Positions 1 through 43,573 of a stretch of DNA of 43,573 nt are shown here, in pieces. Origin of the DNA: an uncultured Muribaculaceae bacterium (GTDB lineage Bacteria; Bacteroidota; Bacteroidia; Bacteroidales; Muribaculaceae). The notes beneath the pieces were generated by a model. It had not been told where the DNA came from, ran no database searches, and was given only the letters and a program-made list of their open reading frames with translations. The stretch spans positions 1 through 43,573 of the forward strand of contig CANNVE010000022.1 of NCBI GenBank assembly GCA_947525975.1, in the 5' to 3' direction. A program made the position numbers and the translations under genes. The first letter of the stretch is position 1. Each line of letters begins with the position of its first letter.

Positions 1-59
1 GGGATATGCTTCGCTGAAGCTCAGTGCGGGGGGGAGGGGGATGCTTCGCTGAAGCTCAG

Positions 60-124
60 CGCGAGGACAAAAAAGGCTCAGCGCGGGGACAAAAAAAGGC
101 TTGGCGCGAGGGCAAAAAAGGCTT
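60..124. repeat. Three-copy tandem repeat downstream of yidD
   Basis: A 22-23 bp unit (gcgcgaggacaaaaaaggct and close variants) occurs three times in a row and runs into the yidD stop codon. The preceding bases 1-60 hold two copies of a different unit containing gcttcgctgaagctcag. No gene is seen in 1-122. The A-runs read as T-runs on the yidD strand and may help transcription end, but no clear stem precedes them. Confidence 0.7.
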
Positions 125-347
125 AAGGCACGGGGTCGAAGCCGCTTCCGCCCCAGGGGTGGCAGCGGCAGATGCGCTTGGCTGCGAGCCATGTGCCTTT
201 GAGGGGGCCGTATTTCATGATGGCGTCGATGGCGTATTGGCTGCATGTGGGGGTGTATCTGCATGACGGGGGCAGCATGGGCGATATGCAGCCTTTGTAG
301 AAGTATATCGGCAGGCAGAATATCTTTTTTATGGCATTGCCCATCAT
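123..347 (-). CDS. yidD: Membrane protein insertion efficiency factor YidD
   Basis: A 74-residue protein of the YidD/Haemolytic (DUF37) family, a small membrane-associated factor that assists YidC in inserting inner-membrane proteins. The family pattern is clear: a hydrophobic start ([18 protein letters not shown]), the Cys-containing segment TPTCSQYA, and the C-terminal [15 protein letters not shown]. The frame stays open far upstream, but that extension overlaps rnpA and resembles nothing. The start is therefore placed at the ATG that overlaps the rnpA stop (TGATG); a second ATG follows immediately. The rnpA-yidD pairing is the usual bacterial arrangement and implies translational coupling. 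Confidence 0.93.
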
Positions 348-721
348 CAGGATAGTTGCATTGCGGAAAGGAGCCTTTCCATGGCTGCCGCCACTTTGGC
401 GTAGGGCTGCAGGCGCGAATCTACGTAGACGAAGGCCAGGTCTATGCGCGAGCCTTCGGGCAGGGGATGCAGGTCGCGCGCCAGGCGGTATGCCTCTCTG
501 ATGCGGCGGCGCATTGTCACGCGGTCTACGGCGTGACGCAGGCGCTTCTTGGGCACAGATATCATGAATTGCACGGGGGCGTCGCTGCGCCTGCCGGGGT
601 TTGAGCGCCATACGGCCCTCAGCGGGAACGCAAGGGCGCTGTGCGAATCAGCGCTGCGGCCAAAGAGCGAGTCGATGGCCATAGCGCTGCACAGTTTTTC
701 TTTTTTGTAAAGCCGGGGCAC
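347..721 (-). CDS. rnpA: Ribonuclease P protein component RnpA
   Basis: A 124-residue basic protein that binds the RNase P RNA and helps process tRNA 5' leaders. Visible family features are the N-terminal [15 protein letters not shown] segment, the central [19 protein letters not shown] strand, and the basic helix [14 protein letters not shown]. The helix normally carries an RNR signature. Here the Asn position is Val ([11 protein letters not shown]), while the surrounding Arg residues and the REAYR end are kept. The gene lies 23 bp downstream of hemD and overlaps yidD, so it is inside the leftward operon. rpmH is not adjacent. Confidence 0.93.
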
Positions 722-744
722 CCTTGTCGGTCTTTAAGAGTGAT

Positions 745-1494
745 TCAATGAGCAGTGTGCTCGGCCAGGAACAGGTCGAGAGCGGCGGTCATTGACGGAG
801 CCTTGGGGTTTGGAGCCTCGAGGTTGAGGCGCAGGCCGGCGTCCTTCACAGATTTGGCGGTGGTGGCGCCGAGGGTGGCGATGGCTATGTCTCCCTGGTT
901 GAAGTCGGGGAAGTTCTTCAGCAGGGATTCAATGCCCTGGGGGCTGAAGAATACGAGCATGTCGTAGTCGAAAGCCTCGTCGGGGGTGAAGTCGTTGCTG
1001 ACGGTGCGGTACATCACTGCGCGTGTGTATTTGATGCCGTTCTTGTCGAGCACGTTGAGAGCCTCGGCATTGTGCACGTCGCTCACGGCGTAGAGGTATT
1101 TCTCGTCTTTGTGCTTGAGCAGCGAAGGCACCAGGTCGTCGAGCTTGCCGGTGGCTGTATGGAAAATCTTGCGTTTGCGATAGATAATGTATTTCTGCAG
1201 ATACAGGGCTATCGCCTCGGTGGTGCAGAAATATTTCATCGTGTCGGGAATGGTGACGCGCATCTCTTCGCAAAGTTTGAAGAAATGGTCGATGGCGGTC
1301 TTTGCCGTGAAAATGACTGCGGTATAATCCGGTATAGACACTTTCTGCTGGCGGAATTCCTTGACCGTGAGGCCCTCTACTTTAATAAACGGGCGAAATA
1401 CGATTTCTACGCCATATTTCTCCGCGATGTCGTAGTAGGGTGACTTGTCTGACTTTGGCTTAGGTTGGGAAACCAGAATCTTCTTTATGTCCAT
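745..1494 (-). CDS. hemD: Uroporphyrinogen-III synthase family protein HemD
   Basis: About 249 residues. Members of this family cyclise hydroxymethylbilane to uroporphyrinogen III in tetrapyrrole synthesis. The N-terminus MDIKKILVSQPKPKSDKSPY followed by DIAEKYGVEI and FRPFIKVEGL matches the Bacteroidales branch. TAVIFTAKTAIDHFF and LVFFSPQGIESLL are the paired strand-helix motifs of the two HemD lobes. An upstream in-frame ATG at 1521 would add nine unconserved residues, so the ATG at 1494 is preferred. DUF4271 is immediately upstream and rnpA downstream. No other haem genes are in the window, so its pathway context here is unknown. Confidence 0.88.
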   Translation of the reverse strand: MDIKKILVSQPKPKSDKSPYYDIAEKYGVEIVFRPFIKVEGLTVKEFRQQKVSIPDYTAVIFTAKTAIDHFFKLCEEMRVTIPDTMKYFCTTEAIALYLQKYIIYRKRKIFHTATGKLDDLVPSLLKHKDEKYLYAVSDVHNAEALNVLDKNGIKYTRAVMYRTVSNDFTPDEAFDYDMLVFFSPQGIESLLKNFPDFNQGDIAIATLGATTAKSVKDAGLRLNLEAPNPKAPSMTAALDLFLAEHTAH

Positions 1495-1534
1495 TATTCG
1501 CAATGGTTGGTCCGTTAACATGAATTTTTCCGGG

Positions 1535-2458
1535 TTATGCCCCGGGTTCCATAGTGTGGGTTATGCACAGGGAAAAGGCCGTTTCCAGCACGATAAGAGC
1601 CGGTACGATTTCCAGAGTGCAAAGGTACAAAATAAAATAAAGCAAAGAGCCAAAATTTTGGTAAAAAATTCTAAAACCCTTTGAAATAAATACAATTCGG
1701 GCCAAAATATATAGCGCCGCGCCTGTGATGACCATGGCTTTGGCGGTTGGCGGATAGAAAATGCCCACGAGGGCGGGGACGATGAGCGCGAAGCCCAGCA
1801 GGCATTGAGACGACGTGAAGCCCTGCATCAGCAGCCTGCTTCCGGCTTGGGTGGCGAAGGTGTATCCCAGCAGCCAGTAGGCGGCCATCTGGGTCAGGAA
1901 GTAAGTGGCGGCGAGGCAAATCAGTCGGCCGGTGTCGGCGAATGCGTTTTCGGGCCGGGGCGGGACGCAGAGCCCGGTCTCGGGCCCTATCGACGATATT
2001 GCGCTATATAGGAGGAGGCCGATGCACACGCACCATTGCACTGACATCAGCGCTATGGCCCAGCGCTCATTGCCGGTGCTTTCGTCGAATGCGTTCTCGC
2101 GGCTGCGCATGCCAAGCATTTCCTGCCAAAGCACGTAGAATAGGCGCCGGCATTTGCGGTAGCTGAGCATCATGGCCAGGAACATTGCTGTGAGCAGGGC
2201 GAGGACGCCAGAGTTGTCGCCGGCATTGACAGGGCGAGGGCTGCCTTCGATGCCTTGGTGCCAATCAGGCATCTCCGCAGGCTCGGCAATGGAGATGAGC
2301 GTTATGGCGGGGGCGAGGGTGTCGAGGTGCTCGCCGTCGCCATAGAGCCAAGCCTCGGCTCTTGAAGATGGGATGTAGGCCTCTGAAGCGCGCAAGGCCG
2401 CTGTGTCGGCGGGCAGTGTGTCGGTCGCCGCGGAGGTGATGTAGGTGGGGACGGGCAT
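1535..2458 (-). CDS. DUF4271 integral membrane protein
   Basis: A 307-residue membrane protein of unknown function. The first ~85 residues are polar and low in conservation. About six hydrophobic segments follow, roughly at residues 86-102, 138-157, 182-202, 220-240, 244-266 and 275-298. The C-terminal block IVFISKGFRIFYQNFGSLLY and FILYLCTLEIVPALI is the signature of DUF4271, a Bacteroidota family usually found next to hemD, as here. It begins 6 bp after the LOG gene and ends 13-40 bp before hemD depending on the hemD start, so it is co-transcribed with both. No catalytic motif is visible. Confidence 0.85.
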   Translation of the reverse strand: MPVPTYITSAATDTLPADTAALRASEAYIPSSRAEAWLYGDGEHLDTLAPAITLISIAEPAEMPDWHQGIEGSPRPVNAGDNSGVLALLTAMFLAMMLSYRKCRRLFYVLWQEMLGMRSRENAFDESTGNERWAIALMSVQWCVCIGLLLYSAISSIGPETGLCVPPRPENAFADTGRLICLAATYFLTQMAAYWLLGYTFATQAGSRLLMQGFTSSQCLLGFALIVPALVGIFYPPTAKAMVITGAALYILARIVFISKGFRIFYQNFGSLLYFILYLCTLEIVPALIVLETAFSLCITHTMEPGA

Positions 2459-2464
2459 GGCTTG

Positions 2465-3013
2465 TCACTGTTTCAGGGTGTGGCCAAGCACTATGTCGAC
2501 CGCTTCGCGGGGCGAAGCGGCCACCATCCAGGGGGCGCCTTCCTTGTCGGTGAAGCCTTCGGCCACCGACTGGTCAAGCCACGATATCAGCCCGTCGTAG
2601 TATCCGTTGATGTTGAGTATGACCACAGCGCCCTGGTATAGCCCGAGCTTGCGGCGCGTGATCATCTCGGCCACCTCGTCGAGGGTGCCTACTCCGCCAG
2701 GGAGGGCTATCACGCCTATGGCCAGATTTGCCAGGGTGGCTTTTCGGGCCTGCATGGTGTCGGTGATGATGGTTTCAGTCAGGCGCGGATGATTGCGGCC
2801 GGCGTCGACCATGAATCGGGGGATTACGCCTATGGCCTTGCCTCCGGCTTCGAGCGCGCCGTCGGTGACGGCTGCCATAAGGCCCATTTTTCCTGCGCCG
2901 GTGATGGCCGGCAGGCCGCGCCGGGCTATTTCGGCCCCGAGGTCGCGGGCCGCGTCGAAATATACGGGTGCTATGGTGTCGCTTGAAGAGCAATATACTG
3001 TGATTCCTTGCAT
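2465..3013 (-). CDS. LOG family protein (TIGR00730 Rossmann fold)
   Basis: A 182-residue member of the LOG/lysine-decarboxylase-like family. Characterised members are nucleoside 5'-monophosphate phosphoribohydrolases that release a free base. Signature motifs are present: ITVYCSSSD at the N-terminus, GAGKMGLMAAV near residues 39-49, MQARK at 87-91, and PGGVGTLDE at 105-113, which carries the catalytic Glu of the family. Length is normal. It lies 10 bp downstream of the permease and 6 bp upstream of DUF4271. Whether its substrate is a cytokinin-type nucleotide or an ordinary purine nucleotide cannot be told from sequence. Confidence 0.9.
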   Translation of the reverse strand: MQGITVYCSSSDTIAPVYFDAARDLGAEIARRGLPAITGAGKMGLMAAVTDGALEAGGKAIGVIPRFMVDAGRNHPRLTETIITDTMQARKATLANLAIGVIALPGGVGTLDEVAEMITRRKLGLYQGAVVILNINGYYDGLISWLDQSVAEGFTDKEGAPWMVAASPREAVDIVLGHTLKQ

Positions 3014-3023
3014 AGAAATGAGT

Positions 3024-4235
3024 TTACTTTTTGCTAATGAACGCTTTTGTGGTCAGGGACGCGGCAAGGGCCACGATCGCCACCGCCGCCATCACCATGG
3101 CCAGGTCGCATGGCTCTACCTTTACGGGGTAGGAGTCGATGGTGAGCTGCGAGGGGTCGCCGTTGAGGCGTATGAAATGCCCGTATTGCTGCGCCAGGGC
3201 GAGCGCGGTGCCTATGATTATGCCTGCCAGGCCTCCGGCCATGGTGATCAGCCATCCTTGGCGCATGAATATGCCTCTGATCATGCCGGCGGTGGCGCCA
3301 ATGGCCCGCAGCGTGGCCATGTTTTCCCGCTTCTCGATCACGAGCAGAGAGAGGGTGCTTACGATGTTGAACGAGGCTATGACCAGGATGAACGCCAGCA
3401 TCAAGAAAGTCACCCACTTCTCGATCGAGATCATGCGGAATGAAACTTCCTCCTGGCGGCTGCGCGACAAGGCCTTGTATCCCGGGCCGAGGCGCCCCGA
3501 TATGACGGCGGCTGCCTGCTCGGCATCGCCGTTGGCGGCAATCTCGATTGCGGTGCATTGGTCGGCGTATTCGAGCAAGTCGCGGGCTTCGCCGATGGGG
3601 ATTATGACGTATTCGTTGTCGTATTCGGGCTGGTTGACCTGAAAGACGCCTGTCACCATGAATTGCTTCTTGCGGAATGACGCCTGCGGGTTGGCCGGGT
3701 TGATGCGTCCGACCCTGCGCGGGGCATATAGGTCGACCGTGGTCGCAAGGCCGGGACGGGCGTCAAGCCCAAGGGCCACGCCCACGCTCTCCTGCATGCC
3801 GGGCGATCCGTAGGGGTAGGCGAAGCGCTGGCCGTCGATCATGAGCGAATCTATGTTTGACACTTCGCCGAAGTTTACGCCAACGCCCTTGAATATCACC
3901 GGCATCTGCTTTCCGCCCGACACTGCCAGCGCGCGCTCCTCTATCACAGGCTGGGCTGCCGCCACAACGTCCATGGCCGTCAGGATGCTGATCAGGCTGT
4001 CGGCGCCCGATATGGTCTTGCCCTCCGCGGCCATCACTTTCACGTCAGGGTCGATTTCAGAGAGGTGGCGGGCGGCAAGAAGGGTGAAGCCGTTGAACAC
4101 AGACATGACGATCACTATCGCCGCTGTGGCCACGGCCACGCCGGCGACGGATACGATCGAAATGATGTTGACTGCGTTATGGCTCTTCTTTGACAGCAGA
4201 TACCGGCACGCAATCCTCCAGCTCAGTAATTTCAC
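3024..4235 (-). CDS. FtsX/LolE-type ABC transporter permease
   Basis: 403 residues with MacB/FtsX topology. One transmembrane segment lies near residues 22-45 (NIISIVSVAGVAVATAAIVI), then a ~220-residue periplasmic domain, then three segments near 275-300, 318-345 and 372-396. The N-terminus WRIACRYLLSKKSHNAVNII and the final FtsX domain (VIEKRENMATLRAIGATAG) resemble lipoprotein-releasing permeases of the LolC/LolE family, which extract lipoproteins from the inner membrane together with a LolD ATPase. No ATPase gene is adjacent, so LolE is the likeliest but not the only reading. It follows rbfA by 17 bp. Confidence 0.85.
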   Translation of the reverse strand: MKLLSWRIACRYLLSKKSHNAVNIISIVSVAGVAVATAAIVIVMSVFNGFTLLAARHLSEIDPDVKVMAAEGKTISGADSLISILTAMDVVAAAQPVIEERALAVSGGKQMPVIFKGVGVNFGEVSNIDSLMIDGQRFAYPYGSPGMQESVGVALGLDARPGLATTVDLYAPRRVGRINPANPQASFRKKQFMVTGVFQVNQPEYDNEYVIIPIGEARDLLEYADQCTAIEIAANGDAEQAAAVISGRLGPGYKALSRSRQEEVSFRMISIEKWVTFLMLAFILVIASFNIVSTLSLLVIEKRENMATLRAIGATAGMIRGIFMRQGWLITMAGGLAGIIIGTALALAQQYGHFIRLNGDPSQLTIDSYPVKVEPCDLAMVMAAVAIVALAASLTTKAFISKK

Positions 4236-4252
4236 AGGATTCGGTGAGGCGC

Positions 4253-4594
4253 TTATTCGTCTTTATGCAGCAGGTGATCGATGTTTTCGATGTAGTCGAG
4301 GCTATCGTCGATATAGAAGGCCAGAGCCGGGGTCTTGCGCAGTTGGAAGCGCACTCGCTGAGCCAGTTCATACCTGATGGTCTGGGCGTTGTCGTTGATA
4401 TTCTTGAGTATGTCGGCGGCTTTCTCTGACGGGAACACCGAAAGGTAGGCTTTTGCTACGGAGAGGTCAGGCGAGACGCGCACGGCGCTCACTGACACCA
4501 GCGTGCCATGGGTCTGGGCGGTCTGCTGGCGGAAAATCTCGCTGAGCTCCTTCTGGAGCAGGCGGGCTATCTTGGCTTGACGGGTAGATTCCAT
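4253..4594 (-). CDS. rbfA: Ribosome-binding factor A
   Basis: 113 residues from the ATG at 4594. RbfA is a KH-fold protein that binds the 30S subunit during late 16S rRNA maturation and matters for growth in the cold. The start MESTRQAKIARLLQKELSEI and the segment VSAVRVSPDLSVAKAYLSVF are typical, as is the C-terminal LRKTPALAFYIDDSLDYIE. An 18-residue upstream extension to an ATG at 4648 is unconserved and was left out. It is the first gene of the leftward operon that runs through yidD. Confidence 0.92.
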   Translation of the reverse strand: MESTRQAKIARLLQKELSEIFRQQTAQTHGTLVSVSAVRVSPDLSVAKAYLSVFPSEKAADILKNINDNAQTIRYELAQRVRFQLRKTPALAFYIDDSLDYIENIDHLLHKDE

Positions 4595-4667
4595 ATATCT
4601 GAAAAAATTTGAATAATTACCGATGCCTAAATCTTGGCATCCAATCATATAACAACTATCCTTACTG

Positions 4668-4675
4668 CAAAGTTA
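4668..4675 (-). promoter_or_regulatory. Probable -7 box for the rbfA operon
   Basis: On the minus strand this reads TAACTTTG, which fits the Bacteroidota -7 consensus TAnnTTTG. It lies 74 bp upstream of the rbfA ATG, between rbfA and the gap terminator. No good -33 TTTG was found at the usual distance, so the assignment rests on the -7 box and position. Confidence 0.5.
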
Positions 4676-4686
4676 CGAAAAATCAT

Positions 4687-4728
4687 AAAAATAGAGCCGT
4701 GTCAGGCCGACACGGCTCTATTTTTTTT
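4687..4728 (-). terminator. Intrinsic terminator of gap
   Basis: A 13-bp perfect stem (atagagccgtgtc, 4691-4703, with gacacggctctat, 4709-4721) has a 5-nt loop. A T-run follows on either strand. It is 20 bp past the gap stop codon. Since no plus-strand gene runs into it, it serves gap and insulates the rbfA promoter. Confidence 0.92.
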
Positions 4729-4747
4729 CTTGATTGACGGTATTTTA

Positions 4748-5764
<1,017 letters not shown>

Positions 5765-5828
5765 TTAATATAAGGTTATATGTAGTTGTTTTATGGGGAA
5801 GGGGCTTAGCCCGTTTCTTTTTCCACCG

Positions 5829-5836
5829 CAAAATTA
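5829..5836 (-). promoter_or_regulatory. Probable -7 box for gap
   Basis: The minus strand reads TAATTTTG, matching TAnnTTTG, 71 bp upstream of the gap start codon. It is preceded by an A/T-rich stretch. No exact -33 TTTG is seen at 19-20 bp. The resulting leader would be about 65 nt. Confidence 0.55.
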
Positions 5837-5892
5837 CAAATTTTTTTTGTAATTACATATAACTCAATCAATATTTTTTTTGAGAGATGGAG

Positions 5893-6990
5893 TCATTTGC
5901 GGCGGCGCACAGAGCGGGTGGCGTTAGAAGAGGTGGTTTTGGGCTGTTTCGGTTTTTTCACCTTGGTCTTTGCGGGCTTGCGGTCGCTGCCTCGGGTGGT
6001 GCGCGCGGGCTTTTTGGCCGGCGCCTCTTCCTGGCCAACGGTCTCTGTGTCGGCTGCTTCGTCGCGGGCTTGCCGCGCGGCCATTATCTCTTCGCGGTCG
6101 GGCACCCAGAGGCGGTCTTCAAATGTGTCGAGGCGGCGCTGTATGCTGTCCTGCGCGCGTGCCATGTCCTCGGGGTCGGGATATTGCTGCATCAGCGAGC
6201 GGTTGCGCAGGTTGCGTGTCTTGTAGATGTCGCCCTTGTACATGGTGAGGTTGAAGAAGTCGTCGTATGTGCAGCTGGGCAGATTGTTGTCGTCGCTGAC
6301 GAATATCTGCTGCTGTGCCAGATAGGGGCGGATGTCGGAGTATTTCACCCAGAACATGGGATATTTCAAAGGCTCGCCGCCAAAGTCGCCTGCGCGGTGC
6401 AGCACGGGGCAGATGGCTTCTACGTATGTCTTGAGGCGGTTTTCGCGGTTGTCGTATTTCCAGTTTTCGATCACGTAGTATGACAGCACCTCGGTGGTGG
6501 GCACGTCGCTCTCGTCGATGGCGAATTTCGGGTTTTTCTCGGTCGATCCCTTTGCCGCTGTGTAAGGGATGTAGAATCGGTCGAGCATGTCTTTGACGCT
6601 GATCTTGTATTTGTCGGTGAAGATTTCCCTGCCGTCGAGGTATTCGTAGGCGCTGATCTGCCCGTTGGCGAGCAGGCGCATGAGTATGCGCATGAAGTTT
6701 TCCTGCCCGTCGATCAGGTCTTCGGGGTAGTATAGGGCTGCGTTTTCGTCTTTGTTGAGATCGAGCTGGCGGTATATCACCTTCAGCCATTGCACGTCGC
6801 CTTCGCTCAGGCTGCCGCCCGGCTCGGCGTAGAGTGTGCGCATGCGGTCGGTGACTCCCGTCTCGGCGGCGGCTTCCTGTCCGGGCCTCTTGCCCGGAGC
6901 GCGTCGGCTCACGCCCGAGTTGGTGCTTTCCTGCGCCATCGACGCGGCGGCGCAGGCGATGGCTATGGCGAGAATGAATATCTTTTTCAT
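5893..6990 (-). CDS. gldN: T9SS periplasmic ring protein GldN/PorN
   Basis: A 365-residue exported protein. The signal peptide MKKIFILAIAIACAAASMA ends before a Gln. In the family, GldN/PorN forms the periplasmic ring of the type IX secretion system with the lipoprotein GldK. Typical segments are VIYRQLDLNKDENAALYYP near residues 71-89, the block around TTEVLSYYVIENWKYDNREN, and YPMFWVKYSDIRPYLAQQQ. The last ~60 residues are a Lys/Arg/Thr-rich low-complexity tail (KPAKTKVKKPKQPKTTSS) not expected to be part of the core fold. It is the last gene of porT-porP-gldK-L-M-N, 46 bp after gldM. Confidence 0.93.
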   Translation of the reverse strand: MKKIFILAIAIACAAASMAQESTNSGVSRRAPGKRPGQEAAAETGVTDRMRTLYAEPGGSLSEGDVQWLKVIYRQLDLNKDENAALYYPEDLIDGQENFMRILMRLLANGQISAYEYLDGREIFTDKYKISVKDMLDRFYIPYTAAKGSTEKNPKFAIDESDVPTTEVLSYYVIENWKYDNRENRLKTYVEAICPVLHRAGDFGGEPLKYPMFWVKYSDIRPYLAQQQIFVSDDNNLPSCTYDDFFNLTMYKGDIYKTRNLRNRSLMQQYPDPEDMARAQDSIQRRLDTFEDRLWVPDREEIMAARQARDEAADTETVGQEEAPAKKPARTTRGSDRKPAKTKVKKPKQPKTTSSNATRSVRRRK

Positions 6991-7036
6991 GTGTGAGGTG
7001 GTAATGTTTGTTTCTTGGTCGCGCGGCGTGGCGGAT

Positions 7037-8605
7037 TTAGTTGATGATCACTTCAAGCGGCGAGAGGTCGCGGGTGGTGCCGTCGGGGCCTTTGGCCCTT
7101 ATGCGCGAGATGTAGAATCTCTTGCCGCGCTGCAGCCTCTGGAATTGCTGCTTCTGTCGCTGTGAGAAGTTGGGGCCGTCGCTCAGCTCGGTGATGGCGT
7201 TGCCCATGGAGTCGAAAAATACGGTTTCGAATCCCACCACGCTGAATTTTGTGTCGAGGAGCCCGTCGTCGATGGCCGCCTGCAGGCCGCCTGAGCCCAA
7301 AAGCAATGATTTGGCCAGCGGCTTGCCTCCTTTGTAGTGGTCGGTGCCGCCGCTCTGGGCCGGAATCTCGATGTAGGCCGTGGGGTCGGGGAGCTTGCGC
7401 ACCCTGAATGTGGAGTTGGCCACGTTTGTGCGCCTGCCGTCGATGTCGGCGGTGACGGTGAGCACTGCGTCCTGGCCTACGGTAGAGGGTCGGGCTATCC
7501 AGTGGTCGCCGCTGCGGGTGAGGGCGCCGTTGCTCATGGTGGCCGAGATGCCTGACATGGGCACGCCCGGCACCGATATGCTGACGGGGTTGTCTATGCC
7601 GGCATAGAGCACGTTCATCATGGTGGCCGAGACTGTGGCCATGGGCTCGATCACTGTATAAGATGACTGGAAGTCATGTCGGGTGACCGACCCGTCATCG
7701 TGGGTGAGCTGCAGGTATCCCTTGTAGTCGTATGTGCCCGGCGAGCCTGCGCCGAGGGTGTAGAGGCCACGGCTGCTTTCGGGCAGTTCCTTTCCGTTGA
7801 TGAAGATTTCGGGGCGCTGGGTGGTGTCGACGGCGGCGAGCACGATGTTGGCCTCATACGTGCCTCCGCGCATCACGATGCGCGACTGCGGGATCACGAA
7901 TGCGTTGAGCTCGTTGACCCTCACGTCGCCGGCGTCGACCTGCGAGTAAAGGGCCGACAGGGCCTCGCCTTCGGCGTATTGTATGTCATTCTGCAGCTTT
8001 GTGAGCAGAGTGATGGCGGCCACCACGGGCTTTTGGTCGAATTGCGCTTCTTCCCACGGCACGGGGGCTATCACTCCCTTTGCGGCTGCCGGCTCGGTCG
8101 ACAGGGCTTCGCTGATGGTGGCTGTCTTGGCCGAGTCGGGCATCAGGGCCGAGATGTATCCGCGGTATGTGTCGATGCGGTGGCGCAGGTCTTCGCCGCG
8201 CTTGTTGGCCGGGTTGAGCATGACCACAGATGCCGCCTCCAGGTCGTCGCGGTTGGTGATGTTGTCGGGATCGCCGTCTTTTCCGTCGGCTTTGCGCACG
8301 ATGTCGAGCTTAAGCGAGTCGATGTAGTCATACAGGGCCGATGTCACCACTCTCACCTCCGAAGCCTTGTCGTGCCATTGGCTGCCTTTTCCGGGATTGA
8401 GCCTGGCGAAGGCCTCAAGCTGGGCGTAGATGGCGTCGTTGCGCCGGCCAACGTTGGTGTTGGAGCGCTTCAGGCCGTCATGCACCTGCGTGAAGCCGTC
8501 AAGCACGTCGCTCGATACGTTGAGCGCGAGCATTGCCGTCAGCACGATGTACATCAGGTTGATCATCTTCTGGCGGGGTGACAGTCGAGTGTTGTTTGCT
8601 CCCAT
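7037..8605 (-). CDS. gldM: T9SS motor/stalk protein GldM/PorM
   Basis: 522 residues. GldM pairs with GldL to form the proton-driven inner-membrane motor of T9SS; its long periplasmic part reaches the GldK/GldN ring. The signature N-terminus is visible: LSPRQKMINLMYIVLTAMLA, a single transmembrane helix around residues 13-31 preceded by an Arg. The rest is periplasmic, starting with the helical domain and then beta-rich domains. Length matches family members. It lies 69 bp downstream of gldL, the longest gap in the operon; no promoter stands out there. Confidence 0.95.
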   Translation of the reverse strand: MGANNTRLSPRQKMINLMYIVLTAMLALNVSSDVLDGFTQVHDGLKRSNTNVGRRNDAIYAQLEAFARLNPGKGSQWHDKASEVRVVTSALYDYIDSLKLDIVRKADGKDGDPDNITNRDDLEAASVVMLNPANKRGEDLRHRIDTYRGYISALMPDSAKTATISEALSTEPAAAKGVIAPVPWEEAQFDQKPVVAAITLLTKLQNDIQYAEGEALSALYSQVDAGDVRVNELNAFVIPQSRIVMRGGTYEANIVLAAVDTTQRPEIFINGKELPESSRGLYTLGAGSPGTYDYKGYLQLTHDDGSVTRHDFQSSYTVIEPMATVSATMMNVLYAGIDNPVSISVPGVPMSGISATMSNGALTRSGDHWIARPSTVGQDAVLTVTADIDGRRTNVANSTFRVRKLPDPTAYIEIPAQSGGTDHYKGGKPLAKSLLLGSGGLQAAIDDGLLDTKFSVVGFETVFFDSMGNAITELSDGPNFSQRQKQQFQRLQRGKRFYISRIRAKGPDGTTRDLSPLEVIIN

Positions 8606-8674
8606 TCAGGAATAATATAAGTGTAAAACCGGTTGTCTTATTCGTTTGTGTCAGCGTGATTTCCGCGAGCGGGC

Positions 8675-9571
8675 TCAAGCGTGGCTCTCGGGCTGTTGCT
8701 CCGGAGCAGGAGCCGCGGGCATCGGGCGGTACATGTTGATGGTCATCGCTGTGATCATCTTCTCGTATACCTGGTTGAGCTGCTGCATATAGCGTGCCAT
8801 CTTCTCGGTTTCCTCACAATAGCGCACGCTCTGTGAGGCTGATTTCTCGTACATGTCGCGTATGTCCTTTATGCCACGGTTCACTCTGTCGATGGCGTCG
8901 AGCTGGCTCGACACGCTCTTGAGTTGTATTTCGTAGATGGTGTTGAGGCCGCGAATGTTGTGGTTGAGGCTCTGCATCTGCTCCACGTACCCGTTGGCGC
9001 TCTGGTCAATTTCTTCCGAGTGTAGGGTGATGGCCTCGAACGATTTCAGCAAGGTCTCCGACACCTTGTTGAGGGCCATTGTCGATGCCTGCAGCTTCTC
9101 GAGCTCAGACGCGATCGAGTTCATGCGGCCCACGTATTGCTCGGTGGCGCCTGCGGCGTCGGTGGGCGCCGGCGCCTGGCTCACGGCTTGGGGCCGTATC
9201 GATTGCGGGCTGTGGCCTGTGGCCGGGATATTCGTGCCGACAGGGCCTTGCGCCGGGTGCGAGACGCTGGCTTTCGCCTCGGCAGGGGTGTCGTCAGAGT
9301 CTTCGTCCTTGTCTCCAAGGGCAGGGAATACCTCTTCCCACTTGTAGTCCTTCGGCGGGCGGTCAAAGGCTGTGAGGATGAACATAAGCACTTCGGTGCC
9401 CATGCCGATGCAGAGCAGGGTGTTGCCTCCCCGAAGGTGCAGGATCTTGAACAGCGCGCCCCAGATCACGATGGCTGCGCCGATAGAATAGGCGAAGTTG
9501 AAGAAACGCTGGCCCTTCTCGCTGGTGATGAAGGCGGAGATGGCGTTTTTATAATAATTGGCTTTTTTCAT
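8675..9571 (-). CDS. gldL: T9SS motor protein GldL/PorL
   Basis: 298 residues. Two transmembrane helices (FNFAYSIGAAIVIWGALFKI near 24-43 and TLLCIGMGTEVLMFILTAFD near 51-70) precede a long cytoplasmic part. The second helix carries Glu60, in the position of the membrane-buried Glu that is essential for proton flow in characterised GldL. The cytoplasmic region has a Pro/Ala-rich linker (~95-145) and then a coiled-coil-like stretch (~150-270) with repeated polar/hydrophobic heptads. gldK is 30 bp upstream. Confidence 0.94.
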   Translation of the reverse strand: MKKANYYKNAISAFITSEKGQRFFNFAYSIGAAIVIWGALFKILHLRGGNTLLCIGMGTEVLMFILTAFDRPPKDYKWEEVFPALGDKDEDSDDTPAEAKASVSHPAQGPVGTNIPATGHSPQSIRPQAVSQAPAPTDAAGATEQYVGRMNSIASELEKLQASTMALNKVSETLLKSFEAITLHSEEIDQSANGYVEQMQSLNHNIRGLNTIYEIQLKSVSSQLDAIDRVNRGIKDIRDMYEKSASQSVRYCEETEKMARYMQQLNQVYEKMITAMTINMYRPMPAAPAPEQQPESHA

Positions 9572-9601
9572 CTTGGTGGTTATTTGGGCTGTGGCCTGAT
9601 G

Positions 9602-11038
9602 TTATTTCTTTTTCTGGCCTTTGGCAAATCCGATCTGTGTGCGCACGCACCTGAATCCGATGTATGAGCGCTGCTCATTCTGATACTCCCACATGCGCAG
9701 GTCGGAGCGGATGTTGTGGGCCACGTCCTTCCACGAGCCTCCGCGCACTATCTTGCGCTTCATCTTGTAGGGATCTTCCTGGGCGGCGTTGTAAGCGTAT
9801 TCGGGGTTGAGGTCGGATGTGAGCTTGCCCACGCTCTCGGTGTAGGCGGTGGATGTCCACTCGCTGACGTTGCCGGCCATGTCATAAAGGCCGAAATCGT
9901 TGGGGGCGAAGGTGCCCACGCGCGATGTGATCAGATGGCCGTCCTTGGTGTAGTTGCCTTCCTGCGGCTTGAAGTTGGCGTAGAAACATCCGCGATCCTC
10001 GCTCATGGTGAGGTCGCCCTCCCATGGGTACTGGTTCTCGCTGACTCCGGCGCGGGCGGCGTATTCCCATTCAGCCTCTGTCGGCAGGCGGTAAGGCTCC
10101 ACGTATACGCCCTCGCGCCCCAGGGCGCGGCGCAGGAAGAGGGTGCGCCATGCGGCGAATGCCGTGGCCTGCTCCCAACTCACGCCCACCACCGGATATT
10201 CGTTGTATCCGGCATTTGAGAAGTACATGCGCACGTAAGGCTCATTGTATGCGTTCTCAAAGTCGTTGACCCAGGCGGTGGTGTCGGGGTATATGTTGAC
10301 TATGTATGTGTTGAGGAAGTCGAAGTCGCTCTCGCGCGCACGTGTGATGGTGCGGCGCACTATGGCTCCGTCGTCGTCGATATAGGCCGTGTCTTTCGAG
10401 ATCACGGGCAGCGCGTCTGATGGGCGCTTGTCGGTGTTGTATTCGCGGCGCGAGGGGTCGAGGCGGTTCTGGCGCTTGGCGGCGGCGGTGTGGTTGAATA
10501 CCTCGTAGCGGAAGTTCATCTGTGCGTCGTCTAGCTCTCGTACGCCGGTGATGGGATTTGTGCGGTAAACGCTCTCGATGGCCCGCTGCTCGTCTTCGTT
10601 GGCGTTGCGCCAGGGTATGGGCTTGTTCCAGTTGAGATGAGGTCTCACGGGGTTTCCGTCGCGGTCTTCCTCTATCTTGTATTCTTCGTTGCCGCCGAAT
10701 TGCGGGTCGGCGAGGCGCTCCCTGATGATTGAGTCGCGCACCCAGAATACGAATTGCTTGTATTTGGAGTTGGTGATTTCGGTCTCATCCATCCAGAAGG
10801 CGTCGACCGACACGCCGCGGGCGTCGGCTTCGAGATTCCATGCGCTGTCTGGCTTTGACACGCCGGCCTTGACCGAGCCTCTGTCCACAAGCACCATGCC
10901 GTAGGGCGTTGGCTCGGAGAAATACGTGCCCCCGACCCCGGTCACTTCGCCTCCGGAGGCGCTGCGGGAGCCTGATGCGCAGGATGCCAGAGAGGCCGCT
11001 GCGGCAAAAATCAGGAGTATGTATCCAATAGTCTTCAT
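9602..11038 (-). CDS. gldK: T9SS ring lipoprotein GldK/PorK
   Basis: 478 residues from the ATG at 11038; an in-frame ATG at 11065 adds nine residues before the signal sequence. MKTIGYILLIFAAAASLASC is a clear lipoprotein signal (lipobox LASC). The body is a formylglycine-generating-enzyme-like fold: WMDETEITNSKYKQFVFWV, GVSWEQATAFAAWRTLFLRR, RLPTEAEWEYAARAG, FGLYDMAGNVSEWT and the end SYIGFRCVRT. The paired cysteines used by true FGE just before GFRC are absent (NIRSDLRMWEYQ instead), in line with a structural rather than catalytic role in the outer-membrane-anchored ring. Confidence 0.94.
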   Translation of the reverse strand: MKTIGYILLIFAAAASLASCASGSRSASGGEVTGVGGTYFSEPTPYGMVLVDRGSVKAGVSKPDSAWNLEADARGVSVDAFWMDETEITNSKYKQFVFWVRDSIIRERLADPQFGGNEEYKIEEDRDGNPVRPHLNWNKPIPWRNANEDEQRAIESVYRTNPITGVRELDDAQMNFRYEVFNHTAAAKRQNRLDPSRREYNTDKRPSDALPVISKDTAYIDDDGAIVRRTITRARESDFDFLNTYIVNIYPDTTAWVNDFENAYNEPYVRMYFSNAGYNEYPVVGVSWEQATAFAAWRTLFLRRALGREGVYVEPYRLPTEAEWEYAARAGVSENQYPWEGDLTMSEDRGCFYANFKPQEGNYTKDGHLITSRVGTFAPNDFGLYDMAGNVSEWTSTAYTESVGKLTSDLNPEYAYNAAQEDPYKMKRKIVRGGSWKDVAHNIRSDLRMWEYQNEQRSYIGFRCVRTQIGFAKGQKKK

Positions 11039-11114
11039 CGATTTTAGTCTTTGGTTTATGGTCATCAGTCTTTGTTTTATCGCGCATGCTTGACAATCGC
11101 GGGCTGATGGCTTG

Positions 11115-12116
11115 TCACATTATGCGGATGCTTTTATGTTTGTTCTTGTTTTTTTCTGACAGGTCGAGCTTCAGGGAGTACCCGAGGAATACCTCATGGC
11201 TGCCTGACGAAGCCTTGGCAATGGCGGAGGTGGAGTAGTCGTAGGAGTATCCTATGTAGAAGTTCTTCAGTTCGGCTCCGAGGCTTAGGGTCACCGCGTC
11301 GTTGTATCTGTATCCGACGCCCAGGGAGAACATCTTCCTGAACCGTGCGCGCACGTTGGCCTCGCCCGTGGTGAACGTGAAGTCAGTCTTCACCAACACC
11401 GACGGCATCACCTCTATTAACGTATTATTAATCGGAATATTGCATCCGGCCATGAAATATGCGGTGCGGTTGGCCTTAAACTCGTATTCATGGGTGCCGG
11501 TGCCGCTTTCCGAGCCTTCCGACTTGAGGGTGATGGCCGGTGAGGTGGAGTGGGTGAGAGAAAGTCCGGCCCATATGTTTTTTCGCGTGTACCAGGCGCC
11601 TATGGCTATGTCGAAGGCTGTGCCGTGGATGTCGGTGGTGGGGATGGCGTCGTCGCCGGGCTCATGGAAGTCATTGTCATCGGGGATGAATACCTCGCTT
11701 CCTCTGAATTTCTGGTCGTACATGCCCAGCTGCAGGCCCACTCCGAGCATCCCGCCCCAGAGTTTTATCTTGTATGATCCCTGCGCTCCGATGAGCATCG
11801 ACCTGAATAGGCCTTGCGATTCGCTTTCGGCCACCAGGCCCACGCCTATGCGCTTCCCGGCCAGCTTCACAGGCATGTCGGCTGTGAGCAGATAGCTTTT
11901 CGGGGCGTTGTCGATGCCCACCCACTGCATGCGTCCGCCAGCGCGCAGGCGCAGCAGGTCGGAGGTGCCGGTGGCGGCGGGGTTGTAGTAGGTGGGCACC
12001 TGGTAGTACTGCGTGAACTGGGCGTCGGTCTGTGCCATGGCGGCCACTGCGGCGGCTATTAGCATGGCGGCAGCGATGGCAGTGCGGCGAAGGGTGATGA
12101 GGATTGTGCGTTTCAC
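11115..12116 (-). CDS. porP: T9SS outer-membrane protein PorP/SprF
   Basis: 333 residues. The signal peptide ends ...AAVAAMA before QTDAQFTQYYQ, followed by the family hallmark VPTYYNPAATGTSDLLRLRA. The remainder is rich in alternating beta strands ending in EVFLGYSLKLDL, consistent with an outer-membrane barrel. PorP/SprF proteins associate with the GldK/GldN ring or help present particular T9SS cargo. The order porP-gldK-gldL-gldM-gldN equals the porPKLMN operon of Porphyromonas, which supports PorP over a cargo-specific SprF paralogue. Confidence 0.93.
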   Translation of the reverse strand: MKRTILITLRRTAIAAAMLIAAAVAAMAQTDAQFTQYYQVPTYYNPAATGTSDLLRLRAGGRMQWVGIDNAPKSYLLTADMPVKLAGKRIGVGLVAESESQGLFRSMLIGAQGSYKIKLWGGMLGVGLQLGMYDQKFRGSEVFIPDDNDFHEPGDDAIPTTDIHGTAFDIAIGAWYTRKNIWAGLSLTHSTSPAITLKSEGSESGTGTHEYEFKANRTAYFMAGCNIPINNTLIEVMPSVLVKTDFTFTTGEANVRARFRKMFSLGVGYRYNDAVTLSLGAELKNFYIGYSYDYSTSAIAKASSGSHEVFLGYSLKLDLSEKNKNKHKSIRIM

Positions 12117-12137
12117 GTCGGTGTGGCAGGGGCTATG

Positions 12138-12866
12138 TTATTCGAAATAGAACGAAAGCACGATCATGCGCGATGTGGCTTTTGACAATGATTGCGTGAA
12201 TTGCTGGCGGTATGGGTCTTCGTCGAGGTCAGGGCGGTCATGCTGCAATATGTCCTTCAGCCCGAAGCAGAATTTGATCTCCGGTATCAGCTTGAAGAAG
12301 GGCAGATAGAAATCACAGCCGAATCCCACGGTCAGATACAGGTCGGTGCTCTTGAGCTGCAGGAAGTCATGCGACTTTTTCGACACATCGAAGGCGGGCA
12401 TGAGGCCGGCCGTCATGTATGGCCGGAGGTTGCGCAGGCGCATGGCCGAGTATTTTATGTCGATCGGCATCACCACGAAAGTCGACTTGATGTTCTGCCT
12501 CTCGGAGGCTCCGGTGGTGGCGTCGAGCATCTCTATGTTGCGGTTGCCGAAATAGAGGCCGGGGCTCAATCGCAGGTTGAAATAGTTGCTGAGCCGGAAA
12601 TCAACGAGGCCGGTGACGCAGAACCCCGGCGAATACGAAGGCTGCTCGAATTGCCATTCCTGCCCGTCGGGGCTGACGTATCCGTTGTGGGTAAAGATAA
12701 GATTCTGTGTGTGGGTGCCCACCGAGAATCCAAGGTGCCAGCGGCGCTGGTCGGCGTAAGGGCGGTTGAGGAGCTTGTCATTGAAATGGCGCGAGCCTTG
12801 CGCCGCGGCGTCCAGGGCCACAGCGCTGACCAACAGCAGCAATATCCATCTAAAAGCTTTCATCAC
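12138..12866 (-). CDS. porT: T9SS-associated outer-membrane beta-barrel PorT
   Basis: 242 residues. A signal peptide ends DAAA before QGSRHFNDKLLNRPYADQ. Barrel-like strands follow, with LSPGLYFGNRNIEM, VVMPIDIKYSAMRLRNLRPY and the aromatic C-terminal strand MIVLSFYFE typical of outer-membrane proteins. The pattern and length fit PorT/SprT, required for T9SS function. In Porphyromonas porT is at a different locus; here it heads the porP-gldKLMN operon with only 21 bp to porP. A generic PorT-family barrel is the alternative, but the context makes the T9SS role likely. Confidence 0.85.
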   Translation of the reverse strand: MMKAFRWILLLLVSAVALDAAAQGSRHFNDKLLNRPYADQRRWHLGFSVGTHTQNLIFTHNGYVSPDGQEWQFEQPSYSPGFCVTGLVDFRLSNYFNLRLSPGLYFGNRNIEMLDATTGASERQNIKSTFVVMPIDIKYSAMRLRNLRPYMTAGLMPAFDVSKKSHDFLQLKSTDLYLTVGFGCDFYLPFFKLIPEIKFCFGLKDILQHDRPDLDEDPYRQQFTQSLSKATSRMIVLSFYFE

Positions 12867-12870
12867 ACTG

Positions 12871-12895
12871 ATAAACGCGCTTTTGCCGCGTTTAT
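12871..12895. promoter_or_regulatory. Inverted repeat in the porT leader
   Basis: A perfect 9-bp inverted repeat, ATAAACGCG and CGCGTTTAT with a 7-base spacer, sits 4 bp upstream of the porT start codon. As RNA it would be a hairpin over the translation start region; as DNA it could be an operator. No TAnnTTTG box was found between it and the kinase gene. Confidence 0.5.
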
Positions 12896-12960
12896 TGTGG
12901 AATAACCGCGCAAAAAACCGCGAATGTGGGGCTGCGCTGATGCTGAAGTATCGATATATA

Positions 12961-12986
12961 CCGGGCTCCTCAAAAGAAGAGCCCGG
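12961..12986 (-). terminator. Hairpin after the sensor kinase gene
   Basis: An 8-bp GC-rich stem (ccgggctc with gagcccgg) lies 10 bp past the kinase stop codon. There is no T-run after it on the minus strand, so termination would be partial. Read-through could carry transcription from the two-component genes into the T9SS operon. Confidence 0.55.
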
Positions 12987-12996
12987 CTATCAGGTG

Positions 12997-14490
12997 TCAG
13001 TCTTTGCGGGTGGGCCTTTTTGCCTTTTGGAGGGTGAAGGTGAATTGGAGGCCGCTCGGGTGGCGGTTTGAGATGCTGATGTCGCCACCGAATGACTTTA
13101 TGGTGACGTCTACGATTGAGAGCCCGAGGCCGGTGCCGCCTGTGTCGCGGCTGCGGCCGGCATTGACTCGGAAGAAGCGGTCAAACATGTGCGGCAGATG
13201 CTCTGGCGCCACTCCCACGCCATCGTCGTAGTAGACAAATGTGTAGAAGTTGTCGTCCTCTCCTACCATCTCCAGGTGGCAGATGGTGCCGTGGGAGTAT
13301 GCCGCCGCATTTTTTGTGAGGTTTAGCAGCACGGCCTGCAGCAGCTGCTCGTTGGCCTTCACGAGGCATCCGATGGGCAGGTCGAAAGAGAATTTCATGC
13401 TTTTTGGCAGCACTTTCGATTCCTGCAGGAAATTGTCGAATGAGAATGCCAGGTCGTGGAAATTCACTATTGAGAGATTGCCGAGGTTGCCCTTGTTGTC
13501 GAGGCGTGTGAGTTGGGTGATGTCGTTGATCAGCGCCGATAGTCGATGCACGCTGTCTTGCGTCTTGAAGAGGAATTTGTCGCGTGTCTCGATGTTCATG
13601 TCCGGGTTGTCGACCATGGTGTCGATGTATCCCTGTATCACGCCCACCGGAGTTTTGAGCTCGTGGTTTATGTTGGCCGTAAGCTCTCGCTTGATGCGGT
13701 CTTTCTCCTCAATGGCATGGAGGGCCACCTTATGCTCCTTCTCGCGCTTTCGCATCTCTTCGATGCGCTGGTTGTATATGTGCACAATCTGCCTTGATAT
13801 CTCGCCGAGCTCATCGTGCGGGAATGTGTCCTCACCCTTGCTCATGAATTCGGGATTAGCGGCTGCGTTGCGGGCGAAGTCGCGCAGAATCATGATGTTG
13901 CGGCTGATGAAATGGGTTGAGATATATGCGAATCCTGTAGCGAAGAGCGCTATGCAGAAAAGCACGAGCCAGAAGCGTGTGGTGCTGGCGCTCAAGGTGC
14001 GTGCCACTTCGTTTGAGTATGGCAGCATCACGTATATCAGCTTGCCGTCGTTTGACGAAGTCACATAGTAGAGAAATCGCGTGTCGACGTCGCGCCCGTT
14101 CAGCTGGTCGCTTTTGAAGAGGAATATGCCCACGTCCTTCTCGCTGCTGTGGGGCAGGATGAAGTCTTCGGGTATGATGTTGCCGATGTTGAGGATCGTA
14201 GATCCGTCGGCTCCGCGCACCTGTATGCTGATGGGGTCGTAATTGCTTATGTTGGTGTAGAAAGCGTTTACGAAGTGCATGTAGCGCTGTGCGTATCGCG
14301 CATCGCCGAGATTATAAAGGTTGGCGATGCGCTCGCCTACCATCCTGAGCTGGTCGTAGACCATCTCCTGCTTCACTTCCTTCACTTTGTAGATCTGCCA
14401 CACGGCCATGCCGAGTACGATGCTCCAAAGGGATATGGCGACAGGCAGGAAGAAGCGCCACTTATAGCTAATTCCCCTCTTTGAAACCAT
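12997..14490 (-). CDS. Membrane sensor histidine kinase
   Basis: 497 residues. Transmembrane helices near 12-33 and 171-192 enclose a ~135-residue periplasmic sensor domain, followed by a HAMP-like linker. The dimerisation/phosphoacceptor box is NINHELKTPVGVIQGY with His276. The ATPase domain shows the N box LLNLTKNAAAYSHG (~388-401), the G1 box DDGVGV (422-427), the F box MFDRFFR and the G2 box GGTGLGLSIV (451-460). It overlaps the response-regulator gene by 23 bp, so the two form one unit. The stimulus is unknown. It sits directly upstream of the T9SS operon in the same direction. Confidence 0.93.
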   Translation of the reverse strand: MVSKRGISYKWRFFLPVAISLWSIVLGMAVWQIYKVKEVKQEMVYDQLRMVGERIANLYNLGDARYAQRYMHFVNAFYTNISNYDPISIQVRGADGSTILNIGNIIPEDFILPHSSEKDVGIFLFKSDQLNGRDVDTRFLYYVTSSNDGKLIYVMLPYSNEVARTLSASTTRFWLVLFCIALFATGFAYISTHFISRNIMILRDFARNAAANPEFMSKGEDTFPHDELGEISRQIVHIYNQRIEEMRKREKEHKVALHAIEEKDRIKRELTANINHELKTPVGVIQGYIDTMVDNPDMNIETRDKFLFKTQDSVHRLSALINDITQLTRLDNKGNLGNLSIVNFHDLAFSFDNFLQESKVLPKSMKFSFDLPIGCLVKANEQLLQAVLLNLTKNAAAYSHGTICHLEMVGEDDNFYTFVYYDDGVGVAPEHLPHMFDRFFRVNAGRSRDTGGTGLGLSIVDVTIKSFGGDISISNRHPSGLQFTFTLQKAKRPTRKD

Positions 14491-15187
14491 ATCCGAAGCC
14501 TTGGCGAGTGGTTATATTGTTGCCATAATGGCCCAGTTTCTTGCGCAGGCGTGTGAGGTTGGTGTCTATGGCTCTTTGTGACACGAGCACGTCGTTAGGC
14601 CATACGTTGCGTATTATTTCGTCGCGAGAGTAGATGCGGTTGCGGTGGGTCAGGAAGAATAGCAGCAGATCGTATTCGGTGCGTGTCAGGGGCACCTCGC
14701 GATTGTCGATGTAGGCAGTCTTTTCGTTTTGGTCGATGCGTATGGTGTTGTAGACCACGTCGGGCAGGAGGTCGCCGTTGTGGCTCTTCCTCTTCTTGAG
14801 CCTTGGCTTCAGCACGGCTGCCGAGCGGCGCAGCACGGCGCGGACGCGCGCGAGCACCTCGCTTATCACGAAGGGCTTTGTGATGTAGTCGTCGCCGCCT
14901 ATGTTAAGGCCTGTGACCTTGTCGTCCTCGTCGTTCAGGGCCGAGCAGAAGATTACCGGAAGCTGCTCCACGCCCAGCGTGCTTCTCAGCCTCTGCACGA
15001 AATCATATCCGCTCAGTTTCTCCATCATGATGTCTACGATGAAGAGGTCGTATTTTGATAGGTCACGCTCGAGGGCCTCTACGGCGCTGTAGGCGCACTC
15101 CACGATGTATCCTTCCTTTTCAAGGTTGAATTGTAGAATGTCGCACAAAGGCTCCTCGTCGTCGATAACAAGTATCCTGTAATTCAT
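14468..15187 (-). CDS. OmpR-family response regulator
   Basis: 239 residues. The receiver domain has the acidic pair D9/D10, phosphoacceptor D52 (LFIVDIMMEKLSGY), S82 and K104. A winged-helix DNA-binding domain follows from about residue 145, with LTRTEYDLLLFFLTHRNRIY and the recognition-helix region RAIDTNLTRLRKKLG. It is the cognate partner of the overlapping kinase. It does not resemble PorX, the known T9SS response regulator, which carries a PglZ-type output domain instead of a winged helix. Confidence 0.94.
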   Translation of the reverse strand: MNYRILVIDDEEPLCDILQFNLEKEGYIVECAYSAVEALERDLSKYDLFIVDIMMEKLSGYDFVQRLRSTLGVEQLPVIFCSALNDEDDKVTGLNIGGDDYITKPFVISEVLARVRAVLRRSAAVLKPRLKKRKSHNGDLLPDVVYNTIRIDQNEKTAYIDNREVPLTRTEYDLLLFFLTHRNRIYSRDEIIRNVWPNDVLVSQRAIDTNLTRLRKKLGHYGNNITTRQGFGYGFKEGN

Positions 15188-15268
15188 TGGTTTAAAATTC
15201 TTGATTTTGGTAAACCCGGGATATAGTGACTTTAGGTTTGTTTCTAAATAGGATTAATTTTTATTTTG

Positions 15269-15276
15269 CAAATATA
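15269..15276 (-). promoter_or_regulatory. Probable -7 box for the two-component operon
   Basis: The minus strand reads TATATTTG, a full match to TAnnTTTG, 82 bp upstream of the response-regulator ATG. The -33 region is A/T-rich but lacks an exact TTTG. The leader would be roughly 75 nt. Confidence 0.55.
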
Positions 15277-15323
15277 GTGATTTTCTGATAGAAATAACCG
15301 TTAAAAAACGCAAAACGTAACAC

Positions 15324-16241
15324 TTACTCGTTTTTGTCGCTCTTGCGAGGCCGGGCATTGCGGACCATTGACGCGAGGGCTCTGATGTGGGCCGGCGTTG
15401 TGCCGCAGCATCCGCCCACGATATCGGCCAGGCCTTCTTCCAATATCGGTCTCATCTTTTCGGCCCATTGGCGGGGAGTGTCGGCGTAGAGGCCGTTTGC
15501 GTCGGGCAATCCCGCTGACGGATAGTATCCTACGGTGCACGGTGCGTTGCGGGCCAGGGTGCGCATCAGGGGTAGCATCATGGCCGGATTTGTGCCGCAG
15601 TTGAGGCATACGGCCACAGCCCGGGCTTTTTTTGCCATGGAGCAGACTGCTTCGATATCGTGCCCTGAATGGAGGCATCCCGTGGGGGTCGAGACAGTGG
15701 CGGAGATTATGACCGGGATGCCGCTGTCGACCTTGCTGACAGCCTCGAGTGCAGTCTCGGCATTGAGCAGGTCGTAGACGGTTTCGATCAGTATCAAATC
15801 GGCGCCTCCTCGCATAAGGGCTTCGGTCTGGGTGGTGAAGGCTTGCCTCATGGCAGCGATGCCCGGCGCGCCTGGAGCAGGGGACGACAAAGGGTGCCCG
15901 GTGGGCCCTATGCTGCCTGCTACGATGCATTTGCGCCGGGCTTCCAAGGCGTATTCGTCAGCCGCTGAGCGGGCTATCCGGGCGGCGGCAAGGGCTATGT
16001 CGGCCGCACGGTGGGCAAGTCCCGAGGCGGCGAGGTCGATGGCGTTGGCGCAGAATGAGTTTGTGGTGATAATGTCGGCCCCGGCCCGCAGGTAGCGAAG
16101 GTGTATGTCTTTAACTATGTCGGGCCTCGTGAGGCAAAGCGCCTCATAGCAACCGTGGGCCTCGATGCCGTCGACCGTGAAATCCGCCACAGTCAGCGGC
16201 ATGCGCTGAGCCATAGTGCCAAACGCCCCGTCAAGAATCAT
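15324..16241 (-). CDS. Homocysteine S-methyltransferase family protein
   Basis: A 305-residue single-domain enzyme. Family members transfer a methyl group to homocysteine sulfur to make methionine, using a Zn-thiolate centre. The N-terminus MILDGAFGTMAQRM and the segment ADIITTNSFCANAIDL are characteristic. The zinc ligands are visible as Cys215 (VCLNCGTNP) and Cys278/Cys279 (GGCCGTTPAHI). It is the size of the N-terminal module of cobalamin-dependent MetH or of the BhmT/Mmum type; the methyl donor cannot be read from sequence. It starts 4 bp after sufE. Confidence 0.9.
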   Translation of the reverse strand: MILDGAFGTMAQRMPLTVADFTVDGIEAHGCYEALCLTRPDIVKDIHLRYLRAGADIITTNSFCANAIDLAASGLAHRAADIALAAARIARSAADEYALEARRKCIVAGSIGPTGHPLSSPAPGAPGIAAMRQAFTTQTEALMRGGADLILIETVYDLLNAETALEAVSKVDSGIPVIISATVSTPTGCLHSGHDIEAVCSMAKKARAVAVCLNCGTNPAMMLPLMRTLARNAPCTVGYYPSAGLPDANGLYADTPRQWAEKMRPILEEGLADIVGGCCGTTPAHIRALASMVRNARPRKSDKNE

Positions 16242-16245
16242 TGGG

Positions 16246-16662
16246 TCAGATGGCGCTGAAGGCGAGGGCGTCCATCTTCATTTGCTTCACCATCGCGAGC
16301 AGGCCGTTGCTGCGTGTGGGCGAGAGGTGCTGGCTCAGGCCTATCTCGTCGATAAAGTGGAGGTCAGAGTCGAGGATTTCTTTTGGGGTGTGGCCATTGA
16401 GCACGCTGATCAGCAGCGAGATGATGCCCTTTACGATAATGGCGTCGGAATCAGCGGTGAAATACACCTTTCCGTCGCGGTATTCGGCGTTGAGCCATAC
16501 GCGGCTCTGGCAGCCCTCGATCAGGCGGTCGGGAGTCTTGTATTTCTCGTCGATCGCGGGGAGTTGGTTGCCAAGGTCGATGATGTATCCGTAGCGGTCC
16601 ATCCAATCGTCGATGTCGGCGAATTCGTCGATGATTTCCTGTTGCTTTTCGTCTATGGTCAT
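16246..16662 (-). CDS. sufE: SufE-family sulfur acceptor
   Basis: 138 residues with the SufE/CsdE fold. SufE accepts persulfide sulfur from the cysteine desulfurase SufS for Fe-S cluster assembly. The active-site loop is IEGCQSRVWL with Cys51. The flanking DWMDRYGYIIDLGNQLP and DSDAIIVKGIISLLISVLNG segments fit the family. No suf genes are adjacent. The gene is sandwiched with short gaps between the cyclase-like lipoprotein and the homocysteine methyltransferase, so they probably form one transcript, an unusual grouping. Confidence 0.92.
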   Translation of the reverse strand: MTIDEKQQEIIDEFADIDDWMDRYGYIIDLGNQLPAIDEKYKTPDRLIEGCQSRVWLNAEYRDGKVYFTADSDAIIVKGIISLLISVLNGHTPKEILDSDLHFIDEIGLSQHLSPTRSNGLLAMVKQMKMDALAFSAI

Positions 16663-16694
16663 TTTTTATTTAATTTTATGTATGAGTGTGAGGG

Positions 16695-17687
16695 TCAGAA
16701 GGCGAGGGCCGACAGCACGCTGCCTACGGCTGCGAGAGTGGCGCGGTCGATGTTGTCGATGTTGTCGGCGTGGGTGTGCCAGTAGGGCGGAAATGAGCCT
16801 GTGGCGGGGTGCGCCGACTCAATGATGTCGATGGCGGGGATGCCGGCGCGCAGCAGATAGACATGGTCGTCCATCACGGCACCGCCCCTGCGGTTGGGGA
16901 ATCTGGCGGCCTGGCCGGCGCGTTTGGCGGTTTTCCACACAAAGTCTACCACCTGCGGAGCGGCCATGTCGCTTATCTGCTCGCGCGGAAAAACGGCGTC
17001 TTTGCCGCCCACCATGTCAAGAAGCACGGCGTATGAAATGCTTTCGAGCGGGAGGGTGGGGTGCTCCGCCCAATATTGCGTGCCCAGGCACCATGTGTCG
17101 TCGTCGGCCGATGCGTCTGTGTCGTCAGATCGGCGGCCATAGTCCTCGGCGTCGACGAGGAGGATGTCAACGCCTACCTTGGGCGTCAGCTTTGCCATCT
17201 GGCGCGCCATCTCAAGGATAACGCCCACGCCCGATGCGCCGTCGTTGGCGCCGTCTATGGGCTTGTCGCGGTCAGCTGCGTCGGGCTCTTGGTCGGCCCA
17301 TGGGCGTGAATCCCAATGCGCGAGCAGGAGGATGCGCTGCGGGGCTTCGGGCGCGTATTGCGCCGAGATGTTGCGTATGTTGAGTTTGTCGCCGTTGTAT
17401 GCGGTAACCTGTGCGCGCTGCTCGGTCACGTTATGCGCGCCGTATTGCCGCAGTTTCCCCGAAATCCAGTCGCCGCATCGCTCAGCCGCTTCCGATCCTG
17501 GCACCCGTGGGCCGAAAGCCACCTGGGCGGTGATGTGAGCGTAGGCGCTGTCGGCGTCGAATCTCGCCGCAGGGGCCGGGGCGGAGTCGGTCTTTGTGTT
17601 CTCGGCCTGTGAGGCGGCAGGCTTTCCGCACGCGCATGCGCACAATAAAGAAAAAGAAAGGGTCAATATGTGAAAAAAGTGTCTCAT
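16695..17687 (-). CDS. M28-type glutaminyl-peptide cyclotransferase-like lipoprotein
   Basis: 330 residues from the ATG at 17687, preceded by GGAG. A hydrophobic start with LLCACAC suggests lipidation at Cys18. The metallopeptidase-like fold has the metal-site blocks LLAHWDSRPWADQEPD, DGANDGASGVGVILEMARQ, VDAEDYG and LLDMVGGKDAVF. The C-terminal part is FPPYWHTHADNIDNIDRATL. This set of blocks fits the M28-like glutaminyl cyclases of Bacteroidota, which convert N-terminal Gln of exported proteins to pyroglutamate, better than true aminopeptidases. Several exported proteins in the window would expose N-terminal Gln. The alternative is an M28 aminopeptidase. Confidence 0.85.
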   Translation of the reverse strand: MRHFFHILTLSFSLLCACACGKPAASQAENTKTDSAPAPAARFDADSAYAHITAQVAFGPRVPGSEAAERCGDWISGKLRQYGAHNVTEQRAQVTAYNGDKLNIRNISAQYAPEAPQRILLLAHWDSRPWADQEPDAADRDKPIDGANDGASGVGVILEMARQMAKLTPKVGVDILLVDAEDYGRRSDDTDASADDDTWCLGTQYWAEHPTLPLESISYAVLLDMVGGKDAVFPREQISDMAAPQVVDFVWKTAKRAGQAARFPNRRGGAVMDDHVYLLRAGIPAIDIIESAHPATGSFPPYWHTHADNIDNIDRATLAAVGSVLSALAF

Positions 17688-17710
17688 GTCTCCGGTGGTG
17701 TGCAAAAACA

Positions 17711-17812
17711 AAAAAAGGGTAAGCTGACTACATCGCGCCGCTCAACCCCCTACCCTTGCTTCTTACGGGACCTGGGGGAATTTGGGGGGAGCTGGCCGTG
17801 TAGGACTTACCC
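17711..17812 (-). ncRNA. ffs: Signal recognition particle RNA (small bacterial type)
   Basis: On the minus strand a ~96-nt rod opens with GGGTAAG (from 17812), closes with CTTACCC (to 17717), and is followed by seven Ts. Inner helices pair CTACA with TGTAG and GCTCCCCC with GGGGGTTGAGC. The tip reads CCCCCAGG, ten bases, then AGCAAGGGTA: the CAGG...AGCA internal loop that binds Ffh. A well-spaced promoter puts the transcription start at the first G. The apical segment is TCCCGTAAGA, so the tip has two pairs and a six-base loop rather than a standard closed GNRA tetraloop. Identified by structure and motif only. Confidence 0.82.
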
Positions 17813-17817
17813 GACTG

Positions 17818-17848
17818 CAAATTTACGACATTTTTCCGAAACAACAAA
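17818..17848 (-). promoter_or_regulatory. Promoter of the SRP RNA gene
   Basis: The minus strand has TTTG (17848-17845), a 19-base spacer, then TAAATTTG (17825-17818), a full match to the Bacteroidota consensus. The first G of the RNA hairpin is 6 bases downstream. The remaining bases 17849-18041 hold no gene or signal that I can support. Confidence 0.85.
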
Positions 17849-18041
17849 AAAAATCGAACGGAGAGGAGAATTTTTTTTCAGACAGGCTCCTGCGGCATGC
17901 TTCGGGGAGCTTGGTAGGCGAGCATGGCGTGAGGTAGCCGTTTTCCGGCCTGTGGAGAGGGAAAAACGGTCTGTTTATGTGGATTTATTAGGGTGTTGGA
18001 ACAAAAAAGTGAAGCATTCGTCAAATATTATGCAAAATTTA

Positions 18042-18071
18042 TTTGTTTTTTAAAAAAATGCGGTATATTTG
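18042..18071 (+). promoter_or_regulatory. Promoter of the HU gene
   Basis: TTTG (18042-18045), an 18-base spacer and TATATTTG (18064-18071) fit the Bacteroidota promoter. The start codon is 37 bp downstream, and the leader is A/T-rich with TAAT just before the ATG region. Confidence 0.8.
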
Positions 18072-18108
18072 CAACACAAACATTTCTACTTTTTTAATCC
18101 TCTAATTT

Positions 18109-18381
18109 ATGAACAAGACCGAACTCGTCAATGCAGTCGCCGAGAAAGCCGGCATCAGCAAGGTGAATGCCAAAGCGGCCGTTGACGCAGCCATAGAAGC
18201 TGTTGTTGATGCTTTGGCTGAAGGAGACAAGATTTCACTTATTGGCTTTGGAACATTCTCTGTAGCCGAAAAGGCAGCGCGCACCGGATTCAATCCCCGC
18301 ACTAAAGAGGCCATAGAGATCCCTGCCCGTAAGACAATCAAATTCAAGGCCGGCGCTGAGCTTGCCGAGAAGGTGAAGTGA
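18109..18381 (+). CDS. HU family DNA-binding protein
   Basis: A 90-residue histone-like nucleoid protein. Two N-terminal helices (TELVNAVAEKAGISKVNAKA) are followed by the strand segment KISLIGFGTFSVAEKAARTG and the DNA-grasping arm FNPRTKEAIEIPARKTIKFK. This is full HU length with no extension, and acts as a dimer that bends DNA. It is a single-gene unit between its own promoter and a bidirectional terminator. It is more likely HU than IHF because only one copy is seen and the arm sequence is HU-like. Confidence 0.95.
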   Translation: MNKTELVNAVAEKAGISKVNAKAAVDAAIEAVVDALAEGDKISLIGFGTFSVAEKAARTGFNPRTKEAIEIPARKTIKFKAGAELAEKVK

Positions 18382-18404
18382 TCCGCAAGGCGAAATCAAG
18401 ACTC

Positions 18405-18445
18405 AAAAAAGCCGCAGCCCCGTCGTTTACGGGCTGCGGCTTTTT
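18405..18445. terminator. Bidirectional terminator between HU and O-methyltransferase
   Basis: A 10-bp perfect stem, gccgcagccc (18411-18420) with gggctgcggc (18431-18440), is flanked by AAAAAA on the left and TTTTT on the right. It serves the converging HU gene and the minus-strand methyltransferase, whose stop codon touches the T-run. Confidence 0.9.
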
Positions 18446-19089
18446 CATGCTTGCGCGTCGTCGTCGGCAACGCGTATCAGCGTCATGCCGTCGCGTATGG
18501 GTATGATCACCTTTTCGAGGCGCGGATCGGCGGCAACCTTGTCGTTGAACGCGGCTATGCCCCGGGTCTGCGGATCGCGGCAGGCTTCGGGGTCGAGCAC
18601 CTTGTCGTCCCACAGGGTGTTGTCGGCGAGGATGAAGCTCCCTTTGGCCATGCGCGGCACCAGCAGGTCGAGATATTCGCAATAGTGTCTCTTGTTGGCG
18701 TCGATGAAGGCCATGTCCCAAGGGCCGGGCAGTGTAGGGATCACCTCCAAGGCGTCTCCGATGTGGAGGTGGATGTCGGCTCCACGGGGCGAGGCGTCGA
18801 ATGTCGCCCTCAGCTCGTCGGCCATTTCGTCGTCAATCTCTATGGTGTGCAGCTCGGCTCCGGGAGGCATGCCTTCGGCTATGCACAGCGCCGAGTATCC
18901 GGTGAATGCGCCGAGCTCGATCACGCGCATGGGGCGCGCCATCTGTGTGAGCATCTTCAGCAGGCGGCCTTGCGCGTGGCCCGAGCACATGCGCGGGTAT
19001 AGGTGGCGCAGGTGAGTGTCGCGGTATAGGCGCCTCAGTTGCTCCGGCTCGGGGCTGATATGGGCGCAGATGTAATCGTCGATATCCAT
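18445..19089 (-). CDS. SAM-dependent O-methyltransferase (class I)
   Basis: 214 residues of the caffeoyl-CoA/catechol O-methyltransferase-like family. Motif I MRVIELGAFTGYSALCIAEG binds SAM, and ELHTIEIDDEMADELR carries the acidic residue that contacts the SAM ribose. The metal-binding pair lies in MAFIDANKRHYCEYLDLLVP and ADNTLWDDKVLDP. Bacterial members are widespread and mostly of unknown substrate. It is a stand-alone gene between two terminators. Confidence 0.9.
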   Translation of the reverse strand: MDIDDYICAHISPEPEQLRRLYRDTHLRHLYPRMCSGHAQGRLLKMLTQMARPMRVIELGAFTGYSALCIAEGMPPGAELHTIEIDDEMADELRATFDASPRGADIHLHIGDALEVIPTLPGPWDMAFIDANKRHYCEYLDLLVPRMAKGSFILADNTLWDDKVLDPEACRDPQTRGIAAFNDKVAADPRLEKVIIPIRDGMTLIRVADDDAQA

Positions 19090-19096
19090 GTGTCAG

Positions 19097-19139
19097 AAAA
19101 AACAGGTCAGACCTGCCGGGCGAGTCCGGCAGGTCTGAC
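19097..19139 (-). terminator. Intrinsic terminator of fabD
   Basis: A 14-bp perfect stem, gtcagacctgccgg (19106-19119) with ccggcaggtctgac (19126-19139), has a 6-base loop. On the minus strand it is followed by CTGTTTTTT. It lies between the fabD stop and the methyltransferase start. Confidence 0.92.
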
Positions 19140-19158
19140 GCTCTATAAGGTTACGGAT

Positions 19159-20037
19159 TTATTGCATGCCGCTTACGCTCACGCTCTTCTCGATCTTGCT
19201 GACAAGGCCTTGCAGCACCTTGCCGGGGCCGATCTCCACGAACTCTGTGGCGCCGTCGGCCACCATGTTGCGCACGGTCTGGGTCCAGCGCACGGGGGCG
19301 GTGAGCTGGGCGATGAGGTTGGCCTTGATCTCCACGGGGTCGGTGTGGGGGAGGGCGTCAACATTCTGGTATACGGGGCAGATGGGAGCCTTGAACTCGG
19401 TGGCGTCGATGGCGTGAGCGAGCTCGGCGCGGGCAGGCTCCATGCAGGGAGAGTGGAAAGCTCCGCTGACATTGAGCTTGAGAGCGCGCTTTGCGCCTGC
19501 TGCCTTGGCGGCCTCGCAGGCGAGGTCGATGGCCTCAACGTCGCCCGAGATCACGAGTTGGCCTGGGCAGTTGTAGTTGGCGCAGACCACAGTGCCGTCG
19601 ATTGCGGCGCAGATCTCCTCCACTTTCTCGTCGGGGAGGGCGATGATGGCGGCCATGGTGCTGGGGTGCAGGTCGCAGGCTTTCTGCATAGCCTGTGCGC
19701 GGGCCGATACGAGGCGGAGGCCGTCTTCAAAGCTGAGCGCTCCGGCTGTGACCAGGGCGCAGAATTCGCCCAGCGAGTGGCCGGCAGTCATGTCAGGCTT
19801 GAACTCCTCTCCGAGGCTCTTGGCCAGGATCACCGAGTGGAGGAAGATGGCCGGCTGTGTGACGCGGGTCTGCTTGAGCTCCTCGTCGGTGCCTGCAAAC
19901 ATGATGTCGGTGATGCGGAAACCGAGGATTTCGTTGGCCTTCTCAAAGAGGTCATGCGCCTCGGCGTTGTTTTCGTAGAGGTCTTTGCCCATGCCTACGA
20001 ATTGGGCGCCTTGCCCGGGAAATACGTATGCTTTCAT
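19159..20037 (-). CDS. fabD: Malonyl-CoA-ACP transacylase FabD
   Basis: 292 residues. FabD moves malonyl from CoA to acyl carrier protein, feeding type II fatty-acid synthesis. The start MKAYVFPGQGAQFVGMGKDL, the nucleophile elbow TAGHSLGEFCAL with Ser88, the Arg in LVSARAQAMQKAC that binds the malonyl carboxylate, and SGAFHSPCM with the catalytic His are all present. It is a single-gene unit with its own promoter and terminator; other fab genes are not adjacent. Confidence 0.96.
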   Translation of the reverse strand: MKAYVFPGQGAQFVGMGKDLYENNAEAHDLFEKANEILGFRITDIMFAGTDEELKQTRVTQPAIFLHSVILAKSLGEEFKPDMTAGHSLGEFCALVTAGALSFEDGLRLVSARAQAMQKACDLHPSTMAAIIALPDEKVEEICAAIDGTVVCANYNCPGQLVISGDVEAIDLACEAAKAAGAKRALKLNVSGAFHSPCMEPARAELAHAIDATEFKAPICPVYQNVDALPHTDPVEIKANLIAQLTAPVRWTQTVRNMVADGATEFVEIGPGKVLQGLVSKIEKSVSVSGMQ

Positions 20038-20099
20038 CTTTTTTCTGTGAGATTGTTCTTTTTTCTTAAATGATTTTAATTGAATGCAAAATCAGACTG

Positions 20100-20107
20100 C
20101 AAAGGTA
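20100..20107 (-). promoter_or_regulatory. Probable -7 box for fabD
   Basis: The minus strand reads TACCTTTG, an exact TAnnTTTG match, 63 bp upstream of the fabD ATG. No TTTG occurs 18-20 bases upstream. The divergent tatA start is 125 bp away on the other strand. Confidence 0.6.
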
Positions 20108-20232
20108 CAAATTTTTGAGAAATTATTCGTAACTTTACGGCAAAATAATTGATTGCGGGCCGTGGGCCATGGCTTTTGAGCGTGAAGCCTGGCTTTTGGC
20201 TCATAAACTGATGTCTATCACTCATAACTTAA

Positions 20233-20484
20233 ATGATGCCACTTTTCATCCTTGGCCTCAAGGGGCCTCAGCTCATATTCATAGCTCTGATCATTCTTCT
20301 CGTCTTTGGCGCAGGCCGCATCCCCAACATCATGCGCAGCCTGGGCAAGGGCATCCACAGCTTCCGCCAGGGCATTGAGGATGCCAAGGAGGAGATCAAC
20401 AAGGAGGTGGTGCGCCGCGATGCCCCGAAGAACGACGCTTCGGAGGCTGGCGCCGAGGCCGACAATCAGCAGCAACAGAAATGA
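20233..20484 (+). CDS. tatA: Twin-arginine translocase subunit TatA
   Basis: 83 residues. A short N-terminal transmembrane helix (LIFIALIILLVFGAGRIPNI) leads into the hinge and amphipathic helix MRSLGKGIHSFRQGIEDAKE, then a polar Gln-rich tail. TatA oligomers form the pathway for folded Tat substrates. tatC follows 18 bp later; there is no tatB, as is usual in this phylum. Two adjacent ATGs are possible starts. Confidence 0.93.
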   Translation: MMPLFILGLKGPQLIFIALIILLVFGAGRIPNIMRSLGKGIHSFRQGIEDAKEEINKEVVRRDAPKNDASEAGAEADNQQQQK

Positions 20485-20502
20485 TCTTCCTTTGATCGGG
20501 AT

Positions 20503-21291
20503 ATGTCGGCGGAGATGAGTTTCTGGGAGCATCTTGGCGCGCTGCGCGATGTGCTCCTGCGCATATCGGCGGTGGTGCTCGGCATGGCCATCGCCGCATT
20601 CTGCCTTATGCCGTGGATATTCGACCACGTGATCCTCGCCCCCTGCGACGACGGCTTCGTGCTCTACCGCGCTCTTTCGGGCCTTCACGGCGACGGCGCG
20701 TGGATTCCTGACCTTAGCGCCGACAAGCCGTTTGAGGTGGAGATAATCAACATTGAGCTCGCCTCGCAGTTTTTCATCCACATGTCGGCCTCTGTGTGGC
20801 TGGCCTTCGTGGTGTCATTCCCGTTTGTGCTCTATCAGCTGTGGGGCTTTGTGTCTCCGGCCCTCTACCCCAATGAAAAGCGGCATGCCCGAGGGGCGTT
20901 CCTTTTCGGCAATCTGATGTTCTATCTGGGCATGGCCGTGGGCTATCTTGTGGTCTTTCCGCTCGCTCTCCGGTTCCTTGCCGACTACCGGCTCAGCGAC
21001 CGCATAGCCAACACCGTGAGCCTGACCTCGTATATGGATACGTTTTTCATGCTTGTGCTGATGATGGGCCTTGTGTTCGAGCTTCCGCTCCTGGCTTGGC
21101 TTCTGGGCAAGATGGGATTGCTCAAGCGGGAGTTTTTCGGCCGCTACCGCAAGTACGCCGCTGTGGGCATCCTTGTGCTTTCGGGCGTTATCACCCCCAC
21201 GAGCGATCTCTTCACGCTGTTTGTGGTCTTCATCCCGATCTACGCTCTTTGGGAGGCGAGCGCTCTGCTTGTGCCCAAAGGCGGGGAATAG
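20503..21291 (+). CDS. tatC: Twin-arginine translocase subunit TatC
   Basis: 262 residues with about six transmembrane helices. TatC is the receptor for twin-arginine signal peptides. Family marks include the start FWEHLGALRDVLLR, the loop GFVSPALYPNEKR with its conserved Glu, and the late segment VLSGVITPTSDLFT. The first cytoplasmic motif, normally HLxELR, reads HLGALR here: the Glu that contacts the signal peptide in E. coli is Ala. An insertion of polar sequence (GAWIPDLSADKPFEVEIIN) lies in the first periplasmic loop. Start and spacing indicate an operon with tatA. Confidence 0.94.
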   Translation: MSAEMSFWEHLGALRDVLLRISAVVLGMAIAAFCLMPWIFDHVILAPCDDGFVLYRALSGLHGDGAWIPDLSADKPFEVEIINIELASQFFIHMSASVWLAFVVSFPFVLYQLWGFVSPALYPNEKRHARGAFLFGNLMFYLGMAVGYLVVFPLALRFLADYRLSDRIANTVSLTSYMDTFFMLVLMMGLVFELPLLAWLLGKMGLLKREFFGRYRKYAAVGILVLSGVITPTSDLFTLFVVFIPIYALWEASALLVPKGGE

Positions 21292-21343
21292 AGAAACTTT
21301 CGATTTTAAACATCAACAAAATACGCATTCCTGTCAAGTCTTT

Positions 21344-22543
21344 ATGGGAAAAATGAAATTCGGGCTTTTGCCCCGCATCATCCTCGGCATGGCTCTCGGC
21401 ATAGGAGCCGGATACGTTGCGCCCGTTTGGGCGGCCAGGGCGATGGCCACATTCAACTCTGTTTTCTCCGCCTATCTCGGCTTTATCGTGCCCCTTCTGA
21501 TCATAGGCTTCGTGGCCGCGGCCATAGCCGATCTCGGGCAGAAGGCGGGCAAGATGCTGCTGGTCACGGCGGCGTTGGCCTATGCTTTCACCTTCCTCTC
21601 GGGCATGATGTCATACTTCACCGGCGCGGCCCTTTTCCCGGGCCTGATACAGGCCGACGCAAGCCTGTCGGCGCAGGTGGGGGCTTCAGGCCCGCAGCCA
21701 TATTTCACCATGGACATTGAGCCGGTGATGGGTGTGCTTTCGGCCCTGGTGCTTGCGTTTGTCGTGGGCCTGGGCACAGCCAAAGTCGATTCCGGGCCTC
21801 TGCGCCGCGGCCTCAACGGCTTCAAGGATGTGATCACCTGGGCCATCAATTCGTCGATAATCCCCGTGCTGCCGTTCTATATATTCGGCATTTTCATGGA
21901 TATGACCATTTCGGGGCAGGTGGGCACGATATTGCTGACATTCATCAAGATAATAGCCGTCATATTCGCTCTCCACGTGCTGGTGCTCGTGGTGCAGTAC
22001 TGCATAGCGGGCCTTGTGGCGCGCACCAATCCTTTCAAAGCCCTCTGGACCATGATGCCGGCGTATTTCACAGCCCTCGGCACCGCGTCGTCGGCGGCCA
22101 CCATCCCCGTTACGCTCAAGCGCACCATGGCTCTTGGCGTAGACAAGGATGTGGCCGGCTTCACTGTGCCGCTGTGCGCCACCATCCACATGTCGGGGTC
22201 GACCCTGAAGATCGTGGCCTGCGCCTTGGCGCTGATGATAGTCCATGGCCAGCACTACGACGCCGGCATGTTCGCCGCCTTCATTGCCATGCTCGGCGTG
22301 AGCATCATCGCCGCACCGGGAGTGCCGGGAGGCTCGATCATGGCCTCGCTCGGCGTGCTCAGCTCCATGCTCGGCTTCACCGCCGAGGACAACGCGCTGA
22401 TGATAGCCCTCTACATAGCGATGGATTCGTTTGGCACGGCCTGCAATGTGACCGGCGACGGAGCCATAGCCCAGATCGTGAACAGAATATTCGCCCCAAG
22501 GCCGGGCCGACCGGAAAATAAATCAAGATATGCTGCCTCTTGA
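21344..22543 (+). CDS. Dicarboxylate/amino acid:cation symporter (DAACS family)
   Basis: 399 residues from the ATG at 21344. The frame is open further upstream inside tatC, but that part is unrelated. Membrane-rich throughout, with DAACS marks: IVPLLIIGFVAAAIADLG early, the serine-rich hairpin TALGTASSAATIPVTLKRT, the helical motif CATIHMSGSTLKIVACAL at the usual NMDGT position, and the second hairpin IAAPGVPGGSIMASLGVL. It couples substrate uptake to Na+ or H+. The unusual HMSGST motif suggests a substrate different from Asp/Glu. Its last 14 bases overlap tilS. Confidence 0.88.
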   Translation: MGKMKFGLLPRIILGMALGIGAGYVAPVWAARAMATFNSVFSAYLGFIVPLLIIGFVAAAIADLGQKAGKMLLVTAALAYAFTFLSGMMSYFTGAALFPGLIQADASLSAQVGASGPQPYFTMDIEPVMGVLSALVLAFVVGLGTAKVDSGPLRRGLNGFKDVITWAINSSIIPVLPFYIFGIFMDMTISGQVGTILLTFIKIIAVIFALHVLVLVVQYCIAGLVARTNPFKALWTMMPAYFTALGTASSAATIPVTLKRTMALGVDKDVAGFTVPLCATIHMSGSTLKIVACALALMIVHGQHYDAGMFAAFIAMLGVSIIAAPGVPGGSIMASLGVLSSMLGFTAEDNALMIALYIAMDSFGTACNVTGDGAIAQIVNRIFAPRPGRPENKSRYAAS

Positions 22544-23852
22544 GTCGAAGATAGCCGAGGCTCTGCCTTCATGCGGCATTGAGCCCGGCGGCAAGCCGGT
22601 GATAGTGGCTCTCAGCGGCGGAGCCGACTCGGTGGCACTGCTTGCCGCCCTGTGCGCGCTGGGATGCTCATGCGTGGCCGCTCACTGCAATTTCAGGCTG
22701 CGCGGCGCCGAGAGCGACCGCGACATGCGCAGCGCCCGTGACCTCTGTGCGCATCTGGGCGTTGACTGCTATATCAAGGAGTTTGACGTCGACGCCCGCC
22801 GCCGCGCCACCGGCGAGTCGGTGGAGATGGCCTGCCGCGAGCTGCGCTACGCATGGTTTGGCGATCTGCTCGATAAGCTGCGGGCGCAGTGCATAGCCGT
22901 GGCCCACCACATTGAGGACAACGCCGAGTCATTCTTCCTCAACCTGCTTCGCGGCTCCGGCCTCGCCGGCCTCACGGGCATGCGCGCACGCAACGGCTAT
23001 GTGGCGCGTCCGATGCTCGGCCTCACACGCCGCCAGATAGAGGACTACCTCGCCTCGCGGGGCTTGCCTTTTGTGGTCGACAGCTCCAACGCCAGCAACG
23101 AATACAAGCGCAACCGCCTGCGCAATGTGGTGATTCCCACCATAGAAGAGCATTTCCCCGGGGGCATGGGCGGTGTGCGCCAGTCGATCGCTCATCTGAC
23201 CGACAACCGCCGCCTCTACGATGCCCTCATCGAGCAGAAGCGCAAGGCCTACGTGACCCCCTCGGCCATCGACCTTGCGGCGCTCGTGGCCGCCGAGCCC
23301 GAGCCTCGCATCCTGCTCTACGAGCTGATAAAACCTCTGGGATTCAACATGACTCATGCCTCTGACATCCTCGCCTCGGTCTCGCGCTCGGGGCTGGTGT
23401 TCATGGCCGGAGATACGGCCCTTGAGCTTGACCGCGGCGTCTTGCGCATCAATGCGTCGGGCAGCCTTGCTGCCGAGGGAGCCGAAGTCAGCCTGCGGCG
23501 CGACATCCTCGCTCCGGCCCACATACTCATCGGCGAGCACCTGGTGGCCGAGTTCAAGCCCGGCAGAGACCCGAATGTGGCCTATTTCGACATCTGTGTG
23601 ATGGACGGCGACCCTAAGATGGCCCTGCGCCATTGGCAGCGCGGCGACCGCATGACGCCTTTCGGCTCTGAAGGCTCCCGCCTGGTGAGCGACCTATACG
23701 CCAACGCCAAATACAGCGCCGCCGACAAGCGCGGAGCCTGGCTCCTCACGCGCGACGGCGTGATACTGTGGGCCGTGGGCCTGCGCCAGTCGGCCCATTT
23801 CGCCGTCACTCCCGAGACCCGCCGCTATCTGCGCCTCGAATACCGCCCATAG
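22530..23852 (+). CDS. tilS: tRNA(Ile)-lysidine synthase TilS
   Basis: 440 residues. TilS modifies C34 of the tRNA-Ile CAT anticodon to lysidine, switching it to read AUA. The PP-loop motif VIVALSGGADSVALLAAL (~residues 24-41) binds ATP. HCNFRLRGAESDRD, AVAHHIEDNAESFFLNLLRG and RPMLGLTRRQIEDYL are conserved blocks of the catalytic domain, and a C-terminal TilS domain follows. The 14-bp overlap with the symporter gene implies co-translation. Length is normal. Confidence 0.95.
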   Translation: MLPLESKIAEALPSCGIEPGGKPVIVALSGGADSVALLAALCALGCSCVAAHCNFRLRGAESDRDMRSARDLCAHLGVDCYIKEFDVDARRRATGESVEMACRELRYAWFGDLLDKLRAQCIAVAHHIEDNAESFFLNLLRGSGLAGLTGMRARNGYVARPMLGLTRRQIEDYLASRGLPFVVDSSNASNEYKRNRLRNVVIPTIEEHFPGGMGGVRQSIAHLTDNRRLYDALIEQKRKAYVTPSAIDLAALVAAEPEPRILLYELIKPLGFNMTHASDILASVSRSGLVFMAGDTALELDRGVLRINASGSLAAEGAEVSLRRDILAPAHILIGEHLVAEFKPGRDPNVAYFDICVMDGDPKMALRHWQRGDRMTPFGSEGSRLVSDLYANAKYSAADKRGAWLLTRDGVILWAVGLRQSAHFAVTPETRRYLRLEYRP

Positions 23853-23898
23853 ATTGTGGGAGGGTAATACAGGCCTGTGGAAAAAACGGCGCCGTATC

Positions 23899-25470
23899 TT
23901 ATGGATTTTCGATGGCGATGTCGTCGAGGGCTCGCTTTGAGGGGCTGAAGTTGGCGCCAATCAGGAAGATTGTCTTGCCGGAGGCCGCGAACTTCTTCCA
24001 ATATTCCTTTTCTCGAATCTGCCTCATGGCCTCAGCCGCAGTCTTGTTCACCTTGAATTCAAAGACGTAGGCATAGGCGTCGGTCTCCACGGTCATGTCT
24101 ATGCGGCCGTTGGATGTGTTTTCTTCTGTGCGTGTGTAGAATCCGACCATCTTGAACACCAAATAGAGCGCATTCCGGAAATACACCTCGCGTGGCTCGG
24201 TGGAGCCTATGTGAGGCACGCCTCGCAGCAAGCTGTCGAGCCTGGTCATAAAAGCTTTCGGATCTCCGCGCATCACATCCTTTACAAACTTTTTTGTGTC
24301 AAACTCCGATTCTGTGCTCTCCTGGCCAAGGAAGATGGGCTTTAGGAAGTTGGTGAAACTTTCCTCCACCTCTCCGTTGGGGTATCCAAGGGTGTATTCG
24401 TTGAAGGTTTGGTCGTATTTCTTAATAGTCAGATAGCCAGCTTGGTATAGTGTTGGTATTGCTTCTCGGCTCAGGATGCCCTCGCTGCCCAGTTTGGTGG
24501 CGTCGATGCTGTAGCTCTCGATGTCTTTGAGGCTCCATTGCCTATTTTTCAGGAGCTTGACGACATAAGTGGGAGTGCCGCTGGCGAACCAGTAGTTGTC
24601 AAGTTTTTCGTTGGCAAACACGTTCACCAAGCTGAATGGATTGTAGATGTCAAGAAGATTTTCCGCGAAATGGTATCCGTCATAGCGCCGCTTCAGCTCA
24701 AGGCGGATTTCCTCTGTAGATTTGCCGTATCGCTTGGCAAGGCATTGTATGCCATCTGTAAAGCATGATGACAGCTCATCTGCTGTTATGCCGCAGATGC
24801 CGGAGAATTTGGGCACGAAGGATATGTCGCGCAGGTTGTTGAGGTCGGAGAAGATTGACAACTTGCTGAAGCGGGCCACTCCGGTAAGCATGGCGAATTC
24901 AATGTGTTGGTCCATTGACTTAAGGACACCGTAAAATGCCTTTAGTGTGTCCCGGAATTTGTCGGCGAGCTCCTCGTCATCGATAGCCCCGAGCATGGGT
25001 TTGTCGTATTCGTCGACGAGTATGACTACCTTTTTCCCGGTCTTTTCGTGCAGGCCTGAGATGATGTCGCCTAACCGCAAGCCGGGAGTGGTGATGTTTT
25101 TTTCAAGAGAATATTGCTTTTCCCATTTGGCCATATTGTACCCAAGCGCGTCGAGCAAATCCTGATGGGTGTTGTAGTCGCCGATGTTCAAGTCGAGGTG
25201 CAGTATGGGGTGTGGCTCCCAGTCCTCTGTGAGGGAATCGATTGCCAGCCCCTTGAACAGGTCGCGCCTGCCTTGGTAATATGCCTCGATGGTTGAGAGC
25301 AAAAGGCTTTTGCCAAATCTCCGCGGGCGAGACAGGAAGTAGTATTTGTTCTCGCTTATCAGTCGGTGTACATAGGCTGTCTTGTCGACATAGACGTAGC
25401 CTCCTTCCCTGATTTCAGAGAAGGACTGCACTCCCACGGGGTATTTTTTTTCTTGGCACACGTTTTCCAT
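23899..25470 (-). CDS. AAA-ATPase-like/PD-(D/E)XK nuclease-like protein
   Basis: 523 residues with the layout of the large Bacteroidota family that joins PF09820 (AAA-ATPase-like) and PF08011 (DUF1703). The N-terminus YPVGVQSFSEIREGGYVYVD leads to the P-loop-like FLSRPRRFGKSLLLS (~46-60) and the Walker-B-like KVVILVDEYDKPML. The C-terminus has a nuclease-like core, GRIDMTVETDAYAYVFEFKV with D458, E471 and K473. The biological role of these often multi-copy proteins is not established. It is a stand-alone gene, convergent with tilS, with lower GC and different codon choice than its neighbours, which suggests acquisition. Confidence 0.9.
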   Translation of the reverse strand: MENVCQEKKYPVGVQSFSEIREGGYVYVDKTAYVHRLISENKYYFLSRPRRFGKSLLLSTIEAYYQGRRDLFKGLAIDSLTEDWEPHPILHLDLNIGDYNTHQDLLDALGYNMAKWEKQYSLEKNITTPGLRLGDIISGLHEKTGKKVVILVDEYDKPMLGAIDDEELADKFRDTLKAFYGVLKSMDQHIEFAMLTGVARFSKLSIFSDLNNLRDISFVPKFSGICGITADELSSCFTDGIQCLAKRYGKSTEEIRLELKRRYDGYHFAENLLDIYNPFSLVNVFANEKLDNYWFASGTPTYVVKLLKNRQWSLKDIESYSIDATKLGSEGILSREAIPTLYQAGYLTIKKYDQTFNEYTLGYPNGEVEESFTNFLKPIFLGQESTESEFDTKKFVKDVMRGDPKAFMTRLDSLLRGVPHIGSTEPREVYFRNALYLVFKMVGFYTRTEENTSNGRIDMTVETDAYAYVFEFKVNKTAAEAMRQIREKEYWKKFAASGKTIFLIGANFSPSKRALDDIAIENP

Positions 25471-25474
25471 ACCG

Positions 25475-25505
25475 CAAATATACTAAATAGCTGTGAATGT
25501 CACAA
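25475..25505 (-). promoter_or_regulatory. Promoter abutting the ATPase start codon
   Basis: The minus strand has TTG (25505-25503), a 20-base spacer, and TATATTTG (25482-25475). Only four bases separate the -7 box from the ATG at 25470, so transcription would begin at or next to the start codon and give a leaderless or nearly leaderless message. Confidence 0.6.
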
Positions 25506-25666
25506 GTTTTTAGTTTTTTGGCCTTTGTTTTTTTCAATGCCAGTATCTTGCCTTTTCAGGGGCTTATGCCGGCGGATGCACCGGGGCGCACCCCTGCTTT
25601 TCAATGGCTTATCATGGCTGTTTGGCCATCTGCCCAACTTTTAATTTGAAAAATAGCTAAAATAGC

Positions 25667-25696
25667 ATTGGTTTTCACGTTTTTTCCGTAATTTTG
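25667..25696 (+). promoter_or_regulatory. Promoter of the DUF2723 gene
   Basis: ATTG (25667-25670), an 18-base spacer and TAATTTTG (25689-25696) fit the Bacteroidota promoter, 62 bp upstream of the ATG. The rest of 25471-25758 shows no gene. Confidence 0.72.
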
Positions 25697-25758
25697 CACG
25701 ATAGAGCCCTTAATGGCTCGATTATTGTCAATAATAATCAATTATCACCTCAATTCTG

Positions 25759-28700
25759 ATGGTAAAGAAATACAACCTCATCAACAATTGCATGGGCTGG
25801 CTGTGCTTCGTCATAGCCGCTGTGACCTATCTGCTCACGGTCGAGCCCACGGCAAGCTTCTGGGACTGCCCCGAGTTTATTTTGCAAGGAGCCAAGCTCG
25901 AGCCGGGACACCCGCCGGGCAACCCCATCTTCATGCTCGCGGCCCGATTCTGCATCACCGTCTCGGGAGTTGACATCACCGATGCCGCCCGCGTGGTCAA
26001 CTCTATGTCGGCCCTGCTGAGCGCGGCCACGATATTGCTGTTGTTCTGGACCATCACCCACCTCGTCAGGCGCATCATGGTGCCCGACGGCGCCAAGGAG
26101 ATCTCATGGCGCCGCCTTGTGGTGATCATGGCCTCGGGCCTTTGCGGCGCGCTGGCGTACACATGGAGCGATACATTCTGGTTCTCGGCTGTAGAGGGAG
26201 AGGTCTACGCCTTCTCGTCGTTCTGCACCGCCCTTGTGTTCTGGCTTATACTCAAATGGGAAAACCATGCCGACGAGCCTCACAGCGACCGCTACCTCGT
26301 GCTGATAGCCTACATCATCGGCGTCTCCATCGCCGTGCACCTGCTCAATCTGCTCTGCATCCCCGCCGTGGCCTTGGTATTCTACTACCGCAAGTGGAAG
26401 GACACCACAGCCAAAGGCTCGCTCATAGCTCTGGGCGTGTCGTTTGTCATGGTTGCCGCCATCCTCTACGGCCTTGTGCCGGGCTTCATCAAGGTGTCGC
26501 AGTGGTTTGAGCTGATGTTTGTCAACTCATTCGGCGCCGGCTACAACACGGGCGTGCTTTTCTACGCCTTCCTCTTCGCCGCCGTCACCCTGGCTGCCGT
26601 AGCGGCTCTCTACAAGGATTCCAGGCTCGCCAAGCCATTGATAATAGTGTCGGTGATGCTCTCCGGCCTCACATTCGCCACCGGCAGCGTAGGCGTGTGG
26701 CTGCTGCTCATAGCCGCTCTCATCTTCGCCGTCTACTACTTCAAGCGCGATATGCGCCGCATCCTCACCGTCTCTACCCTCAGCCTCTTCGTGATATTTG
26801 TGGGATATTCGTCCTACGCCCTGCTGCTGATACGCGCTTCGGCCCACACGCCGATGAATCAGAACGCCCCCGACAACGTTTTCGCCCTGGCATCGTACCT
26901 CAACCGCGAGCAGTACGGCCAGCGCCCCCTCTTCATGGGCCCCGTCTTCACCGAGACCTACAAGCTGGTGCAGGACGAGGAGGGCAATTACTATGTGGCT
27001 GTCGACGAGCAGGGGCTGCCCGTGATGCAGACCCTGAGCATGAGCGACGCCATAGCCCGCGACGAGCAGGGCATGCCCATCGACAACGGCAAGCCCGGAT
27101 ACACCAAGGTGGTGAAGACTGACTCCACCGAGGCCGACCGATATGTGGAGAATCTATGGACGCCCGACTATGCCTACGCATCGGGCCTGAGCATGCCCTT
27201 CACGCGCATCTACAGCATGCAGCCCGAGCACGTGGAGGGATACAAGAGCTGGAGCCTATACTCCAACCCCGACATCGAGAACATACGCAATCTCGTGCCC
27301 CAGGCCAAGCGCCGCGAATGGGCGCAGAGAGGCGGAGCGCCACTTGTGGAGATCAATCCCTACCTCAACCACATGAAGACCGTATACCCGATGCCCGGAT
27401 ATGACGGCCTGCAGGTGTGGAAGCCGTCATTCGCCGACAATCTGCGATATTTCCTCAACTACCAGATCAACCACATGTTCTGGCGCTATTTCATGTGGAA
27501 CTTCGCCGGACGCCAGAATGACATCCAGGGCAACGGCGAGCCTTATCTCGGCAACTGGATCTCGGGCATCCCCGCCATCGACAATTACCGCCTCGGCGAC
27601 CAGAGCCTCGTGCCCACGGAGTTCACCACCGACAATAAGGGTCACAACGTATTCTACATGCTGCCCCTGCTCCTTGGCATCCTCGGCATCATATGGCAGT
27701 CGGTGGTCAACCACCGCACCAATCCCAAGCGCGGCATAGAGCAGTTCTGGGTGATCTTCTTCCTCTTCTTCATGACCGGCATCGCCATCGTGCTCTACCT
27801 CAACCAGACGCCCGGACAGCCCCGCGAGCGCGACTACGCATTCGCCGGTGCCTTCTACGCCTTCGCCATCTGGATAGGCATGGGCGTGCCTGCCATCTCG
27901 CGCCTGGTGATATGGCTCGGGTCCATGTCGAAGAAGGAGGGCGAGGCTCCCTCCAAGGGCGTGAAATACGCCGGAGCCGCCGTGGCCTGCGTATTCGCCG
28001 TGGGCGTGCCCCTGCAGATGGTGTCGCAGACATGGGACGACCATGACCGCTCGCACCGCTACACCACGCGCGATTTCGGCGCCAACTATCTCAATTCGCT
28101 CGCTCCCGACGCGATAATATTCACCAACGGCGACAACGACACATTCCCCCTCTGGTATGCCCAGGAGGTGGAGGGCATACGCACCGACGTGCGCGTGATC
28201 AACCTCTCATACCTCGGCACCGACTGGTACGCCAACCAGCAGAAGCGTCCCTACTACGAGGCCGGAGCCGTCGACTTCCTCGCCAAGCCCGAAGATTACG
28301 CCTACGAGCAGCTGAGCTACTCTACGCTCGCTCCCGACGCTGACCGCACCCCCACTGACGCCATCAAGGGCCTTGAGGGCTTCTACTCGTCGGCCACGCT
28401 CGACTCTGACGGCAAGAAGACCTTCCGCCTGGCCACCCCGAATATGTATTCGGCCGTAGACCCCGACATGGCCATCGAGCGATTCGGCCTTGACCCGGCC
28501 TCGCCCGATTCGGTCTACGCCATTCCCTACATCTCCGACGTGATGATGCCCGGCCTGTCGAAATCGTTCATGCTCAACACCCTGCTGAGCTTCGACATCG
28601 TGGCCAACAGCATAGCCGACGGCTTCAAGCGTCCCGTGTACTTCGCCACCACGGTGCCCGGCACCTTCTATCTCGGCCTCGACCCCTATCTCTATGACAC

Positions 28701-29574
28701 CGGCCTGGCCAGCATGGTCACCCCCTTCCGCCATGCCGAGGCGTCGCCTATGGCCACAACCGCCTATGAGAATATCCTCACCAAATTCAAGTGGGGAGGT
28801 CTCGACGATCCCGACCACAACAAGGGCCTATACCTCGACGAGACGGTGCGGCGCATGGTCACCACCCACCGCAATTCGCTGCTGTCGGTGGCCACCGAGC
28901 TCGCGGCCATGGGCAACGCCGCCCCTACGGAGTTCGCCGTCAACTGGGCGAAGGACAACGGCCTTCCCGCTCCCGCCGATCGCCTCGACATGGCCCGCAC
29001 CCTCGTTGAATTCATGGAGCAGAAGCTTCCCGCCGAAGTGATGCCCTACGAAAGCAATCAGGACGCGCAGCTCGCCGACCTCTACCTGAAGCTCTACATA
29101 GCAGGAGGCAATAAGACCGACCTCGACAAGGCCGAGAGGGTGCTCGCCGGAGCACTGCCGCGCTACGCCGCCCTTGAGCGATACGTCGATTCTCTGGGCG
29201 GATACACCCAGGTGGGCATGACAGAGCAGTATGTAGAGCAATTCTTCCCCAACGTCGTGGCCATGTGCAACCTCGTTGACCTCATGCGCGCTGCCGAGGC
29301 CAATCCGGCCGCTGCCGCCGGCATTGATTTCGCTGAACTCACCCGCGCCTACGACATCACCGACAGCTACGCCAACAGGGCCATGTCGTTCGTCTACCAG
29401 CAGGATTTCAGCGACCAGGAGCTCGACCAGGTGGCCGAGATGTATCCGCAGTATGCCCGCGTGGCCGACTACGCCCGCCTCATAAAGCAGGCCCACAAGG
29501 CCCTGGACATCGATCCGCTGCAGAATACCAACCGCCTGCTCGCGCCCTATTCCTACGCCGTCAACCCCCACTGA
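25759..29574 (+). CDS. DUF2723 (TMEM260-like) polytopic membrane protein
   Basis: A 1271-residue protein. The N-terminal half has about ten transmembrane helices and begins with the DUF2723 signature: VTYLLTVEPTASFWDCPEFI (residues 22-41) and EPGHPPGNPIFML. A second helix cluster lies around 640-760. A soluble region follows, with the conserved IIFTNGDNDTFPLWYAQEVE and GIRTDVRVINLSYLGTDWY, then helical repeat-like sequence to the end. DUF2723 is related to eukaryotic TMEM260, an O-mannosyltransferase of the GT-C fold, so a role in protein or lipid glycosylation is plausible but unproven for bacteria. It is a single-gene unit, unusually long for the window. Confidence 0.9.
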   Translation: MVKKYNLINNCMGWLCFVIAAVTYLLTVEPTASFWDCPEFILQGAKLEPGHPPGNPIFMLAARFCITVSGVDITDAARVVNSMSALLSAATILLLFWTITHLVRRIMVPDGAKEISWRRLVVIMASGLCGALAYTWSDTFWFSAVEGEVYAFSSFCTALVFWLILKWENHADEPHSDRYLVLIAYIIGVSIAVHLLNLLCIPAVALVFYYRKWKDTTAKGSLIALGVSFVMVAAILYGLVPGFIKVSQWFELMFVNSFGAGYNTGVLFYAFLFAAVTLAAVAALYKDSRLAKPLIIVSVMLSGLTFATGSVGVWLLLIAALIFAVYYFKRDMRRILTVSTLSLFVIFVGYSSYALLLIRASAHTPMNQNAPDNVFALASYLNREQYGQRPLFMGPVFTETYKLVQDEEGNYYVAVDEQGLPVMQTLSMSDAIARDEQGMPIDNGKPGYTKVVKTDSTEADRYVENLWTPDYAYASGLSMPFTRIYSMQPEHVEGYKSWSLYSNPDIENIRNLVPQAKRREWAQRGGAPLVEINPYLNHMKTVYPMPGYDGLQVWKPSFADNLRYFLNYQINHMFWRYFMWNFAGRQNDIQGNGEPYLGNWISGIPAIDNYRLGDQSLVPTEFTTDNKGHNVFYMLPLLLGILGIIWQSVVNHRTNPKRGIEQFWVIFFLFFMTGIAIVLYLNQTPGQPRERDYAFAGAFYAFAIWIGMGVPAISRLVIWLGSMSKKEGEAPSKGVKYAGAAVACVFAVGVPLQMVSQTWDDHDRSHRYTTRDFGANYLNSLAPDAIIFTNGDNDTFPLWYAQEVEGIRTDVRVINLSYLGTDWYANQQKRPYYEAGAVDFLAKPEDYAYEQLSYSTLAPDADRTPTDAIKGLEGFYSSATLDSDGKKTFRLATPNMYSAVDPDMAIERFGLDPASPDSVYAIPYISDVMMPGLSKSFMLNTLLSFDIVANSIADGFKRPVYFATTVPGTFYLGLDPYLYDTGLASMVTPFRHAEASPMATTAYENILTKFKWGGLDDPDHNKGLYLDETVRRMVTTHRNSLLSVATELAAMGNAAPTEFAVNWAKDNGLPAPADRLDMARTLVEFMEQKLPAEVMPYESNQDAQLADLYLKLYIAGGNKTDLDKAERVLAGALPRYAALERYVDSLGGYTQVGMTEQYVEQFFPNVVAMCNLVDLMRAAEANPAAAAGIDFAELTRAYDITDSYANRAMSFVYQQDFSDQELDQVAEMYPQYARVADYARLIKQAHKALDIDPLQNTNRLLAPYSYAVNPH

Positions 29575-29580
29575 TCCCGA

Positions 29581-29603
29581 GCCGCCCGATTTTTTCGGGC
29601 GGC
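29581..29603 (+). terminator. Hairpin after the DUF2723 gene
   Basis: A 9-bp perfect stem (gccgcccga with tcgggcggc) and TTTTT loop starts 6 bp after the stop codon. No T-run follows, so it is a weak terminator or an mRNA-end stabiliser. Confidence 0.65.
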
Positions 29604-29607
29604 CCTC

Positions 29608-29638
29608 TTGTGGGATTGAAAAAATATCCCTACCTTTG
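29608..29638 (+). promoter_or_regulatory. Promoter of tRNA-Gly
   Basis: TTG (29608-29610), a 20-base spacer and TACCTTTG (29631-29638) lie 18 bp before the mature tRNA 5' end. Confidence 0.7.
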
Positions 29639-29656
29639 CGTCACCAACGCATCTTC

Positions 29657-29729
29657 GCGGCAGTAGCTCAGTTGGTAGAGCATCAGCTTCCCAAGCTGAG
29701 GGTCGCGGGTTCGAACCCCGTTTGCCGCT
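29657..29729 (+). tRNA. tRNA-Gly (anticodon CCC)
   Basis: A 73-nt cloverleaf. The acceptor arm GCGGCAG pairs with TTGCCGC, including one G-T pair. The D arm contains AGCTCAGTTGGTAGAGC. The anticodon arm is TCAGC-TTCCCAA-GCTGA, giving anticodon CCC, which reads GGG. The T arm is GCGGG-TTCGAAC-CCCGT. CCA is not encoded. A strong terminator starts 12 bp later. Confidence 0.96.
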
Positions 29730-29740
29730 CCTATCCACGC

Positions 29741-29778
29741 AAAAAAGGCGCCGACTCGATCGAGTCGGCGCCTTTTTT
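29741..29778. terminator. Bidirectional terminator shared by tRNA-Gly and small gene
   Basis: A perfect 26-base palindrome built on ggcgccgactcg is flanked by AAAAAA on the left and TTTTTT on the right. It works for the plus-strand tRNA and for the converging minus-strand small gene. Confidence 0.94.
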
Positions 29779-29793
29779 GCCGGTGTGCGCTCA

Positions 29794-29952
29794 TCAGCGA
29801 TGTCGCTCGATGGCTTTATGCACATTGTGCACTTCCTTCACCAGGCAGAATGCCGCAGCCACAGTCGCTACCTTAAGAGCGAGCTTGGCAATCTTGAAAG
29901 CCATGCGCTGGCGGCTATGGCAATCATGCTCATGTTCGTGTTCGTGTCTCAT
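29794..29952 (-). CDS. 52-residue His/Glu-rich small protein of unknown function
   Basis: A short ATG-to-TGA frame encoding 52 residues. The first twelve are MRHEHEHEHDCH, alternating His with Glu/Asp plus one Cys, which could bind metal. Residues ~18-40 (AFKIAKLALKVATVAAAFCL) form a hydrophobic or amphipathic helix. The tail VKEVHNVHKAIERHR is charged. It ends 15 bp before the shared terminator and has a possible promoter upstream. The organised composition and the flanking signals argue for a real gene; I do not recognise the family. A small membrane-associated, metal-binding peptide is one possibility. Confidence 0.62.
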   Translation of the reverse strand: MRHEHEHEHDCHSRQRMAFKIAKLALKVATVAAAFCLVKEVHNVHKAIERHR

Positions 29953-30031
29953 AATACTTTAAAGGTTTAAAAGTTATGCTCCGCAGCCGTGAGGGCCGCG
30001 TCGCTTTATCCTAACAACGGCTCCGGCCCTC

Positions 30032-30064
30032 CAAAAGTTCTCCGTCCGCCCCGCATTTAGCAAA
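30032..30064 (-). promoter_or_regulatory. Possible promoter of the 52-residue small gene
   Basis: The minus strand has TTTG (30064-30061), a 21-base spacer and AACTTTTG (30039-30032), one mismatch from TAnnTTTG. The ~75-nt leader would contain a hairpin whose arms are gagggccg and cggccctc (29991 to about 30031). Confidence 0.4.
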
Positions 30065-30110
30065 CTTTGCGTAATCAGTGGAGGTGCGCCCAACAACACA
30101 GATTTAAGAT

Positions 30111-30245
30111 GTGGAGGTGCGTTTCTCCGAAACGCACGGGCCAACCCGAGGCCAAATAACACGGATTATCACGGACAGACACGGATTTCACGGATTATTT
30201 TTTAGTGTATGTTTGCCCGTGCGTCTCGGAGAGACGCACCTCCAC
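30111..30245. repeat. Paired REP-like hairpins, left of the fimbrial operon
   Basis: Two hairpin units face each other. Unit 1 has arms GTGCGTTT (30117-30124) and AAACGCAC (30130-30137) around CTCCG. Unit 2 has arms GTGCGTCT (30219-30226) and AGACGCAC (30232-30239) around CGGAG. Each is flanked outward by the same GTGGAG/CTCCAC sequence, so the pair also forms one long inverted repeat. Partial copies of the flank (gtggaggtgcg) occur at 30078. Confidence 0.8.
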
Positions 30246-30302
30246 CTCCGGGGCGAAATGAAAAAAAAATCCGTGTCAATCCGTGTAATCCGTGTTCTTG
30301 GG
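30157..30302. repeat. Inverted ATCCGTGT-repeat blocks
   Basis: Bases 30261-30302 read AAAAAAAAATCCGTGT followed by CAATCCGTGT, AATCCGTGT and TCTTGGG. Bases 30157-30206 carry the reverse complement type (CACGGATTATCACGGACAGA and onward), so the blocks form an inverted repeat around the second REP-like hairpin. A third block lies at 30573-30622. Confidence 0.75.
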
Positions 30303-30318
30303 CGTGGGGCGGGGTAGG

Positions 30319-30535
30319 GGCATCCGTAGGATGGCGATTTATAGTATCCGGGTATGCCGAAGCGCAGCGCAGGCATGCCCGGCTGTGCAAGTATTACGCT
30401 CGGCATTCGTCAGAAAGCCGAACGGAACACTTTCGGCTTTCTGACCGAATGCCCCCTACTATGGACGACTACCCCGCATGACTACGCTTCGCTACGTCAT
30501 ACGGGGTTACTAAAAATCGGCCTCCTTCGGATGCC
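30319..30535 (+). repeat. 217-bp structured repeat element, left copy
   Basis: The element begins GGCATCCGTAGGATGGCGATT and ends with a related inverted sequence (CTCCTTCGGATGCC). Inside are several hairpins: one near each end formed by CCCGGGTATG-type sequences, and a long central one with arms CAGAAAGCCGAA and TTTCGGCTTTCTG. A clearly related copy lies in opposite orientation at 43301-43514. No reading frame in it looks coding. It could be a non-autonomous mobile repeat or a REP-type cluster. Confidence 0.78.
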
Positions 30536-30572
30536 CGCCTGGCGAAGCGCCGCCTTCATGGGCCGTCATGTG

Positions 30573-30622
30573 AAAAAAATCCGTGTCAATCCGTGTGGAT
30601 CTGTGTAATCCGTGTTCTTGGG
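30573..30622. repeat. ATCCGTGT-repeat block, third copy
   Basis: GAAAAAAATCCGTGTCAATC is followed by CGTGTGGATCTGTGTAATCC and GTGTTCTTGGG. It repeats the block at 30261-30302 in the same direction, so the 217-bp element lies between two direct copies. Confidence 0.75.
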
Positions 30623-30715
30623 CTTTCGGGCGATTTTAAAATCGCCCTTCCATGGGGCGGATGGCGAAAATACGCTAAAATAAAATCTTGCAACGCGCAG
30701 AAAACCAACAAATTA

Positions 30716-30725
30716 CCCCCCCCCC
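30716..30725. repeat. C10 homopolymer upstream of the fimbrial promoter
   Basis: Ten consecutive C bases end 56 bp before the -33 box of the fimbrial promoter and 236 bp before its first start codon. It is the longest homopolymer of G or C noticed in the window. Such tracts can slip in length during replication. Confidence 0.9.
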
Positions 30726-30781
30726 ATTTTGCTAAAAGATGTTAATTTCGGGGTTTTCCCTGAACATTTTTCAGGTGGAAA

Positions 30782-30813
30782 TTTGGTCAGGTCTGTTATA
30801 ATTCGTAACTTTA
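30782..30813 (+). promoter_or_regulatory. Probable promoter of the fimbrial operon
   Basis: TTTG (30782-30785), a 20-base spacer and TAACTTTA (30806-30813) give seven of eight matches to the -7 consensus. The leader to the first ATG would be about 140 nt and includes a small hairpin GCGCC-TTA-GGGCGC around 30839. Confidence 0.6.
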
Positions 30814-30961
30814 CATTCAAGATATTCTCCAACAAACTGCGCCTTAGGGCGCTTTGTCGTCATCGCTGGCTATCGGTTTCCATCCCCTCGTGGCGGCATA
30901 GAGATATCCACTGACCTATATACTAACACACCTGACACTAACTCTTTCGCATACTTTTCTT

Positions 30962-31558
30962 ATGTCGAAATCCTTTTTAAGACTCTTCCTCGTAGCCTTG
31001 ATTTCCTTGTGCGCCACGCAGTTTTCTTCGGCTCAGAAATTCGCCATCAAGAATGACGTCCTTGACGACGCGCTGTTGAATCCCAACATCGCCGGCGAGG
31101 TGAAGCTCGCTCCGAAATGGTCATTTGAATTGCTCGGCCAGCTCAATGCCTGGGAGCTTGACCACGGCAACAAGATGTGGAAGCACTGGCTCGTGATGCC
31201 AGAGGGCCGCTATTGGCTCTGCGACGTGTGGGACGGCCACTTCTTCGGCGCCCATGTCTTTGGGGGCCAATACAACATCGGCGGCATCAAGGGCCTCTCC
31301 AACTTCCTCGGCACCGACTTCAGCAAGCTCGCCGACTACCGCTATCAGGGCTGGTACGTGGGCGCCGGCATAGCCTACGGCTATGACTGGATCCTCAACC
31401 GCCACTGGAACATCGAGGCCGAGATCGGCATCGGCTGGGCCTACACCCGCTGGGACCAGTTCCGCTGCGTCGGATGCGGCAAGAAGATCGCCACCGACAA
31501 ACCCCACCACTATTTCGGCCCCACAAAGGCCGCGATCAACGTGGTCTACATCTTCTGA
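30962..31558 (+). CDS. DUF3575 fimbria-associated protein
   Basis: 198 residues. A signal peptide (RLFLVALISLCATQFSSA) is followed by QKFAIKNDVLDDALLNPNIA, an N-terminus typical of DUF3575. The rest is a predicted beta-barrel-like sequence rich in aromatic residues (GWYVGAGIAYGYDWILNRHW, WNIEAEIGIGWAYTRWDQF), ending in a strand INVVYIF as in outer-membrane proteins. DUF3575 genes commonly open Bacteroidales fimbrial loci. The molecular job is not established; an outer-membrane assembly or anchoring aid is a reasonable guess. First gene of the operon. Confidence 0.85.
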   Translation: MSKSFLRLFLVALISLCATQFSSAQKFAIKNDVLDDALLNPNIAGEVKLAPKWSFELLGQLNAWELDHGNKMWKHWLVMPEGRYWLCDVWDGHFFGAHVFGGQYNIGGIKGLSNFLGTDFSKLADYRYQGWYVGAGIAYGYDWILNRHWNIEAEIGIGWAYTRWDQFRCVGCGKKIATDKPHHYFGPTKAAINVVYIF

Positions 31559-31675
31559 TACTGAGGAGACGCAAATACACCGCACAAATCAGCTAACCTA
31601 CAATCGGAATCAACGCATTTCTGGCATGAAGGCGAGCCTCGTGGCGAGCCGAAACATCAAATCCAATCACCGTAT

Positions 31676-33130
31676 ATGAAATCACCCATCATACTTTCGG
31701 CCTTGGCTCTGGCTGGGGCTTTGCAGGCCTCGGCTCTCAACGAGGTGAAGAGCCTGCAGCAGTGGGATGCCGACGGAGCCCGCATGCAGCGAGAGGGAGA
31801 CAACCTCTTCAGCGTAGGCTTTGACCTCGACCTCGCAGGCCTCGACGTCCCGAGCGAGGAGGCCATCCTGCTCACCCCCGTGCTCCAAAACGGCCTCGAC
31901 TCGCTCGAGCTCCCGGCTGTGGGCATCTACGGGCGCAACCGTTATTATCACTATGAGCGCCGCGGCACGGGCATGATCTCGGGCGACGACGAGACGGTGT
32001 GGAAAAACAAGGAGAAGCCCGGCCACATCGACTACTCGCAGGTGATTCCCTACCGCCCGTGGTTCGACGGCGTGAAGCTCAAGGTCAAGGGGCAGTGCTA
32101 CGGATGCTGCTTCCAGCTCCTGGGCCAGAACGAAAAGCCCCTGGGCGTATTCATGGAGCCAAACTTCCCCATCAGGCCCAAATACGTGTTTGAGCCCGGC
32201 AACGCCGAGGTCACGGGCGAGCTCAGCGGCGAGGCCCGCGTGCAGTTCGTGGTCGACCGCTGGGAGCTCCACCAGGATAAATTCGGCAACGGCCCCGAGC
32301 TCGCCAAGATCACTCACTCTATCGACACCGTGAAGAACGACCCCGACCTCACCGTCACCGAGGTCTGGCTCAAGGGCTTCGCTTCGCCCGAGGCCACCTG
32401 GCAGCACAATACCATGCTGGCCAAGAACCGCGTGAAGGCCGTGCGCGAGTTCGTGGAGGCGCGCTATGACTTCGACCCCTCGGTCATCGTCACCGAGTTC
32501 CAGCCCGAGGACTGGGCCGGCCTGCGCAAGTGGGTGGCCGAGAGCAACATCGAAAACCGCGACGGCATCCTCGCCATCATCGACGAGCCGGTCACCAACC
32601 CCGACAAGGATTGGGACGCCAAGGATCGCAAGATCGGGCAGAAATACCCCAAGCAGCGCAAATTCCTGCTCAACACCGTGTATCCGCCCCTGCGCCACAC
32701 CGAATACAAGATCAAATACAAGGTGCGCCGATTCCTCGACCCCGAGGAGATACGCCGCGTCATGAAGACCGAGCCTGCAAAGCTCACCCTCAACGACTTC
32801 AACCTCGCTGCCGAGGGCTATGAGCCCGGCAGCCCCGAATTCAATGAGGTCTACGACATAATGGTGCGCATACACCCCGACAGCGAGATTGCCAACCTCA
32901 ACGCCGCCAACGCGGCCCTGCAGAGCGGCAACCTCCCCGCAGCCGAGAAATACCTGGCCAAGGCCGGATCATCGCCCGAGGCTGAATACAGCCGCGGCCT
33001 GCTCAAGCTGATGCAGGAGGACTACGCCGGAGCGAAGCCCGCCATCGAGGCCGCCGCGGCCAATGGCATCGAGGGCGCAGCCGAGCTGCTCGACAGCCTC
33101 AACCGCTACCTCGACTTCCTCGCCCGCTGA
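31676..33130 (+). CDS. DUF3868/OmpA-like fimbrial accessory protein
   Basis: 484 residues. A signal peptide ends around LQASA. The N-terminal ~210 residues resemble DUF3868 of fimbrial loci, with a Cys pair in KVKGQCYGCCFQLLG. An OmpA-like peptidoglycan-binding segment follows (VTEVWLKGFASPEATWQHN, ~227-245, then MLAKNRVKAVREFVEARYDF). The C-terminal ~110 residues are helical and TPR-like (NLNAANAALQSGNLPAAEKY). The protein may tie the fimbrial machinery to the cell wall. It lies 117 bp after the DUF3575 gene and 77 bp before the major subunit gene. DUF3868 is a family-level call from motif memory. Confidence 0.78.
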   Translation: MKSPIILSALALAGALQASALNEVKSLQQWDADGARMQREGDNLFSVGFDLDLAGLDVPSEEAILLTPVLQNGLDSLELPAVGIYGRNRYYHYERRGTGMISGDDETVWKNKEKPGHIDYSQVIPYRPWFDGVKLKVKGQCYGCCFQLLGQNEKPLGVFMEPNFPIRPKYVFEPGNAEVTGELSGEARVQFVVDRWELHQDKFGNGPELAKITHSIDTVKNDPDLTVTEVWLKGFASPEATWQHNTMLAKNRVKAVREFVEARYDFDPSVIVTEFQPEDWAGLRKWVAESNIENRDGILAIIDEPVTNPDKDWDAKDRKIGQKYPKQRKFLLNTVYPPLRHTEYKIKYKVRRFLDPEEIRRVMKTEPAKLTLNDFNLAAEGYEPGSPEFNEVYDIMVRIHPDSEIANLNAANAALQSGNLPAAEKYLAKAGSSPEAEYSRGLLKLMQEDYAGAKPAIEAAAANGIEGAAELLDSLNRYLDFLAR

Positions 33131-33207
33131 CGCGCACCCCGACACTGAAACTACAAAACAACAGACCAAATAAATAGATCAATTAACAAATACCTAATCA
33201 GAATTTT

Positions 33208-35043
33208 ATGAAGATCAACAAATTCTTTATGGGTCTCGGCGCTGTGGCAGCCCTGTCAATGGCAGCCTGCTCTAACGACGAGCCCGCAAACAATGGCAAC
33301 GGCGGCGAGCCCGTCGTAGGCCAGGACCAGGCCTTCATAGCCGTAAGCATCTCTGAGCAGACCGACGGCAAGTCACGCGCCGCAGGCGACATCAACCAGG
33401 AAGGCACCGGCGAGAACGCAGGCAACTGGTTCGAGGATGGCTTCAAGCTTGGTGAGTCAAATGTGAAGACTTGCGACTTCTACTTCTACGATGAAAATGG
33501 CAAGTACGTCATGACATCAAACACCCTTTGGGAAAACGGTAATCAGGGCATGCCCAACGTCGAGATCAAGGGTAAGTCAGTGGTTGTGCTTGACCAGGTT
33601 AAGAAGAAAGGCTATCCCAAATACATGGTTGCCATCCTCAACAAGCCCGCCGGCTTCCAGGTACCCCTCACCCTCGAGCAGATGAACACCCAGCTCGTAG
33701 GCGCAGCTGAGACCACCGACGGCGCTGTGAAGTATATAAATGACAGCAAGGATTACTTCACCATGACCACCACCAGCTGGGCTGACCAGACCATGCGTGA
33801 AGACAAGAACGAGTCTCTTCCCTACTATTTCGTTAACGAACTAATCGAGAGCGACTTCTACACCTCTGCCGAGGCTGCAAAACAAGAAGGCAAGGCTGTG
33901 AAGGTGTACGTGGAGCGTCTTGCCGCAAAGGCTGCCGTTAAGATTGGCATGAATCCCGTCAAAGACCTTGCGAACACTTACCCTATCGAGATTTCTGTAG
34001 CCGGCGCAGGCAACGATGACGAAGGCGACTACATCTCTGACTACGAGCTCTATGTAGAGCTGTCAGGATGGCATTTCAACGCCACCGCCAAGGATTCTTA
34101 CTACATGAAGAACATCGATGAGACTTGGACTAACGACGCCCTTGGCTTCATGTGGAACAGCAAGGACTATTTCCGCAGCTACTGGGGCAAGTCATACACC
34201 TACGGCGTAGGCACACAGGCTGACTACAACTACTTCTCTTACAATGATCTCACCGAGAAGTTCTGGGAGGCAGACGAGGTAGGCAAGCAGCACGCCGCTT
34301 ACACCACTGAGAACACTCACCCCGCTAACTTCCTCAACGTATATGCCAACTACAACAAGGTAACCTCTGTCCTGCTCAAGGCCCGCGTCTATGATCCCAA
34401 GGCTGCTGAAGGCGCGAACTCTGACTTCGTGATGTACAACGGCCTGCTCTTCAAGGGCGACCGCTTCATGCAGTACGCAATGTCAGTGGCTGAGGCTAAC
34501 ATCTGGGTTAAGGTTGATGAGACAAAATACGCTGAGGTATCTACCGGCTATTCTCTCGTTAACGACGGCACAGGCAACAAGGTTTATGCTCAGTTCGCAT
34601 CCGATGCAAGCACCACCTACTATAAGAAGACCGTCGATGCTGAAGGTAAGACCGTATATGTTGCATACACTGATACCGAGCTCACAACTGCAGTCACTGC
34701 CCTCAACACCGAGCTGAAGAAGACTGTAGGCGAAGGCTTCAAGGGCGGCATGATGTACTACAACGTGCCCATCCGTCACCTCCGTCCTCTCAAAGACTCA
34801 AACGAGGACGGCATCCTTGACCGCACTTTCGACCTGAGAAACCTCCTCGAAGGCGACTACGGCGTAGTCCGCAACCACTACTACCGCATCAACATCAACA
34901 GCCTCGCCAAGCTTGGCACAGGCGTTTGGAATCCCGATGAGGACATCATTCCCGAGAATCCTCCGAAGGACGAAGAATACTACGTAGGCGCTGAAATCAA
35001 CGTGCTCTCTTGGCGCATCGTTGACCAGGACATCGATCTCTGA
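33208..35043 (+). CDS. Mfa1-type fimbrial major subunit (lipoprotein precursor)
   Basis: 611 residues. Lipoprotein signal MKINKFFMGLGAVAALSMAAC (lipid Cys21). The first beta strand (DQAFIAVSISEQ) is followed by a single Arg site, GKSRAAGD with Arg57, where type V pilins are cut before polymerising. The body has Mfa1-like segments such as YVERLAAKAAVKIGMNP, MMYYNVPIRHLRP and GDYGVVRNHYYRININSLAK, and the C-terminal strand SWRIVDQDIDL. It is the likely bulk subunit of the shaft. Codon use (many gct, tct, ctt, gtt) differs from the flanking genes, which favour C/G endings, fitting high expression or allele exchange. Confidence 0.88.
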   Translation: MKINKFFMGLGAVAALSMAACSNDEPANNGNGGEPVVGQDQAFIAVSISEQTDGKSRAAGDINQEGTGENAGNWFEDGFKLGESNVKTCDFYFYDENGKYVMTSNTLWENGNQGMPNVEIKGKSVVVLDQVKKKGYPKYMVAILNKPAGFQVPLTLEQMNTQLVGAAETTDGAVKYINDSKDYFTMTTTSWADQTMREDKNESLPYYFVNELIESDFYTSAEAAKQEGKAVKVYVERLAAKAAVKIGMNPVKDLANTYPIEISVAGAGNDDEGDYISDYELYVELSGWHFNATAKDSYYMKNIDETWTNDALGFMWNSKDYFRSYWGKSYTYGVGTQADYNYFSYNDLTEKFWEADEVGKQHAAYTTENTHPANFLNVYANYNKVTSVLLKARVYDPKAAEGANSDFVMYNGLLFKGDRFMQYAMSVAEANIWVKVDETKYAEVSTGYSLVNDGTGNKVYAQFASDASTTYYKKTVDAEGKTVYVAYTDTELTTAVTALNTELKKTVGEGFKGGMMYYNVPIRHLRPLKDSNEDGILDRTFDLRNLLEGDYGVVRNHYYRININSLAKLGTGVWNPDEDIIPENPPKDEEYYVGAEINVLSWRIVDQDIDL

Positions 35044-35078
35044 TCAGCACCCGCACCCTAACAAACTATTGACCAATC

Positions 35079-35112
35079 ATCGCCGCGCTTTCCGCGCGGA
35101 AAGCGCGGCGAT
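35079..35112. promoter_or_regulatory. Perfect 34-base palindrome after the major subunit gene
   Basis: Arms of 17 bases (ATCGCCGCGCTTTCCGC and its complement) meet without a spacer, 36 bp past the stop codon. In RNA it is a very stable hairpin. No T-run follows, so mRNA end protection or partial termination are both possible. Confidence 0.8.
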
Positions 35113-35132
35113 TCCCCCTACAAAACCATCAC

Positions 35133-35180
35133 AGCAAGCGGGCAAGGGCCCGCGCTCGAAGTCCGCTTGCTTTCCTTTTT
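35133..35180 (+). terminator. Intrinsic terminator between major and anchor subunit genes
   Basis: A 9-bp stem, AGCAAGCGG (35133-35141) with CCGCTTGCT (35163-35171), is followed by TTTCCTTTTT. No promoter was found in 35181-35347, so the downstream genes probably depend on read-through. The rest of this gap shows no gene. Confidence 0.7.
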
Positions 35181-35347
35181 CAAATCCGGCCAAGCCTCCC
35201 GACCCATCGGCCAGGCGCGTCAGGTTTTGATGACTACCTCCCCTGAAGGCAGAGCCTTCCACCTAAACTGACCACAACCGGCCCCCGCAGCGGGGCGACC
35301 ATATACATCAACCCAAATATCAACCTATACACATCACTCTTCACGCG

Positions 35348-36481
35348 ATGATATTCTTCTCTAAACTTAAACGATACGCATTGGCAGTCGCTGCGGGCCT
35401 CGGGCTTTCGGCTTCTTTCACATCCTGCGACAGCATGATATACAACTACGAGGAGGATTGCGTCTACTACGTGCGTTTTGAATACGACTACAACCTCAAG
35501 TGGGCCAACGCCTTTCCGTCGGAGGTGAAGTCGGTGACTCTATACATAATCGATGAGAACGACAACGTGGTGCTCACGCAGAGCGAGAACACCGGCGTGC
35601 TCGCCGACCGCGACTACATGATGGTGATCGACGACCCCAGGATAGTGCCTGGCCGCTACCGCCTGCTCGCATGGGCCGGCGACGAGGAGATCGGCTCATA
35701 CCCTGCCTCTGAAGGCACAAAGAAGGCCGACCACCAGCGCCGCCTCAACCGCGACGTCAACACCGATGGCGAGCACCACCACCGCGGACACATGGACCGC
35801 CTCTACCACGGCTCGCTCCCCTCTACCCTGAACACTCCCCTGGCCAAGAACGCCGCCAACGTCAAGGACGGATGGTGCGTATTCAGCGAGGGATACCGCG
35901 ACGTCTTCACCATCCCCATGATGAAAGACACCAACACCATCCGCATCCACCTGCAGCAGATGGGCGGAAAGCCGATGCCCGTGGAGAAGTTTGACTTCGT
36001 CATCACCGACCGCAACGGCCACATGGACAGCGACAACAATCTCTGCGACGACACCCGCATCACCTATCATCCCTGGGCGCTCAAGAGCGGCACCACCGAC
36101 CTCACCCTCCAAGGCATACCAGTGACCTATGGCACCGCCATGGCCGAGTTCACCACAAGCCGCCTGATGAAGGAAAACGCCGAAAACAAGAACGACAAGG
36201 AGAAAGAGGCACGCCTCATCATCCGCAACCACGAAGGCGAGGAGATCGTCAACATCCCCGTGCTCCAGGCCCTGCTGCTGGCCAAGAGCGAATACTACGA
36301 AGACGCCATCAGCAAGGGCGACGTGCCTGCAGGGCAGCACACGCCCCTGAGCGACCAGGAATTCTTCGACCGCCAGGACACCTACAACCTCACATTCTTC
36401 CTCGACGAGCACACACGCTGGACATCGGCCGAAATATACATCGAGTCATGGAGAGTGGTGTGGCAAGATGTCGACCTTTGA
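35348..36481 (+). CDS. FimB/Mfa2-type fimbrial anchor subunit (lipoprotein)
   Basis: 377 residues. Lipoprotein signal ending SFTSC (Cys27), then the Mfa2/FimB hallmark IYNYEEDCVYYVRFEYDYNL and ANAFPSEVKSVTLYIIDEND. No SR cleavage site follows the lipid Cys, consistent with an anchor that stays membrane-bound and ends shaft growth. A His/Arg-rich insert (around HHHRGHMDRLYHG) lies near residue 140. The C-terminus SWRVVWQDVDL copies the last strand of the major subunit. It is separated from the major subunit gene by two hairpins and followed by the Ig-like subunit gene after 35 bp. Confidence 0.9.
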   Translation: MIFFSKLKRYALAVAAGLGLSASFTSCDSMIYNYEEDCVYYVRFEYDYNLKWANAFPSEVKSVTLYIIDENDNVVLTQSENTGVLADRDYMMVIDDPRIVPGRYRLLAWAGDEEIGSYPASEGTKKADHQRRLNRDVNTDGEHHHRGHMDRLYHGSLPSTLNTPLAKNAANVKDGWCVFSEGYRDVFTIPMMKDTNTIRIHLQQMGGKPMPVEKFDFVITDRNGHMDSDNNLCDDTRITYHPWALKSGTTDLTLQGIPVTYGTAMAEFTTSRLMKENAENKNDKEKEARLIIRNHEGEEIVNIPVLQALLLAKSEYYEDAISKGDVPAGQHTPLSDQEFFDRQDTYNLTFFLDEHTRWTSAEIYIESWRVVWQDVDL

Positions 36482-36516
36482 TTTGATTATTGAAACCTAA
36501 CAGCTGAATTATTAAA

Positions 36517-39500
36517 ATGAAGATAAATCACTGCATATCCGTAGTATGGGCGACCATCTGCCTGATGGCCGCCGCGCTCACGGCGTGCTCCGACCACGAC
36601 ATCAACTCTGGCGGCGCCTCCGGCGGGGATGGTAGTGACAAGCTCCAGCTTGGACTCAACGTGGTCATCCCCTCAATGCCGGGCAGCCGCGCCAGTTACG
36701 AGCAAGGAGTCGGAGACTATGAAAACACCGTCGACCTCGCCAAGAAGGACTACCGCATACTCCTGTTCACTCACGACACCAACACGCTGCTGGCCAATTT
36801 CGATCCCGAAAAAATCGTGATGATCGAAAACCGCCCCAGCTCATCCAACCCCACCTACCGCTCATATCGCCTCTACGCCGAGGTCGACAAGGATATAAAG
36901 TCATACGCCGACCTCAAGCTCGTGGTGCTCGCCAACTGGGGCGACTATCCCGACCTGACTATCGGCCTGACCACCATCGACGACCTCGCCGGATACGCCG
37001 CCGCCACCGGAGCCATATCCTCCGGCGCAGCCACCACATTCGAGGGCGCGTCAAAGCTCGTCGGCTCCGACGGAAAGCACATACCCATGTTTGGCGTGAA
37101 GGACTGCGCAGGCATCAAATGGGCCAACTTTGACCTCGCCTGGCTCGGCGACCTCTGGCTGCTGCGCGCAGTGGCCAAGATCGAGGTGCGCGCAGCCGAG
37201 GGCGGAGCCGAGATAGAGAGCGTGGAGCTCTCGCGCTACAACAAGCTCGGCACCTGCGCCCCCATGCGCGTATACCGCGAGGCCGACTATGTGATGGGCG
37301 AGGACCAGTACAAGGCCTTCGACTATCTCACCCTTCCCGGCGGAAAGAACGACCCCGCCGAAGCATCCTACGCCGTGCAGCCCGATGCCGACGGCCTCTT
37401 CACCGTCTACGTGCCCGAATACCAGATACTCGCCGACCCATCGAAGCCCAAGGGCGACAAGGTCAGCGACTACGCACGCCTATACGTGAAATTCAAGGGC
37501 AACACCAAGATCTACCCCGTTGACTTCAAATACTACACCGCCGACGCTGCCGCCGACAACGACGCAGCCATTGGCGACTTCTTCGACATCAAGCGCAACT
37601 TCTACTACCGCTACCGCCTGCGCATGAGCGAGGGCGACCCCGAGATCCGCGTCGACGTGCTTCCTTATCGCGCCGTGGAGCTCAAGCCCGATTTCGGCCT
37701 GCCGCTCAAAGATCTCACCCTCAACCGATATGTGGTGCACCTCTTCACCGACCTGAGCGGCGCCCCCACGACGTCGTCAGAGACCGTAATCGCCTATGAC
37801 GAGCACGGAAAGCAGATCCCCGCGAGCGAGATCGAGTGGACACTCGACAGCGATGTGGCCAACCACGTCTGCACCGTGGAGGAGAACGCCGCCGGCGAGT
37901 GCGTGATCAAGCCCATAGCCGGAAAGCGAGGCCGCGACGTGCTCACAGCCACCATCAGGGACCACAACGGCATGGAGGTGACGGCAGAGTGCGTGGTGGA
38001 GGTCTCGGAGCGTCTGCTCGGCCTCGACAAGACATTCCTCGGCCTCACGCCGAGAGACAACGGCCTCACCACATCGACCGGATCGTTCATAGCCGACATC
38101 ATAGCCGAGACCGACGACCGGGGCACGCTCTCATGGGAGCTCCTCAACGAGGATGACCTCACCCCCAGCAATCTCGACGTGGAGGTGATCGTAGCCGTAA
38201 ACGGCCGCCCCGTGGACAACGGTTCGGTCATCGGCTCTAACGACGCTGAAGTGCGCGTAAACGCCGGCCTCGAGGTAGGCACAGCCCACCTATGGCTGTA
38301 CTATGACGGCCCCGACCCCGACAACCCATCGGCCCGCAAGAGATATACCACCTATTGCGAGATATTGGTGCAGAACATCGCCATCGTGTGCGAGCCAAAG
38401 GCCGCATCGGTGATCGTGGGCCAGTCAATGACGCTCAACACCTCGGTGCTGCCCAAATTCTCCAACTTTATCCCCACGGTCAAGTACCACTCCTTGGACC
38501 CCTCGGTGGCCACCGTTGACAACAACGGCCTCGTCACCGGTATCACCCCCGGCTCTGTGAGGGTGGAGGCATACAATGACACCGACTTCCCGATGCGCAT
38601 AGCCGACACGGTCTTTGTCAGCGTGAAGCCCAACAACCTGGTGCTCATGCGCCAAGACGGTGTCACTGTGGCTGACTATATAGAGCTCCTCAATGGTGAG
38701 AAAGCCTCTATCAGGGCCATGAGCAACGGGCGCGACATCAGCAAGAGCGTGAAGTGGAGCATCGAAGGCGAGGTGTTCTGCACCGTGAAGAATGGCGTAG
38801 TCACCGGTAGCACATCAGCCACCAAGGGCACATCGACCATTGTTGCCACATACGACTTCAAGAACGCTGACGGCACTACCACCACCCTCACTGCCCGATG
38901 CATAGTGGTCGTGGCCAAGCAGCGCATACTCTACATCGACACCCATCCGCATGCCGTGTCGCCCCAAGCCGAGGTGCCGTTGAGGGCATACATCTTCCCT
39001 GACTCCATACCCTGGGACAAGCGCACCTACACTGTGAATTGGAGCTCTAACAACACCAAGGTCATAGCATTCGACAATGCCGAAAGCCCGGCCAATGCAG
39101 TGGCAAAATCGCCCGGCAAGGCTACCCTTACCGCTTCCGTCAAGTACGGATCAACGACCCACAAAGCCACCACGGAAGTGGAAGTACTCGGCGCTGCATT
39201 TGGCGAAGAAGGTAGGAAAGGCCTTTTCGTCTATGACGCATCGGGAACCGAAATGGCAGAAATCACCACCCCTGACGGCAGCTATACCCACGAGCAGATA
39301 ACCGCCGGCGCCATGAGCTCAATCAAGATGCCCAGAGATGCTTCATGGGTAGCCAAAATAGGCGTTGGCTCGGCCGATCTGCAGATCGCCGATGTGGATT
39401 GGCAGGTATACCGCAGATATGAATGGTATGATCCACGCATAAATCTTACTGTCAGCAAAGACAAGAAATCATGTACAATCAAAAATATAGCGACAGACGA

Positions 39501-39591
39501 TATACCTACGCGCTATAATGAAGTGATCGTGACAATAAAATATAGCAATGGGCAGACCGAGACCCGCCGATTCGCCGTATTCTCGTATTAA
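36517..39591 (+). CDS. Large fimbrillin-like lipoprotein with Ig-like domains
   Basis: 1024 residues. Lipoprotein signal ending LTAC (Cys24), a first strand KLQLGLNVVIPSMP, and an Arg site GSRASYEQ (Arg58) as in the pilin. The N-terminal ~390 residues are fimbrillin-like (YRILLFTHDTNTLLANF, LWLLRAVAKIEVRAAEG). Ig-like modules follow: about 403-505, a BIG2-type module about 630-705 (YHSLDPSVATVDNNGLVTGI), one near 720-800 and one about 806-892 (VNWSSNNTKVIAF). It is probably an accessory or tip-proximal subunit. The last ~900 bases are richer in A/T than the first 2 kb. Confidence 0.8.
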   Translation: MKINHCISVVWATICLMAAALTACSDHDINSGGASGGDGSDKLQLGLNVVIPSMPGSRASYEQGVGDYENTVDLAKKDYRILLFTHDTNTLLANFDPEKIVMIENRPSSSNPTYRSYRLYAEVDKDIKSYADLKLVVLANWGDYPDLTIGLTTIDDLAGYAAATGAISSGAATTFEGASKLVGSDGKHIPMFGVKDCAGIKWANFDLAWLGDLWLLRAVAKIEVRAAEGGAEIESVELSRYNKLGTCAPMRVYREADYVMGEDQYKAFDYLTLPGGKNDPAEASYAVQPDADGLFTVYVPEYQILADPSKPKGDKVSDYARLYVKFKGNTKIYPVDFKYYTADAAADNDAAIGDFFDIKRNFYYRYRLRMSEGDPEIRVDVLPYRAVELKPDFGLPLKDLTLNRYVVHLFTDLSGAPTTSSETVIAYDEHGKQIPASEIEWTLDSDVANHVCTVEENAAGECVIKPIAGKRGRDVLTATIRDHNGMEVTAECVVEVSERLLGLDKTFLGLTPRDNGLTTSTGSFIADIIAETDDRGTLSWELLNEDDLTPSNLDVEVIVAVNGRPVDNGSVIGSNDAEVRVNAGLEVGTAHLWLYYDGPDPDNPSARKRYTTYCEILVQNIAIVCEPKAASVIVGQSMTLNTSVLPKFSNFIPTVKYHSLDPSVATVDNNGLVTGITPGSVRVEAYNDTDFPMRIADTVFVSVKPNNLVLMRQDGVTVADYIELLNGEKASIRAMSNGRDISKSVKWSIEGEVFCTVKNGVVTGSTSATKGTSTIVATYDFKNADGTTTTLTARCIVVVAKQRILYIDTHPHAVSPQAEVPLRAYIFPDSIPWDKRTYTVNWSSNNTKVIAFDNAESPANAVAKSPGKATLTASVKYGSTTHKATTEVEVLGAAFGEEGRKGLFVYDASGTEMAEITTPDGSYTHEQITAGAMSSIKMPRDASWVAKIGVGSADLQIADVDWQVYRRYEWYDPRINLTVSKDKKSCTIKNIATDDIPTRYNEVIVTIKYSNGQTETRRFAVFSY

Positions 39592-39605
39592 ACATATCTA
39601 AAACA

Positions 39606-42600
39606 GTGAAACACTATATAAAGTACATATATCGATTGGTGGTGGCAGCGGTCTGCTGCTTTGCGGTGGCCTCATGCTACGATGACACTTTCGACAGTTT
39701 CCGTCCCGAAGGCGACGGAAACGGCCTCGATGTGTCGTTCACCGTGAATATGCCGCCTCTGGCGTCGACCCAGCTCAATTCGCGCGGATCGGCGGGCGAC
39801 ATCATCAAGGAGATCAACACCCTCCATGTCTACGTATACAACGAAGACGGCTCGAAGCTGATACTCCACTGCGGCAAAGAAGGCCTCGAAGACTTCAAAT
39901 ATGACAAGAACGGCAACGACAAGCGCCCCGATTATCCCTACGCAGACTCCAAGGAATACGAGACCACTGCCGGCGAGCAGACCACGCCGAGAGCCACTTT
40001 CAAGCTCAAGGCATCGCCATTCGTGGCAGGCGAGACCTATAGAATCTACGTAACGGCCAATGTCGACGTGCCCGAGAGCGAGTATGAGACTGAGGACAAG
40101 CTCAAGGCCTACACCGTGAACTGGAACGAGAAGGAGACCGGAGCCAACGCGCAGATGCTGGGCATGTTCGCCGAATCTGACGAGAAGGTCGAAGGCTCGG
40201 CTGTGACTTTCTCGAGCGCCCGCGCCTACTACCTCCACGCCTGGCTTGTGCGCTGCGCGTCGAAGGTGACTGTGGCCTACAATACCGAGCAGCTCAACGA
40301 CAATGTGTGGATTTATCTCCACAACGTCAGCATACGCAACATACCCCGCCAGTGCCACCTCGGCGACGGAAACACCGCCACGCAGGACTACGGCGTGATC
40401 GAGCGCGGTGAGCAGATACTCTACGCGCCCGAAGGCTCAAACTACGACAACGCCGACGCCGACTTCTCAAACTGGCCCGTGCTCTCGCGCGGCACCGGCG
40501 TCTACGGCAGCGAGCACCTGGAGACCGACGAGGCTCTATTCTTCTACGAAAACCTCCAGGGCGAAGGCAAGGACAAGAGCCAGGTAGACAGCGACAAGCC
40601 CACTCCCGACGGCGAGGTGTCATGGCCCGACGGCGTTAACCCCGGCGGCGAAGGATGGCGCGACGAAATGCCCTACGGCACATACATCGAGGTGGAGGCT
40701 TACTATCGCTCCACGGCCAAAGGCAACGAAGGCCGCGGAAAGATAATATACCGGTTCATGCTCGGCATGGATACATTCAAGGACTACAACGCCTACCGCA
40801 ACCATCACTTCAAGCTAACGCTCAATTTCCGCGGAAACGCCAACGACGTTGACTGGCACATCGACTACAAGCCCAATACCGACAATCCCATCTATGTGCC
40901 GCATCCCTTCTATATCTCATATCTCTACGGCGAGAACGTGGAGATACCCATCACCGTCGACGGCTCCCTCACAAAGGGCACAAAGGTGATAGCCGAGATA
41001 GTGGAGAACAACTGGAAGCCAAAGGATGCTTCCCCATCAGTTTACTGGACCGGTAAGGTGCAGAGCGGACAGAACGTGAATTACGATGGACCATGGCACG
41101 GATTCCTGTCGCTGCGACCCACCAACAGCAACGAGAACTACGTCTCCGGCGGCGACAACATCACCAACGCCGACGCCCTGGGCCGCGAGAAGGAGGCTTA
41201 CAAAGGCCAGATCTCCGGAAACAGCAAAGCCTATCTGATGTCATATTGGTATGGGGGGCTCGAGAATATGTCTACGATGACCAACCCCTCTACGGCCAAT
41301 TTCTTCACGAGCGCCCAGATTGACGAGAACGAGGGCATGCACGTGCCCATGCAGGGATACCGCGAGTATGAGACGTCAAACCGCAACGGTCGCACACAGG
41401 ACTTCACCAAGGACAATCATGACACCTACGAGATAGTGGAGGCCACCAACGGCGGCAAGACAAAGACCCACATATATCTGCCCCTCTACACCCGATCGCT
41501 CTTCATGGTGAAGACTCTCGGATATTCGGGCGCAAACCCGTTCTTCCAGTATCAGCGCAAAGCCGTGGTGAAGATCACGTGCTGGGTAGACAAGACTGAC
41601 GAGAACAATGTGACCCGCTCGGTGAAATACACCAAGCTCTGCGACGTGATCCAGGTGCGACGCATCATCAACCCCTCGGGCATATATCGCGAGCACGGAA
41701 ACAACAAGTCATTCACCGTCAACCTCTGCTTCCGCACCGCCGAAAAGGCGACTTCGTTCATGCCCTTCGCTTCGGAGGGCAAGTGGAGCGCCGAGATCGA
41801 ATCAGGCGACCCGGGATTCATCACCCTCAACGGCATGCAGCGCGTGCAGGGCCGCACGGGCGAATACGTGAAATTCCAGGTGCACTTCATCCCCACGATG
41901 TCCACGAAAAACCGCTACGCGGTGATCCTCGTGAAGTATCATGACTATACGTGCAAGCACCGCATCATGGTGCGCCAGGGATATGACCCCGACTATATCC
42001 TCGATGCGGCCGATGCGGTGAAATGGCACTGCTTCAACATGCGCGGCGGCGAAAGGGAGGCGGAGTCTCCGCTGGAGCCGGGTTCGCAGTTCCGATTCGG
42101 CAATCTCGAATACGCCATTGATGCCCGCGCCAACACCACCGAACAGTTCGGAATGGCTCCTAACGGGCGTAAATTCACGGTCTTGGGCAAAGACGGCAAG
42201 GTGGCAGGCGAAGTGGAGTGGTATGTCAACAACAAGGATCTGCCCGGCCTCGGCTCGGGCAAGCCTAACCTCGCATTCGAGACTGTGTCGGATTTCGATG
42301 ACGAGAACATCAACTTCCATCAGTATATCACGCTCAGGGATTCCACCGGCAAGGTGCTGAACCAGGGCAAGAAGACGCGCCTGCCCAAATACCATGAGTG
42401 GCAGCGAGTGCGCGACAACGCCCACCTGCTCTATACATTCGGCGTGTGCTACGATGACAACTCCACATCCACATCGATGACTGCCGACAAGGCGTTCAAC
42501 TACCTCTATTCGAGCGATGACAAGTCGGGAAGCGGCATGCGTGGAGTGTTCATCTTCAACAAGCATGACGCCCGAAATTTCTTCCTGCCCATCGGAGCCT

Positions 42601-42971
42601 CGGGCTATGGCCGCCGCAAGAGCGGCACCAATGAGGCGCCGGGCACGCTGCGCTACGCCAACCGATCGGTGTATATGCCTTCGGGCGCGGTGGAGAAGAT
42701 GCCGATGTTCTGGAACATCAAGGACAACCTCGGAGCCATCTACTGGGGATACCCGGATGCCACTTCCCGTAAGGATATTTGGAACAACAACGATGTGCCA
42801 TACTTCAACGCATGGGATATCAACGTGTCAACATACGACTTCAACCACTTCAGCTCCAACGCATATTCGGGCCAAAATAATGACTCCCGAAATGCCGGAA
42901 TACAGAATGAGGAAGATGGTAAATACTACTTCTCTGACTCTGCCTTCCTGAGGCTCGTAGACGAAGACTAA
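39606..42971 (+). CDS. Very large fimbrial lipoprotein, putative tip adhesin
   Basis: 1121 residues, starting at GTG 14 bp after the previous stop. This start is preferred because it begins a complete lipoprotein signal, MKHYIKYIYRLVVAAVCCFA then VASC (Cys24). An Arg site follows the first strand (LNSRGSAGD, Arg60). The N-terminal part is fimbrillin-like and the whole resembles large DUF4906-type proteins of fimbrial loci. The C-terminal ~300 residues (NMRGGEREAESPLEPGSQFR onward, with RGVFIFNKHDARNFFLPIGA and FLRLVDED at the end) resemble Fibrobacter-major-paralogue (FISUMP) domains. Last gene of the operon; a tip-located binding role is inferred. Confidence 0.75.
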   Translation: MKHYIKYIYRLVVAAVCCFAVASCYDDTFDSFRPEGDGNGLDVSFTVNMPPLASTQLNSRGSAGDIIKEINTLHVYVYNEDGSKLILHCGKEGLEDFKYDKNGNDKRPDYPYADSKEYETTAGEQTTPRATFKLKASPFVAGETYRIYVTANVDVPESEYETEDKLKAYTVNWNEKETGANAQMLGMFAESDEKVEGSAVTFSSARAYYLHAWLVRCASKVTVAYNTEQLNDNVWIYLHNVSIRNIPRQCHLGDGNTATQDYGVIERGEQILYAPEGSNYDNADADFSNWPVLSRGTGVYGSEHLETDEALFFYENLQGEGKDKSQVDSDKPTPDGEVSWPDGVNPGGEGWRDEMPYGTYIEVEAYYRSTAKGNEGRGKIIYRFMLGMDTFKDYNAYRNHHFKLTLNFRGNANDVDWHIDYKPNTDNPIYVPHPFYISYLYGENVEIPITVDGSLTKGTKVIAEIVENNWKPKDASPSVYWTGKVQSGQNVNYDGPWHGFLSLRPTNSNENYVSGGDNITNADALGREKEAYKGQISGNSKAYLMSYWYGGLENMSTMTNPSTANFFTSAQIDENEGMHVPMQGYREYETSNRNGRTQDFTKDNHDTYEIVEATNGGKTKTHIYLPLYTRSLFMVKTLGYSGANPFFQYQRKAVVKITCWVDKTDENNVTRSVKYTKLCDVIQVRRIINPSGIYREHGNNKSFTVNLCFRTAEKATSFMPFASEGKWSAEIESGDPGFITLNGMQRVQGRTGEYVKFQVHFIPTMSTKNRYAVILVKYHDYTCKHRIMVRQGYDPDYILDAADAVKWHCFNMRGGEREAESPLEPGSQFRFGNLEYAIDARANTTEQFGMAPNGRKFTVLGKDGKVAGEVEWYVNNKDLPGLGSGKPNLAFETVSDFDDENINFHQYITLRDSTGKVLNQGKKTRLPKYHEWQRVRDNAHLLYTFGVCYDDNSTSTSMTADKAFNYLYSSDDKSGSGMRGVFIFNKHDARNFFLPIGASGYGRRKSGTNEAPGTLRYANRSVYMPSGAVEKMPMFWNIKDNLGAIYWGYPDATSRKDIWNNNDVPYFNAWDINVSTYDFNHFSSNAYSGQNNDSRNAGIQNEEDGKYYFSDSAFLRLVDED

Positions 42972-42978
42972 CCCCAAA

Positions 42979-43007
42979 GCGCGGGCCGGGCACCCCCCGG
43001 CCCGCGC
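42979..43007 (+). terminator. GC-rich hairpin ending the fimbrial operon
   Basis: A 12-bp perfect stem, GCGCGGGCCGGG with CCCGGCCCGCGC, has the loop CACCC and starts 7 bp after the last stop codon. It lacks a T-run. Confidence 0.75.
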
Positions 43008-43050
43008 CGCATATAGGCGGCGCCTCTCCCGGTGGAGGTGCACCCCTTCC

Positions 43051-43150
43051 GGTGGAGGTGCGTCTCTCCGAGACGCACGTGTCCGCCCCCATCCACCCCA
43101 TGCCATCCGTGTCCCCCTCTGCCCATGCGCCTCGGAGAGGCGCCCCTCCA
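43051..43150. repeat. Paired REP-like hairpins, right of the fimbrial operon
   Basis: Unit 1 has arms GTGCGTCT (43058-43065) and AGACGCAC (43071-43078) around CTCCG. Unit 2 has arms GCGCCT (43127-43132) and AGGCGC (43138-43143) around CGGAG. They face each other with GGTGGAG and CTCCACC on the outside, as in the left pair. A partial copy (ggtggaggtgcacccc) lies at 43031. Confidence 0.8.
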
Positions 43151-43311
43151 CCACCGCGCGATGGCCGCGGCAGGTGGCATCCGTAGGCTGCGACGGTCAC
43201 AGCGGCGTGGCATCCGGAGGCTCCACCACCACTGCGCGCATGGCTGCGGCAGGGGCATCCGGAGGCTCCACCACTACCGCGCGCATGGCTGCGGCAGGTA
43301 GCATCCGGAGG
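43146..43311. repeat. Degenerate ~45-bp tandem repeat
   Basis: Three copies start at 43146, 43221 and 43266. Each runs from CTCCACCAC through GCGCATGGCTGCGGCAGG to GCATCCGGAGG. The last two are contiguous; the first is separated by a 33-base stretch that itself ends in GGCATCCGGAGG. The unit end matches the terminus of the adjacent structured element. Confidence 0.8.
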
Positions 43312-43514
43312 ATGCCGAATTTTAGTAACCCCGTATGACGCAGCGCAGCGAAGTCATGCGGGGTATATCCCGGAAGAGAAGAGGCATTCGAAGAAAGCCG
43401 AAAGAGCCAAATCGGCTTCCTGCCGGATGCCGAGCGCATTTGCGCCCCAGCCGGGCATGCCTTCGCTACGCTCCGTCATACCCGGATACTATAAATCGGC
43501 ATCCTCCGGATGCC
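43301..43514 (-). repeat. ~214-bp structured repeat element, right copy
   Basis: Read on the minus strand, it matches the 30319-30535 element along its full length, including ATTTATAGTATCCGGGTATG, GGCATGCCCGGCTG, TTTCGGCTTTCT and CATACGGGGTTACTAAAA. The ends are near-perfect inverted repeats of GCATCCGGAGGATGCCGA. 43515-43573 shows no gene. Confidence 0.8.
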
Positions 43515-43573
43515 ATCCCTGCCCCGTGCTCCACCCCGGCATATACCCCACCGCCACATAAGGGGCGTGCGTA

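Follow-up and report, generated by a model that had tools for sequence, protein, structure and literature searches.

A hairpin-rich, probably once-mobile DNA element on both sides of a Muribaculaceae fimbrial operon

The fimbrial locus and its two element copies

The window, the whole stretch of DNA that we analysed, is one entire contig (C22, 43,573 bp) of a Muribaculaceae assembly of 56 contigs and 2.90 Mb that is rated 99.9% complete. It carries a fimbrial operon with genes for DUF3575 and DUF3868 proteins, an Mfa1-family fimbrillin, an Mfa2 anchor, a Big_2 protein and a FimA-like protein; no recombinase was found among the six operon-region proteins scanned. On each side of the operon lies one copy of a ~215-bp element, the two copies in opposite orientation (Table 1). 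The right copy is 59 bp from the contig end, so the sequence past it is not visible.

The copies align end to end with 80.3% identity over 218 columns (E = 4e-50), and the longest exact run common to both is 22 bp. A previous sequence-only reading had described such a pair in opposite orientation around a surface-structure operon; both points are borne out, the operon being of Mfa1/FimA type. Each copy is 70–73% identical to its own reverse complement, and thus resembles one large palindrome. The internal hairpins given in that reading were recovered by folding as single-stranded DNA, with z scores against shuffles of −9.6 (left copy) and −11.7 (right copy) and none of 200 shuffles equal to either. 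The left copy folds into a cloverleaf, in which a closing stem from both ends holds the centre hairpin with a stem hairpin on each side of it; this is also the consensus fold of the eight full copies in the genome. The single best fold of the right copy instead pairs its two stem hairpins with each other. The element ends are themselves palindromes. The terminal repeat previously reported, GCATCCGGAGGATGC, is exact in the right copy, but the left copy has the changed form GCATCCGTAGGATGG. As had also been stated, there is no convincing coding frame; one 90-aa ORF (30209–30481) extends into the left copy. Neither copy matched Rfam at the gathering threshold, and the left copy had no BLAST match among phage and plasmid records.

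Table 1. Coordinates of the fimbrial operon and of the two element copies in the window
Feature	Coordinates	Strand	Evidence
Left copy, full-length element (part order: end palindrome, stem hairpin b, centre hairpin, stem hairpin a, end palindrome)	30319..30536	+	BLAST, half-unit model, fold
Left copy, half-unit	30319–30453	−	covariance model
Left copy, half-unit	30402–30535	+	covariance model
GTAT foot, before stem hairpin b, left copy	30344..30347	+	sequence
Stem hairpin b, left copy (CCGGGTATGCC ... GGCATGCCCGG)	30348..30382	+	sequence, consensus fold
Centre hairpin, left copy, common to both half-units (in relatives, its two sides enclose a transposase gene)	30402..30453	+	sequence, fold
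Stem hairpin a, left copy (CCCCGCATGAC ... GTCATACGGGG)	30472..30506	+	sequence, consensus fold
GTAA foot of stem hairpin a, left copy	30507..30510	−	sequence
Right end palindrome, left copy	30519..30535	+	sequence
Fimbrial operon between the copies	30962..42971	+	protein family searches
Right copy, full-length element, opposite orientation	43301..43514	−	BLAST, half-unit model, fold
Right copy, half-unit	43300–43431	−	covariance model
Right copy, half-unit	43383–43514	+	covariance model
Stem hairpin a, right copy	43329..43363	+	sequence, consensus fold
Centre hairpin, right copy	43383..43431	+	sequence, consensus fold
Stem hairpin b, right copy	43451..43485	+	sequence, consensus fold

Other repeats were noted in the same intergenic regions. 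A second one, AATCCGTGT(N)AATCCGTG, flanks the left copy on either side (30160–30198, 30268–30295 and 30578–30615); it has four matches in the window, where none is expected by chance, and is also found near several other element copies. A 45-bp tandem repeat of 2.4 copies (43202–43311) extends into the right copy, and its units contain GGCATCCGGAGG, which resembles the element end. The copy on contig C10 likewise adjoins a tandem array, with units containing GGCATCCG; such arrays are perhaps a preferred target of the element. Elsewhere in the window, a Bacteroidales small SRP RNA (17713–17819, minus strand) scored above the Rfam threshold and is ordinary.

Dispersal in the source genome

BLAST of the source genome gave 34 matches, many of them one place matched on both strands, which reduce to 17 clear places and a further two that are short. 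With a covariance model of the half-unit (R1), 134 positions long and derived from 23 half-units, the count rose to 22 distinct places (54 matches at E ≤ 0.1). Six of the 17 BLAST copies lie within 460 bp of a contig end; since repeats break assemblies, the true copy number may be higher. Eight copies are full-length (one is cut by a contig end), each composed of two inverted half-units, and share 78.8–91.0% pairwise identity; the rest are half-units or fragments. In a crude ORF pick, three of the 17 copies overlap an ORF of 119–329 aa and the other 14 are clear of every ORF picked. Among the 11 copies with both neighbours called, the neighbours were co-directional for eight, convergent for two and divergent for one. 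They include genes that we take, from their ORF sequences, to encode an aspartyl-tRNA synthetase, a succinate dehydrogenase subunit and a SusD-like protein. The fallback offered in the sequence-only reading, a genome-wide repeat family that collects in gaps, describes this distribution well.

We looked for traces of insertion. No target-site duplication of at least 4 bp, a feature that the earlier reading had proposed to check, was present in the 10 copies examined; two copies had a 3-bp match. Y1 transposases are not expected to produce target duplications. A clean empty site was sought in G036, the closest of the relatives identified through DNA matches to the operon region, and element-free intervals were found there with no readable joint. 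At the C1 copy, which lies between tRNA-Met and presumably the ribosomal protein L17 gene, the matching G036 interval lacks the element and is too diverged for the joint to be read. This absence fits gain in the source lineage, but also loss in that of G036. The comparison at the C19 copy gave no answer because the G036 gene on its left matches another contig. We noted that in the same gene interval as the C1 copy the tRNA-Met has the opposite orientation in G036 (L044 6521–6593; L215 3111–3251).

A pair of copies around an operon need not be meaningful. With uniform placement, the probability that some pair falls within 13 kb is 0.23 for eight copies, 0.72 for 17 and 0.89 for 22, so that the bracket needs no special explanation. 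Homologues of four operon genes, the first four, occur in G036 (DUF3868 at 80.6%, DUF3575 at 78% and Mfa2 at 76% identity, with the fimbrillin matching at its two ends only), and R1 at E ≤ 0.01 found no element match anywhere in that genome. These results leave unsupported the proposal that the inverted copies permit inversion or exchange of the cassette or are remnants of its acquisition. Recombination between them to invert or exchange the whole fimbrial cassette is suggested by inverted copies of 80% identity on both sides of a surface operon, and we regard it as highly improbable: there are about 20 further copies, most of those examined lying in gaps beside unrelated genes, a chance pairing is likely, no exact run between the two copies exceeds 22 bp, and the operon homologues occur in G036 without the element. 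The position of the copies around the operon looks accidental, and the operon a bystander.

The G036 comparison also revealed a phage-type integrase (L203, on G036 contig C20, 4824–6288), which there follows the large membrane-protein gene and the tRNA-Gly that in the window precede the left copy. The G036 operon begins near the end of another contig. The integrase beside the tRNA-Gly suggests that this tRNA is an integration site; an element integrated at tRNA-Gly would explain the split in G036, whose two contigs do not join.

A conserved layout across the genus

BLAST over 61 genomes matched two only, the source genome and G017 (two 40-bp matches), which first suggested a one-species repeat; the covariance model overturned this. 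At E ≤ 0.01, R1 found the family in 15 of 49 genus genomes (source included), extending to relatives the copy count that the earlier reading had called for. The number of matches ranged between species from none to 67, with weak matches lost to the stricter filters of this search. Exact pattern scans of genome contigs and of viral contigs had given 0 matches each, the pattern being too species-specific, as judged from the later model search.

Full elements from G017 (10), G069 (7) and G004 (8) have a common layout with species-specific sequence. In an alignment of 76 half-units from the source genome and five others, 89.6% of cells pair, and 31 of 40 pairs have changes on both sides (shuffles: 20.4). 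The covariation score was 0.321, against 0.128 ± 0.005 when shuffled and at most 0.099 when slid, values to be read with the fact that the alignment was fitted to the structure and hence leans towards it. For the source genome alone, the score was 0.115 against 0.052 shuffled (none of 500 shuffles as high), and neither pairs changed on both sides (6 against 6.5 shuffled) nor further pair types (16 against 14.6) stood out. Judged from the aligned half-units, species differ in sequence and keep the layout through compensatory change. Such change could come from palindrome-correcting mutation of the DNA as well as from selection.

Two smaller features recur. One stem position is unpaired in 48 of 75 half-units of the alignment, and the stem mismatch is retained in 20 of the 23 half-units of the source genome. 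The foot is GTAA in 45 of the 76 half-units, GTAG in 12 and neither in 19.

A clade of Y1 transposases between half-units

Genes for Y1_Tnp (PF01797) were found in 33 of the 49 genomes at E ≤ 1e-3. When R1 was run on the first 21 Y1 loci, the element lay beside 7 of the 20 genes of other species and not beside the source genome's own. Six of these seven genes form one branch of the tree (support 98/98), with the seventh, L078, outside. A clade profile built from the six (A3) scored nine genes in seven genomes above 230 bits, the next at 142. All seven of these genomes carry the element (Fisher p 7.5e-5). The profile found no clade gene in eight element-bearing genomes, including the source genome, where the best match was 78 bits.

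On 30 Y1 loci, R1 matched both sides of all nine clade genes and of none of the 21 others, two of which (L127 and L131) had a match on one side only; for any match, clade against other Y1 genes, the Fisher p was 3.8e-6. Both p values overstate the association, since the choice of six of the nine genes had rested on their elements. We therefore treated as an independent test the three clade genes that had not defined the clade, together with 11 further public loci. The element was on both sides in 13 of these 14 (3/3 in the genus and 10/11 public), the 11 public loci coming from fewer genomes, two of which give two genes each. The public loci came from a scan of GTDB r220 with the clade profile, which gave 47 loci; 41 were searched with R1, and the six left out (L142–L145, L156 and L158) are genes already counted. 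R1 found no element beside the clade gene L153, nor beside L161, a more distant Bacteroidales gene. At 26 loci in records titled as other phyla there was a weak R1 match in two and both-side flanking in none.

The flanking sequences are mostly mutually inverted: at 16 of 19 flanked loci, those on the two sides of the gene are complementary beyond 200 shuffles (exceptions L113, L115 and L160). In G026 (L114) the two sides of the centre palindrome form these complementary arms, with 21 of 21 bases pairing, which places the gene where the centre loop would be. Several clade loci carry extra elements beside the gene, and in G017 (L117) the gene lies between two full elements, not half-units. Ends shared with a transposase-bearing unit, as a MITE derived from an IS200-like unit would have, are seen in relatives, at all nine clade genes of the genus and at 10 of the 11 public ones; the source genome has no clade gene.

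Class of the transposase

The motif Y-x3-Q-x2-HH is present at 20 of the 21 translated Y1 loci, including the six clade proteins translated. In the portions of PMC6006769 used here, it is the signature of TnpA-Y1 subclass 1.2, which is described as generally without terminal secondary structures and with no REPs listed. For two clade proteins, scores of 72.4 and 67.6 bits exceed the cut-off of 55 set for the NCBIfam IS200/IS605 model, and scores of 27.4 and 28.7 bits fall short of the cut-off of 80 for the REP-associated model NF047646. The WQ motif occurs in 4 of 20 aligned Y1 proteins and in none of the element-flanked clade, an absence that speaks against a full match of the clade with subclass 1.2.

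Flanking repeats extend beyond the clade. There is a repeat on both sides at 11 of the 13 non-clade Y1 loci compared (all except L070 and L082), as there is at both clade loci of the same comparison. The only Y1_Tnp gene of the source genome above the Pfam cut-off (on contig C23, near the contig end; L031 1492–1947) encodes a protein that scores 51.8 bits, just below the IS200/IS605 cut-off of 55. It lies between copies of a different repeat, found at ten other places, which folds as a cloverleaf (z −14.2). We considered this gene as the driver of the family and rejected it, since it belongs to another branch and adjoins another repeat.

Origin of the element

The element is dispersed in the source genome, has a conserved layout, and in relatives encloses transposase genes between inverted half-units. 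We infer that this hairpin-rich DNA is probably mobile or once was. Our favoured explanation, which we think likely, is a non-autonomous element of REPIN/MITE-like kind that depends on a class-1 Y1 transposase, its bracketing of the operon being coincidental. The ~215-bp element consists of two inverted half-units, each with an end palindrome, a GTA-type foot and a mismatched stem hairpin, and sharing the centre hairpin. A Y1 transposase of the clade may recognise its single-stranded fold and may cut near the foot, and gene-less copies would then spread as single-stranded DNA into intergenic gaps. In the source genome the family is probably inactive and its copies fossils, given that no clade transposase was found there and that the full copies are 9–21% diverged. 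The clade gene may also have been lost from the assembly, since a repeat-flanked gene tends to fall into a gap. Several observations weigh against a transposase-served, REPIN/MITE-like element: no movement and no clean empty site were seen, the eight element-bearing genomes without a clade transposase include the source genome, L153 is a clade gene with no adjoining element, and only 12 of 76 half-units have the canonical GTAG foot.

Alternatively, the element could derive by internal deletion from an ordinary insertion sequence of the IS200-like type, with half-unit, tnpA and half-unit making up the autonomous, wholly mobile unit. The gene between inverted half-units at 16 of 19 loci and the two clade proteins that pass the IS200/IS605 cut-off are what such a unit would give. 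However, there are only one or two genes per genome (nine in seven) against up to 67 element matches, and the extra elements beside several genes, like the gene between two full elements at L117, are REPtron-like. We consider this derivation unlikely, though by no means far-fetched, and its difference from the REPIN/MITE-like explanation is partly verbal. A host function selected at the RNA level, as a structured RNA or a bidirectional terminator, would account for the strong folds, the compensatory change and the 8 of 11 copies between co-directional genes. It would not account for the commonness of half-units and fragments, for match numbers that vary from none to 67 between species or for the tie to a transposase clade, and there was no Rfam match; we judge it improbable as the origin of the element, and some copies may have a secondary RNA role.

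If a transposase-served element is correct, the apparent fimbrial switch is explained away and a poorly understood, low-copy transposase group is tied to a DNA substrate. More broadly, and with a little less than even confidence, we suggest a further REP-like system, in which subclass 1.2-like Y1 transposases co-evolve with gene-holding cloverleaf elements that spread gene-less copies. Such a REP-like class-1 system would represent an extant intermediate linking IS200/IS605 insertion sequences with RAYT/REPIN systems, and the C23 gene with its differently worded cloverleaf repeat would be another case of it. Since one layout has a different sequence in each species, matched transposase/element pairs make HUH recognition directly testable. 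They could reveal how complex shapes of single-stranded DNA are read by an HUH transposase, and by what route insertion sequences may become REP-type systems.

Comparison with known systems

At the level of titles and abstracts, the literature searched describes no such elements in Muribaculaceae and no hairpin repeats beside subclass 1.2 genes. One close parallel is with REPINs and BIMEs, which RAYT (TnpA-REP) transposases mobilise (see also PMC3116915). In the sections consulted, these are likewise dispersed extragenic palindromes in inverted pairs, have a short foot beside an imperfect stem and surround a Y1 transposase gene that is mostly present as a single copy (PMC3733652, PMC8266576, PMC6006769). 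The retained stem mismatch is reminiscent of E. coli REPs, whose stem mismatches are required according to PMC8266576. The differences, relative to the same partial accounts, are in size, foot and enzyme: the element is ~215–250 bp, with three hairpins plus end palindromes, whereas REP units are 20–40 bp; its foot is mostly GTAA, unlike the GTAG of REPs and outside the GT[AG]G pattern; and its transposase has a class-1 tyrosine motif and fails the REP-associated model, whereas RAYTs are class-2 TnpA-REP.

Within the part of PMC6006769 drawn on, subclass 1.2 shares with the clade the motif Y-x3-Q-x2-HH, low copy number, occurrence in Bacteroidetes and a length of ~140–155 aa; the clade has DH[IV]H. 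That account gives subclass 1.2 no REP and generally no terminal structures, whereas the clade is flanked by large hairpin elements, and it gives a WQ motif that the clade proteins lack. TnpA-REP subclass 2.6 is likewise from Bacteroidetes, with unusual structures beside the gene and copies elsewhere, as outlined there (PMC6006769). Its motif is YIH[QN]NP, in contrast to Y-x3-Q-x2-HH here, and its repeats, compared with ours by description alone, may resemble the element.

TIRtrons, as far as PMC3733652 was drawn on, are likewise Y1 genes between long inverted repeats that recur elsewhere in the genome. They occur in other bacteria, and their transposases are mainly of subclass 2.1, with other motifs, in the excerpts of PMC6006769 used. 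The same part of PMC3733652 offers a parallel to the composite build of the element, in the Pseudomonas GTAG units fused to unrelated stem-loops, which likewise join a REP-like unit with extra hairpins.
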